Assembly (NCBI GenBank): GCA_903885565.1
Contig: CAISJI010000148.1
Location: 1-64,000, forward strand
DNA length: 64,000 nucleotides
Origin: an uncultured Planctomycetaceae bacterium
GTDB lineage: Bacteria > Planctomycetota > Planctomycetia > Pirellulales > UBA1268
Reading direction: 5' to 3'
In this document: positions 1 through 64,000 of the stretch, one piece after another
Layout: every line of letters starts with the position of its first letter
Numbering within the stretch: position 1 is the stretch's first letter
Notes under the pieces: model-generated
Told to the model about the DNA's origin: nothing
What the model saw: the letters and a program-made list of their open reading frames with translations, nothing else
The model's database searches: none
Made by a program: the position numbers and the translations under genes

Positions 1-2300
1 AAGTCGACCAGCTCCGGTGAGAGCCAGATTTTGACCTGTTCGGCGCCACAGTGAACAGACACGCCGTTGGTGGATGTGGTTTTCGCGTCGACGGACATTG
101 GCCGGATCGCGGGGGGCGGCGGCCACTGCCCGGGCAGAACAACGGTTTTGGGGGGGGCGCCGGCCAGTTCGACCCACCAGAAAAATCGATCCCACGGGCG
201 CATCGTGACCGCGTCGATCGTGGGGGGAAAAAAGCTGCGCCGCCGCCGCTCCATCCACGAGAAGATGCGCAGGATTTCATCGGAAAAGTGTTCGTGGCCT
301 CGGCCCCGATATTCGACATAGGTGGTGTCGAAGCCCTTGGAGAAGTAGCGGTCGAGATCCATAGAGTTGTGGGAAAAGGTGGCGTCGTCGAGTTCCCCAC
401 CGACGATGTAGATGGGCAGCGCGCGAGCGTTGGGCCAGTAATGGTTCACATAGCGGCCGGCCGATGGCGCAATGGCAACCAGTCCGGCCCAGAGATCGGG
501 ATGAGCCAAGGCGATATCCCAGGCGGCATCGCCGCCCAGCGAATGGCCTGAGAGAAACACCCGATCGGTGTCGATGGAGAACGCCCGCTGCGCTTCCCGC
601 AGGGCTCCGAGCACGGCGGCGTGTTCTCGAGCGGTGTAGCCGTAGGAAGTCTGATGCTCGCGTCCCCACTCGGGAGCGATGACGATGTAGCCATAACGGG
701 TGGCCTGGCCGCGGCGCAGCCCGTCGGGGCCGGGGAGTCCAGCCCACCATTCAATCTGATTGAGGGGCGTTGACCAGGCGCCATGCAACGACACGATCAC
801 CGGATACCGGCGGAGGGGATCGTACTCCGGGGGCAATTGCACCAGGCAGGAAGTCGATTCCTCGCCGCTGATCCCGGGGATGGAGAGGCTGTGCAGGCCG
901 GGCGCAGTGGCCGGCGGCGGATCGGCGGGGGGGCGCATCTGCCGGGCGAGAGCGGCCAATGTGGCGGGGTCACAGGCCTCCTCCTCGTTCATCCGGCCCC
1001 GCAGGGCCGTTCGCTGGTTTGGATCGGTCGAGCGCAGATAGTCGCGCAGCAGCGACCGCACCCGAGCCGCCGACAATGCCAGTTTGAGATTCTCCTGCGC
1101 TCCGGCCGCTCCCGCCAGCCAGCCGCTGATGGCCAGCGCCACCGCCCTGTCGGCGGGGAGGTCGGGATCGGTGCCGATCCGGTCAAACGTGGAGAGACGG
1201 TCGAGGGTGGCAGAAGAGATTTCCCGCGACATTTCTGCGAGCAACTCCTCTGCCTCGCGTCGCGGTTGCTCGTCAGACAGAGCCTCGACCCGCGCCTGGA
1301 TCGCCCCCAATAAGCGCTTGGCCTGCCCTTCCCTGTCGCGGTAGGCATCGCGAGCCTCACGCACCATTTCCACCGTTTCACCGCCGGCATCATCGGCGGG
1401 AAAATGCTCCAGCAGGCCGCTGGCCAGCCGGTCCTGGCCAGCCCGTCCCCGCAACTGAATTTCTTCGAGCAGCTTGGCGGCGGAGAGTTCGCCCAGACTG
1501 CGGCGTTCGGCAGCGAGGTCGGTCAGGCTCGGAAAATCGGCGAGCACTTCATCCAATTCGGCCCGGGCATCCTCATACCGCTCGGCCTGCAGGTAGAGCC
1601 GCACGATGCGCAGCCGCTGGTCTGATTTCGAGCGGTCGATGTGCTGATCGATCACCCGCCGCAGTTCGGCCCGCGGGATGGAAGTAGTCGCCACCCGCAT
1701 GTCCAGTAGAAGTGGCTGTTCGGTCACCACGCCCTCAAGGCTCACCCAGCGTGGCGTGATCTGCGTGATCCCCTGCACGAGGTCAACCCGTCCGGTGGAA
1801 GTGGCCATGGAGAGAATACGGCGACCGAACTCATCAAACGGTGTCGCCTCCAGGAGCCCGCCAACGGCGGCGATGCGGCGGCCGTTTTCCGGCACCCGCT
1901 GAGGGATCTCGATGCGTTCGATGGCTCTGGAGCCGAGGCCCTCCTCCACCTTCACGACACGGCGGCGGGGCACGAAGGTGCGGGTGAGTTCGTCATCGCA
2001 CATGAGGACCGGAGTGCCTGCAGACCGGCTTGCGCCCCCTTCGGCCAACGGGTCTGCTGTGACCCCGGCCACCAGCGCGAATGAGCCCTCCAATACCCTG
2101 CCGTCGGTAAGCTCTATCCGGTCAGCACAGGCGTGCCCGGCGAGGAGGAGGGCAAACGCCACGCCGGAGACAGCCTCTCGCAGGCCCATCCAATGCCGCC
2201 GGGCCAACGGGTGGGTCCACCGGTCGGGGCCGGGCAAAACCGGGGATGTTTTTTTCCACCATCCGCCAGCAGCGAATGGTCGCATTGCGACTGCCGTCAT
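1..2300 (-). CDS. Exported alpha/beta-hydrolase (esterase / PHB-depolymerase-like), partial: runs off the left edge
   Basis: Continuous minus-strand frame from ATG at 2300 (MTAVAMRPFAAGGWW...) to the window edge. N-terminal ADRIELTDGRVLEG region, then YPVIVSLHGAW, nucleophile elbow VFLSGHSLGGDAAWDIALAHPDLWAG, and ...YRGRGHEHFSDEILRIF. Missing from the ORF track because its stop lies outside the window. Confidence 0.75.
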   Translation of the reverse strand, partial: MTAVAMRPFAAGGWWKKTSPVLPGPDRWTHPLARRHWMGLREAVSGVAFALLLAGHACADRIELTDGRVLEGSFALVAGVTADPLAEGGASRSAGTPVLMCDDELTRTFVPRRRVVKVEEGLGSRAIERIEIPQRVPENGRRIAAVGGLLEATPFDEFGRRILSMATSTGRVDLVQGITQITPRWVSLEGVVTEQPLLLDMRVATTSIPRAELRRVIDQHIDRSKSDQRLRIVRLYLQAERYEDARAELDEVLADFPSLTDLAAERRSLGELSAAKLLEEIQLRGRAGQDRLASGLLEHFPADDAGGETVEMVREARDAYRDREGQAKRLLGAIQARVEALSDEQPRREAEELLAEMSREISSATLDRLSTFDRIGTDPDLPADRAVALAISGWLAGAAGAQENLKLALSAARVRSLLRDYLRSTDPNQRTALRGRMNEEEACDPATLAALARQMRPPADPPPATAPGLHSLSIPGISGEESTSCLVQLPPEYDPLRRYPVIVSLHGAWSTPLNQIEWWAGLPGPDGLRRGQATRYGYIVIAPEWGREHQTSYGYTAREHAAVLGALREAQRAFSIDTDRVFLSGHSLGGDAAWDIALAHPDLWAGLVAIAPSAGRYVNHYWPNARALPIYIVGGELDDATFSHNSMDLDRYFSKGFDTTYVEYRGRGHEHFSDEILRIFSWMERRRRSFFPPTIDAVTMRPWDRFFWWVELAGAPPKTVVLPGQWPPPPAIRPMSVDAKTTSTNGVSVHCGAEQVKIWLSPELVD

Positions 2301-2720
2301 GCCGAGCCCTCCGGCGCATTCACATCGGGGGGCTCCAGCAGCCTCGCCCCCGATGAAAAGGGTTGAGGTGCGGCCTCCATCCTGAACCTCGGGCCGCATC
2401 CATACGGCCCAGCGGCCGGAGTGCCCCAGCCCGCGGCAAGCTTACCGGAAAGAGGCAAAACAGGGCCACTGCATCCCCTTCGACTGCTGTTTTCCGCGCA
2501 GGTCCCGCCAGTGGCACGGTGGGTGTGCACACGAGTTTTTTTGTGCGTTTCCTTGACTCGCGTGAGTCATCCATCGGACAATCCGTCCAGCGGGCTCTCA
2601 CAGTGCATGGTCGCCTGCGGCGGCAGCGGTTGCCGCCGCGCGATATGTGGGCGTCAGTCCCCGTAGGGCAGCGGCGAAATCTGCCGGGAACGTGGCAGAT
2701 CGGCGGGAAGGAAAATTCAC

Positions 2721-3050
2721 TTGCGTATAAGAGGCTTCTTGCGTCGGATTCTGCTGTGGAGCGTTGTTTGGTCGGTCTTGGTGCCGGTAGTGCTGTCGAT
2801 TGTGGTGGGATTGGGCTGGCTGTTGGGGTCGCTGGGGGACCCTGCCGGAGCGTCCTTCAGTGGCCGCTTGGCTTTGGCGCTGGGCGTTTTGTGGTTGATG
2901 GCGGTGGTGGTCGCCGCGGTGGCCGGGGCCGTCATGACACTGATTGCGGGAGAACGCGGACGGCGGTCGCGGCGGTTTCGCCGCAGACCCTGTCGTGAGG
3001 GGCGCAGAAGAGGAAATCGCCGGCGCATCGATGGGCCGCCCCCCGCCTGA
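2721..3050 (+). CDS. Small membrane protein, function unknown
   Basis: 109-aa ORF with TTG start; two strongly hydrophobic stretches (LLWSVVWSVLVPVVLSIVVGLGWLLG, LALALGVLWLMAVVVAAVAGAVMTLI) and a basic tail. Confidence 0.5.
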   Translation: MRIRGFLRRILLWSVVWSVLVPVVLSIVVGLGWLLGSLGDPAGASFSGRLALALGVLWLMAVVVAAVAGAVMTLIAGERGRRSRRFRRRPCREGRRRGNRRRIDGPPPA

Positions 3051-3144
3051 CCGGGTGCCGCTCTTCCTTCCTGCGGTGGCTTGCCGCTGCGCGTCCGCGG
3101 TCAGCGTGTGCCAGAGATGGCTTGGAAGGCGGAAGAAATGGGTC

Positions 3145-3163
3145 GACTTTTTCCCTGGGCAGC
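3145..3163 (-). repeat. Element A: GGAAAAAGTC box (box only)
   Basis: Plus-strand GACTTTTTCCCTGGGCAGC; exact 10-mer plus flanking CAG-type match to the other copies. Confidence 0.55.
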
Positions 3164-3178
3164 GCCTGGAGGCTTGGC

Positions 3179-3565
3179 GTGACGATCAAAGTTCGCTGCA
3201 ACGGCTGCCGGTCCAAGCTCTATGTCTCGTCACGGCGCGAGGGGAAGTCGATCGTTTGCCCTCGCTGCAACGCCCGCGTAGAAGTGCCGGCTCCGGCGTC
3301 AGCCCCTCCGGAGACGCGCTTTGAGGGGCCGGCCGTGGAACTGCCGTTGGGCGATCTGCTGATCCCTCCGCTTGAAGTGATGGACACGGCTCCCTTTGCG
3401 GTGAACACCTCCAGCCCGCCCCCGCGACGCCCAATCGCCAGAAAGCAGAAGACTGTGGTCCTGCCGTTGTGGGTCCTCTGGGCCATGTGCCTGGCCCTGC
3501 TGTTGGTGGCGACAGGAGCCTTTTTCGTCGGCGCTTGGTGGGCTTCGCTGGGCCCAGCCACCTGA
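3179..3565 (+). CDS. Zinc-ribbon protein with C-terminal transmembrane helix
   Basis: From GTG 3179: VTIKVRCNGCRSKLYVSSRREGKSIVCPRCNARVEVP (CxxC...CxxC) and a C-terminal hydrophobic helix VLPLWVLWAMCLALLLVATGAFFVGAWW. The track start at 3122 is probably too long. Confidence 0.6.
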   Translation: MTIKVRCNGCRSKLYVSSRREGKSIVCPRCNARVEVPAPASAPPETRFEGPAVELPLGDLLIPPLEVMDTAPFAVNTSSPPPRRPIARKQKTVVLPLWVLWAMCLALLLVATGAFFVGAWWASLGPAT

Positions 3566-3949
3566 GCGAGCCTCGCGGGGCTATTCCCCAGGCCGGAGAT
3601 CGCGTGCCACCTTCAGCAGCACAGAAATAGTCTGTTGGTCGGGGGTGGTGGTCTGCCGAGCCGGCGGCGATAAGATTTCCACCGTAATGCCGTGGTGCCG
3701 CGGATGCGGAGAGCTCGTTGAAAAAAAAGACGGGGTGCCTTGGGCCTCGGGGCATGTGATCCGGGCGAGCAGGACCGAAATCCAACCCTCCGGCAGGACA
3801 CGCGACCGAAGCCATCGTCAGCCCCCAACGAGCTTTGTTAAGAGCTCACCGACATGGTGCGACTCCAGCACGAACATGGCAGAAAACTTATCGCCGCCCG
3901 CTCCAGCAACCAGCGCGGGAGAACTCGTCTTAACCGATTTCCTTCGGAG

Positions 3950-5110
3950 TTAAAAGTCGTTGGACTCGCGGGCGAGTGGTTCGAGGGTCTTTGTGTTTCG
4001 CTCGACGGCGATAATCACCGTCTGCCGTTCGACACCGTTGGCAGTGCTGGCAACGATTGGCAACACCTGGCGTTTGTTGGGCATGGGCACGCGAACCCGA
4101 AACGTGCCGTCAGGCCTCACCTTGACCGGTTCGCCCTGCAGCGTGATGTAGGAGCCGGGTTGGGTCGCTCCATAGACGATCATTTCGGCATCCACTTCGA
4201 GTTGAACATGATTGCGAGACTCAACCTCCTCGTCGCCGCCACCACGCCGGCTCTCGGGGGGGCCAAGGGGGCGGCGCAGGCGTTCTTCAAAGAGTTCCTG
4301 CAGTTCCGTGCAGTTATTCTCCGGAGAGAACCCTCCGCTCATGGAGTAGATCTTCTCGCAGTCGGGAGCGATGTCGCCCCAGTGGGCGTCGAGCGAGTCG
4401 CGCTGGGAGCCGGCGGGCATGGAAACGGCATTGCTGCGCGAGAGCGCATGAAACCGCCCGCTGGCAGCCAGATAACCGATTTCGACCCGACATCGCAGGG
4501 CTTCGCGGATATCGATAAACCAGTTCTTGACGCCGCCGTGAACCTCGATCGTGCGCACCACCCGCTCCGAGGGAGAGGCCTGCAGATCGCTCTCCAGTTG
4601 CAGAATGCGCAGGGTTGGGCGGGCGGAATGCCACTCCTGCCCCAGTGCCGCCTGGGCCCGGCCAATGCTGGCGGCAGTGATTTCCCAGAAGGCATGGAGC
4701 CAGTGCGGGCCACGGACCATGACCACAATGCGATCGCGCATGGCGCTCGGGCGACGACCGTTCTCTGGGCGTGTCTCCAGATTCTTGGCCCGGGCGATGC
4801 GGTCTCGTGCGTCGCGAATCCGCTCTGAAACGGCCAGCCTCTGCCGATCTTCAGCCACGGTATCGGCCCGTGTCTGCGGGGGGGGAGTTTCCAACCCTGC
4901 CAGACTCAAACTCGACTTCAAGGAGGGGACTTTCTCAGCCGGAAGGGTTTGGCTGCTGGCGGCCGCGACCGGCCGTCGGGCCTTGGCTTTTTGCACCAAG
5001 GCTCGGATCAGTTGATCCTTCCGCATCGCATGCCACCCCGCCACACCATGCTGCTTCGCCAAGCGAGCCAAATCCCGCACAGGTTTTTCCTTCAGGCTCG
5101 CCGCTGTCAC
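3950..5110 (-). CDS. DUF4912 domain protein with N-terminal Rho_N/SAP-like helix-extended-loop-helix
   Basis: N-terminus KEKPVRDLARLAKQHGVAGWHAMRKDQLIRALVQKAKAR (Rho_N-like); DUF4912-type DRIVVMVRGPHWLHAFWEIT...PTLRILQLE; late ITLQGEPVKVRPDGTFRVRVPMPN segment. Confidence 0.85.
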   Translation of the reverse strand: MTAASLKEKPVRDLARLAKQHGVAGWHAMRKDQLIRALVQKAKARRPVAAASSQTLPAEKVPSLKSSLSLAGLETPPPQTRADTVAEDRQRLAVSERIRDARDRIARAKNLETRPENGRRPSAMRDRIVVMVRGPHWLHAFWEITAASIGRAQAALGQEWHSARPTLRILQLESDLQASPSERVVRTIEVHGGVKNWFIDIREALRCRVEIGYLAASGRFHALSRSNAVSMPAGSQRDSLDAHWGDIAPDCEKIYSMSGGFSPENNCTELQELFEERLRRPLGPPESRRGGGDEEVESRNHVQLEVDAEMIVYGATQPGSYITLQGEPVKVRPDGTFRVRVPMPNKRQVLPIVASTANGVERQTVIIAVERNTKTLEPLARESNDF

Positions 5111-5207
5111 AGAAAAATCCTTGGTTTGAAGCTGGGGTTGAGGCTGAGGAGCCGTCCGTGGAAACCTCTGTCCACCCTACCGAGAACAGCCGATCAACGC
5201 AAACGCG

Positions 5208-5231
5208 ACACCCCTCTTCGGGGTTATTTTT
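5208..5231 (+). terminator. Intrinsic-terminator-like hairpin on the + strand
   Basis: ACCCC-TCTTC-GGGGT stem-loop (5210-5224) followed by TATTTTTTT. Confidence 0.55.
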
Positions 5232-5351
5232 TTCGAAAAGGCTCGTGTTTCCGCCACTTTTCTGGCCGGGGTGTCTCAGGCGGGGCGTGCTGGACACGCT
5301 CTCCCCTGTACCGGAAAATGGCACCGGAAGATGGCGGCCGCCAGCCGGGAC

Positions 5352-5378
5352 GACTTTTTCCCCGGACAGCCAGGGGGG
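5352..5378 (-). repeat. Element B: GGAAAAAGTCGTCC box
   Basis: Plus-strand GACTTTTTCCCCGGACAGCCAGGGGGG. Confidence 0.6.
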
Positions 5379-5470
5379 GCCTGCGGAGACAGGCGAGCGA
5401 CTGCGGCCGGGCAGAAGCCACCCGGGCAAGAGGCTGACTGGGCGTGGGCACCAATGGCCATCCAGAGCGA

Positions 5471-6841
5471 TCAGTCGCCCCGGAGTTTGAGGCCACGCTC
5501 GGTGAGTTTTTCCCGCACTTCGTTGAGGCTGGAAACGCCGAAGTTCTTGCACTCCATGAGATCTTCAGCCGTCCGCCGCACCAGTTCGCCGATGGAATTG
5601 ATGCCGAGTTTGGTGGTGCATTTCCGGGCCCGCACCGAGAGGTTGAGTTCGGTGATCGGCTGGGAATAAATTTCCTGTTCGCCAGCCGAAGGCTCTTCGA
5701 TCTCGACCGTTACCTCTTCAGCCATCGCTGGGGCAGCCAACTGTCCCAAGGACAGGCCCTTGGTGGCCAGCATGTCCTTGATCTCTACCAGGCTCGTCTC
5801 ACCAAAGTTCTTGCTCTCCAGAATTTCGGCTTCCGAGGTGCGGGCAAGATCACCGAGCGTTTGGATCCCCATCTTCTGGAGGCAGTTACGGCTGCGGACA
5901 GACAGTTCAAAGTCGGTCACTGGCAGGGCCAGCACATGGTCGAGACGGTCGCGCTGCTTCTGCTCCTGATCGCCCATCTGCAGATCGCCTGACGCGGAGG
6001 AATCCTTGAGGAAGAGTCGGGCGCGGGGGTGGTCGGGGAAGGCCTGCAAAATGCGCTTGTAGCACTTCTGGGCATGGGCGAAATCATCGCGGTCTTCGTA
6101 GATCAGGCCGAGGTTCAACAGCGCTCCAAGCGACGCGGGATACCGCTTCAGGGACCGCTCGTAGCACTCCTTGGCCTCGTCGTCGTTGCCAACACGATCG
6201 TTGATCACGCCCATCGCGAACAGGGCTGCCGGGTGGCCAGTATCGATTCGCAGCGCCTCTTCGAAGGCTGCCACAGTCTCGGCCAAGGGCATGCCGCGGG
6301 CTGACAGCAGGGAGCCTTTGAGCGCCCAGTAATCGGCATTCTTGGCAGCACTCGCCCCCACGCGTTCGAGCGTTTTGTCGGCTTCGTCGCTGCGGCCGCC
6401 GCGGGCCAGAGTTTCCGCGATGCGGACGCCGCAGGACGCTGCGTCATATCCCGATTTTTCTGCGGCGGCGAACGCCTCCCGAGCACGCTCGAGGTGGCCG
6501 GCCGTGGACGCCCCGTCGGGGGTGGCATCAGGATCGACTTCCGCCAGTGCCAGATGTGCCATCCCCTGGTAGTACAGGGCCAGCGCCCCTCCGTCGGCCG
6601 ACTTGAGTGTCTGCAGAGCATCCCGATAGCGGCCGAGCACATACTGTCCTACGCCCAGCCGGACGGACGAGGCAGGGCTGCGGTCGCCGGCAGACTCGAG
6701 TTCCTTGACAGCACTGCGCAGCGTGCGGTGGGCGGCCGGATCGGCGCCCAACATCTCGACCAAAGCGTGGACCTCAGTGGGGCCGAATGCGCCGGTGCCG
6801 TTGACGAGATCGCGGATATCGAGTTCAGCCGTTGCAACCAT
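5471..6841 (-). CDS. TPR-repeat protein with two C-terminal RNA polymerase alpha-CTD-like domains
   Basis: TPR-like segments (ALFAMGVINDRVGNDDEAKECYERSLKRYPASLGALLNLGLIYEDRDDFAHAQKCYKRIL...), then two alpha-CTD copies: VTDFELSVRSRNCLQKMGIQTLGDLARTSEAEILESKNFGETSLVEIKDML and ITELNLSVRARKCTTKLGINSIGELVRRTAEDLMECKNFGVSSLNEVREKL. Confidence 0.9.
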   Translation of the reverse strand: MVATAELDIRDLVNGTGAFGPTEVHALVEMLGADPAAHRTLRSAVKELESAGDRSPASSVRLGVGQYVLGRYRDALQTLKSADGGALALYYQGMAHLALAEVDPDATPDGASTAGHLERAREAFAAAEKSGYDAASCGVRIAETLARGGRSDEADKTLERVGASAAKNADYWALKGSLLSARGMPLAETVAAFEEALRIDTGHPAALFAMGVINDRVGNDDEAKECYERSLKRYPASLGALLNLGLIYEDRDDFAHAQKCYKRILQAFPDHPRARLFLKDSSASGDLQMGDQEQKQRDRLDHVLALPVTDFELSVRSRNCLQKMGIQTLGDLARTSEAEILESKNFGETSLVEIKDMLATKGLSLGQLAAPAMAEEVTVEIEEPSAGEQEIYSQPITELNLSVRARKCTTKLGINSIGELVRRTAEDLMECKNFGVSSLNEVREKLTERGLKLRGD

Positions 6842-6896
6842 GGGAACCTCAGAAAAGGAATCGTGGAAGGCGCAATCCTGCCGAAGCAGGGAGGAC

Positions 6897-6970
6897 AGCC
6901 AGCGGTGGGAATCGAACCCACAACCCCCGCATTACGAATGCGGTGCTCTGCCAATTGAAGCTACGCTGGC
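6897..6970 (-). tRNA. tRNA-Thr (anticodon CGT)
   Basis: Reverse complement folds as a cloverleaf: acceptor GCCAGCG/CGCTGGC, anticodon arm CCGCA-TTCGTAA-TGCGG, T arm GTGGG-TTCGATT-CCCAC. Confidence 0.92.
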
Positions 6971-7171
6971 GCTTGACCGCCGTGCACACAGGAAAAACCC
7001 TGTCTGCAAAAACAGCAGCCGGGAAGGCATGAAACACCGCAAAATAGCGCACGGGAGGGGCAACCGTCAAGTGACGGTGAGTCTATTGGGCCGGAAAACA
7101 GGGTTCGTGCCGGCCGGCCGCCCCTTCAATCCCGGTTTCGGAAGGCTCCCTTGAGCGAGCGCGCAAAAAAA

Positions 7172-7263
7172 GTGGGGCCTCCGACTTCGGCAGGAGCGTC
7201 CTGCCAAGGGGGTGTGGTCAGGGGCAAACCACCACACACCCTCAGAAAAGTCTGAGGCCCCAC
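7172..7263. repeat. Long imperfect inverted repeat with nested hairpins
   Basis: GTGGGGCCTCCGACTT (7172-7187) pairs with AAGTCTGAGGCCCCAC (7248-7263) with one mismatch; inside, a perfect GGCAGGA-GCG-TCCTGCC hairpin (7189-7205). Confidence 0.7.
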
Positions 7264-7563
7264 CTTGCAGATCGGTGGTGCGGGCCAGCCGTAGCGATCC
7301 CGCTGCAGAAAAGGAGGTTTGCAACTGCCGTGCCGTTTCTGGTGCGACGCACATTTAGTGGCCGTGTTGGTCTCGAAGGCACTCAAATACAGGAGGCATT
7401 CGACTGTCGCAGAGACTCTCGCTCCGCGGGGCTAGTCAGTGGCCGCGGCTTGCTCAAAGTGGGTGTTTCTGCGCCGGCTGCCGCATTTTGCGGCGCCCAA
7501 CCCAACTTCTGGCACGCACCCGGGATGGCTGGAGGGATGGCTGGCTCAACACACCGGTTGCAG

Positions 7564-7664
7564 GAGGCGGAGGGATCGGCGAACGCTTGAGGAACGCAGG
7601 GCCGCTGCGGCCCAAGTGACGAAACTTTTGCCGTCCCGCAGCCGGGGGCGCCACGGAAGTCGAA
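7564..7664. repeat. Direct repeat copy R1
   Basis: gaggcggagggatcggcgaacgcttgaggaacgcagggccgctgcggcccaagtgacgaaacttttgccgtcccgcagccg...ggaagtcgaa; near-identical to R2. Confidence 0.85.
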
Positions 7665-7821
7665 GTCACTCCAGGTCCGGGGCTGCCCATGCCCCATCGC
7701 CGGACGTTCGCTGCGGCCCTCCAGGGCCTTTCGCTCACTCGAAAGTCGGCTGCGCTTCGCCATCCATGGCTCCGCTGGCCGCCTACGCCGGCTCCTGGGG
7801 CACGGGCAGCCCCTTCCCGAA

Positions 7822-7863
7822 CATCGATCAGGAAGCATCGATCAGGAAGCATCGATCAGGAAG
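7822..7863. repeat. Perfect tandem repeat, 3 x 14 bp (CATCGATCAGGAAG)
   Basis: Three exact consecutive copies at 7822-7835, 7836-7849 and 7850-7863. Confidence 0.97.
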
Positions 7864-7870
7864 GATGACA

Positions 7871-7970
7871 GAGGCGGAGGGGTCGGCGAACGCTTGAGGA
7901 CCGCAGGGCCGCTGCGGCCCAAGTGACGAAACTTTTGCCGGCCCGCAGCCGATGCGCTGGGGAAGTCGAA
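7871..7970. repeat. Direct repeat copy R2
   Basis: gaggcggaggggtcggcgaacgcttgaggaccgcagggccgctgcggcccaagtgacgaaacttttgccggcccgcagccg...ggaagtcgaatgc; near-identical to R1. Confidence 0.85.
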
Positions 7971-8027
7971 TGCACTGTGCGATTGCACTGTAGGTCCGGG
8001 GCTGCCCATGCCCGACGCCTGCCGTTT

Positions 8028-8090
8028 GCTGCGGCGCAAGTGACGAAACCTGCGCCGTCCCGCAGCCGAGTCGCTACGGAAGTCGAATGC
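8028..8090. repeat. Direct repeat copy R3 (partial)
   Basis: gctgcggcgcaagtgacgaaacctgcgccgtcccgcagccgagtcgctacggaagtcgaatgc matches the 3' half of R1/R2. Confidence 0.8.
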
Positions 8091-8243
8091 GTCTAGCACG
8101 CACAGCCAGAGGGCCCCTTTCCGCGTTGTGCCCGCAGAGCGTTATGATGCGGAGGGGCGTGGCCCTGCCGGCTGTGGAGTCTGTGGCTGGTGGCCGTGTG
8201 TGCCCCGTTTCCCTGCGACAATACAGCCCCTTGGAGTTCCCCC

Positions 8244-9092
8244 GTGATCCCCCGCCTGCCCGCGCTGATCGGTGACTTAACCTGCGGGCCAGGCTGCCCG
8301 CTTTTGGTGATTGCCGGTCCCTGCGTCATCGACTCCGAACGGCTCTGCCTGGAGATCGCCGAAGTTTTGGCCGGGCTGGCGGAGCGGCTCCCGATCCAGA
8401 TGGTTTTCAAGGCCTCTTTTGACAAGGCCAACCGCACCAGTGCCGGGGCTTTTCGGGGCTTGGGGATCGACGAAGGACTGGCGATTCTCGAGAAGGTACG
8501 CGCGGCCACCGGACTGCCAGTGACGACCGATATTCATCTCCCCGAGCATGCTCGGGCTGCCGGCCACGTCTGTGAACTGCTGCAGATCCCGGCCTTTCTC
8601 TGCCGCCAGACAGACCTGCTGATGGCAGCGGCGGCGACAGGGCGGGCGGTGAACGTCAAGAAGGGGCAGTTTTTGGCCCCGGGCGACATGCGGCATCCTG
8701 TCGCCAAACTGCTCGCCGGTGGCTGCCGGGATATCTGTCTGTGTGAGCGGGGAACATTTTTCGGCTATGGGCGACTTGTAAACGACTTTTCCGGGCTGCT
8801 GACGATGCGGGGGATGGGAGTGCCGGTGATTTTCGATGCCACCCATTCGGTGCAGCAACCGGCCAGCCTGGGAGGGGCCACCGGCGGTGACCGCACTCTG
8901 GTGGAGCCGCTGGCCCGCGCGGCGGCGGCAGTAGGGATCGACGGAATTTTTCTGGAGACGCATCCCGATCCGGATCAGAGTCCCAGCGACGGCCCCAATA
9001 TGGTTCCGCTGGAAGCGCTCTCTGGCGTGTTGCGAAGGGTGTTGCGGATCCACGAGGCGCGGTTGGCAGGCAGTGAGGAGGTGGAGGCATGA
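8244..9092 (+). CDS. kdsA: 3-deoxy-8-phosphooctulonate synthase
   Basis: [125 protein letters not shown]. Probable GTG start at 8244. Confidence 0.95.
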
Positions 9093-10783
9093 GAATGTCA
9101 GGGGCAATCCGGCGGAGAGCCGACGGCTGGCGTGGGGCGGGTCTGTGCATTCTGGTGGCGGCCCTTGGGCTCAGCGCCGTCGGCTGCGGGGGGCGATCGG
9201 GGCGACCATCTCGGGCCCGCCGGCCCGCGGCGGATCAAGCACCCGCTTCCCCATCCCCCGCCATGCCGGCGATGTCACAGGAGGTGCGCGATCAGCTGCT
9301 CGACGGGGCGCTCGATGTGCTCAGCCACTTGGAAAACTACGACGAAAAGGCTGCCTACGGGCAGGTCTTTGATCGGCTGAACCAGTGGAGCCACGCCATC
9401 ACCGGCGGTGGCGCGGCCGATCCCTGGAAGCCCGATCCGCTGCTGCTCAAACTCCCCGAATCGCTGCGGGGAGCCGGCGCCGAAAAGGCGCTGGCCAGTG
9501 CTGTATTCAACGGCACAACGGACATCTCGACGCTGCGCGATCAGCGGTGGCTGGCCGATGTGGCGGCCTCTGCCCGCGGGCCGGCGATTCAGGATATCGA
9601 CGTGGCCCAGCGGCTATTTGCCTGGACGGTGCAGTCGCTGGCTATTTCGTCTGATCCTCCCATGGTGCCGACGGAGAGCACGCCGGGCACCCGCTGGTTC
9701 CAGCCCGGAGAGATACTGCTATCGGGGCGGGCTTCAGCAGCGCAGCGGGCTTGGATTTTTCTTGATCTGGTGCGACATGCCGGGCTCGATGGCGTGATGC
9801 TCGCCACTGGGGATGCCTCCCAAGGCACATTACGTCCCTGGATTCCGGCGGTGCTCTGTGGGGAAGAGGCCTATCTCTTTGATCCCGGCTATGGCCTGCC
9901 GATTCCCGGTCCCAACGGCACAGGGGTGGCCACCGCCCGGCAGGCGGCGGAAGATCCCGCGATCCTGCGAGGGATGTCTCTGCCCGATCGGCCCTATCCG
10001 GTTCAGGCGGCCGATATCGCCCGCCTCACAGTGCTGGTGCCGGCCACCGAATGGAGCCTTTCCCGCCGCATGCACATGCTCGACCGCTCCCTCGCCGGCG
10101 CCCGCAGGATTGACGTGTCGGTCGATGCCAGTGCCGTTGGAGAGCGGGCCCTCGCCGCGCTGCCGGTCGCTGGGGAGGCGACCGAGAATGGGGCCGCCGA
10201 GCGCATTGGGCTGTGGGAATTCCCCTGGCTGGTTCAGCAGCGGCGACGCGCCAGTGCGGCCGTGGTCGATGCGGCGCTCAACAAGGAACTGGCGGTCATG
10301 GGGGTGACGCTCGCGCAGGCCGACGGCACCTCCAGCGGCCGCCGCATGGTTCGTCCGCTCTATGCCGCCAGGCTGCGCGAGTTTCGCGGGGAACTGGATG
10401 GGACTGACGGCGCCAAGGCGGTCTATCTGCTTGCCCGACCAGGCAACCAGCAGATCGCCGAAGCCCTCGGCGGGATGCCGCCGCCGCAGGCCGATGCCAC
10501 CAAGCGGCTCTACGAGCAGATGAAAGAGGATGCCACCTACTGGCTCGGACTCCTGACGCTCAACGAGGGGGAGGCGGAGACCGCCGTCGATTACCTCGAG
10601 CGGATGACGCTCCAGGCCCACCCCGAAGGCCCCTGGACGGACGCCGCCCGCAGCAATCTGGCCCGGGCCAAGCTCGCTCTCGGGGAGCGGGCCGAGGGGG
10701 TGCGAATCCTTCGGGAGGACACCTCCCCGCAGCGGTTTGGCAGCCGCCTGCAGGCCGATCAATGGGAGAAAAACCAGCCTTAG
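9089..10783 (+). CDS. Putative lipoprotein with transglutaminase-like region
   Basis: Signal/lipobox-like [26 protein letters not shown]...[30 protein letters not shown]...[27 protein letters not shown] resembles the Cys/His/Asp transglutaminase-like layout. Overlaps the kdsA stop by 4 nt. Confidence 0.7.
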
Positions 10784-10912
10784 CGTCTGTTTCCCGCCCG
10801 TCAGCCTGCTTCGCGTTGCCTCTTTGAGGAGAAATGGATACGCTGAAGGGCTTCGAACCGGTTCCCCATTCCCCGCCGGGCTCATCCGAGCCGGGCCCAG
10901 CCCACGATTTCC

Positions 10913-11182
10913 ATGAAAGACGACATCCATCCGCGTTACATCGACACCGTGGTCCGCTGCGGTTGTGGCAACACATTCAACACCCGCAGCACCATGCCCG
11001 AGTTGAAGGTCGACATTTGCAATGTCTGCCATCCCTTTTTCACCGGCAAGCTGAAGTTTGTCGATACGGCCGGGCGGATTGAGAAGTTCAAGTCGAAGTT
11101 TGCCAGTGCCGGCTATGCAAGCCTGAAAAAGGGCAAGAAGGCGGCCGTCGAAGCGGTGCCAACCGAACCGGCAGCTTCCTAA
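10913..11182 (+). CDS. rpmE: 50S ribosomal protein L31 (zinc-binding form)
   Basis: [63 protein letters not shown]. Confidence 0.96.
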
Positions 11183-11280
11183 GCCTGGCTGGGCCGAATC
11201 CCTGACATCAGCGGCTTCGCTCCCCCAGTGAAGCCCCCTGCCCCTTCGGCCAGCCTGCGATTCCCCCACCGGCTCGATCC

Positions 11281-12366
11281 ATGCGCGAACAACTCCAAGC
11301 CAAGCTTTCCCGATTCGAGGAACTTGAACGGGAGATGGCCGATCCCGACGTACAGGCCCAGGCATCGCGGATGGCAGCGGTGGCTCGGGAACACGGGTCG
11401 CTGGCCAAGTTGGCGCTGCGGTATCGGGCCTTTGTGGCGATGGAACGGCAGATTGCCGAACTCAGCGAGATGGCCCGGGACAACGATCCCGAATTGCAGG
11501 CCATGGCCTTGGCAGAGCTGCCTGCACTCCAGCAGCAGCGCGAGCAGGAGTGGGATTCCCTGCTTGATCTCAGCTCCGACGACGAAGATGCCGACCGCCC
11601 CCGCTGCATCATGGAGCTGCGTGCCGGCACCGGCGGCGACGAGGCGGCGCTGTTTGTGCGCGATCTCTATGAGATGTATCGCCGCTACTGCACGGAGCAG
11701 GGCTGGGATGTGGAGGTGCTCGATGCCAGCAGCACGGAGCTGGGCGGCTTCAAGGAGGTGGTGCTGGGCATCTCCGGTGAATCGGTCTACCGGCGGCTGC
11801 AGCACGAGAGCGGCGGACATCGCGTGCAGCGGGTTCCCGATACGGAAACCAAGGGGCGGATTCACACCTCCGCGGCGACTGTCGCCGTCCTCCCGGAGCC
11901 GGAGGATGTGGAGGTGTCGATCGCACCCGACGAATACCGCAAAGACCTGTTCTGTGCCAGCGGCCCCGGTGGGCAGCATGTCAATAAGACCGCCTCGGCG
12001 GTGCGCCTGACCCACCTCGAGTCAGGCCTCGTCGTGCAGTGCCAGGATGAGAAGAGCCAGCACAAAAATCTGGCCAAAGCGCTTCGCGTGCTCAAGACCA
12101 GGCTCTACGAACTCAGACGGAGTGTCGAGCATGAAAAGCGCGCCATAGAGCGCCGCACGCTCGTTGGCTCCGGCGATCGCAGCCAGCGGGTGCGCACCTA
12201 CAACTTTCCGCAAAACAGGCTGACCGATCACCGCATCAACGAGAGCTTTACGCTCGATCAGGTGATGGCCGGGCGGCTGTCGTTGGTGATCGAGGCGACC
12301 GAGCAGCATGCGCGCCAGCAGCGCAAGGCGGCGATGGAACAATCGGCCAAGCCGTTGGCCACGTAA
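11281..12366 (+). CDS. prfA: Peptide chain release factor 1
   Basis: [69 protein letters not shown]. Confidence 0.97.
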
Positions 12367-12393
12367 AAATATTTTTCGCGCGACGGAGCATCT

Positions 12394-13263
12394 ATGAGCG
12401 ACGACGTGTGGACGGTGGGACGACTGCTGACGTGGACCTCCGACTGGCTGGCCACGCGGGGCAGTGAGACGCCGCGACTCGATGCCGAGGTGCTGCTGGC
12501 GCACGTTCGCGGCTGCCCCCGCATTGCCCTCTACACGGCCTTCGAAACGCCGGTGGATGAAGCGCAGCGGGGCCGGTTTCGCGGCTTGGTCAAACGCCGC
12601 GGCGAGGGGGAGCCGGTGGCCTATCTGGTGGGAAACAGGGAGTTTTTCTCGTTGCCGCTGCGGGTCTCGTCTGCTGTGCTCGTGCCCCGGCCGGAAACCG
12701 AAGATCTCGTGGTGCGCGTGATCGACATCTGTCGCGATTCTGCCGCCCCCCGCATTGCCGATGTGGGCACGGGATCGGGCGCGATCGTCGTGGCCCTGGC
12801 GAAGCACCTGCCGCGGGCGACTTTTCTCGCCACCGATATTTCGCCGCAGGCGCTCGAGGTGGCCCGGGAGAATGCCGCCCGCCACGGCTGTGCAGAACGG
12901 ATCGAATTCGTGGTCTGCGACCTGCTCGATGCGCCGGCGGGGGCCGGGCCATGGGATGTGGTGGTGAGTAATCCGCCCTATGTGCGCGAGGACGAATTCG
13001 CACTCCTGCCGCGCGATGTGCGGCTGCATGAGCCGCGGGGGGCGCTGGTGGCCGGGCCCCGCGGCGTGGAGGTGCTGGAGCGATTGGCCGCCGTAGCTGC
13101 GGAACGCCTCGTGCCCGGCGGCTGGCTGCTGATGGAAACGGGCCCCGCCGTGGCGGCCGCCAGCGAAGCTGCCCTTGAGCAGCAGCCTGAGCTGGTCCGC
13201 GAGCCGACGCTGCTGGATACGGCGGGTCTGGCCCGCGTGGTGCGGGCCAGACGCCGTTCCTGA
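12394..13263 (+). CDS. prmC: Release factor glutamine methyltransferase
   Basis: PVAYLVGNREFFSLPLRVSSAVLVPRPETEDLV, IADVGTGSGAIVVALA, VVSNPPYVRE; adjacent to prfA. Confidence 0.95.
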   Translation: MSDDVWTVGRLLTWTSDWLATRGSETPRLDAEVLLAHVRGCPRIALYTAFETPVDEAQRGRFRGLVKRRGEGEPVAYLVGNREFFSLPLRVSSAVLVPRPETEDLVVRVIDICRDSAAPRIADVGTGSGAIVVALAKHLPRATFLATDISPQALEVARENAARHGCAERIEFVVCDLLDAPAGAGPWDVVVSNPPYVREDEFALLPRDVRLHEPRGALVAGPRGVEVLERLAAVAAERLVPGGWLLMETGPAVAAASEAALEQQPELVREPTLLDTAGLARVVRARRRS

Positions 13264-13292
13264 GAGAAGATATTTTCCGTGGCCTGGAGAAC

Positions 13293-14051
13293 TCAGGCAG
13301 AAACCGGTTCGGGAGTGGCGCCCTTGCCGGCAGCAGAGAGGAACCGATCCTTCACGGAGTTGAAGTTTTGCATCGAATAGAGATGCATGTAGATCAGTTC
13401 CAGTTCGTCGGTCTTGGCGAGTGAGGTGAGGGCCTCGCCGCTGAGCGTGCGCAGGCGGCTGCGGGCGACCGCCAGAAAACCGCCAATCAGGGTTTTTTCT
13501 CCCCCAGGGCTGGTGAGTTCGGCCTGCATCGGCTCCAGCAGGTTGAGCTCTTTGAGCCGTCGGCCGAACGCCCGAGTGCGCTCAAACTGCACCTGGTATT
13601 CCTTGAGAAAGGCGAGGACCTGCTCGACGTAGGCGCTCGGCTTGTTGTCGGCCCCGAAGAGCTTCTGCCCGCGCCCTTCCCGGTTGAAGCCGGGGTGCGT
13701 CTCGTCGATACAGAGCGTCAGCGTTTGCTGATCGTTGCTGATGGCGAAGACGAACGGGTAGCGGCGGATGAACGAAGGCACATACTTCGCCTCCCATTGG
13801 GAATCGGAAGAGAGGTAGAGATTCTGCTCGGGGCGCACTCCCAGCACCGCCACCGGCATGACGTCATCCCCCGATTCGGTGAACACGATGGCGTATTCTG
13901 CCGCCGCTGGCACGATCTCGACCGCCATCAGCGGGACCGCATTGACGCCGGAACTGAAGCCATAGTCGTTCGACGGGTCAAACGACATCTCCCCATGCTG
14001 CGCGAACGTGACTGGGATCGCAGATTCGTAGATCAGCAACTGCTTGGCCAT
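13293..14051 (-). CDS. SapC family protein
   Basis: 252 aa; VNAVPLMAVEIVPAAAEYAIVFT...YVPSFIRRYPFVFA...LCIDETHPGF...LFGADNKPSAYVEQVLAFLKEY, typical of the SapC family. Confidence 0.85.
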   Translation of the reverse strand: MAKQLLIYESAIPVTFAQHGEMSFDPSNDYGFSSGVNAVPLMAVEIVPAAAEYAIVFTESGDDVMPVAVLGVRPEQNLYLSSDSQWEAKYVPSFIRRYPFVFAISNDQQTLTLCIDETHPGFNREGRGQKLFGADNKPSAYVEQVLAFLKEYQVQFERTRAFGRRLKELNLLEPMQAELTSPGGEKTLIGGFLAVARSRLRTLSGEALTSLAKTDELELIYMHLYSMQNFNSVKDRFLSAAGKGATPEPVSA

Positions 14052-14398
14052 GGGAAGAGCTTTCTGATGGGCTATGGGTCGGGCGTGCCCGACACCGTGA
14101 TGAAGAAAAAGCTGGGGGCAGACACCGGAGGCGCAGGGCGGGTCTCTGCCTTGGCCCTGCGCTCCCCAGTTCGGAGTCTATCGTCTCGCAGTTCCCAGCG
14201 GAATATGCGGGGGGGAGGGGCTGAGCCGCCCATGGAGGTCTTTTTTCGGCCGGCGCTTGAGAAGCTCGGGCGGGGGGCGATCCAAATCTGCCGCCGGAGG
14301 AATGGTTGACTGGTGTACACCACCGGTGTAGACCAGTTTGAATCTGGGCCGAATGGGAGCGGCCACCAGCCGATTGGGCAGAGGCGGGGAAGCATCCG

Positions 14399-17170
14399 AT
14401 GGCGACGCGGCCGGACCTTTTCGGCACAGGCGTGGAACGGGGCCGTGCGGCGGCGGAGATCGTCCTGCGCTTTCTGCGCTCGGCAGGTGGGTGGGCCGAT
14501 GAATCTGTCCGCTGGGCAGCCAGGCATCTCGGCAGGCATCGGCGGCACGAGCCGTTGCCCAGTCGGCCGCTGGTGGTGGTGGCGGCCAGCCTCGCGGCAG
14601 GGTGTGCCGTGGCGCTCTGCTGGGAACTCTCCCCTCGGGTCTGCTGGCTGCTGGGGGCAGCGGGGGCATGTCTGTGGCTGGCGCTGTTTCGCCGCGGGAA
14701 TTCGCCGGCAGCTGCAGGTGTGTTGGTGGTATCAATTGCCTGCGCCGGGGCGGGCTGGTCTGCAGCCCGCTGGAATCTGTTTTCGGCTGCTGATCTGGCT
14801 TGGAGCCTGGGGCCCCAGCCCGGGCCTGTGGCCCTGGAGGGAGTGGTGCTCCAGACGCCGCAGCGGTTGCCGACACAGGGCGTTTCCACGCCGGGGCACA
14901 GCCCGATGGAGAAGGCCAGCGAATGGCTCCTGCGGGTGGAGGGGGTTCGGGCAGGCAGTGTCTGGCAGGCAGCGGCTGGCCGGGCCGCGGTGTTTGTCGA
15001 AGGCCCGCCCCCCGATCTGATCGTCGGCAGCCGGATCCGCCTGTTCGGCCGCGGCATGCGTCCCGGCCCCGCACTCAATCCAGGGGAGTTTGATCTGCGG
15101 GAGCGGGCCAGAGCGCTGCGTTGCCTGTCGATCGTGCGCACCGAAGGGGCCGGGGCCATCACGGTGTTGGAGGTTCCGCCAGCCCTGACGCTCGCCTCCC
15201 TGCTCGACGAAATTCGGGCCCGCGGGGAGCGGACGCTGCAGGGCTGCCTCTCGCCGCAGCGGGCCCCGCTGGCCGCAGCGCTTTTGCTCGGCAGTCGGGA
15301 TTCGCTGCCGAGCGAGGAATCGCAGGAATTCCTCGTCACCGGCACGATCCATATTCTTTCCATCTCCGGACTGCATGTGGCGTTGCTGGCCATGGCACTG
15401 TTTCAACTGCTGCGGGCAGTGGCGGTGCCGCGCCAGTGGTCATTGCTGGCGGTGGCGGTGGCGACGGGCCTCTATATGCTGCTGGTGCACCCCGAAACGC
15501 CCGTGGTGCGGGCCACGCTGCTGGTGTGGCTGTCGTGTCTCGGGGGGGCGGTGGGGCGCCGGTCGCTGGCGCTCAATGCGTTGGCGGCTGCTGCCATCTG
15601 TGTGCTGCTCTGGCATCCCCCTGAGGTGTTTCGCATCGGCAGCCAACTGTCATTTCTCTCCACCGCTGTGCTGATTGGTGCCGCCGCCGCCTGGCATCGT
15701 TCGGCGGCTCCTGCAGATCCTCTGGAACGGCTCATCGAACAGAGCCGCACGCCGCTGGAGCGGTGGCTGCGACGGGCGGGACGCAGCGTGGGGGAATTGG
15801 TGCTGTTGGGGACTGCGGTGTGGGTGGTGACGGCGCCTCTGGTAGCCCAGCGATTTCATTTGGTGAGTCCGGTGGGATTGCTGCTCAATCCGGTTCTCAG
15901 TCCGCTGGTGGCGCTGGCCATGGGCTGGGGATTTCTCTGCCTGGCTGCGGCCCCCTTCTCCACGCTGCTGGCGGGCCTGTGCGGGGCCGGTTGTGACGCA
16001 ACACTCGGGCTGATCTCCGCCTGCGTCTCCTGGGCTGCGGCGCTGCCGGGAGGCTACGCATGGGTCTGTGGGCCGCCCGGCTGGTGGGTGGCGGGTTGGT
16101 ATCTTCTGCTGGTACTGATCCTGCTGTGGATGCCTGCCCACCGGCTTCGATCGCTGCGCACCTGGGGAGTCGTGGTCATCGCCTGGCTCGGCGTGGGACA
16201 GGTGGCCGCCACGGTGTCCTATCTCTGTACGCGTCCACTGCAGTTGGAGGCGGTGGTGGTGGCGATGGGGCATGGCTGCGGGATTGTGGTGCGCAGTCCC
16301 ACCGGTCGCTGTCTGGTGTATGACGCCGGCCGGCTGGGGGCCCCGGGGGCAGCACGCCGAGCGATGGCCGCAGTGCTGTGGAGCGAGGGGGTGCGACGGA
16401 TCGATACGCTGGTGATCTCCCATGCCGACGCCGACCACTTCAACGCTGTTCCCGAACTCCTCGAACGGTTCAGCGTGGGGGAAGTGGTCGTCTCCCGGGC
16501 CTTTTTGCAGAGCGACTCGTTCGCCGTGGCCGATCTTCTGCGGAAAACGCAGGCCACGGGAGTGCCGGTGAAGACCGTGGTTGCCGGGGATGCCCTGCCC
16601 TTCGACGATCTCTGCCGGGTGCGCGTGCTCCACCCCAATCCAGAACCCAATCCAGAAGATGAGGCTTCCGCGGCAGAGCCTGAGGCGAGCGACGATAATC
16701 AATCGAGCCTGGTGCTGGCGGTGGAGTCGGCTGGTAGGCGGTTGTTGCTGACGGGCGATTTGGAAGGAGAGGCGCTGGAGCGGTTTGTGGGGGCTGATCC
16801 CGACCCCTGCGATGCCCTCGTCGCGCCCCACCATGGCAGTGGCACAACGCTGCCCCCTACTCTGGCCACGGCCACCGTTCCCGATTGGGTGATCGTCAGC
16901 GGCGTGGGGGGGGCGCGCTGGGGTGAGGTGCGGGACGCCTACGCCAACTCACGGTCTGATGGTCGGCCGGCCCGCGTGCTCAAGACCGGTGGAGAAGGGG
17001 CGATCCGGCTGCGGTTCACCGCCGCGGGAACCTCGGTACAGCAGTTTCGCAGCGGTTTCTGGGTTGACGTTACCACTCCCGATGCCAGCGTCGGGCCCCC
17101 CCTTACGCCCCTGTTGTCTCCCGCTTCAGCCGCCATCCAGCGGCCGCCAATAACACCACGTTGGCGATAA
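14399..17170 (+). CDS. comEC: ComEC/Rec2 family competence protein
   Basis: Multi-TM N-terminus with GTIHILSISGLHVALLAM, and a C-terminal metallo-beta-lactamase-like domain (VISHADADHFNAVPELLERF, NQSSLVLAVESAGRRLLLTGDLE, DALVAPHHGSGTTL). Confidence 0.92.
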   Translation: MATRPDLFGTGVERGRAAAEIVLRFLRSAGGWADESVRWAARHLGRHRRHEPLPSRPLVVVAASLAAGCAVALCWELSPRVCWLLGAAGACLWLALFRRGNSPAAAGVLVVSIACAGAGWSAARWNLFSAADLAWSLGPQPGPVALEGVVLQTPQRLPTQGVSTPGHSPMEKASEWLLRVEGVRAGSVWQAAAGRAAVFVEGPPPDLIVGSRIRLFGRGMRPGPALNPGEFDLRERARALRCLSIVRTEGAGAITVLEVPPALTLASLLDEIRARGERTLQGCLSPQRAPLAAALLLGSRDSLPSEESQEFLVTGTIHILSISGLHVALLAMALFQLLRAVAVPRQWSLLAVAVATGLYMLLVHPETPVVRATLLVWLSCLGGAVGRRSLALNALAAAAICVLLWHPPEVFRIGSQLSFLSTAVLIGAAAAWHRSAAPADPLERLIEQSRTPLERWLRRAGRSVGELVLLGTAVWVVTAPLVAQRFHLVSPVGLLLNPVLSPLVALAMGWGFLCLAAAPFSTLLAGLCGAGCDATLGLISACVSWAAALPGGYAWVCGPPGWWVAGWYLLLVLILLWMPAHRLRSLRTWGVVVIAWLGVGQVAATVSYLCTRPLQLEAVVVAMGHGCGIVVRSPTGRCLVYDAGRLGAPGAARRAMAAVLWSEGVRRIDTLVISHADADHFNAVPELLERFSVGEVVVSRAFLQSDSFAVADLLRKTQATGVPVKTVVAGDALPFDDLCRVRVLHPNPEPNPEDEASAAEPEASDDNQSSLVLAVESAGRRLLLTGDLEGEALERFVGADPDPCDALVAPHHGSGTTLPPTLATATVPDWVIVSGVGGARWGEVRDAYANSRSDGRPARVLKTGGEGAIRLRFTAAGTSVQQFRSGFWVDVTTPDASVGPPLTPLLSPASAAIQRPPITPRWR

Positions 17171-19778
17171 GGAAGGCAAAGAATTCGGTTTGTCCCCCCT
17201 GCCCGAAGCCATAGGAATGCAGTCCGGCCCCCAGCAGGAAATTGACGCCATACCACGACATCCCGATCACCGCCGCGCCCAGCACGCTTCCCGCCGCCAG
17301 ACCGAAATTGCCGATCCAGCCCGCATATCGTCCATGGAGCACCACGAGATAGGCCAGCAGCGAGACCAACGCCCACACTTCCTTTGGATCCCACCCCCAG
17401 AAACGGCCCCAGGAGACGTCGGCCCACAGCCCCCCCAGGATCGTGCCGGCAGCCAACAGGAGCACCGCCACCTGCATTGCCTTGTAGATGAATCCCGCCA
17501 GTTCGGCGCACGCTGCCGGGGGACGTTTGCCACCGCCTGCTGTCGGCCGGTACGAGCCGAGCAGGTAGTGCCCCAGGGATAACAGGCCCAGCCCCCACGC
17601 CAGTGCCCCGGCGGCATAGCTGGAGACGATTGTCAGGACATGGATGGTGAGCCAGAAGTTGTCCCGCAACACCGGCTGTAGCGGACTAAACTGCTTGCCT
17701 GGAATCGGAAAAAACCAGGCGATGAATGTGCCGGCGAAGGCCACCGCCGTGACGACCAGGCCAAACGACTTGCGGGAGTAAACCTCCGGGAGCATCTCCT
17801 GGAGATGGCCGTTTCGCCACGACAGCGGTACCGCAGCCACAGCCGTCAGCAGTGTCAGGAGGACTCGCGGCAGATACCAAACCGTCGGTAGCAGCATCGA
17901 CAGGCCCACCAGCCAGACCACGAGGTTGTTGAGGTTGGGGAGGGACCGGTCGATATCGGTCTGCGGGAGCAGGTTGACGATCGTGCGACCACCGGCGGCG
18001 TAGGGGGCGATCGTCAGCACCCAGAGCACAAGCGCTGCCACGGCCACCCGAGGCAGAAGCAGCCCCCACTGCACGAGATTCCAGCCGGTCGATCCGCCCA
18101 GCAGGCCCTGCTGCCGCTGGTCCAGGGCAACAGCCTCGCCGGGCACCAGGTTTCCCAGCGGCTCCGGCAGCGCCGTCAGCCGCCAGGCATCCCCCAGCCC
18201 GCGGGCGCAGGCCGGAGCGAGCAGAAAACAGAGCCCCAACAGCGAGAGGAAAAACGGCACGTAGATCACCGTTTCGTACATGTTGGTCACGGGAGCCCAG
18301 CCGGTGATCGCCACGCGCGAGCCGAATGCTGCTGCCGTCCAGAGGAGTTCGAAAGCCAACAGGCCGGTGCCCAGCCAGAACATCACCCCGCGGGCCCGGC
18401 TGACGGCCAGAGCGAAGGCGCCGAGTGCCAGCAGGCTGGCAACCCACGACAGCCGGAACGGATCGCTCTGGTTGTAGACAACCTCCCGCCGCGTGCTGCC
18501 TGCCGCGGGGTAGGTGGTGTGGCGCAGCAGATCGGCGTCGGCCCGTCCTACCGGCAGGTTTTGGCGCAGGGGATCGATGGCATCCCCCAAGGCCCTGAGG
18601 CGGGTCGCCAGATTTTCAGATGCCGCCCGGGCATCGGCCGGACGGGCCTGATCGCTGGGCGCCGCGGTCACCACCGCCGCCAGAGCGGCGAAGGCGCTGC
18701 GCACCGCCGTCACGCGGTCTGCTGGATAGCCCGGCAGCAGCGCTTCGGGGGCATCCAGCAGCGTCGACAAGCTCAGCCATGGCGCCATGTCTTCCTGGGC
18801 AGTGCGTTCGGTCTCCAGAGCCTCGGCATGGAGGGCAGGCACCACCAGCAGACCGCCGCCGTTGTCGTACAGCGATTCCCCCAGCACATCCAGCCAATCG
18901 GTGAACAGGCGCAGTGAACGCTGCACGTCGGCGGCGGGGGTGCCAATCGCCGTCCGTAGGTCGGCGAAGGCCTGTTGCACTCCCTCCACTCGCGAGACCG
19001 CATCGGAGGTGGGGAAGCGGGAAGACTGGCCGAGCGATTCCGCCAGCGACAACAAGGCAGCATCGAGTTTCCCCAGCGATTCCTCGGGCACGCTCCCTCC
19101 GTCAGCCAGGCGGGTGCGCAATGGCTTCCACGCCGCCGCCACCTGTTCGAAGCTCCGCAGGAATTTTGTCCGCCCGACGCTGTCGGCCGCCGCCCGGAAT
19201 GAAAGCTGCCGCCAGGTGACGTAGGCCTGCCAGAGTTGCTCCACCTTGGCATCGACCCCCTCGGCGCGAAAAGGGCTTCCGGTGGCCATCGATTCCCGCC
19301 GGCTCTGATCGAGGGCCAGCAGGCGGCGGCGCAGCGGTTCGCTCTCGGCAACATCGGCGGGAGAAGCATATTTCAGACGGCGTTTCCCTCCGGGATCTGT
19401 CGCGAATATCGGTAGTTCCAACAGTGCCCGCAGCTCTTCATGTTCGGCGATCAGAAAGGGGATCTCCTCCCAGGCTTGTGGCCGCACCAGCCAGTCGAGC
19501 AGCAGTTCATCGGCCTCCCACTTCACCAGCGCTCCCGCCGGTCCCGTCGCCAGACGGGGCGACTGCGTGTTGCAGATCGCCTCGCTATGCCGGCGGGCAA
19601 AGGTGTCCAGCGGCATGATCCGCCCATCCTCAAGCACTGGGATCTCCCGCCAGGCGGCCAAGCCGCTGGAGAGTCCGGGGACTGGGGCATCGGCTGTTGC
19701 CAACTGGGCCCACAGGCCCGCCAGTATCAGGCACAGGGCGGTCCTCTCGAGCCAGCGGTGTGTGGTGGGCATCATCAT
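17103..19778 (-). CDS. ccsA: Cytochrome c biogenesis protein CcsA-like, with long N-terminal extension
   Basis: C-terminal CcsA signature WADVSWGRFWGWDPKEVWALVSLLAYLVVLHGRYAG, ITGWAPVTNMYETVIYVPFFLSLLG, many TM helices. Overlaps the upstream ResB gene by 4 nt. Confidence 0.9.
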   Translation of the reverse strand: MMMPTTHRWLERTALCLILAGLWAQLATADAPVPGLSSGLAAWREIPVLEDGRIMPLDTFARRHSEAICNTQSPRLATGPAGALVKWEADELLLDWLVRPQAWEEIPFLIAEHEELRALLELPIFATDPGGKRRLKYASPADVAESEPLRRRLLALDQSRRESMATGSPFRAEGVDAKVEQLWQAYVTWRQLSFRAAADSVGRTKFLRSFEQVAAAWKPLRTRLADGGSVPEESLGKLDAALLSLAESLGQSSRFPTSDAVSRVEGVQQAFADLRTAIGTPAADVQRSLRLFTDWLDVLGESLYDNGGGLLVVPALHAEALETERTAQEDMAPWLSLSTLLDAPEALLPGYPADRVTAVRSAFAALAAVVTAAPSDQARPADARAASENLATRLRALGDAIDPLRQNLPVGRADADLLRHTTYPAAGSTRREVVYNQSDPFRLSWVASLLALGAFALAVSRARGVMFWLGTGLLAFELLWTAAAFGSRVAITGWAPVTNMYETVIYVPFFLSLLGLCFLLAPACARGLGDAWRLTALPEPLGNLVPGEAVALDQRQQGLLGGSTGWNLVQWGLLLPRVAVAALVLWVLTIAPYAAGGRTIVNLLPQTDIDRSLPNLNNLVVWLVGLSMLLPTVWYLPRVLLTLLTAVAAVPLSWRNGHLQEMLPEVYSRKSFGLVVTAVAFAGTFIAWFFPIPGKQFSPLQPVLRDNFWLTIHVLTIVSSYAAGALAWGLGLLSLGHYLLGSYRPTAGGGKRPPAACAELAGFIYKAMQVAVLLLAAGTILGGLWADVSWGRFWGWDPKEVWALVSLLAYLVVLHGRYAGWIGNFGLAAGSVLGAAVIGMSWYGVNFLLGAGLHSYGFGQGGQTEFFAFLIANVVLLAAAGWRLKRETTGA

Positions 19779-22141
19779 CCATCTCCAATGCGTGCTGTGG
19801 GCGGAACCCTGCGTGCGGTCCGGACTCCTGAGCCGGTGTCAGGAATCGGTTGCGACTCACCCGAACGGGCGCTGGTGCCGCGTGAACCGAAGAAATAGGC
19901 CCGCATGTAGAACATCGTGAAGATGCCCGCCACGATCAGGCCGCTGCCAGCATATTTGACGCCTCGTCCCGGATCATAGTTGACCGTAAGCACAGAGGCC
20001 TCCAGCTTTTCCGGGCGAGGCGACAGATTTTTTGTGAAGCGCTCGTAGAGGTCGTCTCCAGGCACCCACGGTCCCATGAAGCTCTCCTGAAAGAGGCGGT
20101 AGGAACGGCCTGTGGCCGGGTCGGAGAAATCGACCGGCGCGTTCATCGTGATGGTCACCGGCTGGCCCACCAGCGGCTTCCCCTGCGGCGAGAGGAATTC
20201 CACCACACTCGAGAAGTGGGAGGCCTGGCTGGTGCCCGGATCGAGCCGCCGCTCAAAATTGTCGAGCTTCACATCAAACCCGATATCGATCGTATCGGGG
20301 GAGAGTGTCGCCGTGACAGTGCGGGATGTGCCTGCCACGGTGCGCTCCTCGGTGGGGCCCGGAGTTTCCTCGATCGGCTGCACTGGCATGCCAGCCAGCC
20401 AGAATTCCTCCGCCCGGCCATCGACAGTGAGTCGCACTCGGGCGGCGCGCCGTTTCGCCGAGGGGGGCTTGTTCTTGTCGAAGGGGAGCGGCAGCGTCGC
20501 CACCTCGAGCTTTTCGGCGGGCAGGAAGCGCTCAACCCGCAATTCCAACTGGGCTTTGGGCATCGCGAAGGCGGGTACCGGCGTGCCATCGGCAGGCAGA
20601 AGGCCGCTGGTGCCGACGGGGGCCTGCCAGCGCCGATAGAGCAGACGCTGCCCTGCCGCCGCGGGGTCGGCGCCACTGCCCGGTGCCTGCACGATGTCGA
20701 TCCGGCTGCGGGCCTTGCCCTGCATCCGCTCGGCAGCATCGGCCGCGGCATGCTCGATCCAGAGCGTGCCGTACACCCCCGCCCGAGGTGCGTGGATCGT
20801 CACTTCGGGGAGATCTGCCAACACCACCATCTCTTCGTCGCGCCCCTGGTCGCCGCGTCTCACCTGCAATCGCACCGCCGAGAGTTGGGATTGAAAATCG
20901 GTCACCTCAATGAAGAGATCGGTTCCCTCGATCACGCTGCGCGGCTTGTCGAGGAGATCATCGATCAGGAATCGATGGGGGCGGCCGTCGGCGACGAGCA
21001 CGAGTTGGCCCTTCTGGCCGTAGCCGAGGGCGGGATCGGGAATGCCTGCCAGAAATGCCTCAGCCTCTGGCGGAGAGGCGATCTTCCAAAACACCACACT
21101 GCCCCCCCCGACACTGGAGCGATGCCGTTGCGCTGCGCTGCGGAGCGGATCGGGTTGCCAGGCCAGTTCCACCGGCATCCACATCCCGCCCGGTCTGGCC
21201 TCATCAGCGCCGCCGGGTGCAAATGTGTCGCTGCCAATGCGCAGGCTCACGCTGGGGGCCAGGGCTGTGGTGGAATCGGCATAGAAGTCGAGCACCTCCA
21301 GCCGGACACCATCTTCGTCGTGGAGCACTCCGGCGTCGCGACGCACCAAGCCCCAGGGGAACCAGGGGCGGTGTACCGGCGACGCTCCCCGCGGCTGCGG
21401 CGGGGGAGACTGTGTGCGGGACGCGGTCTGGACCGGTCCATATTCATTCCAGGAAAACGGCCCCGACCGAAACTCGATCGGCCCGATCACAGACTCCTGC
21501 CGCTGGCTGCCGGCAGGGGACGATCCCCGGGGGCGGATGCGAAGGGTGAAGTGGCTTGAGTCTTCGTAGGCTTTGCTCCCCCGGCTCCCTTCCAGCAGCG
21601 GAATCTGGGCGTCGACTCCTCCCCGCTGTGAGAGCAGGCAGCCGGCCAAGAGCACCAGCAGGCCGATATGGGTGATGACAAAGCCGGTTTGGTGGCGTTT
21701 CCATGGGTAGCGGATGGCCGCTGCGCAGAAGATGCTCACCCCCAACAGGGCATTGAGGAGGGTGAACCACCAGGTGTTCCAGACGCCGAATTTCACCGCT
21801 TCGGTGCCGAAAGCGCTCTCCACGAACGTTCCCAATCCGAGCACGATGGCCAGCAGCGCGATCAACACCACCGCAAACTGCAGCGAGGCGAAAAATTCGT
21901 AGGCGGTCAGAATCATCCGCACCGGGAGGGGCTGGTCGGATGTGGCAAGCCGGCGTGCTGGCATGGATGTTTCAGGAGGACGGCGAGGGAGCACCAGAAA
22001 CGGTGACATGCGAGAGGACGGCCGCCCGCTACGGGAATTATAGTGCCGGCGACGCAGGCGCGGAGAGTGCGAGGCTGGAGACGCCTCGGCGCACCGGTCA
22101 GGGCAGCCATTTTTGGCGGCTGAGGGCTCCCGCTGGGGCAT
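19775..22141 (-). CDS. ResB/Ccs1-like cytochrome c biogenesis protein
   Basis: ILTAYEFFASLQFAVVLIALLAIVLGLGTFVESAFGTEAVKFGVWNTWWFTLLNALLGVSIFCAAAIRYPWKRHQTGFVITHIGLLVLLAGCLLSQRGGVD and C-terminal NYDPGRGVKYAGSGLIVAGIFTMFYMRAYFF. The true start may be internal. Confidence 0.88.
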   Translation of the reverse strand: MPQREPSAAKNGCPDRCAEASPASHSPRLRRRHYNSRSGRPSSRMSPFLVLPRRPPETSMPARRLATSDQPLPVRMILTAYEFFASLQFAVVLIALLAIVLGLGTFVESAFGTEAVKFGVWNTWWFTLLNALLGVSIFCAAAIRYPWKRHQTGFVITHIGLLVLLAGCLLSQRGGVDAQIPLLEGSRGSKAYEDSSHFTLRIRPRGSSPAGSQRQESVIGPIEFRSGPFSWNEYGPVQTASRTQSPPPQPRGASPVHRPWFPWGLVRRDAGVLHDEDGVRLEVLDFYADSTTALAPSVSLRIGSDTFAPGGADEARPGGMWMPVELAWQPDPLRSAAQRHRSSVGGGSVVFWKIASPPEAEAFLAGIPDPALGYGQKGQLVLVADGRPHRFLIDDLLDKPRSVIEGTDLFIEVTDFQSQLSAVRLQVRRGDQGRDEEMVVLADLPEVTIHAPRAGVYGTLWIEHAAADAAERMQGKARSRIDIVQAPGSGADPAAAGQRLLYRRWQAPVGTSGLLPADGTPVPAFAMPKAQLELRVERFLPAEKLEVATLPLPFDKNKPPSAKRRAARVRLTVDGRAEEFWLAGMPVQPIEETPGPTEERTVAGTSRTVTATLSPDTIDIGFDVKLDNFERRLDPGTSQASHFSSVVEFLSPQGKPLVGQPVTITMNAPVDFSDPATGRSYRLFQESFMGPWVPGDDLYERFTKNLSPRPEKLEASVLTVNYDPGRGVKYAGSGLIVAGIFTMFYMRAYFFGSRGTSARSGESQPIPDTGSGVRTARRVPPTARIGDG

Positions 22142-22168
22142 CCCGTTGGGACGCTGTATGGTCGCAGC

Positions 22169-23389
22169 CTACCGCCGCCACCCGAACGCTTCAGCCATGG
22201 CGTTGAGAAGAGGGTTGGAGAGCGTCGTGCTCTCCGGGCTGCCGATGGTGCGCACCAGATCGTAGGCGATAAAGCCGCCAAAGAGCATGAGCAGTGAGCA
22301 GCAGATCAGCCCGCAGAGTTGCCAGACGCTGAACGACATGTCGTCCAGCCCTGAAAGAGGGAATTGGAGGGCTTCGGAGGATGCGCTGACCCCCACGACG
22401 CTTTCCTCTGAAAAGCTCGATCCCTGGCCCCCGGCGGCCTGCCCAAAAAAGCTGGAATCACCCGCCTCCGATTCGGAGGCGATCACCACCGAGGCGCTCT
22501 CATCGTCGCCGGGGGAGCCGCCCAATTCAAAGGCGTCCCCCTCGGTGCCCGCTCCCTTGCCGGCGTCGCCGAGGTCGAGTCCCGAGCCGAGCCCACCGCT
22601 CCCCTCGAGCGACACGCCCGACAGGCCCAAGCCAGCGCCTGAGAGCCCGCCCCCAGGGCCTGAGAGGCCGGAGAGTCCTCCGATTGCCGAACTTCCCGCC
22701 CCCTTGGCGGCTTTGCCCGGCCCGGAGCCGCCGAGTCCGGAAAGAGCGCCGGCGAGGCCCGAAGGAGGGCCGCCGATACCGGAGAGATTGATGTCCAGCT
22801 TGCCCGAATCGGCCGTTCCGGAAACCGCCGATGGCGCCGCCAGATCACCCCCCAGAGATGGTGAAGATGCGCCGATAATCGATTCCAGCGCCAGGTCTTC
22901 GCTCTCAGCTTCATCACCCAACGCATGCTCGTTGAGCATGATGTCGGCACCGGAGAGGTGACCGGGGCCAGACAGCGACAGTCCGGAAATATCCTGCTTG
23001 CCACTTCCCGCCCCACCGGTGCCCTTGCCGGTTCCCGATGGAGAGGCTGGCTGCGGTCCTGATCCGCCGAAAATCGAATCCTCGCCGGTGTCGTCGTCGT
23101 CAAACACCAGTTGCATGTCGTCGGCGTCGAGTGCCGGTGTGCCCGGCGTCAGTGCGGGAGCCGATCCAGCCACCGCCAGTTCAGGCAGATCAAGATCGAG
23201 GTCGCCCGACGCGGAAGCCTCTTCCCCGAGGGTTCGCATCACCCTCTCGATCTCATCGACCTTAAACTTTGTCGTGGAACCGTCCCGGGTGGGGAAGAGT
23301 TTTTTCCGGTCGACGAGTTGGTGCACCTCGTCGATGCTCAGCCCCAGCTGGCGGGCTGCTTCTTCCAACGACATGAACTTGCCGGCCAT
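22169..23389 (-). CDS. HTH (excisionase/MerR-like) protein with Gly/Ser-rich linker and C-terminal TM helix
   Basis: N-term MAGKFMSLEEAARQLGLSIDEVHQLVDRKKLFPTRDGSTTKFKVDEIERVM; low-complexity Gly/Ser middle; C-term VWQLCGLICCSLLMLFGGFIAYDLVRTIG. Confidence 0.78.
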   Translation of the reverse strand: MAGKFMSLEEAARQLGLSIDEVHQLVDRKKLFPTRDGSTTKFKVDEIERVMRTLGEEASASGDLDLDLPELAVAGSAPALTPGTPALDADDMQLVFDDDDTGEDSIFGGSGPQPASPSGTGKGTGGAGSGKQDISGLSLSGPGHLSGADIMLNEHALGDEAESEDLALESIIGASSPSLGGDLAAPSAVSGTADSGKLDINLSGIGGPPSGLAGALSGLGGSGPGKAAKGAGSSAIGGLSGLSGPGGGLSGAGLGLSGVSLEGSGGLGSGLDLGDAGKGAGTEGDAFELGGSPGDDESASVVIASESEAGDSSFFGQAAGGQGSSFSEESVVGVSASSEALQFPLSGLDDMSFSVWQLCGLICCSLLMLFGGFIAYDLVRTIGSPESTTLSNPLLNAMAEAFGWRR

Positions 23390-23505
23390 GGCGGCCTCTG
23401 CGAAGAGGGAGTAGGAGACACATAGAATGCTTTCGACGCACTGCCTCTCCGATTCTACGTTCTCCCGTCGCCACTCGCGCGTCCGGTATGGTCGGTACAG
23501 CCTGC

Positions 23506-23940
23506 CTACGGACGATTTTGCCCAGATGGTGCAGATTCCGGCGAAGTTTCCAGCATGCGGCGCAGAGCGGCTGGCTTGGGGTCTTGGGCATTGAAGTCGC
23601 CCACCATCAGGTCCCAGGTGATATTCCGGGCGCTTTTGAGCGTCAGCGTGCCCTGGGCACCATCCACATGGTAGACCGCGGCATTCTTCAACTGGGGATC
23701 GACCACCAGCAGCAGAAGGCGGCTCTCATCGAGCGGGGTCGAGGAAATCCAGAGCCCCTGGGTCGCCGGAACGTCCCCGCCGGAGGACAGAGGTGGGCGG
23801 CCGGGCCGTTGGGCCCAGAGCAGCGGGCCACCGCAGGCCAGCACCGCGACCAGCGCAGCGCAGGCGACCGTCGACCCTGAAAACCCCTGGCTTTTCCGCC
23901 GGCCGACCGAGCGAGCTGTCTTCAATCGAAACAGGTGCAT
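23506..23940 (-). CDS. Conserved-looking hypothetical protein with N-terminal signal/anchor
   Basis: STVACAALVAVLACGGPLLWAQ signal-like segment, then LLLLVVDPQLKNAAVYHVDGAQGTLTLKSARNITWDLMVGDFNAQDPKP. The start codon is uncertain; its 5' end overlaps repeat element C. Confidence 0.6.
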   Translation of the reverse strand: MHLFRLKTARSVGRRKSQGFSGSTVACAALVAVLACGGPLLWAQRPGRPPLSSGGDVPATQGLWISSTPLDESRLLLLVVDPQLKNAAVYHVDGAQGTLTLKSARNITWDLMVGDFNAQDPKPAALRRMLETSPESAPSGQNRP

Positions 23941-23967
23941 GGAGGACTTTTTCGATGGACAGTTAGG
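23863..23967 (-). repeat. Element C: full-length dispersed element
   Basis: Aligns over ~100 bp with the reverse complement of element D, including GGTGCATGGAGGACTTTTTC, CTGT(C/T)TTCAATC, CCGACCGAG, TGGCTTTTC and GGCGACCG. Confidence 0.8.
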
Positions 23968-24298
23968 TGCCACAGGCATGAGGAGCCTCCTGATGCGATA
24001 CCGGGGTTTCCCCAAGGGTGGTCGAGCGACCGGAGAGGATGGGGTCTGCGGGGGGTGAAAATAGGCCTGCAGGCGTGGATGGGCAATCCCGAAACAGGCA
24101 GTCTGGGCGCGCCGCCGCGCCTGCCTCCCAGCCTGCCAGGGCAGCCCAGCCTGCCGAGTGTTCGCCGCGCGGCTGCCATTTCGGTCTGCCGGATGTTTCG
24201 GTTCAATCGGTTGGGCAGACCTTACCGATGGAAGGGGAGTTCCTTTCTGCCGGGAGTGCCAGGAACGCATCGAACCAGTTGGCTTCGGAGGTGTGCGG

Positions 24299-25600
24299 GT
24301 GTCGTACTTCAAAGCGTTTTCGAGGACCCTGTTCCGTTCGCCGCTGCTCTGGGGCACGGCGGTTGCTTTCTGCTTCTTCGCGCTGGTTCAGGCGCGAGTT
24401 ATCACCAACCCCACCGTCCTCCGTTATCTCGTTGGCCACTGGGTCGAGTACGTCGAAACGTGGATGTTCGGCATCGGGCTCTCGGCGCTGTTTCTGAAGT
24501 GGCGCGAAGTCGTGCGGCAGAAAGCGGTTGTCAACGAGGAACTGCTCGCCCCCATTCCGCAGGGGGGCCAGGAGCCGGCTGACGCGGGGCTGTTGTTGGA
24601 GAGCCTTGGCGAATCTGAAGAAACCGACGACTACCTTCCCCGCCGCCTGCGGGAATCGCTCGATCTGGTGAAGCGCACCGGAACGGCCGACGGCTTGGAA
24701 GATCACCTCAAATATCTCTCCGATCTGGACGCATCCCGGGCCGCCCAGAGCTACGGCCTGATGCGGTTTGTCATCTGGGCCATCCCGATCATGGGCTTTC
24801 TCGGCACCGTGATCGGCATCACCGAGGCCATCGCCGGACTCTCACCGACGCAACTGGAAAACATTACCGGCGTGGTGGCGGGGCTGGGCGTGGCCTTCGA
24901 TACCACGGCCACCGCCCTGGCGCTGGCGATGGTGCTCATGTTTCTGCAGTACACAATCGACCGCGCCGAGCAGGCGCTCCTCACGGCTGTCGATCACTCC
25001 GCCTGGACGGCGCTGGCTGGACGGTTTCAGTCGGTTGAAGGTGGCGACGGTACCGCCCTGGCGATTGCCCGGCTCAGTGAGGCTGTCACGCGCAGTTCGG
25101 CCCGGCTCATCGACGCTCAGGAGCAGTCGTGGCGATCCCTTGAGCAAGCAGCCTCGGGAAATATCGAATCCGCCTTTGCCCACAGTGGCTCCTCGCTGCA
25201 GGCAGCGCTGGAGGGCTCGCTCGATGCCACGCTGGCCCGGTGGACCGATTCGCTGACGCAGGCGCACGACCATCTGACGAGCCAGCGGGAGGATCGCTGG
25301 GCGCGGGCTGCCGATGCTCTCACCAGCGCCATGCAGGGTTTTGAAAGACACCAGCGGACCTTGGCGGGGCAGACCGAGATGTTGTCGAAGGTTGTCGATG
25401 CCACCCGCGATGTCGCCACGCTCGAGCGGACGCTCGAGGCGAACCTGAGCACGCTGACAGCCACTGCCCGCTTTGATGAGACGCTTGCGACCTTGGCCGC
25501 CGCCATCCAACTGCTTGCCGCCCGCACCGCCGATGCGGCCACAGAGCCGCGCCGCGTGGAACTTCAAGGCAGTAGTCGCCTCGTCGGAAAGGCAGCATGA
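24299..25600 (+). CDS. MotA/TolQ/ExbB-like proton-channel family protein
   Basis: From GTG 24299: N-terminal TM helix; VIWAIPIMGFLGTVIGITEAIAGLSPTQLENITGVVAGLGVAFDTTATALALAMVLMFLQY is the TolQ/ExbB/MotA-type helix pair; long C-terminal helical region. Confidence 0.88.
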   Translation: MSYFKAFSRTLFRSPLLWGTAVAFCFFALVQARVITNPTVLRYLVGHWVEYVETWMFGIGLSALFLKWREVVRQKAVVNEELLAPIPQGGQEPADAGLLLESLGESEETDDYLPRRLRESLDLVKRTGTADGLEDHLKYLSDLDASRAAQSYGLMRFVIWAIPIMGFLGTVIGITEAIAGLSPTQLENITGVVAGLGVAFDTTATALALAMVLMFLQYTIDRAEQALLTAVDHSAWTALAGRFQSVEGGDGTALAIARLSEAVTRSSARLIDAQEQSWRSLEQAASGNIESAFAHSGSSLQAALEGSLDATLARWTDSLTQAHDHLTSQREDRWARAADALTSAMQGFERHQRTLAGQTEMLSKVVDATRDVATLERTLEANLSTLTATARFDETLATLAAAIQLLAARTADAATEPRRVELQGSSRLVGKAA

Positions 25601-27738
25601 GCCGCAACCGGAATGCCGAAGCCCCCACGATCTCACTGTTCCCGTTCCTGGCCGTGCTTCTGTGCACGATGGGAGCGCTGCTGGTGCTGCTGGTGTTGTT
25701 CAGTCGCTCCGCTTCCATGGGGCAGCAGAACGCCGCCACAGCTGCGGTGGTCGAGGAACTCGAGCTCGCGAAGGAAAATGTCTCCTGGCGGCTGAACCAG
25801 CTGGCCGGAGTTCGGGATCGCACCGCCGAGGATCTCGCCAAGGCCCGGATGCAACTGGCCGGCGTCGAGGAGAATTCCCGGGAGCTGACCGACGAGCTGG
25901 AACGGATCCTCCGCACCGCGAAGGAATTGGAGGGGGACGCCGGTTCTCGGCAGGCGACCGAGGCGGAGCTGGCGGCGCTTGAGGAGCGGCTGAAAAATGC
26001 CCGCGAGTCGCTCGACAAGGCCCGGGCTGACCAGGCACAGAAGCCGGCTGCCTATGCCGTGGTCCCTTATGTGGGGGTCAACGGCACCCATCGCCGGCCG
26101 CTCTACATCGAATGTTGTATCGACGGCGTCTTCCTGCAGCCGGAGGGGATTCGCCTCAACCCGTCCGACTTCGAGGGCCCCCCGGGCCCCGGCAATCCTC
26201 TGGCCTGCGCGCTGCGGGCAGCGCGAGAGCATCTCGCCCGCAACTCGGCCAACTCCGGTGATCCGGCCGCGCAGCCCTATCCCCTGCTGTTGATCCGTCC
26301 TTCGGGAGTGATGGCCTATTACGCCGCCCGGGAGAGCATCGCCTCGTGGGGAAGTGAGTTTGGCTACCAACTCATCGACGAGGATTGGACGCTCGCATTC
26401 CCTCCGGGCGATCCGGCTCTGAAGGAGATCGAACTGCGGGCGGTGGAGGAATCCCGCCGGCGGCTGCAGTGGCTGGCTGAAAACCGCCCCGCCCCGCCCC
26501 CCAAGCCGAAGCAGCAGTACCGTGCCGCGACCACGCGCGGCGGCGTTGTGGCTGATGGGGGACCGAGTGTGTTGGGGGATCAGTCGCGTTACAACTGGAC
26601 CGAACAGCAGGCCGCAGCAGCCACTCCCTCCGGCGGTCGCGGCGCCGGCGGCAGCATCTTTGGATCGGGCGGCGGACGGGGCGCGGCAGGCGGGCCGGAC
26701 GGATCTGCGGGGCAGGTGGCGGGCTCTTCCGGCGCGGAGGGCGGAGCCGGGAGCGGAGAGCCGACCGGTCCGGGCCGACCGCTCAATTCAAGCGGCGGCG
26801 GGGCTGCCGGCGACGGTGAGAATGGATCAGGAAGCGGAGATGCGATCCTGGGCCGCACGGGGAGCAGCTGGCAGGGAGGCCCTGGTGGCCCCGCAGCGGG
26901 CAGCGGCACTGGCGGGGGTGGGGGCGGGAGTTCTCCGGCAGGGAGCGGCCAGCCCGACGGACAGGCGGGAACGGGCAATCCGCAGGGGAATTCGGTTGAG
27001 GGGGGCCGCCCGGCGGGAGCGACCTCCCGGTTTGGTCAGGACAGGCCGGCCGGCGGGGCGGGCTCCCCTGCCGACTCAGCAGGGGGGGCGGAAAGCCGCT
27101 ACGGCGGTCCCTCCAAGTTTGGCACCGACAGGCCGGGTGAAGCGGGGAGCCCGGGCGGGACATCGGCTGGCGACACCTCTGGCAGCACGGCCAGTGCCGG
27201 TGGAACATCGGCGGCTGGAGGAGGAGGTGGCGGTGGGGCAGAAATGCCCGGGATGTTGAAGGCGGGGGGCACGGCCGGTGGCTCCTCTTCTGCTTCTGCA
27301 TCCTCCCAGGACGCAGCCCAGGCGGGTGCCATGGCCAAGACCCGCGGGAAGAACTGGGCCAGTCTGGCCACGCAGGACCGTCCCATTCCCCTCACGCGAC
27401 CGATTCGCGTGGAATGTTCGCTCCACGAAATACGGATCACCGACGATCTGGGGCGCAGGATCGAAACCCGTATTCCGGTGGCGGGAGATACGGTTTCCGC
27501 CATCGATCCATTTGTAAGGGCGATTCATACCAAGGTGGAGGGCTGGGGCATCGCGGGCGACAGGATGTACTGGAAGCCAGAACTGGTGCTCACCGCCAGT
27601 GCCGATGGCCAGTCGCGGATGGACGATCTCGAACGACTGCTCGCCGACAGTGGTCTCGATACCCGTGCCATGGGCCGCGACAACAAGATTCATCCCCTGC
27701 CTCCGGTCCAGCGGGCGGCTTTTTTCCAGGCGAAATAG
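25597..27738 (+). CDS. TolR-like N-terminal TM plus coiled-coil plus Gly/Ser-rich protein
   Basis: TISLFPFLAVLLCTMGALLVLLVLF N-terminal helix, predicted coiled-coil, ~240-residue Gly/Ser-rich region (26620-27320), and a C-terminal globular domain. ATGA overlap with the upstream gene. Confidence 0.85.
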   Translation: MSRNRNAEAPTISLFPFLAVLLCTMGALLVLLVLFSRSASMGQQNAATAAVVEELELAKENVSWRLNQLAGVRDRTAEDLAKARMQLAGVEENSRELTDELERILRTAKELEGDAGSRQATEAELAALEERLKNARESLDKARADQAQKPAAYAVVPYVGVNGTHRRPLYIECCIDGVFLQPEGIRLNPSDFEGPPGPGNPLACALRAAREHLARNSANSGDPAAQPYPLLLIRPSGVMAYYAARESIASWGSEFGYQLIDEDWTLAFPPGDPALKEIELRAVEESRRRLQWLAENRPAPPPKPKQQYRAATTRGGVVADGGPSVLGDQSRYNWTEQQAAAATPSGGRGAGGSIFGSGGGRGAAGGPDGSAGQVAGSSGAEGGAGSGEPTGPGRPLNSSGGGAAGDGENGSGSGDAILGRTGSSWQGGPGGPAAGSGTGGGGGGSSPAGSGQPDGQAGTGNPQGNSVEGGRPAGATSRFGQDRPAGGAGSPADSAGGAESRYGGPSKFGTDRPGEAGSPGGTSAGDTSGSTASAGGTSAAGGGGGGGAEMPGMLKAGGTAGGSSSASASSQDAAQAGAMAKTRGKNWASLATQDRPIPLTRPIRVECSLHEIRITDDLGRRIETRIPVAGDTVSAIDPFVRAIHTKVEGWGIAGDRMYWKPELVLTASADGQSRMDDLERLLADSGLDTRAMGRDNKIHPLPPVQRAAFFQAK

Positions 27739-27780
27739 CCGCCAGTCCCCAGGGCATCAGGCACGCGAAGGAAATTCTCC

Positions 27781-28776
27781 ATGGCCCGTCCAAAACCGGA
27801 AGACATCAGCACCGCAGGGCAGGATTCCTTTCTCGATGTCGTCACCAACATCGTGGGAATCATCATCATCCTCGTGATGGTGGTGGGAGGCCGGGCCAAG
27901 CAGCTCTCTTTCTCGAGTACGGCGCGATCCAATCAGCAGGTCGAGACGCTCAAGCGTGAGGTGCGCGATCTGGAACGAACGGTGGTGGCCGCCGAGAGCG
28001 AGATTGCCGAACTGGCCACGCAGACTTCCACAATGGCCACCGCCGCCGCTCTCACGGCCGAGGGCCGACTGGAATTGGCCACCGCGGTGGCCGCTGCGAG
28101 AGCCGATCTCGAAGGGCGGAAGAAACTGGTCGACTCGGCCCGCCTGAAGGTGGCGGAGGCGGCTGCCCGTCGCCAGCAACTCCAGACCGATATCCAGAAC
28201 ACGAATCTGGAGGCGGATGGGCTGGCGCACCTGCCGGCCACGACGAAGGAAGTGCTCGCCTATCCCACGCCGATTGGCCGGGTGGTTATGGGAGAGGAAT
28301 TGCACTTTCGCCTCGACGGCGGCCGCATCTCCTACATCCCGCTGACGGAGCTGTTTGAACAGGCCAAAATGCAAACCCGCCGGCAGGGAGAATCGATCGC
28401 CTCCATGCAGTCGCGGGTGGAATCGGTGGGGCCTGTGCAGGGCTATGCGCTCGATTATGTGATCGAAGCCAAGGTCGATCAGGCCCGGGGGCAGGTGCTG
28501 ATCCGCTCGCGCGAATGGGTGGTGCGGCCAGCGCTCCAGTATTTGGGTGAGACGGCGGCCGAGGCGATTGCACCCAATTCAAAATTCCGCCGCGTGCTCG
28601 CCGACGCCACGCCGGAAACGACCGTCACGCTCTGGTGTTATCCCGACAGCTTTGAGGCGTTCCGCGCGATCCGCGAGGAGCTTCACAAGCGGGGCATGCC
28701 GGTGGCCGGGCGGCCGATGCCGGAGGGGGCACCCATCGGTGGCTCCACCGAGGGGAGCAAGTCGGTCGTGCAGTAG
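27781..28776 (+). CDS. TolR/MotB-like N-terminal TM protein with coiled-coil
   Basis: DSFLDVVTNIVGIIIILVMVVG N-terminal helix with Asp, then a long coiled-coil (QVETLKREVRDLERTVVAAESEIAEL...) and a C-terminal domain; 42 nt downstream of the previous gene. Confidence 0.85.
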   Translation: MARPKPEDISTAGQDSFLDVVTNIVGIIIILVMVVGGRAKQLSFSSTARSNQQVETLKREVRDLERTVVAAESEIAELATQTSTMATAAALTAEGRLELATAVAAARADLEGRKKLVDSARLKVAEAAARRQQLQTDIQNTNLEADGLAHLPATTKEVLAYPTPIGRVVMGEELHFRLDGGRISYIPLTELFEQAKMQTRRQGESIASMQSRVESVGPVQGYALDYVIEAKVDQARGQVLIRSREWVVRPALQYLGETAAEAIAPNSKFRRVLADATPETTVTLWCYPDSFEAFRAIREELHKRGMPVAGRPMPEGAPIGGSTEGSKSVVQ

Positions 28777-29044
28777 CCCGGCATGGCCGAATCGGGCTCT
28801 TTTGCGCAGAATGCCGTCCGCCTACGGTCTGGGGCCAGCAGTGGCTGTGGCAGATTTTTTTGGCGCCTGGCGGTTGGAGTCGCCGCAGCTGAAATACTTT
28901 TCCAGCCAGACGTAGGCCACGATGAGAAAATAGCGGCTGCCCATCTCGCTCAGGAGAAAGAAGCCGGCCCTGTGCCCCTTGCCGGGCGCGAGCGGGTGGA
29001 TCGCGTTGCCCCGACAAATCCGCAGGCCCCGGTGATGAGGACTC

Positions 29045-30094
29045 TCACCGCGTCTGCCATCCGGCCACGATTTCGCTAAAGATGTCGTCGAGGCTCTTGG
29101 TGATGCCCCACTTCGGGTAGTGCTCTTTGGCCTTGCTGAGATCGGAGATGTAGCAGATGTGGTCGCCTTCGCGGTTGGTCTCGTCGTAGGTCCACTCCAT
29201 CGGCTTGGAGGAGTGTCGCTCAGCGAGGGCAAATGCCTCCAGGATTGAGCAGCTGTTGGCGCGGCCCCCGCCGAGGTTGTAGATCTCGCCCGATCGCGGA
29301 GCGGCGATAAAATTCTCGATAAAACAGGCGACGTCGTGGGCGTGGATGTTGTCGCGAACCTGCTTCCCCTTGTAGCCGAAGACGGTGTACCGCCGCCCCT
29401 CAAGATTGCACTTCACGAGGTAGCTGAGAAACCCGTGCAGTTCCACGCCCGAATGGCCCGGGCCGGTCAGGCATCCGCCGCGGAGGCAGCAGGTCGGCAT
29501 GCCAAAATAGCGGCCATACTCCTGCACCATGATGTCGCCGGCCACCTTCGATGCCCCAAACAGCGAATGTTTGCTGGCATCGATCCGAAACGTTTCGCGG
29601 ATGCCATCCCGGTAGGCGGGGTCGGAGTAGTCCCAGCGGGTCGGGAGTTCCACCATCGGCAGTTCGTTGGGGGCGTCGCCGTAGACCTTGTTGGTGCTCA
29701 TGTGCACAAACGGCGAGTCCTTGCACGACCGACGCACCGCCTCGAGAAAGTTGAGCGTGCCGACGGCGTTGGTGTCGAAGTCGTCGAACGGAATCGCTGC
29801 GGCGCGATCGTGCGATGGCTGGGCTGCCGTATGGACAATGGCGTCTGGCCGAACAGTATCAACAAGTCGCAGCACGCCATCCCGATCGCGGATGTCGAGT
29901 TCGTGGTGGACAAAGTTGGGCAATGTCTCAATCAGACGCTGCTGGTTCCAGCGCGTGTCACCGGCGGGGCCAAAGAAGACAGACCGCTGGTTGTTGTCGA
30001 TCCCATGGACCTGCCATCCCAAGGCGTGGAAGTGCGTGACAACCTCGCTGCCGATGAGCCCGGAAGAGCCAGTAACAAGCAGCTTGCGTTTCAT
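29045..30094 (-). CDS. NAD-dependent epimerase/dehydratase (CDP-paratose/tyvelose 2-epimerase-like)
   Basis: [22 protein letters not shown] Rossmann motif, [86 protein letters not shown]. Confidence 0.9.
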
Positions 30095-30425
30095 AAGGGG
30101 ATGGCCACTTTCGTGCCGGTGAGGCAGAAAAGTTCTCTTGAGGAAAAAAACGAATGACTGTGATCGCAACCTTCGGGGCTCTGTGGAGCGAGGCTCACCA
30201 AATGACCGCGGTAGCATATCGTCAATTCCCAGTGCAGCCAATGGAGTGCTCAGAGGGGGCTTTTTTTGACCCCTGCGGGAATTTTTTCAGCGTCGGCCGC
30301 CCGGTGTCGCCATGGGTAGGCTGGCTGGAGCGCACAAAGCCACCATGCCGCCCTGAGCGGGAACTCAGGCGCGGGCAGAACGTTTGATACACTGCGGCGG
30401 AATTTTCCGGCGCGTCGGCGTCTCA

Positions 30426-32234
30426 ATGTCCACAACCACCGTGAATGTAGTGCACCCCGAGGTCGCAGCATTGCGAGCGAAACAATTGGCCAACAGTTCT
30501 CCGACTGTCCAGCGGATACGAGCGCAGCTCACTGCGGTTTCCCTTGCGGACTTCGTTGTGCTCGGAGCATGGCTTGTGTTGACAGCCATGGCTTTTGGAT
30601 ACGCCTTCAAGTACGGCAGCCCGCTGCCCTATTTTGATGACCTCGGCGTGCTGTCCTCATTTGCTGATGCGCCGCGGGGGTCGTGGCAATGGATATTTCG
30701 GCCCCATAATGGCCACATATTTCCCCTCGAGCGACTGGTTGTGGTGGGCGAGTGGCTCGCCACTCACGGGAATCTGCGGCCGGTTTTATTCAGTATGGTG
30801 GCGATGTTGTCTGCTGCCTGCCTGTGGGTTGTCGTGGGGATCAGACGGATCCGGGGGAGCACGAAACCGGACGACATCATCATTCCCTTGGCACTGCTGG
30901 GGAGCCATGCTTATCCAGACACCATCTGGGCCATCATGTGGAGCAACGTGTTGGCGGAATGTCTCTCGTCTATTCTGGTCGTGTCGCTGCTGATTTTCAG
31001 CGCCCGCCCTCGCGCAAACGCTCTGGTAGCCCTTGGTTTCGCGACGGTGTTTCTGGCGTTTCAGGGTGGGCCTGGGTTGTTGTCGGCATGCGGATTTCTC
31101 AGCCCACTGATAATCAGCGCGATCCAGCTCTGCCGAGGCAAGGCGAGAGTCCCGCGCCGCATCCTGCTGGCCATGGCAGCGGTCGCGGGAACGGTTCTCT
31201 GTCTGCTGTTGTGCGAAATGCTTGTCTTGAGGGCCGGTGCACGAGCAGGTCATAGTACTGTTTCGCTTTTCGGACTGTTCGGGGGGGCGGTTCGCATGCT
31301 TGCGCTCGGAGGGGGCGCTTTGCCGGCGCTGCTGTGGCCTTTGGGGACGGTGGTTGTCGGCGGTGGAGTAGTCTGCGCCGTTGGGTGTGCCCTGCGAAAG
31401 AATCAGCCGTCGCGATCTAGGAGCTTGGTCGCAGTTGCCTCAATGCTTCCCGGGCTGTTGGTGTGTGTGGGGTTGACGATCGCCGGAGGCAGTCCCCTTA
31501 TTCGCTATGTCGGCATGGTGATGCAGTTGACGGTTGCCCTGTACGCTGCGCTTGTGGTGGTCGCCCCAGAATGGGTTTCTGCTCCGATCAATCGCTCACT
31601 GTTGGTGCTCTTGGCGATTTCGTTCGGGTGCACTTTGACGCCAGCGATCGAACAGGGAGTCGGTCGGCGGGCAGCGACCGCCACTCTGATGGCGGATATC
31701 GCAGCCGGTCATGATCTGAGCCATGTGGCCGCAGACCATTCGTCTTATTGGATGAAGCTGATGCCGGAGAGTTTTGAAGAGTCGGTGGCTGCGATTGCAC
31801 GGGTTGGCAGCAATGATTATTCCCGCATACTTCAGCGTCCGGCGCTGGCGTTTGAGGACGTGCCATCCATACCGACGGAGATGGTGCATTGCCATCGTGA
31901 GGAGGAGGGCTGGCGGATTGATAAGGGAGCAAAAATGTATTTCGATCTCGGGGGCGGCTCGTTCGACGGCGTGTGCATTGCCATGAGCGTTTCCGGATAC
32001 GCGTGGGATATGGCGGTGGCTGGTGGAGCCTGCCGCAGCGAAGATCCCGCTCGCTGGGGCCCCGACCTTCGCAGTCGCAGTCTCAACGGATCAACTTCAC
32101 GTGCGGGGGGCGAGTGGTCGACGGTGTCAACGACATTTGTCTTTGACGCGGCTGCAGATGGGTTTGTCTTTGTACCCCCCGTGGGGGCTGGTATGGTGAA
32201 AATCATCAGTGTTCAGGGAGGCCGATTCCGCTGA
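30426..32234 (+). CDS. Polytopic membrane protein, function unknown (possible glycosyltransferase-like)
   Basis: About ten hydrophobic segments followed by a soluble C-terminal domain; YFDDLGVLSSFADA and RPHNGHIFPLERL in the first loop resemble membrane glycosyltransferases. Confidence 0.72.
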   Translation: MSTTTVNVVHPEVAALRAKQLANSSPTVQRIRAQLTAVSLADFVVLGAWLVLTAMAFGYAFKYGSPLPYFDDLGVLSSFADAPRGSWQWIFRPHNGHIFPLERLVVVGEWLATHGNLRPVLFSMVAMLSAACLWVVVGIRRIRGSTKPDDIIIPLALLGSHAYPDTIWAIMWSNVLAECLSSILVVSLLIFSARPRANALVALGFATVFLAFQGGPGLLSACGFLSPLIISAIQLCRGKARVPRRILLAMAAVAGTVLCLLLCEMLVLRAGARAGHSTVSLFGLFGGAVRMLALGGGALPALLWPLGTVVVGGGVVCAVGCALRKNQPSRSRSLVAVASMLPGLLVCVGLTIAGGSPLIRYVGMVMQLTVALYAALVVVAPEWVSAPINRSLLVLLAISFGCTLTPAIEQGVGRRAATATLMADIAAGHDLSHVAADHSSYWMKLMPESFEESVAAIARVGSNDYSRILQRPALAFEDVPSIPTEMVHCHREEEGWRIDKGAKMYFDLGGGSFDGVCIAMSVSGYAWDMAVAGGACRSEDPARWGPDLRSRSLNGSTSRAGGEWSTVSTTFVFDAAADGFVFVPPVGAGMVKIISVQGGRFR

Positions 32235-32280
32235 TCGCGTTGGCCGTGCCTTTTTCTGGGCGGCGGGTCAGCTATGCCTG

Positions 32281-33720
32281 TTATTCCCCTGCCGTCACTT
32301 CCTCGATGCCGGCCCGGGCGGCGTGCGCCAGCCGGTCGATCTGGTCTGGTGTGATGCACAGTGGCGGCAGGATCACCACCACATCACCCAGCTGCCGCAG
32401 CATGGCCCCGTGCTTCCGGGCGGCCAGACAGGCGCGCGCCCCGCGCTTCTCCTGCCAGGGATAGCTCCGGCCGGTCGCCTTGTCAGCCACCAGTTGAATC
32501 CCCGCCATCAAGCCGCACTGCCGCACCTCTCCCACATGCGCAAGATCGCTGATCTCCTCCAGCCTCTCCCGCAGGCGGGCCATCTTCTCTGGCATCTGCT
32601 CGAGCACGCGCTCGTCGCGAAACACTGCCAGCGATTCCAGGCCGACGGCTGCCGCCAGTGGGTTGCCACCATAGGAGTGGCCATGAAAAAATGTCCGCAG
32701 CTCGGCGTGGGTGCCCAGGAAGGCATCCCACACCCGCTGCGTGGTGAGCGTCGCGGCCAGCGGCAGATAGCCCCCGGTGATTCCCTTGCCAAGGCAGAGG
32801 AAATCGGGCACCACTCCCTCCTGCTCGCAGGCGAAGAGAGTGCCGGTGCGGCCGAAGCCGACGGCTACCTCGTCGGCGATGAGGAGCACCTCGTGGCGCC
32901 GCGTGATATCGCGCACGGCACGGAGGAAGCCGGGCGGATGCACGAGCATTCCCGCGGCCGCCTGCATCAGCGGCTCCACGATCATGGCGGCGATCTCTCC
33001 AGCATGGCTGGTGAGCACGTTCTCCAGTTGTTCGAGCGAACGCGCAAGCGCGGCCTCACGGCCAAGACCGGAAGACCGCGGAGTCCAGGGGGAGGGAATC
33101 CTGAGAGCTTGGAATGTCAGCGGGGCGAAGAGCGAGCCGAAGCGGGGCACGCCTCCCACGCCCACTGCCCCGAGCGTGTCGCCATGGTAGGCCCCGTCGA
33201 GGGCGATATATCTGGTGCGCTGCGGCAGGCTGGCGTCGCTGGGGACGAGTTGCGGGGAGGCGCCCGCCTGCTGTGCCCAGAACTGCAAGGAGAGCTTGAG
33301 GGCGGCCTCCACGGCGCTCGAGCCGTCGCTGGAGAAAAAAACCTTGTCGAGCCCCGGCGGCGCCACCTCCGTGAGCGCTTGGGCGAAGCGCACGCTGGTG
33401 GAATTGGAGAGCCCGAGGTTGGTGGTGTGGGCGATCAGGCCGAGCTGTGCGATGGCGGCGGCATCGAGACGGGGATGGCGGTGGCCGTGGATGTTGCACC
33501 ACAGGCTCGCCGAGCCGTCGAGGTAGTGCCGGCCGTCGGCGTCGGTGAGCGTGGCCCCCTGCCCCGCCTCGATCAGGAGCGGCTGATACTCCTCCATCTG
33601 GGTGAAGGCATGCCAGACATGCTGCCGATCCCAGGCTTCCAGCTCCCTGGCATCGCGAGGATCAGAGAGGCTGCCATCGATGCCAGCCCTCAGCCCATGG
33701 CTCGGATCAGTTCCAGGCAT
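32281..33720 (-). CDS. bioA: Adenosylmethionine-8-amino-7-oxononanoate aminotransferase
   Basis: HVWHAFTQMEEYQPLLIEAGQGATLTDADGRHYLDGSASLWCNIHGH, VFFSSDGSSAVEAALKLSLQFW, LLIADEVAVGFGRTGTLFACEQEGVVPDFLCLGKGITGGYLPLAATL. Confidence 0.92.
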   Translation of the reverse strand: MPGTDPSHGLRAGIDGSLSDPRDARELEAWDRQHVWHAFTQMEEYQPLLIEAGQGATLTDADGRHYLDGSASLWCNIHGHRHPRLDAAAIAQLGLIAHTTNLGLSNSTSVRFAQALTEVAPPGLDKVFFSSDGSSAVEAALKLSLQFWAQQAGASPQLVPSDASLPQRTRYIALDGAYHGDTLGAVGVGGVPRFGSLFAPLTFQALRIPSPWTPRSSGLGREAALARSLEQLENVLTSHAGEIAAMIVEPLMQAAAGMLVHPPGFLRAVRDITRRHEVLLIADEVAVGFGRTGTLFACEQEGVVPDFLCLGKGITGGYLPLAATLTTQRVWDAFLGTHAELRTFFHGHSYGGNPLAAAVGLESLAVFRDERVLEQMPEKMARLRERLEEISDLAHVGEVRQCGLMAGIQLVADKATGRSYPWQEKRGARACLAARKHGAMLRQLGDVVVILPPLCITPDQIDRLAHAARAGIEEVTAGE

Positions 33721-35204
33721 TTTTCCCGAACCTTCCCCGGATTGACGTTGGCATTTTTCTTTTTGGCCTGGCCGATCAGGCCGGCAGCGGCCTGTTCCTT
33801 GCCGCCGCGCACATCGGCCACGATCTTGGGATTGGCCGCGAGCAGTTCGTGGCAGAGGGTGAGGAGTTCGTCATCATCCACGGCCGATATGCCCAACGTG
33901 GCCACCACATCGGCGGCGCTGCGGCCACTGGTTACCATCTCGGCAAAAATTTCGCGGGCCCGGCTGGTGTCAAAATCACCAGCGGTCACCCGGCGGATCA
34001 GGTCGGCCAGTCCCGCCGGTGTCACAGGAAATGCGTCGATCGTTCCCCCACGCTCATTGAGCGTGCGCAGCACATCCTGCTGCATCCAGTTGCTGGCCAC
34101 CTTGCCTTCGCCGATGGCTCCTGCCAGTTCCTCAAAATAACCGACCAGCTCTCGCCCTTGATTCACCAGCACATCGGAGTCGTAGGCGGAGATCTTCCAG
34201 CGGGATTCGAGCGCTTTGCGCAGTTCCGTCGGAGGCTCCGTCATGCCCGATTGCACCGCCGCCAGTTGGGCGGCATCGACGGTGACGAGCACGAGATCGG
34301 GTTCGGGAAAGTAGCGGTAGTCGCTCGACTCTTCCTTGGCCCGCTGCCCCCGGGTGATGCCGGCTGGCTCATCCCAGCCGCGGGTCTGCTTCGGCTTGCT
34401 CCCCATCTCGGCCTTGGTTTCCTGCCACTCCTGATACTGTCGGGCCGTTTCATACACCAGCGCCCGCTCCACGGAGCGGAAGCTGTTCATGTTTTTGATC
34501 TCCACGATCGGCGTCTTGGCGATACGGCCGTCAGGTTGCGGAATGTGCAGGTTGATGTTGGCGTCTACCCGCAGGCTCCCCTCCTGCATGTTGCAGTCGC
34601 TGACGCCAAGGTAGACCAGCAGCAGTTTCAGTTCGTTGAGCCAGGCGCGGGCTTCCTGTGGGGAACGCAGGTCAGGCTGCGTGACGATCTCGCACAGCGG
34701 CGTGCCAGCCCGATTGAGATCGATCCGGGTGTCGCCGGTGCCGGCTGCCTCGTCGTGCATGCTTTTCCCGGCATCCTCCTCCAGATGCACCCGGATGATC
34801 CCCACATCACGCGGCGCAAAGGCCCCCTTCGGATCGACCACCTCCAGATGGCCAGCGGAGGAGAACGGCAGGTCAAACTGACTGATCTGATAGCCCTTGG
34901 GCAGATCGGGATAGAAGTAGTTTTTGCGGTCCCACTTGGTGGTGGGGGCAATGGTGCAGTTGAGCGCCAGCGCCGCCCGGAGGGCCAGGGCAAACGCCTG
35001 ACGATTCATCACCGGCAGCGAGCCGGGCAGGCCTAAACAGGTCGGGCAGACCTGCGTGTTGGGCGGAGCGCCAAACTGCGTGGAGCAGCCGCAGAAGAGC
35101 TTGGTGCGCGTCTGGAGTTGGACGTGCACCTCCAGGCCAATGATCGTCGTGAAGGGAGCGGTTGGGGAGGCATTCATCGGCTGGTCCGAAGCGGGGACTC
35201 TCAA
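33690..35204 (-). CDS. gatB: Asp-tRNA(Asn)/Glu-tRNA(Gln) amidotransferase subunit B
   Basis: IGLEVHVQLQTRTKLFCGCSTQFGAPPNTQVCPTCLGLPGSLPVMN, KNYFYPDLPKGYQISQFDLP, DLNRAGTPLCEIVTQPDLRSPQEA. Confidence 0.97.
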   Translation of the reverse strand: MRVPASDQPMNASPTAPFTTIIGLEVHVQLQTRTKLFCGCSTQFGAPPNTQVCPTCLGLPGSLPVMNRQAFALALRAALALNCTIAPTTKWDRKNYFYPDLPKGYQISQFDLPFSSAGHLEVVDPKGAFAPRDVGIIRVHLEEDAGKSMHDEAAGTGDTRIDLNRAGTPLCEIVTQPDLRSPQEARAWLNELKLLLVYLGVSDCNMQEGSLRVDANINLHIPQPDGRIAKTPIVEIKNMNSFRSVERALVYETARQYQEWQETKAEMGSKPKQTRGWDEPAGITRGQRAKEESSDYRYFPEPDLVLVTVDAAQLAAVQSGMTEPPTELRKALESRWKISAYDSDVLVNQGRELVGYFEELAGAIGEGKVASNWMQQDVLRTLNERGGTIDAFPVTPAGLADLIRRVTAGDFDTSRAREIFAEMVTSGRSAADVVATLGISAVDDDELLTLCHELLAANPKIVADVRGGKEQAAAGLIGQAKKKNANVNPGKVREKCLELIRAMG

Positions 35205-35232
35205 GAGGCGGTGACGTTGAGCGGAGAAGAGA

Positions 35233-36798
35233 TCAGCGACCAGCCGGCCCGGCCGACGGGATCGACTTGGGGCGGCGCTGGTGCCAGGCGGTCAGATGCT
35301 GGAAACGGTCGGTGGCCCGCAGGAGCAGGCCTTCGCCAAGCGCGGGGGCCTGCAGCTGGAAGCCGATCGGCAGCCCCGATTTCGTGAAGCCACACGGAAA
35401 GGAGATCCCCCCCACGCCGGCCAGATTGGCGGTCACGGTGTAGAGATCGACGAGGTACATCGCCAGCGGATCGTTGGTCTTCTCCCCCAGCTTGAAGGCT
35501 GCGGTCGCAGAGACCGGGCCGCCGATCAGGTCGACCTGCTCAAAGGCGTTGAGGTAGTCCTGCCGGATGAGCCGCCGCACCCGCAGGGCCTTGGCGTAGT
35601 AGGCGTCGTAGTAGCCGGCCGAGAGGGCGTAGGTGCCGAGCATGATCCGACGCTTCACCTCCGGCCCAAAGCCCTCGGCGCGGCTGCGGCAATACATTTC
35701 AACCAGCGGCGATTCAAACGCCCCAGGGGTGTGGGGAGCGGTGCCGTGGCCCTCTTCGTCGCGCCGCGTCGCGCGATGGCCCTCTTCGTCGCGCCGGGTC
35801 GCGCGATGGCCATAGTGAGCTCCGTCGTAGCGGGCCAGATTACTCGAGGCCTCGCAGGGGGCGATGAGGTAGTAGGTGGGCACGCCATACTTGGCGTGTG
35901 GCAGCTGGATGTCGTGGACGGTGGCACCGGCGGCCTTGAAAACGGCAAATGCCTCTTCCACGCCACGGGCCACTTCAGGGTCGAGGCCGGCGGCAAAATG
36001 CTCCGGCACCCGGCCGATTCGCACGCCCGCCAGCGGTTGATCGAGTTGCGTGCTGTAGCGCGGAACTCCCCCGGTCAGCGAAGTGGCATCGCCAGGATCG
36101 TGGCCCGCGATCGTCTCCATGATCAGCGCGCAGTCGGCGGCTGAGCGGGCCATGGGGCCGATCTGATCGAGGCTCGAGGCAAAGGCGACCAGCCCGCGGC
36201 GGCTGACCCGGCCGTAGGTGGGCTTGAGGCCGGTGATGCCGCAGAGTCCGGCCGGCTGCCGGATCGAACCGCCGGTGTCAGATCCGATGGCCACCGGGGC
36301 CATGTCGGCGGCCACGCAGGCAGCCGAACCGCCGCTGGAGCCGCCCGGCGCCCGGGTGACATCCCAGGGGTTGCGCACCGGGCCAAACGCCGAGTTTTCG
36401 TTGGAGCCGCCCATCGCGAACTCATCCATGTTCGTTTTGCCCACGATCACGGCGTCGGCGGCACGCAAGCGGGCCACGACCTCCGCGTCGTAGGGGGGGC
36501 GGAAGTGAGCCAGCATTTTCGACGCGCAGGTGGTCGGCTGGTCAGCGGTACAGATCGCATCTTTCACAGCGACGGGCAGGCCGGCGAGCGGCCCGATGGG
36601 CAGACCCTGGCTGCGCCGCTTGTCGATCCGCTCTGCCGTCGCCAACGCCCCGGCGGCATCCACATGCAGGAAGGCATTGATCGAGCCATTGTGCGCCTCA
36701 ATGCGCTGCAGAAAGGCCAGCGTGCACTGCACGGCGGTGAGGTCGCCCTGACGGACGGCGGTCACGATATCGATTGCTGTCAATTCGGCTGGTTGCAT
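35233..36798 (-). CDS. gatA: Asp-tRNA(Asn)/Glu-tRNA(Gln) amidotransferase subunit A
   Basis: GLPVAVKDAICT, GKTNMDEFAMGGSNENSAFGPVRNPWDVTRAPGGSSGGSAACVAADM, SDTGGSIRQPAGLCGITGLKPTYGRVSRRGLVAFASSLDQIGP. Start taken at MQPAEL. Confidence 0.97.
   Translation of the reverse strand: MQPAELTAIDIVTAVRQGDLTAVQCTLAFLQRIEAHNGSINAFLHVDAAGALATAERIDKRRSQGLPIGPLAGLPVAVKDAICTADQPTTCASKMLAHFRPPYDAEVVARLRAADAVIVGKTNMDEFAMGGSNENSAFGPVRNPWDVTRAPGGSSGGSAACVAADMAPVAIGSDTGGSIRQPAGLCGITGLKPTYGRVSRRGLVAFASSLDQIGPMARSAADCALIMETIAGHDPGDATSLTGGVPRYSTQLDQPLAGVRIGRVPEHFAAGLDPEVARGVEEAFAVFKAAGATVHDIQLPHAKYGVPTYYLIAPCEASSNLARYDGAHYGHRATRRDEEGHRATRRDEEGHGTAPHTPGAFESPLVEMYCRSRAEGFGPEVKRRIMLGTYALSAGYYDAYYAKALRVRRLIRQDYLNAFEQVDLIGGPVSATAAFKLGEKTNDPLAMYLVDLYTVTANLAGVGGISFPCGFTKSGLPIGFQLQAPALGEGLLLRATDRFQHLTAWHQRRPKSIPSAGPAGR
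35751..35810. repeat. 2 x 30-bp in-frame tandem repeat inside gatA
   Basis: cctcttcgtcgcgccgcgtcgcgcgatggc / cctcttcgtcgcgccgggtcgcgcgatggc (one mismatch); encodes ...GHRATRRDEEGHRATRRDEEGHG.... Confidence 0.95.
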
Positions 36799-36865
36799 GG
36801 AGCCGGCGGGCCTGGGGTGAAGGCGAGCGAAATGTCGGGGAAACAACGCCGCAACGAGGGGCCAA

Positions 36866-37168
36866 TCAGGCCGCGCCCGATTCATTCAACACGGCCGGAA
36901 CCAGAAAACACTCTCCGTCGTGCCGCGGCGCCGATTGCAGCGCCTCAGCCGTCGTGAGCGACGGCAGGGGGATGTCATCGCGAAACACGTTGTGCGTGTC
37001 GAGCGGATGGGCCAGAGGTTCCACGTGAGACGTGTCGAGTTCGGCCAGCAACGAGACAAAGCCCACGATGTTCGACAGTTCTGTCGTCATCGTGTCGAGT
37101 TCTGCTTCGGAGAGCGCCAGTCGAGCCAGCAAACCCACCTTCGCCACATCCTGCCGGGAGATTGTCAT
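36866..37168 (-). CDS. gatC: Asp-tRNA(Asn)/Glu-tRNA(Gln) amidotransferase subunit C
   Basis: MTISRQDVAKVGLLARLALSEAELDTMTTELSNIVGFVSLLAELDTSHVEPLAHPLDTHNVFRDD; immediately upstream of gatA. Confidence 0.93.
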   Translation of the reverse strand: MTISRQDVAKVGLLARLALSEAELDTMTTELSNIVGFVSLLAELDTSHVEPLAHPLDTHNVFRDDIPLPSLTTAEALQSAPRHDGECFLVPAVLNESGAA

Positions 37169-37222
37169 GGTGGGGAGAAAGTGGGTGGGTCAGAGGCGAC
37201 TGGAGACCGTGAGGGGGGCGGG

Positions 37223-37543
37223 TTACGGGCGGGCACGCGGGCCGGAGGGAACTGTCTCCACGGCGGCCGACTTCGACTTCTCCACCTTCGGCAGGCGGAA
37301 GGGCTGCTGTCGCACGAGTTTCGTGACCGAACCACTCTTGATGCACTGTGTGCAAACGAGCAGCGAGGTGTTGGTGCCGCGACCGACAGTCACCCGCAGC
37401 CGCTGCAGATTGGGCTTGAACTTCCGGCGCGAGATGCCCGTGACCTTGGTACCAACGCCACCGAGATACTTCGCCTTGCCGCGCAGGGTGACGGTGTTTC
37501 CCATCGAAAAACCCTTGCCGCAGACCTGACAGGAACGTGCCAC
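37223..37543 (-). CDS. rpmB: 50S ribosomal protein L28
   Basis: MARSCQVCGKGFSMGNTVTLRGKAKYLGGVGTKVTGISRRKFKPNLQRLRVTVGRGTNTSLLVCTQCIKSGSV. Confidence 0.94.
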   Translation of the reverse strand: MARSCQVCGKGFSMGNTVTLRGKAKYLGGVGTKVTGISRRKFKPNLQRLRVTVGRGTNTSLLVCTQCIKSGSVTKLVRQQPFRLPKVEKSKSAAVETVPSGPRARP

Positions 37544-37672
37544 TTGTGAATGCTCTTTCGCTCGATGGGGAAAAGGGGCGGACAGTGTACGAAAGCCTCA
37601 CAGAATAGCTGTTCGGCGCATTTCTGCAAGATGAAACCGGCGTTTCCCTCTGCGGCGGCCGTCCGGGCCGCC

Positions 37673-37762
37673 AGCTATCTGTGGAAAAAGTCATCCCTGA
37701 CCTTTTTCCACGAAGTCGACCGCAGGAAACGCCGAGGGTTTCCTAGGTCGACAGCCGCCGCA
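37673..37762 (+). repeat. Element E: dispersed element with strong hairpins
   Basis: GTGGAAAAAGTCATCC..., GTGGAAAAAG/CTTTTTCCAC inverted repeat (37681-37711), and nested GTCGACC-gc-AGGAAAC-gccgagg-GTTTCCT-a-GGTCGAC. Confidence 0.75.
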
Positions 37763-37795
37763 TCCGCCGGCGGTCGACTGTATCCACGGGCTGGG

Positions 37796-38644
37796 CTACC
37801 CCGGGCCAGCCAGCAGCGCCAGGACGGCCGGGTGGAGGCAGCCGTTGGTGGCGACGCCGTCTCCCGCGTCGATCCGGGGCTCCCCCTGCCAACTCGAGAA
37901 GGTGCCCCCCGCCTCCTGAATGACCGTTTCGACAGCGGCTGCATCCCAGGGATTCATGAGCGGATCGACCATCAGTTCGGCCCGTCCTGTGGCGACCAGC
38001 AGGTAGCCGTAACCGTCGCCCCAGGTGCGCGACAGTCGGCAGGCGCGTTCGAGTCGGGTGCGGGCCGCCCCCCCTGCTGCGGCATCCTGCCGGCGGGTGA
38101 AGGAGCTGAAATCGCTGGAGCAGAGCAGGCTTTCCCCCAGGCTCGCCACCGGGGAGACTCGGGCGGCCGCAGGCGGGGCGCCGGTGCGCACATGCCAAGC
38201 CCCTCCCCCCGCCACCGCATAGACCATCTCGTCGAGCGCCGGGATCGCGATCACGCCGAGCACTCCCCTCCCCTCGCGGCGGCAGGCCACAAGCGTGGCG
38301 TAGAGCGGCACGCCCCGGATGAACGATTTGGTGCCGTCGATCGGATCGACGATCCATTCATACGCCGAAGTGCCGGCTGTAGCCCCCGATTCCTCCCCCA
38401 GGAAGGCGTCGGTGGGAAAGGCCTCCAGCAGCACGCGACGCAGGATCGCCTCGGCGGCCCGATCGGCCTGCGTGACCGGCGAGTCGTCGGCCTTCTGCTC
38501 CACGGCGAGGCGGGGGTCGTTGAACCAGCGGAGTGTTTCTGCCGCCGCCAAACGCGTCGCTTGCAGGGCGGTTGCCAGCCGTGCTTCGCCCCCTGGATCT
38601 GGGGCGAAAGCGTGCTGCGACAGGTGTGGTTCGGGAGGCTTCAC
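37796..38644 (-). CDS. Inositol monophosphatase family / histidinol-phosphatase-like
   Basis: FLGEESGATAGTSAYEWIVDPIDGTKSFIRGVPLYATLVAC and PLMNPWDAAAVETVIQEAGG motifs. GTG start at 38644 overlaps the lspA stop (GTGA). Confidence 0.9.
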   Translation of the reverse strand: MKPPEPHLSQHAFAPDPGGEARLATALQATRLAAAETLRWFNDPRLAVEQKADDSPVTQADRAAEAILRRVLLEAFPTDAFLGEESGATAGTSAYEWIVDPIDGTKSFIRGVPLYATLVACRREGRGVLGVIAIPALDEMVYAVAGGGAWHVRTGAPPAAARVSPVASLGESLLCSSDFSSFTRRQDAAAGGAARTRLERACRLSRTWGDGYGYLLVATGRAELMVDPLMNPWDAAAVETVIQEAGGTFSSWQGEPRIDAGDGVATNGCLHPAVLALLAGPG

Positions 38645-39219
38645 TCCGGCTCCCCTCTGGCCGCGGGGCCGGCCGGCGCCTCTCCTTCGGGGCCGGCGTA
38701 GAGCGAAACCAGAAGCAACAGCCCAGCCCCGATCACCAGCCAGGAATCGGCCAGATTGAAGATCGGCCAATCGATGATGCCGTCGAGCTTGAAATGAATC
38801 CAGTCGCGCACCGCCAGCACAGGGGTGCCCAAGCGCTCCAGGGGTGCATGCCACGTCAGCCCGGGCAGTCCGAGCCGATCGTAGAGATTGCCGAGAATGC
38901 CTCCGGTGATCAGGCCCAGGGCCACGAGGAGGCGGAGATCGTTGCGGGCCGCCGGACGGGAGATGATTCCCAGAATGCCAATGATGGCCACGACTGAGAC
39001 GGCCGCGAAGAATTTCCCCATTCCCTGGCCCATGCCAAAGAGGGCCCCTTCATTGAGGTTGGTCTCCAGCGTCAACATTCCGGGCAGGATCACAATGCCC
39101 GGGCGCTCGCCCGGCATGCCGAGTTGGCCGAAGAGCACTGCCTTGCTGACCAGATCAGCAAGCGCCGCGACGGTGGCGAGAACTCCAAAAACGATCCAGC
39201 CACGCAGAGAAAGCGCCAT
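38641..39219 (-). CDS. lspA: Lipoprotein signal peptidase
   Basis: LETNLNEGALFGMGQG, ALGLITGGILGNLYDRLGL, FNLADSWLVIGAGLLLL. Confidence 0.92.
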   Translation of the reverse strand: MALSLRGWIVFGVLATVAALADLVSKAVLFGQLGMPGERPGIVILPGMLTLETNLNEGALFGMGQGMGKFFAAVSVVAIIGILGIISRPAARNDLRLLVALGLITGGILGNLYDRLGLPGLTWHAPLERLGTPVLAVRDWIHFKLDGIIDWPIFNLADSWLVIGAGLLLLVSLYAGPEGEAPAGPAARGEPE

Positions 39220-39250
39220 GGTGCGAAATCCATTCCGCCACGGAGGGCTT

Positions 39251-39649
39251 TCAGCGCGGCTGGCGGGGCCGGGGGTTGTGGGGCTGTTCCATCTTCTCGG
39301 CGCAGCGGATGCACAACGAGGCAAACGGGATCGCCTCCAGCCGTTTCTTGGAGATCACTCCTTCGCACTCTTCGCAGCAGCCATAGGTCTTGCTGCGGAT
39401 GCGCTCGAGGGCCTCCTCCACCATCTCCAGGGTGCCCTCTTCGTTGGCCATCAGGCTCAGCGTGAATTCCTGTTCGTAAGCGTCGGAGCCGATGTCGGCC
39501 ATATGGATCGGCATGTTGGAAAGGCCGCCGTTGGTCTCGGAACGACTATGCCCGAGGGCCACATTGGCCATGGCGCTGACGTCCCCTCTCAGCCGTGACC
39601 GGATCGATTCCAGTGCCGCCTTGAAGACCTTCATTTCTGCCGCTTTCAT
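39251..39649 (-). CDS. DksA/TraR C4-type zinc-finger protein
   Basis: EEALERIRSKTYGCCEECEGVISKKRLEAIPFASLCIRCAEKME; N-terminal coiled-coil. Confidence 0.87.
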   Translation of the reverse strand: MKAAEMKVFKAALESIRSRLRGDVSAMANVALGHSRSETNGGLSNMPIHMADIGSDAYEQEFTLSLMANEEGTLEMVEEALERIRSKTYGCCEECEGVISKKRLEAIPFASLCIRCAEKMEQPHNPRPRQPR

Positions 39650-39923
39650 CCGACCTCCCGCCTTTCACGAGTCTCTTTACCCAACCCACCGCTGTCCGGC
39701 CCCAGCCACATGTGATGGCGGGGTGTGCAGCGGTTCCGTGGCCTCCGTCGGCCGCCAGCCTGCCTCCAACACATCTGCCCCCCATTCTGGCCGAATGGGA
39801 ACGAGCGATCCTGCTGTCGGCAGACCAATGAGGCTACCGTACGTTTTTTGGGCTGTCAAACTGGCAGGCCGTGATAGAGTGAGGGGCCGGCGGGCGATCT
39901 GCAGAAACCACTGTTCTGCCCCC

Positions 39924-40017
39924 CCAACTGGCCGTGGAAAAAGTCCTCCATGCACCTCTGGATTGAAAACAGTCCACTCGGTCGCCCGGTGAAAAGCCAA
40001 GGTTTTCCGCGGTCGCC
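39924..40017 (+). repeat. Element D: full-length dispersed element
   Basis: CCAACTGGCCGTGGAAAAAGTCCTCCATGCACCTCTGGATTGAAAACAGTCCACTCGGTCGCCCGGTGAAAAGCCAAGGTTTTCCGCGGTCGCC; homologous to element C. Confidence 0.8.
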
Positions 40018-40204
40018 GGAGATCGCATCCAGCGATGCTGCGTCTATGCCACAGCCTGCCGGCGGACGGAAAATGTGGTTCAATCGTTGTTGGTTGCCCT
40101 GCTTGCCGGGCGACGGACGATGACCTACCTTTGGGAAAATGAATCGACCCCTTCAGCGGCAGCCAGATTTCTGCCGACATTGAAGTGGATTGAAGGAGTC
40201 TGAC

Positions 40205-41614
40205 TTGGCCGTCGTCGCTCGCACCGATCTCGCTTTCCAGCAGTGCATCTCGCCTGCCTGTGGGGCGACGTTTTCTGTGGACGAGGTCCACACCAGTTGC
40301 CCGGTCTGCGGCAACCTGCTCGATGTGGAATACGACTGGGATCGCCTGCGCCCGCCGACATCGTTTGAGGTGTTTGAGCGGAAGTGGATGCGGCGGAGCG
40401 ATCCGCTGGCCTACAGCGGCGTGTGGCGGTTCCACGAACTCTTCCCCTTCGCGCCCCGGGAATCGGTCGTCACCATCGGTGAGGGGCAAACGCTCCTCTC
40501 GGTATCGGATGGCGTGGGGGCGTTTGTGGGCATGCGGCCCGGCCGCCTCCATTTGCAGTACGAGGGCCTCAATCCCTCCGGATCCTTTAAAGACAACGGG
40601 ATGTCGGCGGCCTTCACCCACGCCCGCATGATCGGAGCCCGCCGGGCCGCCTGTGCCTCAACCGGCAACACCAGCGCATCGCTGGCGGTCTACTGCGCTG
40701 TCACCCGCCTGATGCGCGGCATCATCTTCATTGGGACCGGCAAGATCTCCTATGGCAAGCTCTCGCAGGCGCTCGATTACGGCGCGCTGACGATCCAGAT
40801 CGCCGGCGACTTCGATGACGCCATGGCCCGCGTCAAGGAAGTCTCCGGGAAGCTGGGCATCTACCTCGTCAACAGCGTCAATCCCTTCCGGCTGGAGGGG
40901 CAGAAGTCGATTATGTTCCGGGTGTTGGAATCGCTCGGCTGGGAGGTTCCCGACTGGATCGTCGTCCCCGGCGGTAACCTCGGCAATTCCAGCGCCTTCG
41001 GCAAAGCCTTTGCAGAGCTGCGGAAAATCGGCCTGATCGATCGCGTGCCGCGTCTGGCGGTGATCAACGCAGCGGGAGCCAATACGCTCTACGAGCTCTA
41101 TCACAAGCGGGGGCTGCGGTGGGAAGGTGGCCGGGCCGATCTCGCCCCCGCCTGCCACTACTACGATGAACTCGACCGCGACAGGAAGCGGGCCGACACC
41201 ATTGCCAGCGCCATCGAGATCAACCGGCCGGTCAATCTCAATAAATGCCTCCGCGCCCTGGAAGTGTGCGACGGCGTGGTGCGGGAGGTTTCGGAACAGG
41301 AAATCCTCGATGCCAAGGCCCAGGTGGGGGCTGGTGGGCTGGGCTGCGAGCCGGCCAGCGCCGCCAGCGTGGCTGGGGCGAAGCAATTGGTGGCCGAGGG
41401 GGTGATCGGCCGCGACGAGCGCGTCGTCTGCATCCTCACCGGCCATCAGCTCAAGGATCCAACCGCCACCGTGGCCTACCACACCACCGATCAATCGGTC
41501 TTCAACGAGGTGCTCGGCAGCCGCGGGGTGAGCCGGGCCAGTTTTGCCAACCGATCGGTCAGCGTCGGCAACAGGCTCGATGAGATCGTGCAGGCGATCG
41601 ATCTCTACAGCTAA
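40205..41614 (+). CDS. thrC: Threonine synthase
   Basis: [32 protein letters not shown] zinc ribbon-like N-term; [24 protein letters not shown] (PLP lysine), [36 protein letters not shown] 40205 sits behind AAGGAG. Confidence 0.94.
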
Positions 41615-41716
41615 AGTGCGACTGCCGTGGAGCGCGGCTGCGGGGCGGTGAAGATTCTGTCCGCCCAGTGTTGATCGTCCCCGCAGCGATCGGTCTCCCC
41701 AGGAGTTTCTGATTCC

Positions 41717-42538
41717 ATGACAGCTTCTCTTCGGCCCGGATCTCCTCTGCGTTTGGTGGTCCACGGCGCCGCTGGCCGCATGGGGCAGCGGGTTATCGCC
41801 TGTGCCGCCAGCGACACCACCCCTTGGCAACTCGTGGCCGCGATTGAGCGATCGGGACATCCACGCCTGGGTGCCGATGCCGGTGCGCTCGCCGGCCTCG
41901 CGCCGGCCGGCGTGGCAGTGGGGGATGCGTGGCAGTGCCCGGCCGATGTGGCGATCGATTTTTCTCTGCCGGAGGCGGTGGCGGGGTTTGCGGCGGCCTG
42001 TGCCAACTCCCGCCTGCCGTTGGTGGTTGCCACGACCGGTCTGGGGCCACGCGAGATTCTTGCGCTGGAAGCGGCAGCCAAGACGATTCCTGTGCTGCAG
42101 TCACCCAGCATGAGTCTGGCGGTGAATGTGGCGATGGATCTGGTGGCCCGTGCCGGCACGCTCCTGGGGCGCAGTGGTGTGCGGAGTGACGTGGAGATCG
42201 TGGAATGCCACCATCGTCACAAGGAGGATTCTCCCAGTGGCACCGCGCTGAAATTCGGCAGCATCGTGCGCGAGGTGTTGGGGCAGACTCGGGAGGTGCA
42301 TGGCCGGGAAGGACGCCCCGGGGCACGGCCGGCCGACGAGATCGGCTACCACGCTCTCCGTGCCGGCGACAACCCGGGCGAGCACACAATCCTGTTCGGC
42401 ATGGATGGGGAATCGCTCTCCATCAACGTGCGGGCCACCAACCGCGATTGCTATGCGCGTGGGGCGCTGGCTGCTGCGGCATTTCTGGTGGGCCAGCCCG
42501 CCGGGCTCTACTCGATGCGCGATGTTTTGGGATTGTGA
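41717..42538 (+). CDS. dapB: 4-hydroxy-tetrahydrodipicolinate reductase
   Basis: LVVHGAAGRMGQRVIACAA, VAIDFSLPEAV, VVATTGL, EIVECHHRHKEDSPSGTALKFG. Confidence 0.95.
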   Translation: MTASLRPGSPLRLVVHGAAGRMGQRVIACAASDTTPWQLVAAIERSGHPRLGADAGALAGLAPAGVAVGDAWQCPADVAIDFSLPEAVAGFAAACANSRLPLVVATTGLGPREILALEAAAKTIPVLQSPSMSLAVNVAMDLVARAGTLLGRSGVRSDVEIVECHHRHKEDSPSGTALKFGSIVREVLGQTREVHGREGRPGARPADEIGYHALRAGDNPGEHTILFGMDGESLSINVRATNRDCYARGALAAAAFLVGQPAGLYSMRDVLGL

Positions 42539-43830
42539 GCGGCGCCCGCCCGCGCCACCAGCCACCAGCCGGCCACCAGCGGCACGAGAATCGCCACCAG
42601 CCCCAGTCGCGGCAGGCCAGAGATGGCGTACGCTGCCCCAAACAGAAGACTGCTCACGCAGCCGGCGAGCTTGGAGCCGACCTGCAGCAGGCCAAACACG
42701 CTGCCGGAATTGCCCGGCGGAGTGAGCACCGCCACGCTCGCCCGCAGCACGCTTTGCACGCCTCCCAGCACCAGTGCCAACAGCACCGCCAGAGCGGTGA
42801 GGTGGGCCTCGGTGCGCACCGCCAAGGCCAGCAGCAGCACTGCCGTCCATCCGGCCAGGCAGAGGGTGAGTGCCGCCGTCCGCCCCACCCGCTGCGAGAT
42901 CCAGCCCACGGCCAGAGCTCCCGGCAGGGCCACCATCTGCACCAGCAACACCAGCCGCACTAAAGCGGCGGCGTCGAGGTGAAATTCTTCCAGTGCCACG
43001 CTCGAAAATTGGCTGATCGCCGTCTGCACGGCGCCCAGAATCACCATCGATCCCAGCAGCACTGAGCCGAGTCGGCGCGATTCAAGCGCCGGTCCAGGAA
43101 CCAGCAGGCTGCGCGCCAGCGAGGCCAGCGACTGGGTCGTCGGGGCCGCGGTGGCAGCCGGCTGGGGCGTGTCGCTGCGGCGGCAGATGGCTGGCAGCGA
43201 GAAGGCCAGCCACCAGATGCCGACAAAGGCGCAGGAGGCCTGCAGGGCGCCGGGGGTTGAGAGCCCGAGGCGCTCGCGGGCGGCCACGATGCTGGTGGCT
43301 GCCAGCAGCGCCAGGGCCCCGCCGGCATAGCCGGCGGCAAACCCCGTCGCCGAGAGCCGGTCGGGATCGCGCCCCTGCGCCACCTCTGGCAGCAGGCTGC
43401 CGGTGAAGATCGCCGACAGATCGAATCCCACCATCGCCGCCACCACCAGCAGTGCCACCGCCAGTTGGGACGTGGGAGGAATCACTCCCAGCAGAACGCA
43501 GGCCCCGCTGCCGAGCAGGACACTCATCAGGAGCGACGTCCGCAGCGACCGGTGGCGATCGGCCCAGGCCGCCCAGAGGGGCGCCACGAGGGCGGTGACG
43601 AGCATCGCGAAGGCGAGTGTCCAAGCCCATATGACCCCGCCCGGCAGGCCCAAGGGATTGGTTGCGAAGACGACCCGCTCGAAATAGGCGACCAGCAGCG
43701 TGATCGAGAGCGTGGAGAAGGCACTGCCAGCCCAGTCGAGCAGCACCCAGGCGACCACGCCCTGCCAGGGAGAGCGAGTCGCTGCCGGCGTGGCTGTGAC
43801 TGCCGGCGGCATATTCGGTTTGGATGTCAT
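42508..43830 (-). CDS. MFS transporter (UMF1-like)
   Basis: About 12 hydrophobic helices; WVLLDWAGSAFSTLSITLLVAYFERVVF N-terminus and LLPEVAQGRDPDRLSATGFAAGYAGGALAL typical of the UMF1 group. Confidence 0.85.
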   Translation of the reverse strand: MTSKPNMPPAVTATPAATRSPWQGVVAWVLLDWAGSAFSTLSITLLVAYFERVVFATNPLGLPGGVIWAWTLAFAMLVTALVAPLWAAWADRHRSLRTSLLMSVLLGSGACVLLGVIPPTSQLAVALLVVAAMVGFDLSAIFTGSLLPEVAQGRDPDRLSATGFAAGYAGGALALLAATSIVAARERLGLSTPGALQASCAFVGIWWLAFSLPAICRRSDTPQPAATAAPTTQSLASLARSLLVPGPALESRRLGSVLLGSMVILGAVQTAISQFSSVALEEFHLDAAALVRLVLLVQMVALPGALAVGWISQRVGRTAALTLCLAGWTAVLLLALAVRTEAHLTALAVLLALVLGGVQSVLRASVAVLTPPGNSGSVFGLLQVGSKLAGCVSSLLFGAAYAISGLPRLGLVAILVPLVAGWWLVARAGAAHNPKTSRIE

Positions 43831-44043
43831 ATCTGGAATTGCCTGCTGACTGGCTCCGCCAGACGCCTCTATCGGGAGTGTCTCGCGGAGAGAAACGCTC
43901 CCACCCGACCGAGTGCCCAGCCGATACCATATCAGCATCAGCAACAGCCTGCGGAGCAGGCGGCGAACCATGGCCGCGGGATTCCCACCTCCGGATGTGG
44001 AACGCAAAAGCAGCGAATCGGTTGGAAGTGATGGCGGGAGGAG

Positions 44044-44739
44044 TTGATCGTGGCGAATTCCCAGGCGCAGACGTTTTCTCCCGGGCCGGCTCCCGACTCG
44101 GTGCGTGCCGCCGACGGGCGGATCATCCGGGCCCCTGCCGATTGGGCGCTCATTGCGCCCGGTGATGCAGCCCTCACGCGCCGGGTGAAGGCGGCTGGTG
44201 ATCATTGGGTAGTGGCGGAAAAAAAGGGGCGGCGGGTCTTTTCCCGGGGGGTGTGGGCTCCAGCGGCCACGATATTCCACGTCCGGGCGGCCCTCGAAGT
44301 GGAGCGGGCGACGGAGTCGTTTGCGAAGAAGCGGGCCTCGTCAGCCCGCCGCCGGCAGCAGGTGCAGGCCACCTATGTGGAAGACTTCACCGCGGCGGTG
44401 GTCTCGTTTCTCAATTTTCATCCCGACTATGCGACGCTTGCCCAGCGGATGGCTGGTTTGGTGTCTGATCGGGCCACTCCGGTTGGCAGCGGCACGGTGG
44501 CCCGCACGCAGCGCATCCCGGTGGAACGCCGCGCCGAGGCGGCCGTGATTGCCTGGCTGCGGCACCAGACAACCGGCTACGACTCGATGGTGATCCCCCG
44601 GGTGAAGGGGCAACGCCGTGAGGTGCGGCGGTTGCTGGCGAGGCGGTCGCAGGAATTGCTCGCCCGCTACCGCCGGGGCGAGGCTCTCAGCCCGGGCTGC
44701 CCTTTGCAGCAGGCGCTGGCCGGGGATGCCGGGAAGTGA
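44044..44739 (+). CDS. DUF2293 domain protein
   Basis: TYVEDFTAAVVSFLNFHPDYATLAQRMAGLVSDRATPVGSGTVARTQRIPVERRAEAAVIAWLRHQTTGYDSMVIPRVKGQRREVRRLLARRS. Confidence 0.82.
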   Translation: MIVANSQAQTFSPGPAPDSVRAADGRIIRAPADWALIAPGDAALTRRVKAAGDHWVVAEKKGRRVFSRGVWAPAATIFHVRAALEVERATESFAKKRASSARRRQQVQATYVEDFTAAVVSFLNFHPDYATLAQRMAGLVSDRATPVGSGTVARTQRIPVERRAEAAVIAWLRHQTTGYDSMVIPRVKGQRREVRRLLARRSQELLARYRRGEALSPGCPLQQALAGDAGK

Positions 44740-44755
44740 CGGGGGCCGAATCGCC

Positions 44756-46129
44756 TCACCAACCCCTGCGCCGGGCATGCTCCAGCCATTGGCCCCAAGC
44801 CCCCGGGCCAAGGGGATTCCGGCCGGCACGAAAGCCCCCCACGGCGAAACGCTCGAGTGTGGCGAGGGCCTCGTCGGTCTGGCAGTGCATCAGCGAGACG
44901 GCCACGTGGGGGGGCAGACGGTCTACCAGCACGAGGGCCTCCATGGCCGACTCAGCATTGGAAACGCCCTGCTGAAAATCTGGATTACGGGCCAGCAGGG
45001 CCAGGCGGATGGCCGCCACAATGGCTGGCAGTTCGGGGTCTTCGGCGGGCATGACTGCCGCCAGCGCCGCCAGCGCCCGCACCATGATGTAGTGGTAGGC
45101 AGGCCGCGCGTTGTGGGGATCGGCCCAGCGGCCAGCCCGCGGCCCGGAAGTCAGCTGGCCTGGCAGAACTCCGAGACGGGCCTTGGTGACGGCCAGAGCG
45201 AGGTATTTCGGATTGCCGGTGAGGCGATGCACTTCAGCCAGAAGATAGACACTGAAGCTGTTGTAATTCCAGTTGGGAACCAGAGGCCTGGTGGCCGCCC
45301 AGTCTGCGGCAGCGATGGCTGCCTGCCGGTAGGAGTTGTCGCCGGTCGCTTCATGCAGATGGATCAGGGCCACGCCACCCAGGCCGTTGTCAAACTGCAG
45401 CCCGCCGTCGAGGGCGTCGTCGATCAACCAGCCGCTGCGCATCATGGGAGCCAGCCGGCCATCCTTTTCTGCGCGCTTGAGGACCTGCTCGCTGGCGGCA
45501 AAGGCTGGGCTCGTTCCGCCGCGCACGGCAGGAAACGGCACGACACCGGTGCCCGCCTGATTTTGTGCCCAGATCAGAAAATCACCTGCGTCTCGCGCCA
45601 TGGCAAGCAGTTGATCAGCGCGGTCCGGGATTCCCTTCCGCGCCGCCAGGCACCCTTCAATCACCCCTGCCGGTTCACGCAGCGGACGCTTGAGCGTCGT
45701 CGGATCAAGACCGATGGACCACCATTTCCGACGCTCGATCAGGCGGATCGAAGCGTCGTATGCCCGCGGAAATTCTTCCGGTCGCAGGGGGAGAACGGCG
45801 GCGGGAACAGGCTCGTCGGTGTCGGGGACCTCCGGCACACCAGCCTGATCTCCCAGCAGTTCGCCGAGCTTCGCCACGGCTTGGCGGATGGCCTCCTCGT
45901 CTGCCGCGCGCAAAGCGATGGCGAGACGGTCTTGCAGGGGCTCAAGACCTGCTGAGAGGGAATGGCTTTCCGCCACGACCGTGGCCAGTTCCTGAGCCGC
46001 TCCCGGCGCCGGGGGCTGAGCCAGCCAAACGCTCCCCATGGCCGTCCCGAGCCACAGCATCTGCCAGCCGCGCCGTCGCCAGCGGCGGCCGGGACGCCAG
46101 GGGGGAGCATTTGGGCCCAGATGCGGCAT
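44756..46129 (-). CDS. Hypothetical exported protein, alpha/alpha-barrel-like
   Basis: 457 aa; signal-like N-terminus; helical-hairpin pattern with NGLGGVALIHLHEATGDNSYRQAAIAAADWA and NYNSFSVYLLAEVHRLTGNPKYLALAVTKA. Confidence 0.6.
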   Translation of the reverse strand: MPHLGPNAPPWRPGRRWRRRGWQMLWLGTAMGSVWLAQPPAPGAAQELATVVAESHSLSAGLEPLQDRLAIALRAADEEAIRQAVAKLGELLGDQAGVPEVPDTDEPVPAAVLPLRPEEFPRAYDASIRLIERRKWWSIGLDPTTLKRPLREPAGVIEGCLAARKGIPDRADQLLAMARDAGDFLIWAQNQAGTGVVPFPAVRGGTSPAFAASEQVLKRAEKDGRLAPMMRSGWLIDDALDGGLQFDNGLGGVALIHLHEATGDNSYRQAAIAAADWAATRPLVPNWNYNSFSVYLLAEVHRLTGNPKYLALAVTKARLGVLPGQLTSGPRAGRWADPHNARPAYHYIMVRALAALAAVMPAEDPELPAIVAAIRLALLARNPDFQQGVSNAESAMEALVLVDRLPPHVAVSLMHCQTDEALATLERFAVGGFRAGRNPLGPGAWGQWLEHARRRGW

Positions 46130-46403
46130 GCCTCACCCCCCAGGAAAGCGGCGAAACAACAGTGGCAAGTGCCAGTCGCCGCTGTGGGCTGGCCGGTTGT
46201 GCTGGGCGGAATCGGCGGAGGCTGCGCCAGTTTCTGCAGCCCCGCCTGTCGGGAAGCATGATAGCAAGCTGTGGCAAACAGAGCCCGCTACCAGATGCGT
46301 CGGCAGGCCTACGCCGCCTCCGATCGACAAAAGTCCCGTTCCAGATTGTTTCCACGGTTCGCTACCATCACTTTTTTTCGCTCCGGGGGGATTCCGCTTC
46401 GCC

Positions 46404-48605
46404 ATGACACAGTCATCATTGCTTGAGATCTGCCAGCGTCGCGCGTTTTCAGGCCCCAACCGGTGGGCGGGCATGCCCATGTTTGAAGCCCTCGTCGACC
46501 CGGGCCCCTGGGGTGGGGTCAGGCTGGCGGCAAACCCCGCGGTGGCCAGCCGGCTGCAGACGCTGCAGGAGTCGCTGGCAGCCATTCCCTACGAACTCTC
46601 GGTAGAACTTTCCGCAGCCGGACTGCAACTCCCCGCCGGCCCGACGCTCGGTGGCCTGCTTGAGAGCGATGCTCCTCTGGGGGCGGTGATGGAATGGCTC
46701 CTGCGTTCACTCCTCACGGCCGCCGGCACCCCGCCACGCGTCACCCGATGGGTGGAGGAGCCTGGCGCGGGGAGATTCTGGCTGGCGGTGGAGTCTGAAG
46801 AAGAGGCTCTGGCCAATGCCTGCCTGGAGACCGCCCGCCGGTGGCTGGGCAGTTGTCTCAATCCGGCCGCCGTCCCGGCTCCGGATTGTGCAGCAGACCT
46901 CCGGGCACTCGTCGACGTCGCCGATACGGTTCGTCTGGGGCCCAGCACGCGGGCCATTGTGCGGGCGGCGGTTGCCCGCGGCATTCCCACCCGCCGCGTC
47001 GGCTCCCAGAGCCTTGTGCAGCTGGGAGAGGGCGTCTGCAGACGCCGCATCTGGACTGCCGAAACAGACGCCACTGGAACGATCGCCGAGGCGATCGCCC
47101 AAGACAAGGAGATGACGCGCCGGCTCTTGCGGCAGGTGGGCGTGCCGGTGCCTCAGGGCTGCGCCGCGGCGACTGTCGAGGAAGCCAGCGCGGCGGCGGC
47201 GGCGCTGGGCTATCCAGTGGTGGTCAAGCCGCGCGACGCCAATCATGGCCGCGGCATATCCTTCGGCGTCCGCAACGAACAGGAAGTGCGGGAGGCATTT
47301 GCCCTCGCCGTGCGGGAAAACCATACCCCCTCCGGCGGCGCCATTATTGAGCAGTTTGCCCAGGGGGTGGCGCACCGCGTGTTGGTGGTGGGGGATCGGG
47401 TGGTGGCGGCCGCCCGCGGCCAGCACGACACCGTCGAGGGGGATGGCAAGCGCACCATCGCCGCGCTGGTGGAGGCCGCCAACAATGACCCGCTGCGCGG
47501 CGAAAACTACACCGATCTGTTGGGGGTGATGAAGCTCGATGAGGTGGCCATCAGCCTGCTCAAACGGCATGGCCTCGCCCCCGACTCGGTGCCGCGAACG
47601 GGGCAGCGGGTGGTGATCAAGGTCAATGGCGATCTGACAACCGATGAGACTGATGAGGTGCATCCGGAAGTGGCCCAGAGCATGGTGCTCGCCGCCCAGG
47701 CCATCGGCCTCGACATCGCCGGCATCGATCTGGTGGCGGAGGACATCAGCCGGCCGCTGGAAGGGCAACGGGGCATGGTGATCGAGGTGAATGCCGGACC
47801 TGGCATGTTCATGCACATCGCTCCGCTCCATGGCCGGCCGCGACCTGTGGGGGAGGCGATTGTTTCACTCATGTTTCCCCCCCACTCGCACGGCCGCATT
47901 CCGATCCATGCGGTGGCGGATGGCCCGGCTGCTGAGGCGATCGCCAGAGGCCTTGCGCAGATCCTCCGCCGGCAGGGCTGCCGAGCCGGCCTGGCCACCG
48001 TCGAGGGTATCGATATCGATGGGCAGGTCCCCTACCCTTTTTCCGGCGGCGATTCCGAGCGGATGCTGGCAGTTTTGACGCATCCGCACGCCGAAGCGGC
48101 GGTGGTGGTCAGTCGGGGGGCAGACAGGCTGGCCCATGGGCTGGGCGTACCGCGCTGCGATGTGGCGGTGCTAGCGGATCACTTCCCGGCCGCGGCTGAC
48201 CCCGCGTCGGGCTCGATCGATCCGGCGACGATGACGCTCCTCCATGCTCTCGGCGACCGGGGCATGGCTGTGGTGGCGGCCGGGGCCGCAGGGGCAGAAC
48301 AGGTGATCTCCCAACTGTCCATCTGCCAGGCAGGAGATGGGCAGAGCCTGCCGGCGAAGCACCGCGTTGTGGTTGTGGGAGAGGCGGAGAATCCGCTCCT
48401 GTTGGCCCATCGGAGGGCTGGCGGGCCGACCGTAACCAGAGCAGGGGCACGGGTTTTGCTGGCTCAGGGCGCCGCGGAGACAGCCCTCGATCTGCCGGGG
48501 CTCGGGACGGGGGCGGCCGGTGGAAGCCCGGAGCCGCTGCTGCTGGCCGTGGCCGCCGCTTGGGCCGGGGGATATTCGCCGACCCAACTGCAGAATATGG
48601 GTTAG
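46404..48605 (+). CDS. Cyanophycin synthetase-like protein (ATP-grasp active, Mur-ligase half degenerate)
   Basis: LGPSTRAIVRAAVARGIPTRRVGSQSLVQLGEGVCRRRIWTAETDATGTIAEAIAQDKEMTRRLLRQVGVPVPQG, VVVKPRDANHGRGISFGV, GLDIAGIDLVAEDI, VIEVNAGPGMFMHIAPLHG, then GRIPIHAVADGPAAEAIARG where CphA1 has AVTGTNGKTTT. Confidence 0.9.
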   Translation: MTQSSLLEICQRRAFSGPNRWAGMPMFEALVDPGPWGGVRLAANPAVASRLQTLQESLAAIPYELSVELSAAGLQLPAGPTLGGLLESDAPLGAVMEWLLRSLLTAAGTPPRVTRWVEEPGAGRFWLAVESEEEALANACLETARRWLGSCLNPAAVPAPDCAADLRALVDVADTVRLGPSTRAIVRAAVARGIPTRRVGSQSLVQLGEGVCRRRIWTAETDATGTIAEAIAQDKEMTRRLLRQVGVPVPQGCAAATVEEASAAAAALGYPVVVKPRDANHGRGISFGVRNEQEVREAFALAVRENHTPSGGAIIEQFAQGVAHRVLVVGDRVVAAARGQHDTVEGDGKRTIAALVEAANNDPLRGENYTDLLGVMKLDEVAISLLKRHGLAPDSVPRTGQRVVIKVNGDLTTDETDEVHPEVAQSMVLAAQAIGLDIAGIDLVAEDISRPLEGQRGMVIEVNAGPGMFMHIAPLHGRPRPVGEAIVSLMFPPHSHGRIPIHAVADGPAAEAIARGLAQILRRQGCRAGLATVEGIDIDGQVPYPFSGGDSERMLAVLTHPHAEAAVVVSRGADRLAHGLGVPRCDVAVLADHFPAAADPASGSIDPATMTLLHALGDRGMAVVAAGAAGAEQVISQLSICQAGDGQSLPAKHRVVVVGEAENPLLLAHRRAGGPTVTRAGARVLLAQGAAETALDLPGLGTGAAGGSPEPLLLAVAAAWAGGYSPTQLQNMG

Positions 48606-48700
48606 GCCGTGGCCAACGCCGGGCGATCTTTTTTTCCAGTCGAGCGTTGCCCCAGCGAAACTTCCTTCCTTACTATTCGTTAAAGCTCAAAGAGGAGGGT

Positions 48701-48868
48701 ATGGCGCGGAGGGGATCGAGAGCTTGGCAGGGCAGCCCCATGGTGTTCCTGCGTCCCCGATCTCTCCGAGGATGGGCTGCTGCTGTTTCTGGAACCGCTC
48801 TGAGCCCGGCGGCGGGTGGCAGGCATGAGGCCGAAATGCTGGAACTGGCGGTATCCCCGCCGGATTGA
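48701..48868 (+). CDS. Possible 55-aa small protein
   Basis: ATG at 48701 preceded by AAAGAGGAGGGT (strong Shine-Dalgarno): MARRGSRAWQGSPMVFLRPRSLRGWAAAVSGTALSPAAGGRHEAEMLELAVSPPD. No homology assessed. Confidence 0.3.
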   Translation: MARRGSRAWQGSPMVFLRPRSLRGWAAAVSGTALSPAAGGRHEAEMLELAVSPPD

Positions 48869-48919
48869 TGGTCGGGACGCTGTTCCTGTTCCTTCTCCCA
48901 CAACCTCAGCAGGTGAATC

Positions 48920-49402
48920 ATGGCAAGTGTGGCATCTTCAGGGCATCAGTCGGTCTCTGCCGATCGCGGGGCAGGTGTGACGGGTGGAGTGGCGTCGGGG
49001 GCTTTGCAGCGGATCCATACGATGGTCCGCACCGGCGAACTGCCGCAGATCGGCCCGTGTCCCCATTCCGGCCACGTGGCCAACGAGACGATCGTATTTC
49101 ATGTCACCTGCCGGCGGGCCCCGGCTGGCGGTGATGACTCAATGGCGCACGTCGGGAAAGCCACATGGGCCGATTTATTTCACTGGTTTGGGGCGACTGC
49201 CTCAGCCGGTCAGCCGAACGGCTCCAGCGCAGGAATCGAGACGGTCGATATCCCGCTGCGGATCGCGCGCGATGCCCACGCGGAGATCCTGCAGATCAGA
49301 AGCCAGCAGCAGTTGCGGACGCTGCTGCGAAGCACTCCGGTCTATGCCCAGTTGCTCGCCGAATTTCCCCAGTCAACGATCGAACCGTTGCAGAAAAAAT
49401 AG
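48920..49402 (+). CDS. Hypothetical protein
   Basis: 160 aa ORF; CPHSGHVANETIVFHVTCRR...IETVDIPLRIARDAHAEILQIRSQQQLRTLLRSTPVYAQLLAEFP. Confidence 0.55.
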   Translation: MASVASSGHQSVSADRGAGVTGGVASGALQRIHTMVRTGELPQIGPCPHSGHVANETIVFHVTCRRAPAGGDDSMAHVGKATWADLFHWFGATASAGQPNGSSAGIETVDIPLRIARDAHAEILQIRSQQQLRTLLRSTPVYAQLLAEFPQSTIEPLQKK

Positions 49403-49451
49403 GTTCCGGCAGTGCTTCCGGGCTGGGCCCGGTGCTTCTCCTGCCGGAGCA

Positions 49452-49805
49452 TCATTCCATCACCGGTTCGATGTTCGGCACCTCCCAGGTGTCGACCTCC
49501 ACTGCTGCCACGATGTGGGCCGCATTGATGGAGCAGGCGGCGCGGTCGTGCGAGGTCGACTTCACCACCGGGAAATGCCCCCACGGGAAGCCGTCCTTGC
49601 GGAAGGGAATCAACATCTCAACATCCAGCCACACCTGACCTGTGGGCCCCTGCCTGACATCCTTCACGGCATCGATGATCAGCACGTGGCCGGTGGCCAG
49701 CAGCACGCCGAAGCGGCTCCCCTCAACCACCAGTCGCTCGGTGAACCAGGTGGGGAGCAGTTCAGCGGCTCGGGATCGCCAGGTGTTGTCGGTGCTATCA
49801 GCCAT
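49452..49805 (-). CDS. Hypothetical protein
   Basis: MADSTDNTWRSRAAELLPTWFTERLVVEGSRFGVLLATGHVLIIDAVKDVRQGPTGQVWLDVEML.... Confidence 0.6.
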   Translation of the reverse strand: MADSTDNTWRSRAAELLPTWFTERLVVEGSRFGVLLATGHVLIIDAVKDVRQGPTGQVWLDVEMLIPFRKDGFPWGHFPVVKSTSHDRAACSINAAHIVAAVEVDTWEVPNIEPVME

Positions 49806-49992
49806 CGGTGAAAAGCCCCTCGCGGGTGAGTGGATGGGCCGGTCCGCGGCATGCAGCGGCCCGATTTCTGCCAGCATAGCAGGCCCCGCGGCGAGCGAGC
49901 GGTCGGCAGTGCCAGCCCAATGCCGTATGCTGTTGCCGAAGGCAGGCGGATCGATCACCGTGGCGTTCCGCCGCCGCTTTCTTCCCAAGCGT

Positions 49993-50799
49993 ATGCCCAT
50001 GCTGGAGTCTTTCATGTCGCTGTGCCGAATGCTTCTGGTGGCCCTCCTGCCCGTGCTCGCCTTCATCGCTGCGCCGAGCAGCGCTGCCGAGGCCCCCCCA
50101 CGGCTCTATGAGATGCGGGTCTACTATGCCGCTGAGGGCAAGCTCGACGCGCTCCATGCCCGATTCAGAAACCACACCATGAAGCTCTTTGCCAAACATG
50201 GCATGGAGAATCTTCTTTACAGCGTGCCGGTGGGAGACAACCCTGAGCGCAAGCTCGTCTATTTTCTCTCCTACCCCGACCGGCCGGCCCGTGATGCCTC
50301 GTGGAAAGCATTTTCCCAGGATCCGGCCTGGCAGGCCGCGCAGGGGGAGTCGGAGAAGGATGGGCGGTTGGTGGCCAAGGCGGTGGAGACATTTCTGCTG
50401 CCCACCGACTATTCCCCGGCGGCGTTTGTCGCCACGGAGGGCGCCGCCCCCCGCGTGTTTGAGCTGCGCAGCTATATCGCCACACCCGGAAACCTGCCGG
50501 CGCTCAACAGTCGGTTTCGCGACCATACGGTGCGTCTCTTCGCCAAGCACGGCATGACGAATCTCATCTACTGGAACCTCGCCCCAGGACAGGCCGGGGC
50601 CGACTCGATGCTGGTCTACCTGCTTTCTCATCCCAGCACAGAAGCTGCCGGCAAGTCATTTGAGAGCTTCCGGAAAGACCCCGACTGGCTTCAGGCCCGT
50701 GCCGCCTCCGAGAAGCAGGCGGGGGGATCGCTGACAGTGGCAGACAAGGGTGTCGTTTCGGAATTTCTTGTTCCCACCGACTACTCCCCGCTGAAGTAA
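49993..50799 (+). CDS. Exported NIPSNAP family protein (two NIPSNAP repeats)
   Basis: Signal peptide LLVALLPVLAFIAAPSSAAEA; RLYEMRVYYAAEGKLDALHARFRNHTMKLFAKHGMENLLYSVP and RVFELRSYIATPGNLPALNSRFRDHTVRLFAKHGMTNLIYWNL. Confidence 0.88.
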   Translation: MPMLESFMSLCRMLLVALLPVLAFIAAPSSAAEAPPRLYEMRVYYAAEGKLDALHARFRNHTMKLFAKHGMENLLYSVPVGDNPERKLVYFLSYPDRPARDASWKAFSQDPAWQAAQGESEKDGRLVAKAVETFLLPTDYSPAAFVATEGAAPRVFELRSYIATPGNLPALNSRFRDHTVRLFAKHGMTNLIYWNLAPGQAGADSMLVYLLSHPSTEAAGKSFESFRKDPDWLQARAASEKQAGGSLTVADKGVVSEFLVPTDYSPLK

Positions 50800-50811
50800 G
50801 CAGGCCCCCTC

Positions 50812-51018
50812 ATGACAGCGCCAGCCGGTCGGGATGAAGCGGGATCGCCACTCGGCGCAGAAGAGCCCGATTTTTACATGGAGCAGGGCTGTGTGGTGTT
50901 TACTGCCGCCTACCATCTCCGTCGGCAGGTGTGCTGTGGCAGCGGCTGTCGGCACTGCCCTTACTGGCCGCCGCACAGCGAGGGCACCACTGCCACCGAG
51001 CCTCCAGCGAATATGTGA
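50812..51018 (+). CDS. DUF5522-like small Cys-rich protein
   Basis: DFYMEQGCVVFTAAYHLRRQVCCGSGCRHCPYWP. Confidence 0.78.
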   Translation: MTAPAGRDEAGSPLGAEEPDFYMEQGCVVFTAAYHLRRQVCCGSGCRHCPYWPPHSEGTTATEPPANM

Positions 51019-51170
51019 GCGTTGGTCGGCATCGGTTCCCGCGCGGCGTCACTTCAGCCACAAACCAGTGGCAGCGCCCCTGCTGCGCCACTGGCCCCCG
51101 GACTCGGGATAGGCTACCCTTGTGGAGGTGGTCGTGCGGGGTCTGTGCACCTTGGATTGCGGAGGGCGTT

Positions 51171-51704
51171 ATGCGGGCTATGCTTGTTGGTCGTAGGCGG
51201 CAGAGGGATCAGGGAATCCTGCTGGGGACGCTGTGTCTCTTGGCCGCAGGGTGTCTGCAGTTGGTACACGCTGCGGAGCCGACTCCCCCACGGGCGGGCC
51301 AGAGCGCTCCGCGGTCTGGCACCACGCAGAAATTCGGCTCCGGAACGCTCACCCACCGCTCCGACGGCTCCTCCAGCCGCACGCAGCCCTTCGGGAGCGG
51401 CAGCATCACGACCGAGCGATCACGCGACGGAAAGTCGATCACGGGCCACACGCAGCCGTTTGGTTCCAGCACCATCACCCGCTGGTCCGATGGCACAACC
51501 ACCCGCACGCAACCCTTCGGCAGCGGCAGCATCACAACCGAGCAGTCCCGGGGTGGCCGAACAGTCACGGGCCACTCGCAGCGATTTGGTTCTGGCACCA
51601 TCGAACGCCGCTCCGATGGCTCCTCCAGCCGTTCGCAGCCCTTTGGATCGGGCACCCTTCGCACCGATCAGCCCGGCGCGAAGGCAGGCAAGCCACAGCG
51701 CTAG
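51171..51704 (+). CDS. Exported repeat protein with [TS]Q.FGS.T[IL] repeats
   Basis: Signal/lipobox-like GILLGTLCLLAAGCLQLVHAAEP; alternating 19/23-aa units starting TQKFGSGT, TQPFGSGS, TQPFGSST, TQPFGSGS, SQRFGSGT, SQPFGSGT. Confidence 0.75.
   Translation: MRAMLVGRRRQRDQGILLGTLCLLAAGCLQLVHAAEPTPPRAGQSAPRSGTTQKFGSGTLTHRSDGSSSRTQPFGSGSITTERSRDGKSITGHTQPFGSSTITRWSDGTTTRTQPFGSGSITTEQSRGGRTVTGHSQRFGSGTIERRSDGSSSRSQPFGSGTLRTDQPGAKAGKPQR
51324..51660. repeat. 126-bp (57+69) higher-order repeat inside the 51171-51704 CDS
   Basis: Unit starts at 51324, 51381, 51450, 51507, 51576, 51633: spacing alternates exactly 57 and 69 bp. Confidence 0.92.
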
Positions 51705-51762
51705 CCTGTGACCGACTCGGTTCACGCGTGGCCCGCTTGGGCGTGGCACGCCGTGAACGCCG

Positions 51763-52251
51763 TCAGGAATCGGTCCACGCCAGTCTGACAGGCTCCCCGA
51801 GCGTGCCGAGCAGCAGGGCCGCCTGATCAAACTGTTTGGCCAGGGCCAGTGCCTCTGCTGCCTGAATTCCCAGCACGAGCAGGCTCTCCTCCGGCGGCCA
51901 ATCGCCGGCGGCCCCTTCCCCCAGGGCAGGCAGGCAGGCCCAGCCCCCCTGCTCCACCGCGGTGGCCAACTGCGCCATGCGAACAGAATTCTCGGCTTCG
52001 GTCAGTTGGGCCGATTGTGGATTGCAGGCGGAGATGAACGCCCAGTGCTGGCACCGGGCCGCAGTCAGCAGGAGATCAAGCGCCGCGGAAACGTCGCCGC
52101 AGCGCAGGGCAAAACGCTGGTGCGGCGCAGGAAACACCCAGTAGGTGGTGCGCTCATAGGCCTGCTTGAGAACGGGATTCGGCACGGTTTGGCAGACTTC
52201 TTCGAGGGATGGAGGGCTGGTGGGGGGAGCTTTCAAGCTGCCCAGAGCCAC
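51763..52251 (-). CDS. DUF3293 domain protein
   Basis: WAFISACNPQSAQLTEAENSVRMAQLATAVEQGGWACLPALGEGAAGDWPPEESLLVLGIQAAEALALAKQFDQAALLLG. Confidence 0.82.
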   Translation of the reverse strand: MALGSLKAPPTSPPSLEEVCQTVPNPVLKQAYERTTYWVFPAPHQRFALRCGDVSAALDLLLTAARCQHWAFISACNPQSAQLTEAENSVRMAQLATAVEQGGWACLPALGEGAAGDWPPEESLLVLGIQAAEALALAKQFDQAALLLGTLGEPVRLAWTDS

Positions 52252-53522
52252 CCGCCAAAGAGGAGGGATGCCAGCAGGAGCGTCCAGAGGATGTTGACGG
52301 CTTGCCCGCCGAGAAAGGCGAGCGCCGGCCGGCCACCGCCCAGCGACAGAAGATCAGCGAAGCGGGTCTCCAGCCCGATGCAGACGAAGGCGGCGGCAAA
52401 CCAGACTTCGCGCAGCCCCTTGAGCGGTTTGTCGAGTCCCTTGGCCACTGCGGGCTCGAGCAGAAACGAGAAAACCAGCGATGCGGCGATGAAGCCGAGC
52501 ACAAACTTGGGAAACCGTTCCCAGAGCATGCCGATGCCCGGTGCCCGGGCCCCCGGCCCTGTCTGGCCATGCCGCATGGTCCACCACAGCGAGATCAGCA
52601 GGGCTGCGATTCCGAGGAATACGTTCTGGGAAAGCTTCACGACGGTGCCGGTTCGCGAGGCTGTTTCGCCCAGCATTTCTGTGGCCGCCAAGACCGATCC
52701 GGTCGTGTCGAGCGTTCCCCCCAGCCAGGCGCCGGCCACCTGCGGAGTGAGGTCCAGCAGTTTGGTGCACCAAGGCATCAGCAGCATCATCGGCACCGCA
52801 CACAGCAGGATCACCGAGGTGACGTACGAGAGCTTGCGCCGGTCGCCATCGATGGCACCGCAGGTGGCAATCGCCGCCGAAACGCCGCAGATGGAGACGG
52901 CGCTGGAGATCATCACGCCGAATTCTTCGTCGACACCCAGCCACTTCGCCAGCCGGAATGTCACCTGCCAAACCACCGGAATCACCAGGGCCGCCTGGAT
53001 CAGTCCGGGCACCCCCGCCTTGAGCAACTCGGGAAAGAGAATGCTGCAGCCGAGGATCACAATCCCCACCTTGATCAGGAATTCTGTGCGGCTGGCCGCC
53101 GCCAGCCACTGCGGAACCGGCAGCAATTGCCGCCAGAGGAGGCCGATGGCCAACGCCCACACGACATACTCAACGCCCAAGGCCTTGGCTTTGGCGTGGG
53201 CAGCCAGCCAGAGTGCCAGCCATGCCAGCAGAAAGATCGTGCCCACCCCGGCAGCCAGGCCCGGCAGCCTCCGCACCGCCCCAGCCCCGGGGGCCAACGC
53301 GATCACTGCCAGCAGGATGAGCACCAGCGACGTGCTGCCGATCGCCGCGAGATTGGTGGCAGAAAACAGACCGGCCAGATCGGCCGGCCCCGCCCACCCC
53401 AGCTTCGGCAGGCGCACCTGCCAACCGGCCACGACCGCGAGAATCAGAACGCCGGCAATCATCACTGCCAGCCAGTCTTCGTTGGTCCACCAGGCGCGCC
53501 GCGGAGAGTCTGTTCCTGTCAT
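52233..53522 (-). CDS. YeiH family (UPF0324) putative sulfate exporter
   Basis: EFLIKVGIVILGCSILFPELLKAGVPGLIQ, ISSAVSICGVSAAIATCGAIDG, AWLGGTLDTTGSVLAATEMLGE; polytopic. Confidence 0.9.
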   Translation of the reverse strand: MTGTDSPRRAWWTNEDWLAVMIAGVLILAVVAGWQVRLPKLGWAGPADLAGLFSATNLAAIGSTSLVLILLAVIALAPGAGAVRRLPGLAAGVGTIFLLAWLALWLAAHAKAKALGVEYVVWALAIGLLWRQLLPVPQWLAAASRTEFLIKVGIVILGCSILFPELLKAGVPGLIQAALVIPVVWQVTFRLAKWLGVDEEFGVMISSAVSICGVSAAIATCGAIDGDRRKLSYVTSVILLCAVPMMLLMPWCTKLLDLTPQVAGAWLGGTLDTTGSVLAATEMLGETASRTGTVVKLSQNVFLGIAALLISLWWTMRHGQTGPGARAPGIGMLWERFPKFVLGFIAASLVFSFLLEPAVAKGLDKPLKGLREVWFAAAFVCIGLETRFADLLSLGGGRPALAFLGGQAVNILWTLLLASLLFGGWLWAA

Positions 53523-53543
53523 TGCCGGTGGGGGCTCCTCGGG

Positions 53544-53747
53544 TTAGACCGAGCGGGGCGTGTCGTAGATCAGCCGCAGAATATTTCTGGCGAGGCTCGC
53601 CCCGCCGATCGTTCGCCCGTCGGTATAGTCGTCGAGGCCGAAGCCCCCCTTTTTATTCTGCTCAGACTGCTTGGCTACTGCGGCGTTGCAGAGCTTGACA
53701 ATCTCTTCCATGGGGGTCGTCTTGGTCTTCTTCACTGCCAGCATCAT
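53544..53747 (-). CDS. Small hypothetical protein
   Basis: 67 aa: MMLAVKKTKTTPMEEIVKLCNAAVAKQSEQNKKGGFGLDDYTDGRTIGGASLARNILRLIYDTPRSV; well-formed amphipathic composition. Confidence 0.5.
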   Translation of the reverse strand: MMLAVKKTKTTPMEEIVKLCNAAVAKQSEQNKKGGFGLDDYTDGRTIGGASLARNILRLIYDTPRSV

Positions 53748-54049
53748 GGGCCCTCCTCGGTGTACATTGGCCAGCTCCCGGGAAAGGTGTGCGGTCTGTC
53801 TGTTTGCCCGCAGCCAACTACCGGTCTATGACCTCTTTCCAATAGTAGTTTCGGGTTTGGCTCTGGGCAGGGACGGGCCGGAAAAGGCGGCCGTGCCTTG
53901 ACGGCAAGACTGGAAAAATCAGGCCGGAGCGGGGCTGGTGAGGGGGTCTGTGGCGATTGTACGGCCCACCCCCCCCCAAAGGCGGCTGGACAATTCGCAG
54001 GGCGGAAAGGGAGCCTGGTAGTGTGCAGGGGTTCCCCTTAAGCGAGGGG

Positions 54050-54583
54050 TTACAGGGAGAGGCTCAGGTAGGCCAGCAGAGAGGCGGCCACCGCGATTGC
54101 GGCGCGGATCGACGCCGTGCGGGGGCTTTGCCTGGAGAACACGATCACCGCCGCGAGAATCGCCGCCGCCGCGATACACTCCACCAGCAGCACTTGACCG
54201 GTCGCCTTCTGCAGAATCCGCAGGAGAAAAAATGCCGCCAGCACAGTCCCCCCCGCCAAGCTCCCGATCAAAAGTCGCTGGCCGCAGTGTTGCACGCAGG
54301 CCACGGCTGCCAGCAGCATCGTGTAGGGAAAAAAGAGTTCGCGGTTGTGCGTCACCTGCGCCAGAACCAGCCAGCTCAAGCTGCCGCCGATCAGTCCCCA
54401 GCCACCTGCCGGGCAATTGGACGTGCATTGAGCCACCAGCGCGATGGCGCAGAGGAGCCCAGCCGGCAGGCCGCCGAGCATGCTGGCGGCAGCGAGGAGC
54501 ACGGCGGAAATGACGAGCACGGGTGTTGGAGGCATGGAGGGGGGGCGTTGGTTGGTCCATCGCGCTGGTGCGAATTCTGGCAT
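54050..54583 (-). CDS. Membrane protein, function unknown
   Basis: 177 aa with several hydrophobic helices; divergent from the histidine kinase. Confidence 0.5.
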   Translation of the reverse strand: MPEFAPARWTNQRPPSMPPTPVLVISAVLLAAASMLGGLPAGLLCAIALVAQCTSNCPAGGWGLIGGSLSWLVLAQVTHNRELFFPYTMLLAAVACVQHCGQRLLIGSLAGGTVLAAFFLLRILQKATGQVLLVECIAAAAILAAVIVFSRQSPRTASIRAAIAVAASLLAYLSLSL

Positions 54584-54634
54584 AGTGGGAGCGGGGAGTG
54601 CAGACTGGCCAGAATCGACACAGAGGTTTTTTGT

Positions 54635-55771
54635 ATGGGGAAGACTGAAGACGAGTTGCCATTGTGGCGTGGATCGACCATGAACCCAAGCACGCTGGCT
54701 GCCAGAGCCCGATCGGTCATCGAACCCTACCTGATCGCCGGGGAGTTGGTGGGTGTCTGCGTTTTGGTTCGATTGCTGCTCGACGACTTCTTCTTAAACA
54801 AATTCTTCTCCACCGTATTCTTCTATCCCGCCATCATTCTCGCCGCCTTCTGGTGCGGCACCCGGCCTGCGCTGCTGGCCGTCGGCTTGAGTTGCCTGTC
54901 GATTCGCTATTTCTTCATGCGGCCGCCCGGGCAGTTCCTGGGCTTTTTCAGCCCCTGGGATCCCCTCCGCCTGATGCTGTTTGCCGGCTCAAACCTGCTG
55001 ATCATTGGGTTGGTCAGCCATCTGCAAGCTTCCAAAAGAAAGATTGCGTGGATGGCTACCGAGGCAGATGAGGCACGCTCGCGATTACTCGGTGAAATTG
55101 CCGAACGCATTACGGTGGAGAAACGACTGCGCGAAGAGCAGGCATTTCTGCGGCAATTAATCGACCATCAGGACCTGGAAAAACAGACGCTCTGCAATGA
55201 TTTCCACGATGGACTGATTCAGAATGTGGTCGGATCGAAAATGTTGCTTGAGGCCCACTTCAAAGATGCCTCAGACGTCGATCCGATTCGCGAGGTGGTC
55301 CATCACCTCCGCAAGGGAATTGAGGATGGCCGGCGGGTGATTCGCGGGATTCGGCCGTCTGTGCTTGATGAGCCGGGGTTGGATGGACTGTTCCATGAAT
55401 TGGTGTCGCATTTTTCGGCCCTGGGATTTGAGGTGGATGCCCAAGCCTGCTTGACAGACGATTTCTCGACCCTGACCGATCGCATTCGGACAGCGATCTT
55501 TCGGATCTGCCAGGAATCGCTCACCAACAGCTGGAAGCACAGCGGATGCAGCAAAGCTGTGGTGAGGATCACTCAGGAAGGGGACTCCGTGTTGATTGTC
55601 ATCAGTGATGAGGGCTGCGGCATGAGCGCACCCGCCCCTGGCGAGCATGCCGGTTTTGGCTTGCGGGGGATGGAGGCAAGAGCACGACTCCTCGGAGGAA
55701 CCTTCGCGATGGAAAGTGGCGCAAGCGGCACCCGCGTTATGACGCGACTGCCGCTCACAACGGGGGGCTGA
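54635..55771 (+). CDS. Sensor histidine kinase (DUF4118-like membrane domain + HisKA_3/NarX-type)
   Basis: DUF4118-like TM region (FYPAIILAAFWCGTRPALLAVGLSCLSIRYFFM), H-box LCNDFHDGLIQNVVGSKMLLEA, FRICQESLTNSWKHSGCSKAVV, DEGCGM, HAGFGLRGMEARARLLGGTF. Confidence 0.9.
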   Translation: MGKTEDELPLWRGSTMNPSTLAARARSVIEPYLIAGELVGVCVLVRLLLDDFFLNKFFSTVFFYPAIILAAFWCGTRPALLAVGLSCLSIRYFFMRPPGQFLGFFSPWDPLRLMLFAGSNLLIIGLVSHLQASKRKIAWMATEADEARSRLLGEIAERITVEKRLREEQAFLRQLIDHQDLEKQTLCNDFHDGLIQNVVGSKMLLEAHFKDASDVDPIREVVHHLRKGIEDGRRVIRGIRPSVLDEPGLDGLFHELVSHFSALGFEVDAQACLTDDFSTLTDRIRTAIFRICQESLTNSWKHSGCSKAVVRITQEGDSVLIVISDEGCGMSAPAPGEHAGFGLRGMEARARLLGGTFAMESGASGTRVMTRLPLTTGG

Positions 55772-55832
55772 GCGGAGCCGGCTGGCGTGCCAATGGCCGG
55801 TCGGTCGGGCTGCGGAAGAAGTCATCCTCGAT

Positions 55833-57254
55833 TCAGCCGGCGCATCCAGCCGCGCCAGAGGCCGACAGCGGTGCGCCAAGCGGGGCGATGGTCTGCCAGG
55901 GCATCGCTTCCTCAAGTTCCCATGACAGCGCCAACACATCCCTTTCAGCGAACGGGCCACCGACAATCTGCAGCCCTATCGGCAATCCTGCCTGAGTGCG
56001 GCCCATCGGCAACGAGGCCGCTGGCAGCCCGGTCAGATTGAGCACCGCGGTGAATGCCCCAAACAGAGCCGCAGCGGCGAACGCCTTCTCCGCGGGGAGG
56101 CCGGCCCACGCACCGACCAGTGGCGGCGGCAGGCCCACTGTTGGCATCACCCACATATCGGCCGCGGCAAAGGCTGGAGCGAAGCGGCGGTTGAGCTCGT
56201 CGAAGCGCTGATGGACAGCGGCGGTGCGCAGTCTGCGCCCCGCCTCGCCGAGCCAGCGGTTGACCGGTTGCGTGCGGTGCCAACTCCAGATCGGCACCTG
56301 TGCGACCTGATGCTGCCAGAGTGGAAGAAAATCCTCCAGGCTCCCGTCGGGAAGCGATCCCTCCTCGACAGAGTGACCGAGATCGGCAAGCACGCCCAGC
56401 GCCCGGTTGAGCCCTGCCACGATCTCGGGATCGGTCGGCCCGAGGGCCGAGTGGACGAGAAATCTGATGCGCTGCCGGGGAAAGCCGATGGGCCGCTCCC
56501 GGAACGGCTGCGGCGGCGGGGGAGCCCAATGCGGCTTGCCATCGACGAGCCCCGCCATGACATCGAGCATGGCGGCGGCATCGCTCACAGATCGCGTCAT
56601 GGGGCCGGAGGTGTAGAGCAGGCGCCGATCGGGCAGGCCGAATTGGTTGGGAAGCCGGCCCCGGGCGGGTTTGAGTCCGTAGAGTTGGCAGAACGACGCC
56701 GGAATCCTGATCGATCCTGCCCCATCTGACCCCTGGGCAACCGCCAGCATGCCTGAGGCCACAGCAGCGGCCGAACCGCCGCTCGAGCCCCCCGCGGCGT
56801 GGTCTGGGGCCCAGGGATTGCGAGTGGGGGGATGGATCTCCGGTTCGGTCACCGGCATCGAGCCAAACTCACTCGTGGAGAGCTTGCCGAGAATCACAAA
56901 TCCGGCCCGCCGCAGCGGCGCCACTGTCCAGTCGTCAAACGGCAGGGGGAGATGGGCCACGGCCCGGGAGCCAAACCGGGCAATCGTTCCCCGCACGAGA
57001 TTGAGATCCTTGATGCCGATCGGCACGCCGTGGAAGGGGGGCAGATCGCCGCGAGAGCGGCCAGCGGCGCGATCCTTGCGGCGGGCCGCAGCGATCGCGC
57101 CCTCAAAGACTGAGACAAACGCCCGGTAGTTTGGATCGAGGCGACGGATCCGCTGCAGCGTCTGGGTGACAAGTTCCGCGCTCGAGATGGCCCCCTCGCG
57201 GATCAGCCGGGCCTGCTCAAGCGCTGACATATCGAGAGGAGTGGTGCTGCTCAT
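55833..57254 (-). CDS. Amidase (amidase-signature family)
   Basis: FHGVPIGIKDLNLVRG, NPWAPDHAAGGSSGGSAAAVASGMLAVAQGSDGAGSIRIPASFCQLYGLKPARGRLP. Confidence 0.92.
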   Translation of the reverse strand: MSSTTPLDMSALEQARLIREGAISSAELVTQTLQRIRRLDPNYRAFVSVFEGAIAAARRKDRAAGRSRGDLPPFHGVPIGIKDLNLVRGTIARFGSRAVAHLPLPFDDWTVAPLRRAGFVILGKLSTSEFGSMPVTEPEIHPPTRNPWAPDHAAGGSSGGSAAAVASGMLAVAQGSDGAGSIRIPASFCQLYGLKPARGRLPNQFGLPDRRLLYTSGPMTRSVSDAAAMLDVMAGLVDGKPHWAPPPPQPFRERPIGFPRQRIRFLVHSALGPTDPEIVAGLNRALGVLADLGHSVEEGSLPDGSLEDFLPLWQHQVAQVPIWSWHRTQPVNRWLGEAGRRLRTAAVHQRFDELNRRFAPAFAAADMWVMPTVGLPPPLVGAWAGLPAEKAFAAAALFGAFTAVLNLTGLPAASLPMGRTQAGLPIGLQIVGGPFAERDVLALSWELEEAMPWQTIAPLGAPLSASGAAGCAG

Positions 57255-57527
57255 GCGTGGGTGGCGTGGGAGCGATCGCGAGGGGGGAGACCTCCTTCAG
57301 GCCTTCCTCTCGGAAGGGTATCCTCGCACGGTGAGACCTGCGCGGCAGAGGCGTTTTCTGCGGTCGATCAATTGGAATCGAGACTTCATATGGAAGAGGA
57401 CGGGCATCTGGCGAAGCCTTGGAGGAAGCACGCCCGGTGGACCGCTACAACCCGCGCCCGTGGCACTTTTCCCACTGCTGGCTGTCGTAACGCGGGAGCC
57501 AAGGTGGGTTTGCGAGTCGAGACTGGC

Positions 57528-57591
57528 CCCTGTTTCGGCCGAAAACAGGGAGAGTCGACCTGAGAATCGGCTTGGGTATACTGTTTTCTCG
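57528..57591. promoter_or_regulatory. Overlapping, mutually exclusive inverted repeats upstream of tRNA-Ser
   Basis: CCCTGTTT-CGGCCGA-AAACAGGG (57528-57550); alternatively GAAAACAG (57541-57548) pairs with CTGTTTTC (57581-57588). Confidence 0.45.
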
Positions 57592-57677
57592 GAACGACGG
57601 AGGTTGAGGGACGCAAGAAGTCCTGTTGTTATCCAGACAGGGTTTCTCCCCGTAAAGAGCCTCTTTTTTTCGCGTTT

Positions 57678-57759
57678 GGAGGGTAAGCGAATGGTTAGCG
57701 GCCACACTGGAAATGTGGTGCCCCGTAAGGGGTTGTGGGTTCGAATCCCATGCCCTCCG
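57678..57759 (+). tRNA. tRNA-Ser (anticodon GGA)
   Basis: GGAGGGT/GCCCTCC acceptor, anticodon arm CCACA-CTGGAAA-TGTGG, long variable arm GCCCCGTAAGGGGT, T arm GTGGG-TTCGAAT-CCCAT. Confidence 0.94.
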
Positions 57760-57979
57760 CTTTCCTGATCAGCCGCTGCGGCCACCTCTCTCAGGCTTCG
57801 GTGCCCACCCCGGCCAGCCGGAAGTCTGCTCCTGCCCAGCCCTGCCCCCCCCTTCTCCCCTCCCCCGTTGCTTCCGGTAGCGACCCTCCGCTCGCAATCC
57901 CTCTCCGCTCATTTTTTTCCCAACTCCTGCTCTCCTCTTCCCGCCTCTCCACCTCCCCACCCCTGCTGGCATCCCCTCG

Positions 57980-59785
57980 ATGGCCGTTCTCCTCGACATC
58001 AAAAACGCCTCGAAGCGCTATGGCGATCAGGTGCTTCTCGACGAGGCCTGCGCCACGATCACCGATGACGGCAAGGTGGGGTTCGTAGGGCGCAACGGCG
58101 CCGGCAAAAGCACGCTCCTGCGCGTGATCCTCGGCGACGAGGAACTTGACTCCGGCGACGTCATCCGCCACCCCCGCCTCAAGCTCGGCTACCTGCGGCA
58201 ACACGATCCCTTCCTGCCGGGCGAGACGGCGCTGGGGTTTCTCATGCGCGACAGCGGTCAGCCCGACTGGAAATGCGGCGAGGTGGCGGGGCAGTTTGAA
58301 CTGAAGACGCAGCAGTTGGCCGGCCCGGTGGGCAAGCTCTCCGGCGGCTGGCAGACCCGCGTCAAGCTGGCAGCGCTACTGCTCCATGAACCCAATCTCC
58401 TGCTCCTGGACGAACCGACCAACTTTCTCGATCTGCGCACCCAGATCCTGCTGGAACACTTCCTGCGCGGCTACAAGGAAGCCTGCCTGATCGTGTCGCA
58501 CGACCGGGCCTTCCTGGGAGCCACCTGCGATCAAACGCTCGATCTGAGCCAAGGCAAGCTCACCATCTTTCCTGGGCGGATCGACGCCTTTCTGGAATTC
58601 CAGGAGGAGCAGCGGCTCCATGTGGAGCGAACCAATATCGCCGTGATTGCCAAGCGGAAGCAGCTTGAGGATTTCATTGCCCGGAACAAGGCTCGGGCCT
58701 CCACCGCCTCCCGCGCGAAATCGAAAAGCCGGCAGCTCGAGAAGCTCGAGGTGGAGGAGGTGGTTGCAATCGCTCCCACGGCTGCCATCCGCTGTCCAGC
58801 CGTGTCGCCCAGAAAGGGGCCGGCGGTGCGCTGTCTCAATGTGTCGATCGGCTATCCCGAACGAACCGTTTCCAGCGGGATCGATGTGGAGATCGTCCAC
58901 GGCTCCCGGGCGGCGATTGTCGGCGACAACGGGCAGGGCAAAACAACTTTTCTACGCACGCTTGTCGATTCGCTTCCGCCGCTTGCCGGCGAGGTGAAGT
59001 GGGGCTACGGCTGCGAGATCGGCATTTATGCCCAGCACGTCTATACGAGCATCGATGAAAAACAGACGGTGCTCGACTATCTCGAACGCGCCGCGAATAT
59101 TGGCACCAAGCAGCAGCAGATCCTCGATCTGGCCGGCGCGATGCTCTTTCGCGGCCGGGCGGTGGAAAAACGGGTGAGCGTTCTCTCCGGTGGCGAGCGG
59201 GCCCGCCTCTGTATGGCGGGATTGCTCCTGGGGCCGTTCAATGTGCTGGTGCTCGACGAACCGGGAAACCACCTCGATGTGGAGACGGTCGATGCTCTGG
59301 CGCAGGCCCTGCTGGCCTACGAGGGCACGGTCATCTTCACCAGCCACGATCGGTCGTTCATGCAGACCGTCGCCACGAATGTGGTGGAGGTGAAGGATGG
59401 TCGGGTGGTCAACTATCTGGGCGACTATGGAGCCTATCTGGCGGCAGTGACCCGCGAGATCGACGACGCCGAGGCGGCCGACTCTCTCTCGAAGAAGTCT
59501 TCCGGTCGCAAGCCCGCCCCACCGACCGACAAAGGGAGCGGGCGGCGGGCGACTCCGGCGGTTCGCAACGACCGCGATATTCGCAAGGAGATCGCCACCC
59601 TCGAACGCGCGATCGCCAAACTTGACACCGAGAAGAAACAGCACCATGCGGCGCTGCTGGCTGCTACCGATCCAGCCGAGGCGCTCAAGTTTCACAACGA
59701 GATGACCGCTGTTGCCGCCAAGCTGACCGCCGCCGAGGAGCGGTGGCTGGAACTGCAGGACGAGGGAAACGCTGCCGAAGCGTGA
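57980..59785 (+). CDS. ABC-F family ATPase
   Basis: Two ABC cassettes without TM: GFVGRNGAGKSTLLRV, LSGGWQTRVKLAALLLHEPNLLLLDEPTNFLD, VGDNGQGKTTFLRT, LSGGERARLCMAGLLLGPFNVLVLDEPGNHLD; C-terminal coiled-coil. Confidence 0.94.
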   Translation: MAVLLDIKNASKRYGDQVLLDEACATITDDGKVGFVGRNGAGKSTLLRVILGDEELDSGDVIRHPRLKLGYLRQHDPFLPGETALGFLMRDSGQPDWKCGEVAGQFELKTQQLAGPVGKLSGGWQTRVKLAALLLHEPNLLLLDEPTNFLDLRTQILLEHFLRGYKEACLIVSHDRAFLGATCDQTLDLSQGKLTIFPGRIDAFLEFQEEQRLHVERTNIAVIAKRKQLEDFIARNKARASTASRAKSKSRQLEKLEVEEVVAIAPTAAIRCPAVSPRKGPAVRCLNVSIGYPERTVSSGIDVEIVHGSRAAIVGDNGQGKTTFLRTLVDSLPPLAGEVKWGYGCEIGIYAQHVYTSIDEKQTVLDYLERAANIGTKQQQILDLAGAMLFRGRAVEKRVSVLSGGERARLCMAGLLLGPFNVLVLDEPGNHLDVETVDALAQALLAYEGTVIFTSHDRSFMQTVATNVVEVKDGRVVNYLGDYGAYLAAVTREIDDAEAADSLSKKSSGRKPAPPTDKGSGRRATPAVRNDRDIRKEIATLERAIAKLDTEKKQHHAALLAATDPAEALKFHNEMTAVAAKLTAAEERWLELQDEGNAAEA

Positions 59786-59788
59786 AGA

Positions 59789-60521
59789 TCAGCCCGGCCA
59801 GAGCTTGTGGAGCGGGCAGGTGCGGTGGAGCGAGGCATCGGAGGCAAACAGGTTACGGTTGCCCCGGCCTGTCTGTGCTGGCACAAAATCCTCAGGCTGT
59901 GTCAGGAGTGCCAGCGGGCGGTGGGGAATCCCCCGGGCCGTCAGGAAGGCCGAGCGATCGACCAGCTCCAGCGGCGATTCATAGAAGGCAGGCAATTCAC
60001 AAAAACTGTCGTGCGAGTCGATCACCGCTCGGCCGCGCATGTGCGGCAGTTGGTAGAGCAGCGACCAGCCATAGATTTCCACCGGCAGCCGGGAGCGGTT
60101 TTTCGCTTGGGTCCCAGGCTCGAAGAGTTCCTCGAGTAGCGACGGAGGCATGTCGGCTGGCACGAGCAGGGAAACTGCCACGCGGCAGACCAGTCCGAGG
60201 GCGCGGCGGAATTCGAGAACCTGCTGGATGTCTACCGGCAAGCGCGGCGCCAACGGCAGCAGTCGTCCGTCGTCCGACACATCGACCTGCCAGAGCCCCT
60301 CCTTTTCCGAGCCGTCGGCAGGAAGGTTTTGCGGTGGGCGGGTGAGGATCGCCGGCCCCACGACCCACGGACGGTAGAGCGTGCGCCGGCGGCCCACCTG
60401 TCGTGGCTGGGTGGCAGGTGAACTGCCCGCGGAAAATTTTGAATCGGTGCCTCCGGCGGCTGGGCCGGTGGAAACCAACCGGACAACTGCCCTGCCTGCA
60501 GTCGGCTGTGGTGACGCCATG
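59789..60521 (-). CDS. Hypothetical protein
   Basis: From M at 60521: MASPQPTAGRAVVRLVSTGPAAGG...GLWQVDVSDDGRLLPLAPRLPVDIQQVLEFRRALGLVCRVAVSLLVPADMP.... Confidence 0.58.
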
Positions 60522-60791
60522 GTGCGAGTGCCTTCAAGGTGAGCTTCGAGTGGAGCTCGAGGAAAGGGGCGGCGGGGCGGTCGTTCCCCATTCCCCCAAC
60601 CTGCGAGCAGCGGTGCCATTGGATCACAACCTAACAATGAAGGCGGACAAACGAGGTCCCACCGGCCACCGAAATTTGAAAAAATCGTTTTTTCGCAAGG
60701 AAACCGCTGAAAACGGTCGGCTGGAAGGGTACGCTTGAGCCTATCGTTCCCCCTCTTTTGGCCTCTTGTCAGTTTGCGGTAGCTGCGCACC

Positions 60792-61883
60792 ATGGATTCC
60801 CTCAATCGGCACGAGCAGTTGCTGCGTGTTTTTCATCTGATCGACATCCTCTGTGCGGCCCGACAGCCGCTCTCGGCAGTGGAGATGAAGGAGATGCTGC
60901 GGGAGCGGGGGGTGATCGAGGAGATGTCAGACAAGAACATCCGTCGCGACATCGATTTTCTGCAGAAGTTTGGCTATGCACTGCGGCCGACTGAAAAGCT
61001 TTCGTCGCGGGGGAGGCAGGTGAAGGCGTGGGCGCTGGAGGTGGGGCGCGGCAGGCGGGACCTGGCCACTCCGCCCGTCTCGCTGCCGGAGCTCTTTTCG
61101 CTGGCTGTGGCCCGCGATTTTCTCATGCCGCTGGCCGGCACGTTCTACTGGCGGGGGATCAGCCAACTGCTCGGAAGAGTGGAGCGGATCGCCACGCCGG
61201 AACTGCTTGAGTATGTCGGCCGGCACAAGGAAGGGCTGGTGGTGCATCCCCGGCCGGCAGCGGCGAAATATCCCGCCCGTGTGCTCGGAGCGATCAATCG
61301 CGCCATCCGCAACTCCCAAGAACTGGCGATCCGCTACACGAGCCTCAGCGACGAGAGCCCCCGCACGCAGCGCATCGAGCCGGAGGCTCTGGTGCTCTAC
61401 CATGGCAGCATTTATGTGGCAGCCTATCGGGCTCCCAACTCCAGGAGAAAAGTCGGCTCGAGCACCGCCGCGTCTGAGGCGGTGCGGTTTTTCAAGCTCG
61501 ACCGCGTGGCTGATGCGCGGGTGTCGGCGCGGAAATTCACCCCTCGTGAGCGTTCTGTGGAAACACTCCTGGCTGACAGCATCACGATCTACCGCTCCGA
61601 CGCCCCGCCGCGGAAATATCGGATCCGCATCAGTGCCTCCCGGGCCCGCTGGGCGCAGGAGAAGCCGTTCCATCCCCGCCAGAAGATCCGGCCCGAGGCC
61701 AACGGGGATATCATTCTCGACATCGATCGGGCCTGGGACGAAGAGATGATCCCGCATCTGCTCGGCTTGGCCGACTGCGCCGAAGTGTTGGAGCCAGCCG
61801 ATGTGAGAGAGCGAATGCTGGCGATCGCTCAGGGAATCGCCGCGAAATATGCTGCCAAGGGTGCCGTCCTGAAGACGAGGTGA
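60792..61883 (+). CDS. WYL-domain transcriptional regulator (HTH + WYL)
   Basis: LLRVFHLIDILCAARQPLSAVEMKEMLRERGVIEEMSDKNIRRDIDFLQKFGYAL (HTH); LAIRYTSLSDESPRTQRIEPEALVLYHGSIYVAAYRA...VRFFKLDRVADARV (WYL). Confidence 0.9.
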   Translation: MDSLNRHEQLLRVFHLIDILCAARQPLSAVEMKEMLRERGVIEEMSDKNIRRDIDFLQKFGYALRPTEKLSSRGRQVKAWALEVGRGRRDLATPPVSLPELFSLAVARDFLMPLAGTFYWRGISQLLGRVERIATPELLEYVGRHKEGLVVHPRPAAAKYPARVLGAINRAIRNSQELAIRYTSLSDESPRTQRIEPEALVLYHGSIYVAAYRAPNSRRKVGSSTAASEAVRFFKLDRVADARVSARKFTPRERSVETLLADSITIYRSDAPPRKYRIRISASRARWAQEKPFHPRQKIRPEANGDIILDIDRAWDEEMIPHLLGLADCAEVLEPADVRERMLAIAQGIAAKYAAKGAVLKTR

Positions 61884-61888
61884 GTGCG

Positions 61889-62401
61889 ATGCGTTGGTTT
61901 TGGATCGACTGTTTCACCGAATTTGCCCGGCGCCGCCGCGCCTGTGCCATCAAAACGGTGACGCTCGGCGAGGAGCATCTTCACGACCACTTTCCCGGTG
62001 CCGCCATGATGCCCAACACGCTCGTGCTTGAGGGCATGGCCCAGACGGCTGGGCTGCTGGTGGCCGACGCGCTCGATTTCAAACTGCAGGTTGTGTTGGC
62101 CAAGGTTTCCTCAGTCGACTTTGCGTTTGAGGCCCTGCCGGGGGATACGCTCGAATACACAGCCGATATCGTCGAGATTTCCTCCTCCGGATCGCTCGTG
62201 CGTGTGACGAGCCGAGTGGCTGGGCGGGAGCAGGCAACGGCCGATCTCTACTTCGGCCACATGGAGGCCGGCACTGTGATCCCGAAGCTCTTCAAGGATG
62301 AGGAGATGGTCCACTGGCTCGATGCCCTGCGGATTTTCGAAGTTGCCGTCGACGAAGCGGGCAACCGCATCCCGCGGAGATCCTCCACCATCGTCAGCTG
62401 A
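61889..62401 (+). CDS. FabA/FabZ-like 3-hydroxyacyl-ACP dehydratase (hot-dog fold)
   Basis: EEHLHDHFPGAAMMPNTLVLEGMAQTAGLLVADAL; LAKVSSVDFAFEALPGDTLEYTADIVEI. Confidence 0.87.
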   Translation: MRWFWIDCFTEFARRRRACAIKTVTLGEEHLHDHFPGAAMMPNTLVLEGMAQTAGLLVADALDFKLQVVLAKVSSVDFAFEALPGDTLEYTADIVEISSSGSLVRVTSRVAGREQATADLYFGHMEAGTVIPKLFKDEEMVHWLDALRIFEVAVDEAGNRIPRRSSTIVS

Positions 62402-63839
62402 GGTGGTCCTCGAGGGCCGTCAGCGGCACCTCGATCCAGTCGGGCCGGTTGTGCAGTTCGTAGGCGAGTTCGTAGAGGAGTTTGTCGAGCTTGTAGGTCG
62501 CCAGCAGGGCCAGGGCGGCGGTGCTGTCGGCAGGCCACCACTCGGCTCCAGCCGCTTTCGCCTGATAGGCCGTGAGGAAGGTAGCCTCCAGCAGCGCCGT
62601 GTCGGCCGGATTGGCAGCGACACCGCTCTGCTGCGCCGCCACCCGCACCAGATAGTCGAACGACCGACACATTCCCGCCACATCCTTCGCCGCGCTCGTC
62701 TTGGCACGCCGCTGCTCAAGCTCCCGCCCCGGCTCCCCCTCAAAATCGATCACGAGCACCCGCTCGTCATGCGGCCCGACGAGCACCTGCCCGAGGTGAT
62801 AGTCGCCGTGCACCCGGATGTTGGCCACGAACGATTCCTGCGACGGGCCGCCGGCCAGCCCCGCCACCAGCCGCTCTGCGTGTGTCCCCAGCCGCTGCAG
62901 CCGCCCGGCAATCCCCGCCGGCAGAGACTCTGCCTGCCGCTGAGCCAATTGGCAGACGGTGCGGGCATGGGCGGCCATGGCCGCCAGTTCCGCCTGCCGG
63001 GAAGCGGGCGTGGCGGGCTCAGGGATAAAGGCCGTGTTCCCCGTCGATGCCGCCAACGCCCGGTGCATGGCGGCTGTTTCGGCCCCCAAGCTGGCTACGA
63101 TGCGCAGGATGCGTTCCCGATTGGCGGCGGAGAGCCCCCCGGATGCCATCTGCTCGAGCAAACACTCCCAGCCGCTTTCGTAGCCCGGATGGAAGGTGTG
63201 CAGTGTGGCGAGCGTTGTCGGCTCTGCGGCGGCGGCGGCAGGCTCATATTCAAGCCATCCGAGCAGTTCGGGCGTGCCTTTCCAAGGCGACTCGGTGGCG
63301 AAGAACCGCCCCACCTCCACCTCCGGCTGGATTCCGGGTCGGCAGCGGCGCACGAGCTTGAGAATGACTCCCCCTGCGGCTCCAGCCAAGGGGCCGGCTG
63401 CGGTCACTACCAGCGAGGTGTTGGAGGCATCGCCCCCCAACTGCCTGACATGCAGGGGGGGCGTGAGATCGATCCGGCCAGCCCCGGCGAGCGGCCGACC
63501 GACAAACGAACCGGCCCGGGTCGACAGCGCAGATCCCTCTGCGATCGTTCTCACCAGCCAATCGGCGCCGGTGTTGGCGGCCGCTGCATCGCGCCCGCTG
63601 GCCATCTCTACCGGAACGAAGTAGGTGGCGGCAGGGATGGCTGATGCAGGTGTCGATGGTTGGGCGTCGACCAGCACAAGCGCCACCTCGCGATCGGGCA
63701 AGACTGCCAGATCACCGATGTGGATCTCGACCTGCGCGCTTCCTTTGGAGGCAAACCAGCGGGCCTGTGGCAGCCAGGTGGAAATGCTGGCAGCCAGCGC
63801 CAGTTGGACAGCCTGTGTCGGGAGTGGAGATGAAGCCAT
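62394..63839 (-). CDS. Maltokinase-like protein
   Basis: QARWFASKG N-term; VKLVRRC-type segment ILKLVRRCRPGIQPEVEVGRFF; VHGDYHLGQVLVGPHDERVLVIDFEGEPGRELEQRRAKTSAAKDVAGMCRSFDY. Confidence 0.87.
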   Translation of the reverse strand: MASSPLPTQAVQLALAASISTWLPQARWFASKGSAQVEIHIGDLAVLPDREVALVLVDAQPSTPASAIPAATYFVPVEMASGRDAAAANTGADWLVRTIAEGSALSTRAGSFVGRPLAGAGRIDLTPPLHVRQLGGDASNTSLVVTAAGPLAGAAGGVILKLVRRCRPGIQPEVEVGRFFATESPWKGTPELLGWLEYEPAAAAAEPTTLATLHTFHPGYESGWECLLEQMASGGLSAANRERILRIVASLGAETAAMHRALAASTGNTAFIPEPATPASRQAELAAMAAHARTVCQLAQRQAESLPAGIAGRLQRLGTHAERLVAGLAGGPSQESFVANIRVHGDYHLGQVLVGPHDERVLVIDFEGEPGRELEQRRAKTSAAKDVAGMCRSFDYLVRVAAQQSGVAANPADTALLEATFLTAYQAKAAGAEWWPADSTAALALLATYKLDKLLYELAYELHNRPDWIEVPLTALEDHLS

Positions 63840-63851
63840 GGGGAGGTGATG

Positions 63852-64000
63852 TCACCGGGGTATGAGCCGATAGAGCCGCACCGGTTCGGCGGGCGTGCAG
63901 TCCAGATCGATGCCCTCCAGCGGCCAGAGGTGCGTCGCTTGAGTGAGCAGATCGGTGGCCTCGATGCTGCCGGCCTGGTCCAGTTCCAGAGCTTTTCTAT
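63852..64000 (-). CDS. C-terminal fragment of an ORF running off the right edge, product not identified
   Basis: Open minus frame ending ...KALELDQAGSIEATDLLTQATHLWPLEGIDLDCTPAEPVRLYRLIPR*. Confidence 0.4.
   Translation of the reverse strand, partial: RKALELDQAGSIEATDLLTQATHLWPLEGIDLDCTPAEPVRLYRLIPR

Follow-up and report, generated by a model that had tools for sequence, protein, structure and literature searches.

Known motors of the 5:2 class contain two identical Asp-bearing partner subunits placed in asymmetric surroundings, and current models of their action let the two carboxylates alternate. In the 5:2 model, ten ions pass per turn in 36-degree steps, and a single carboxylate would give five ions and steps of 72 degrees. 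Canonical ExbD has the Asp at a defined site of its membrane helix, while the transducers TonB and TolA have a helix with an SHLS motif. For MotB and PomB, two Asp residues in asymmetric surroundings have been described (PMC12215075). AglQ and AglS, the partner subunits of the Myxococcus gliding motor, have both been described with a conserved Asp, and it is not known whether they form a heterodimer or homodimers; no conclusive sequence kinship links GldLM to other 5:2 motors (both PMC9389320). A 2025 study, in the part of it used here, reports operons of the PVC group that combine TPR, tolQ-like, two heterologous tolR-like and vWA genes (PMC12204202). The main text of a paper on essential genes of Planctopirus limnophila does not name ExbB, ExbD, TolQ or MotA (PMC10632474). 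In a small search of the open-access literature, we found no paper that describes conservation of a partner lacking the Asp next to one that has it.

The three genes considered here are located on contig C148 of a planctomycete genome of 4.46 Mb that is 95% complete. We refer to the whole 64,000-nucleotide stretch of DNA that was analysed as the window. The coordinates and reading frames of genes 1 to 3, the ATGA overlap and the 42-nt gap, as given in a first-pass annotation made from the letters alone, were all found correct on recheck (Table 1).

Table 1. Genes of the operon and their features, with positions in the window.
Feature	Position	Strand	Description and basis
Gene 1	24299-25600	+	433 aa, GTG start; MotA/TolQ/ExbB-type channel subunit; residues from about 222 to 433 form a long C-terminal tail
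Gene 1 pore-helix segment FVIWAIPIMGFLGTVIGIT	24767-24823	+	hydropathy; holds the invariant GTV threonine
Gene 1 pore-helix segment VAFDTTATALALAMVLMFLQYTI	24890-24958	+	invariant FDTT; aligned to the ExbB pore helix
Gene 2	25597-27738	+	713 aa; 4-nt ATGA overlap with gene 1; Asp-less axle-type partner
Gene 2 membrane helix, residues 14-36	25636-25704	+	alignments A1, A4, A5; hhalign to the gene 3 family
Gene 2 Ala19 codon	25651-25653	+	equivalent to the Asp site of ExbD/TolR; Pro retained at -3
Gene 2 helical stalk, about residues 37-148	25705-26040	+	AlphaFold2 helices 15-114 and 122-148
Gene 2 periplasmic domain A, about residues 152-300	26050-26496	+	conserved block in A1; AlphaFold2 strand/helix order
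Gene 2 linker, Gly/Ser/Ala-rich, about 286 aa here	26497-27354	+	pLDDT <50 for the greater part of 343-573
Gene 2 periplasmic domain B, about residues 587-713	27355-27735	+	diverged copy of domain A; pLDDT mostly >90
Gene 3	27781-28776	+	331 aa, start 42 nt past the gene 2 stop; Asp-bearing axle partner
Gene 3 membrane helix, residues 14-41	27820-27903	+	no variation at Asp19 in the 34 rows of A3 and the 13 of A6
Gene 3 Asp19 codon	27835-27837	+	
Gene 3 helical stalk, residues 50-149	27928-28227	+	AlphaFold2 helix, high pLDDT
Gene 3 periplasmic domain, about residues 155-331	28243-28773	+	ends in conserved PIGGS..GSKS motif; AlphaFold2

The product of gene 1 had been read as a TolQ/ExbB/MotA-type protein, and this assignment stands, as its score against PF01618 (MotA_ExbB) was 44.6 bits, above the Pfam cut-off of 22.9; phmmer also matched it to solved ExbB and TolQ. 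The threonine of the GTV motif is present in 47 of 47 aligned rows from operons of the same kind (system A) and in 13 of 13 rows from a related kind (system B), and FDTT is found in 47 of 47 rows of system A. Because the pore threonines and the invariant FDTT are kept, an ion path through gene 1 seems likely, as judged by sequence. Residues 199-203 (24893-24907) read AFDTT without exception in system A, and the Asp of this motif, which may have a role in the ion path, is close to a Glu position of the aligned ExbB helix.

Genes 2 and 3 each encode a single-helix protein with a coiled-coil stalk and a periplasmic part. The segments TISLFPFLAVLLCTMGALLVLL and DSFLDVVTNIVGIIIILVMVV, from which the first-pass annotation had proposed a TolR-like pair, are present, each inside the only strong membrane helix of its protein, and the AlphaFold2 models of both have a long helix after the membrane segment, in agreement with the proposed single helix followed by a coiled-coil. 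In the model of gene 3 (mean pLDDT 80.8), the membrane helix is followed by a stalk helix of 100 residues and then by a mixed domain. The gene 2 model has, after the membrane helix and stalk, domains A and B joined by a linker of low confidence. A single novel C-terminal domain had been suggested for both; gene 2 bears two related periplasmic domains instead (hhalign probability 93%, E 3.1e-7 for A against B), so that the tethered domain B is probably a duplicate of domain A. The long Gly/Ser-rich spacer is indeed present here, but it is a variable feature: across species the linker is 119-493 aa long with 7-38% Gly, and in several families it is not Gly-rich.

Searches of Pfam, NCBIfam and PADLOC assigned genes 2 and 3 to no family and gave just coiled-coil noise. 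Neither of them matched PF02472 (ExbD/TolR) at E <= 10, so membership in that family was dropped. The gene 2 and gene 3 profiles were not significantly similar to canonical ExbD in hhalign, and a sequence search of the PDB with them returned just coiled-coil and chance matches. At the level of structure, Foldseek against the PDB gave nothing at E <= 0.001, with weak matches to ribosomal uS11 and RNase H-like proteins, and ExbD (8vgc) at rank 48 (E 0.22, TM 0.55 by ExbD's own length). The order of strands and helices in the AlphaFold2 models of the periplasmic domains is plausible for an ExbD-like fold. Kinship of these modelled domains to the ExbD fold is thus suggestive only.

The two partners differ at position 19 of their membrane helices. 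In the window's own family the helix motifs are SLFPFLAVLLCxMG in gene 2 and DSFLDxxTNIVGI in gene 3, with Ala19 invariant in 16 aligned orthologues of gene 2 and Asp19 in 15 of gene 3. Among 57 sampled orthologous operons, position 19 of gene 2 is Ala in 55 and Thr in two, while gene 3 always has Asp; the asymmetry that had been read from this single locus is therefore not due to chance. Nine loci from deeper families of the class show Ala (seven), Ser (one) or Thr (one) in gene 2, and gene 3 keeps its Asp. No acidic residue is found anywhere in the gene 2 membrane helix. The Pro three residues before the site is kept in gene 2, as in TPxID of ExbD, whereas gene 3 has Ser there.

By comparison of their sequence families, gene 2 is a paralogue of gene 3. 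In system B the two families align along their length (hhalign E 1.9e-18) with residue 19 opposite residue 19, and in system A the two helices likewise align without a gap, again 19 opposite 19. System B is a clade in which gene 2 has neither the tether nor the second domain; its residue 19 is Ser, except at three loci in the family of the window, where it is Asp. A third, diverged and widely spread kind of operon (C) has Asp in both helices (LF.FQDI and LLLDTICN.FG), counted over the loci in which both motifs are readable and with Ser in one outlying row; this kind is defined by profile scores below 100 bits, and its edge is not sharp. The relatives thus form a graded series of Asp/Asp, Ser/Asp and Ala/Asp. 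Homologues of gene 2 with Asp at the site do exist, then, among the paralogues, but no orthologue that we read has it. Since paralogues of gene 2 have Asp at this position, the alignment is supported and Ala looks like a loss, and since paralogous operons have Asp or Ser there, the gene 2 helix appears to be of the axle type.

In the gene 1 tree, system A falls to one side of a branch with 98% SH-aLRT support and system B to one side of another (84%); the tree is in practice unrooted, the branch to the ExbB outgroup (9.0) being too long to place a root. The Asp rows of system B are nested among its Ser rows, so Asp may have been regained there. Given the Asp of canonical ExbD, a loss is nevertheless the simpler account, and gene 2 has probably lost it.

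The operon is widespread. In the window's own family, gene 3 was found in 58 of 72 genomes and in 12 of 12 genera, a few of the 58 matches being weak and belonging to members of a paralogous operon. Among 149 genomes of the planctomycete class that are at least 90% complete, 127 have gene 3 and 124 have gene 2, although some of the weakest matches may be paralogues; the absences of both genes are mostly in one family (f81). The order gene 1, gene 2, gene 3 is identical at every locus whose contig reaches far enough for it to be judged. The gene 3 helix of family f81 (L230-L234) contains an Arg mid-helix (VGIIIRLILVAW), which is absent from the other loci read.

Besides the trio itself, no neighbour gene was common to all orders at the loci compared. 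The first-pass statement that TolA, TonB and TolB genes are not adjacent is consistent with the neighbours seen. At Pirellulales loci, the divergent flank encodes a small protein, an HTH protein that has a membrane helix and is Gly-rich in its middle, and ResB-type proteins of cytochrome c biogenesis; none of them hints at the machine that is driven. In the window, the frame at 23506-24357 (-) overlaps the start of gene 1 by 59 nt and represents a divergent neighbour kept in about ten loci; its true start is probably internal, because the orthologues are just about 110-142 aa long. The protein encoded at 22169-23389 (-) has an HTH_17/MerR-like N-terminus that scores just below the Pfam cut-off, a long Gly/Ser-rich middle and a hydrophobic C-terminal segment, with relatives at the equivalent place in other Pirellulales loci (L055, L072-L074). 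A ResB-like cytochrome c biogenesis protein is encoded at 19775-22141 (-), and it is syntenic upstream of the operon in several Pirellulales loci.

The stalks of the two partners match in length. With stalk length taken from the alignments as the number of residues between position 19 and the periplasmic domain, the values for gene 2 and gene 3 correlate with r = 0.965 over 55 species (range 146-300 residues), and their difference has a mean of 0.3 aa and a standard deviation of 8.6. The match is seen within family f5 (r = 0.90) and in the other families (r = 0.86), and it persists after correction for phylogeny (independent contrasts r = 0.92, 54 contrasts, p = 4e-23); as a control, the length of the gene 2 tail is uncorrelated (r ~0). 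A common periplasm width as the cause of this match was ruled out by system B: the gene 2 stalks that these genomes encode in system B are 140-157 residues long and do not track the system A stalks (r = -0.49, n = 14), of which those of gene 2 range over 153-238. Agreement is looser at the nine loci of deeper families that have gene 1 (r = 0.27, offsets of about -45 to +21 aa, measured from rough anchors), and the figure for family f6 is meaningless, as its locus L224 has a broken frame.

Family f6 offers a natural loss of the channel gene. At the 11 loci read (L215-L225), gene 1 is missing beside the gene 2/gene 3 pair, and no close gene 1 orthologue was found in 12 f6 genomes, where the best matches reached 68-87 bits as compared to 272-559 bits in 12 comparison genomes. 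The periplasmic domains are kept, but FPFLA and DSFLD are gone from the two helices; some of these helices contain Glu, so it is the motif that was lost rather than every acid. Because the stalks match, the helix motifs vanish together where gene 1 is gone, the gene order is kept, Asp occurs just in gene 3 and the helices align without gaps, these comparisons are pointing to genes 2 and 3 forming one unit, that is, to their presence in one complex.

The reading that we consider somewhat the better bet is that the trio encodes an ion motor of the 5:2 type with a mixed gene 2/gene 3 axle, in which one arm is protonatable and the other, Asp-less arm carries a tethered domain copy. Gene 1 would form the channel ring of an inner-membrane motor of the MotAB/ExbBD/TolQR kind. 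Genes 2 and 3 would each give one central helix, so that the gene 2 helix would lie inside the pore, and would run side by side as a length-matched stalk up to their periplasmic domains. The ion, of whichever type, would be taken up and released by the carboxylate of gene 3 alone. In gene 2, Asp would have been replaced by Ala with the rest of the helix kept, and this arm would have gained a second domain copy, whose tether, being long and flexible, probably extends to a partner located at the wall or the outer membrane. A fuller version of the same model, which we put forward only tentatively, holds that a pentameric ring would turn a heterodimeric axle with a single Asp by five ions per turn in 72-degree steps, not ten in 36-degree steps, the inert arm serving to bear the tethered output domain.

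On the other hand, a gene 3 homodimer might be the axle, as in TolQR, with gene 2 outside the ring at the TonB/TolA site as a tethered force transducer and the stalks pairing just in the periplasm. The single helix, long flexible linker and distal domain of gene 2 do resemble the layout of TolA and TonB, and such an arrangement would also match the stalk lengths and explain why gene 2 has no Asp; the stalk match is also compatible with a 2:2 stalk and gene 3 alone in the pore. However, a pattern search found neither the SHLS motif nor a His in the gene 2 helix, and in system B gene 2 lacks the tether entirely. Moreover, the helices of genes 2 and 3 are homologous, and in related operons the gene 2 helix has Asp, which a peripheral helix would not need. 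As helix 2 is homologous to helix 3, relatives have Asp and SHLS is absent, both the TonB/TolA role and the gene 3-homodimer axle are less favoured, and we regard this arrangement as rather unlikely.

It seems improbable that genes 2 and 3 each form a homodimer and, with gene 1, a motor of their own, of which one is inactive or regulatory, and that the lengths match because both share one periplasm width. Homodimers are the rule in MotB, ExbD and TolR, but the same-genome stalks of systems A and B indicate that width does not set the length, and decay would be expected of a homodimer without Asp, whereas the gene 2 helix is nearly invariant. Equally small is the chance that the main function is a structural periplasmic heterodimer which ties membrane, wall and outer membrane, with ion flow as an accessory, for although the pair is retained in f6 where gene 1 and the axle motifs are gone, outside f6 gene 1 and both motifs are almost invariant, so that energization appears to be selected.

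The planctomycete class has an unusual wall and outer membrane biology, and the trio is a widespread, so far unstudied and probably energized envelope machine of this class. A conserved natural motor with a single carboxylate would provide a direct test of the models based on alternating carboxylates. If the mixed axle with one protonatable arm is indeed what the operon encodes, two alternating carboxylates are not needed in the 5:2 class of motors.

When compared with known systems, the operon resembles ExbB-ExbD and TolQ-TolR in its PF01618 channel and in having a single-helix partner with a helix Asp and a periplasmic domain, and the Pro at -3 of TPxID in ExbD is present even in gene 2. It differs from them in that there are two unlike partners, one of them Asp-less, a second, tethered domain and no PF02472 match, with a span of 146-300 residues that separates the Asp site from the domain and no TonB, TolA, TolB or Pal neighbours. 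A canonical set is encoded elsewhere in the same genome: contig C142 (L114:2149-8577) carries two TPR-like proteins, a label that is a reading of the sequence rather than a profile match, followed by ExbB and two ExbDs with DMTPMID in both. This is the only other MotA_ExbB locus in the genome and is distinct from the operon reported here. The PVC operons of the 2025 study (PMC12204202) likewise combine, in planctomycetes, one tolQ-like gene and two unlike tolR-like genes, but the part of that study used here does not describe an Asp-less partner, and no TPR or vWA genes were found among those window neighbours that were scanned with Pfam.

As for the motors with a MotA-type ring and an Asp-bearing partner, MotAB and ZorAB, both features are shared, and the long C-terminal tail of gene 1 is like that of ZorA. 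In contrast to them, no OmpA/Pal-like wall-binding domain was found here and no adjacent flagellar or zorCDE genes were seen. PADLOC matches of the trio to ZorA had E values of 0.0015 or weaker, and with no zorC, zorD or zorE recognised among the neighbours, membership in Zorya was ruled out. The Myxococcus gliding motor AglR-AglQ-AglS has the same set of one TolQ-like and two TolR-like genes, yet both of its TolR-like partners carry Asp, which gene 2 does not. Finally, GldL-GldM is also a 5:2 motor with a long periplasmic partner, and the difference lies in the channel subunit, since gene 1 is plainly of the MotA/ExbB family.
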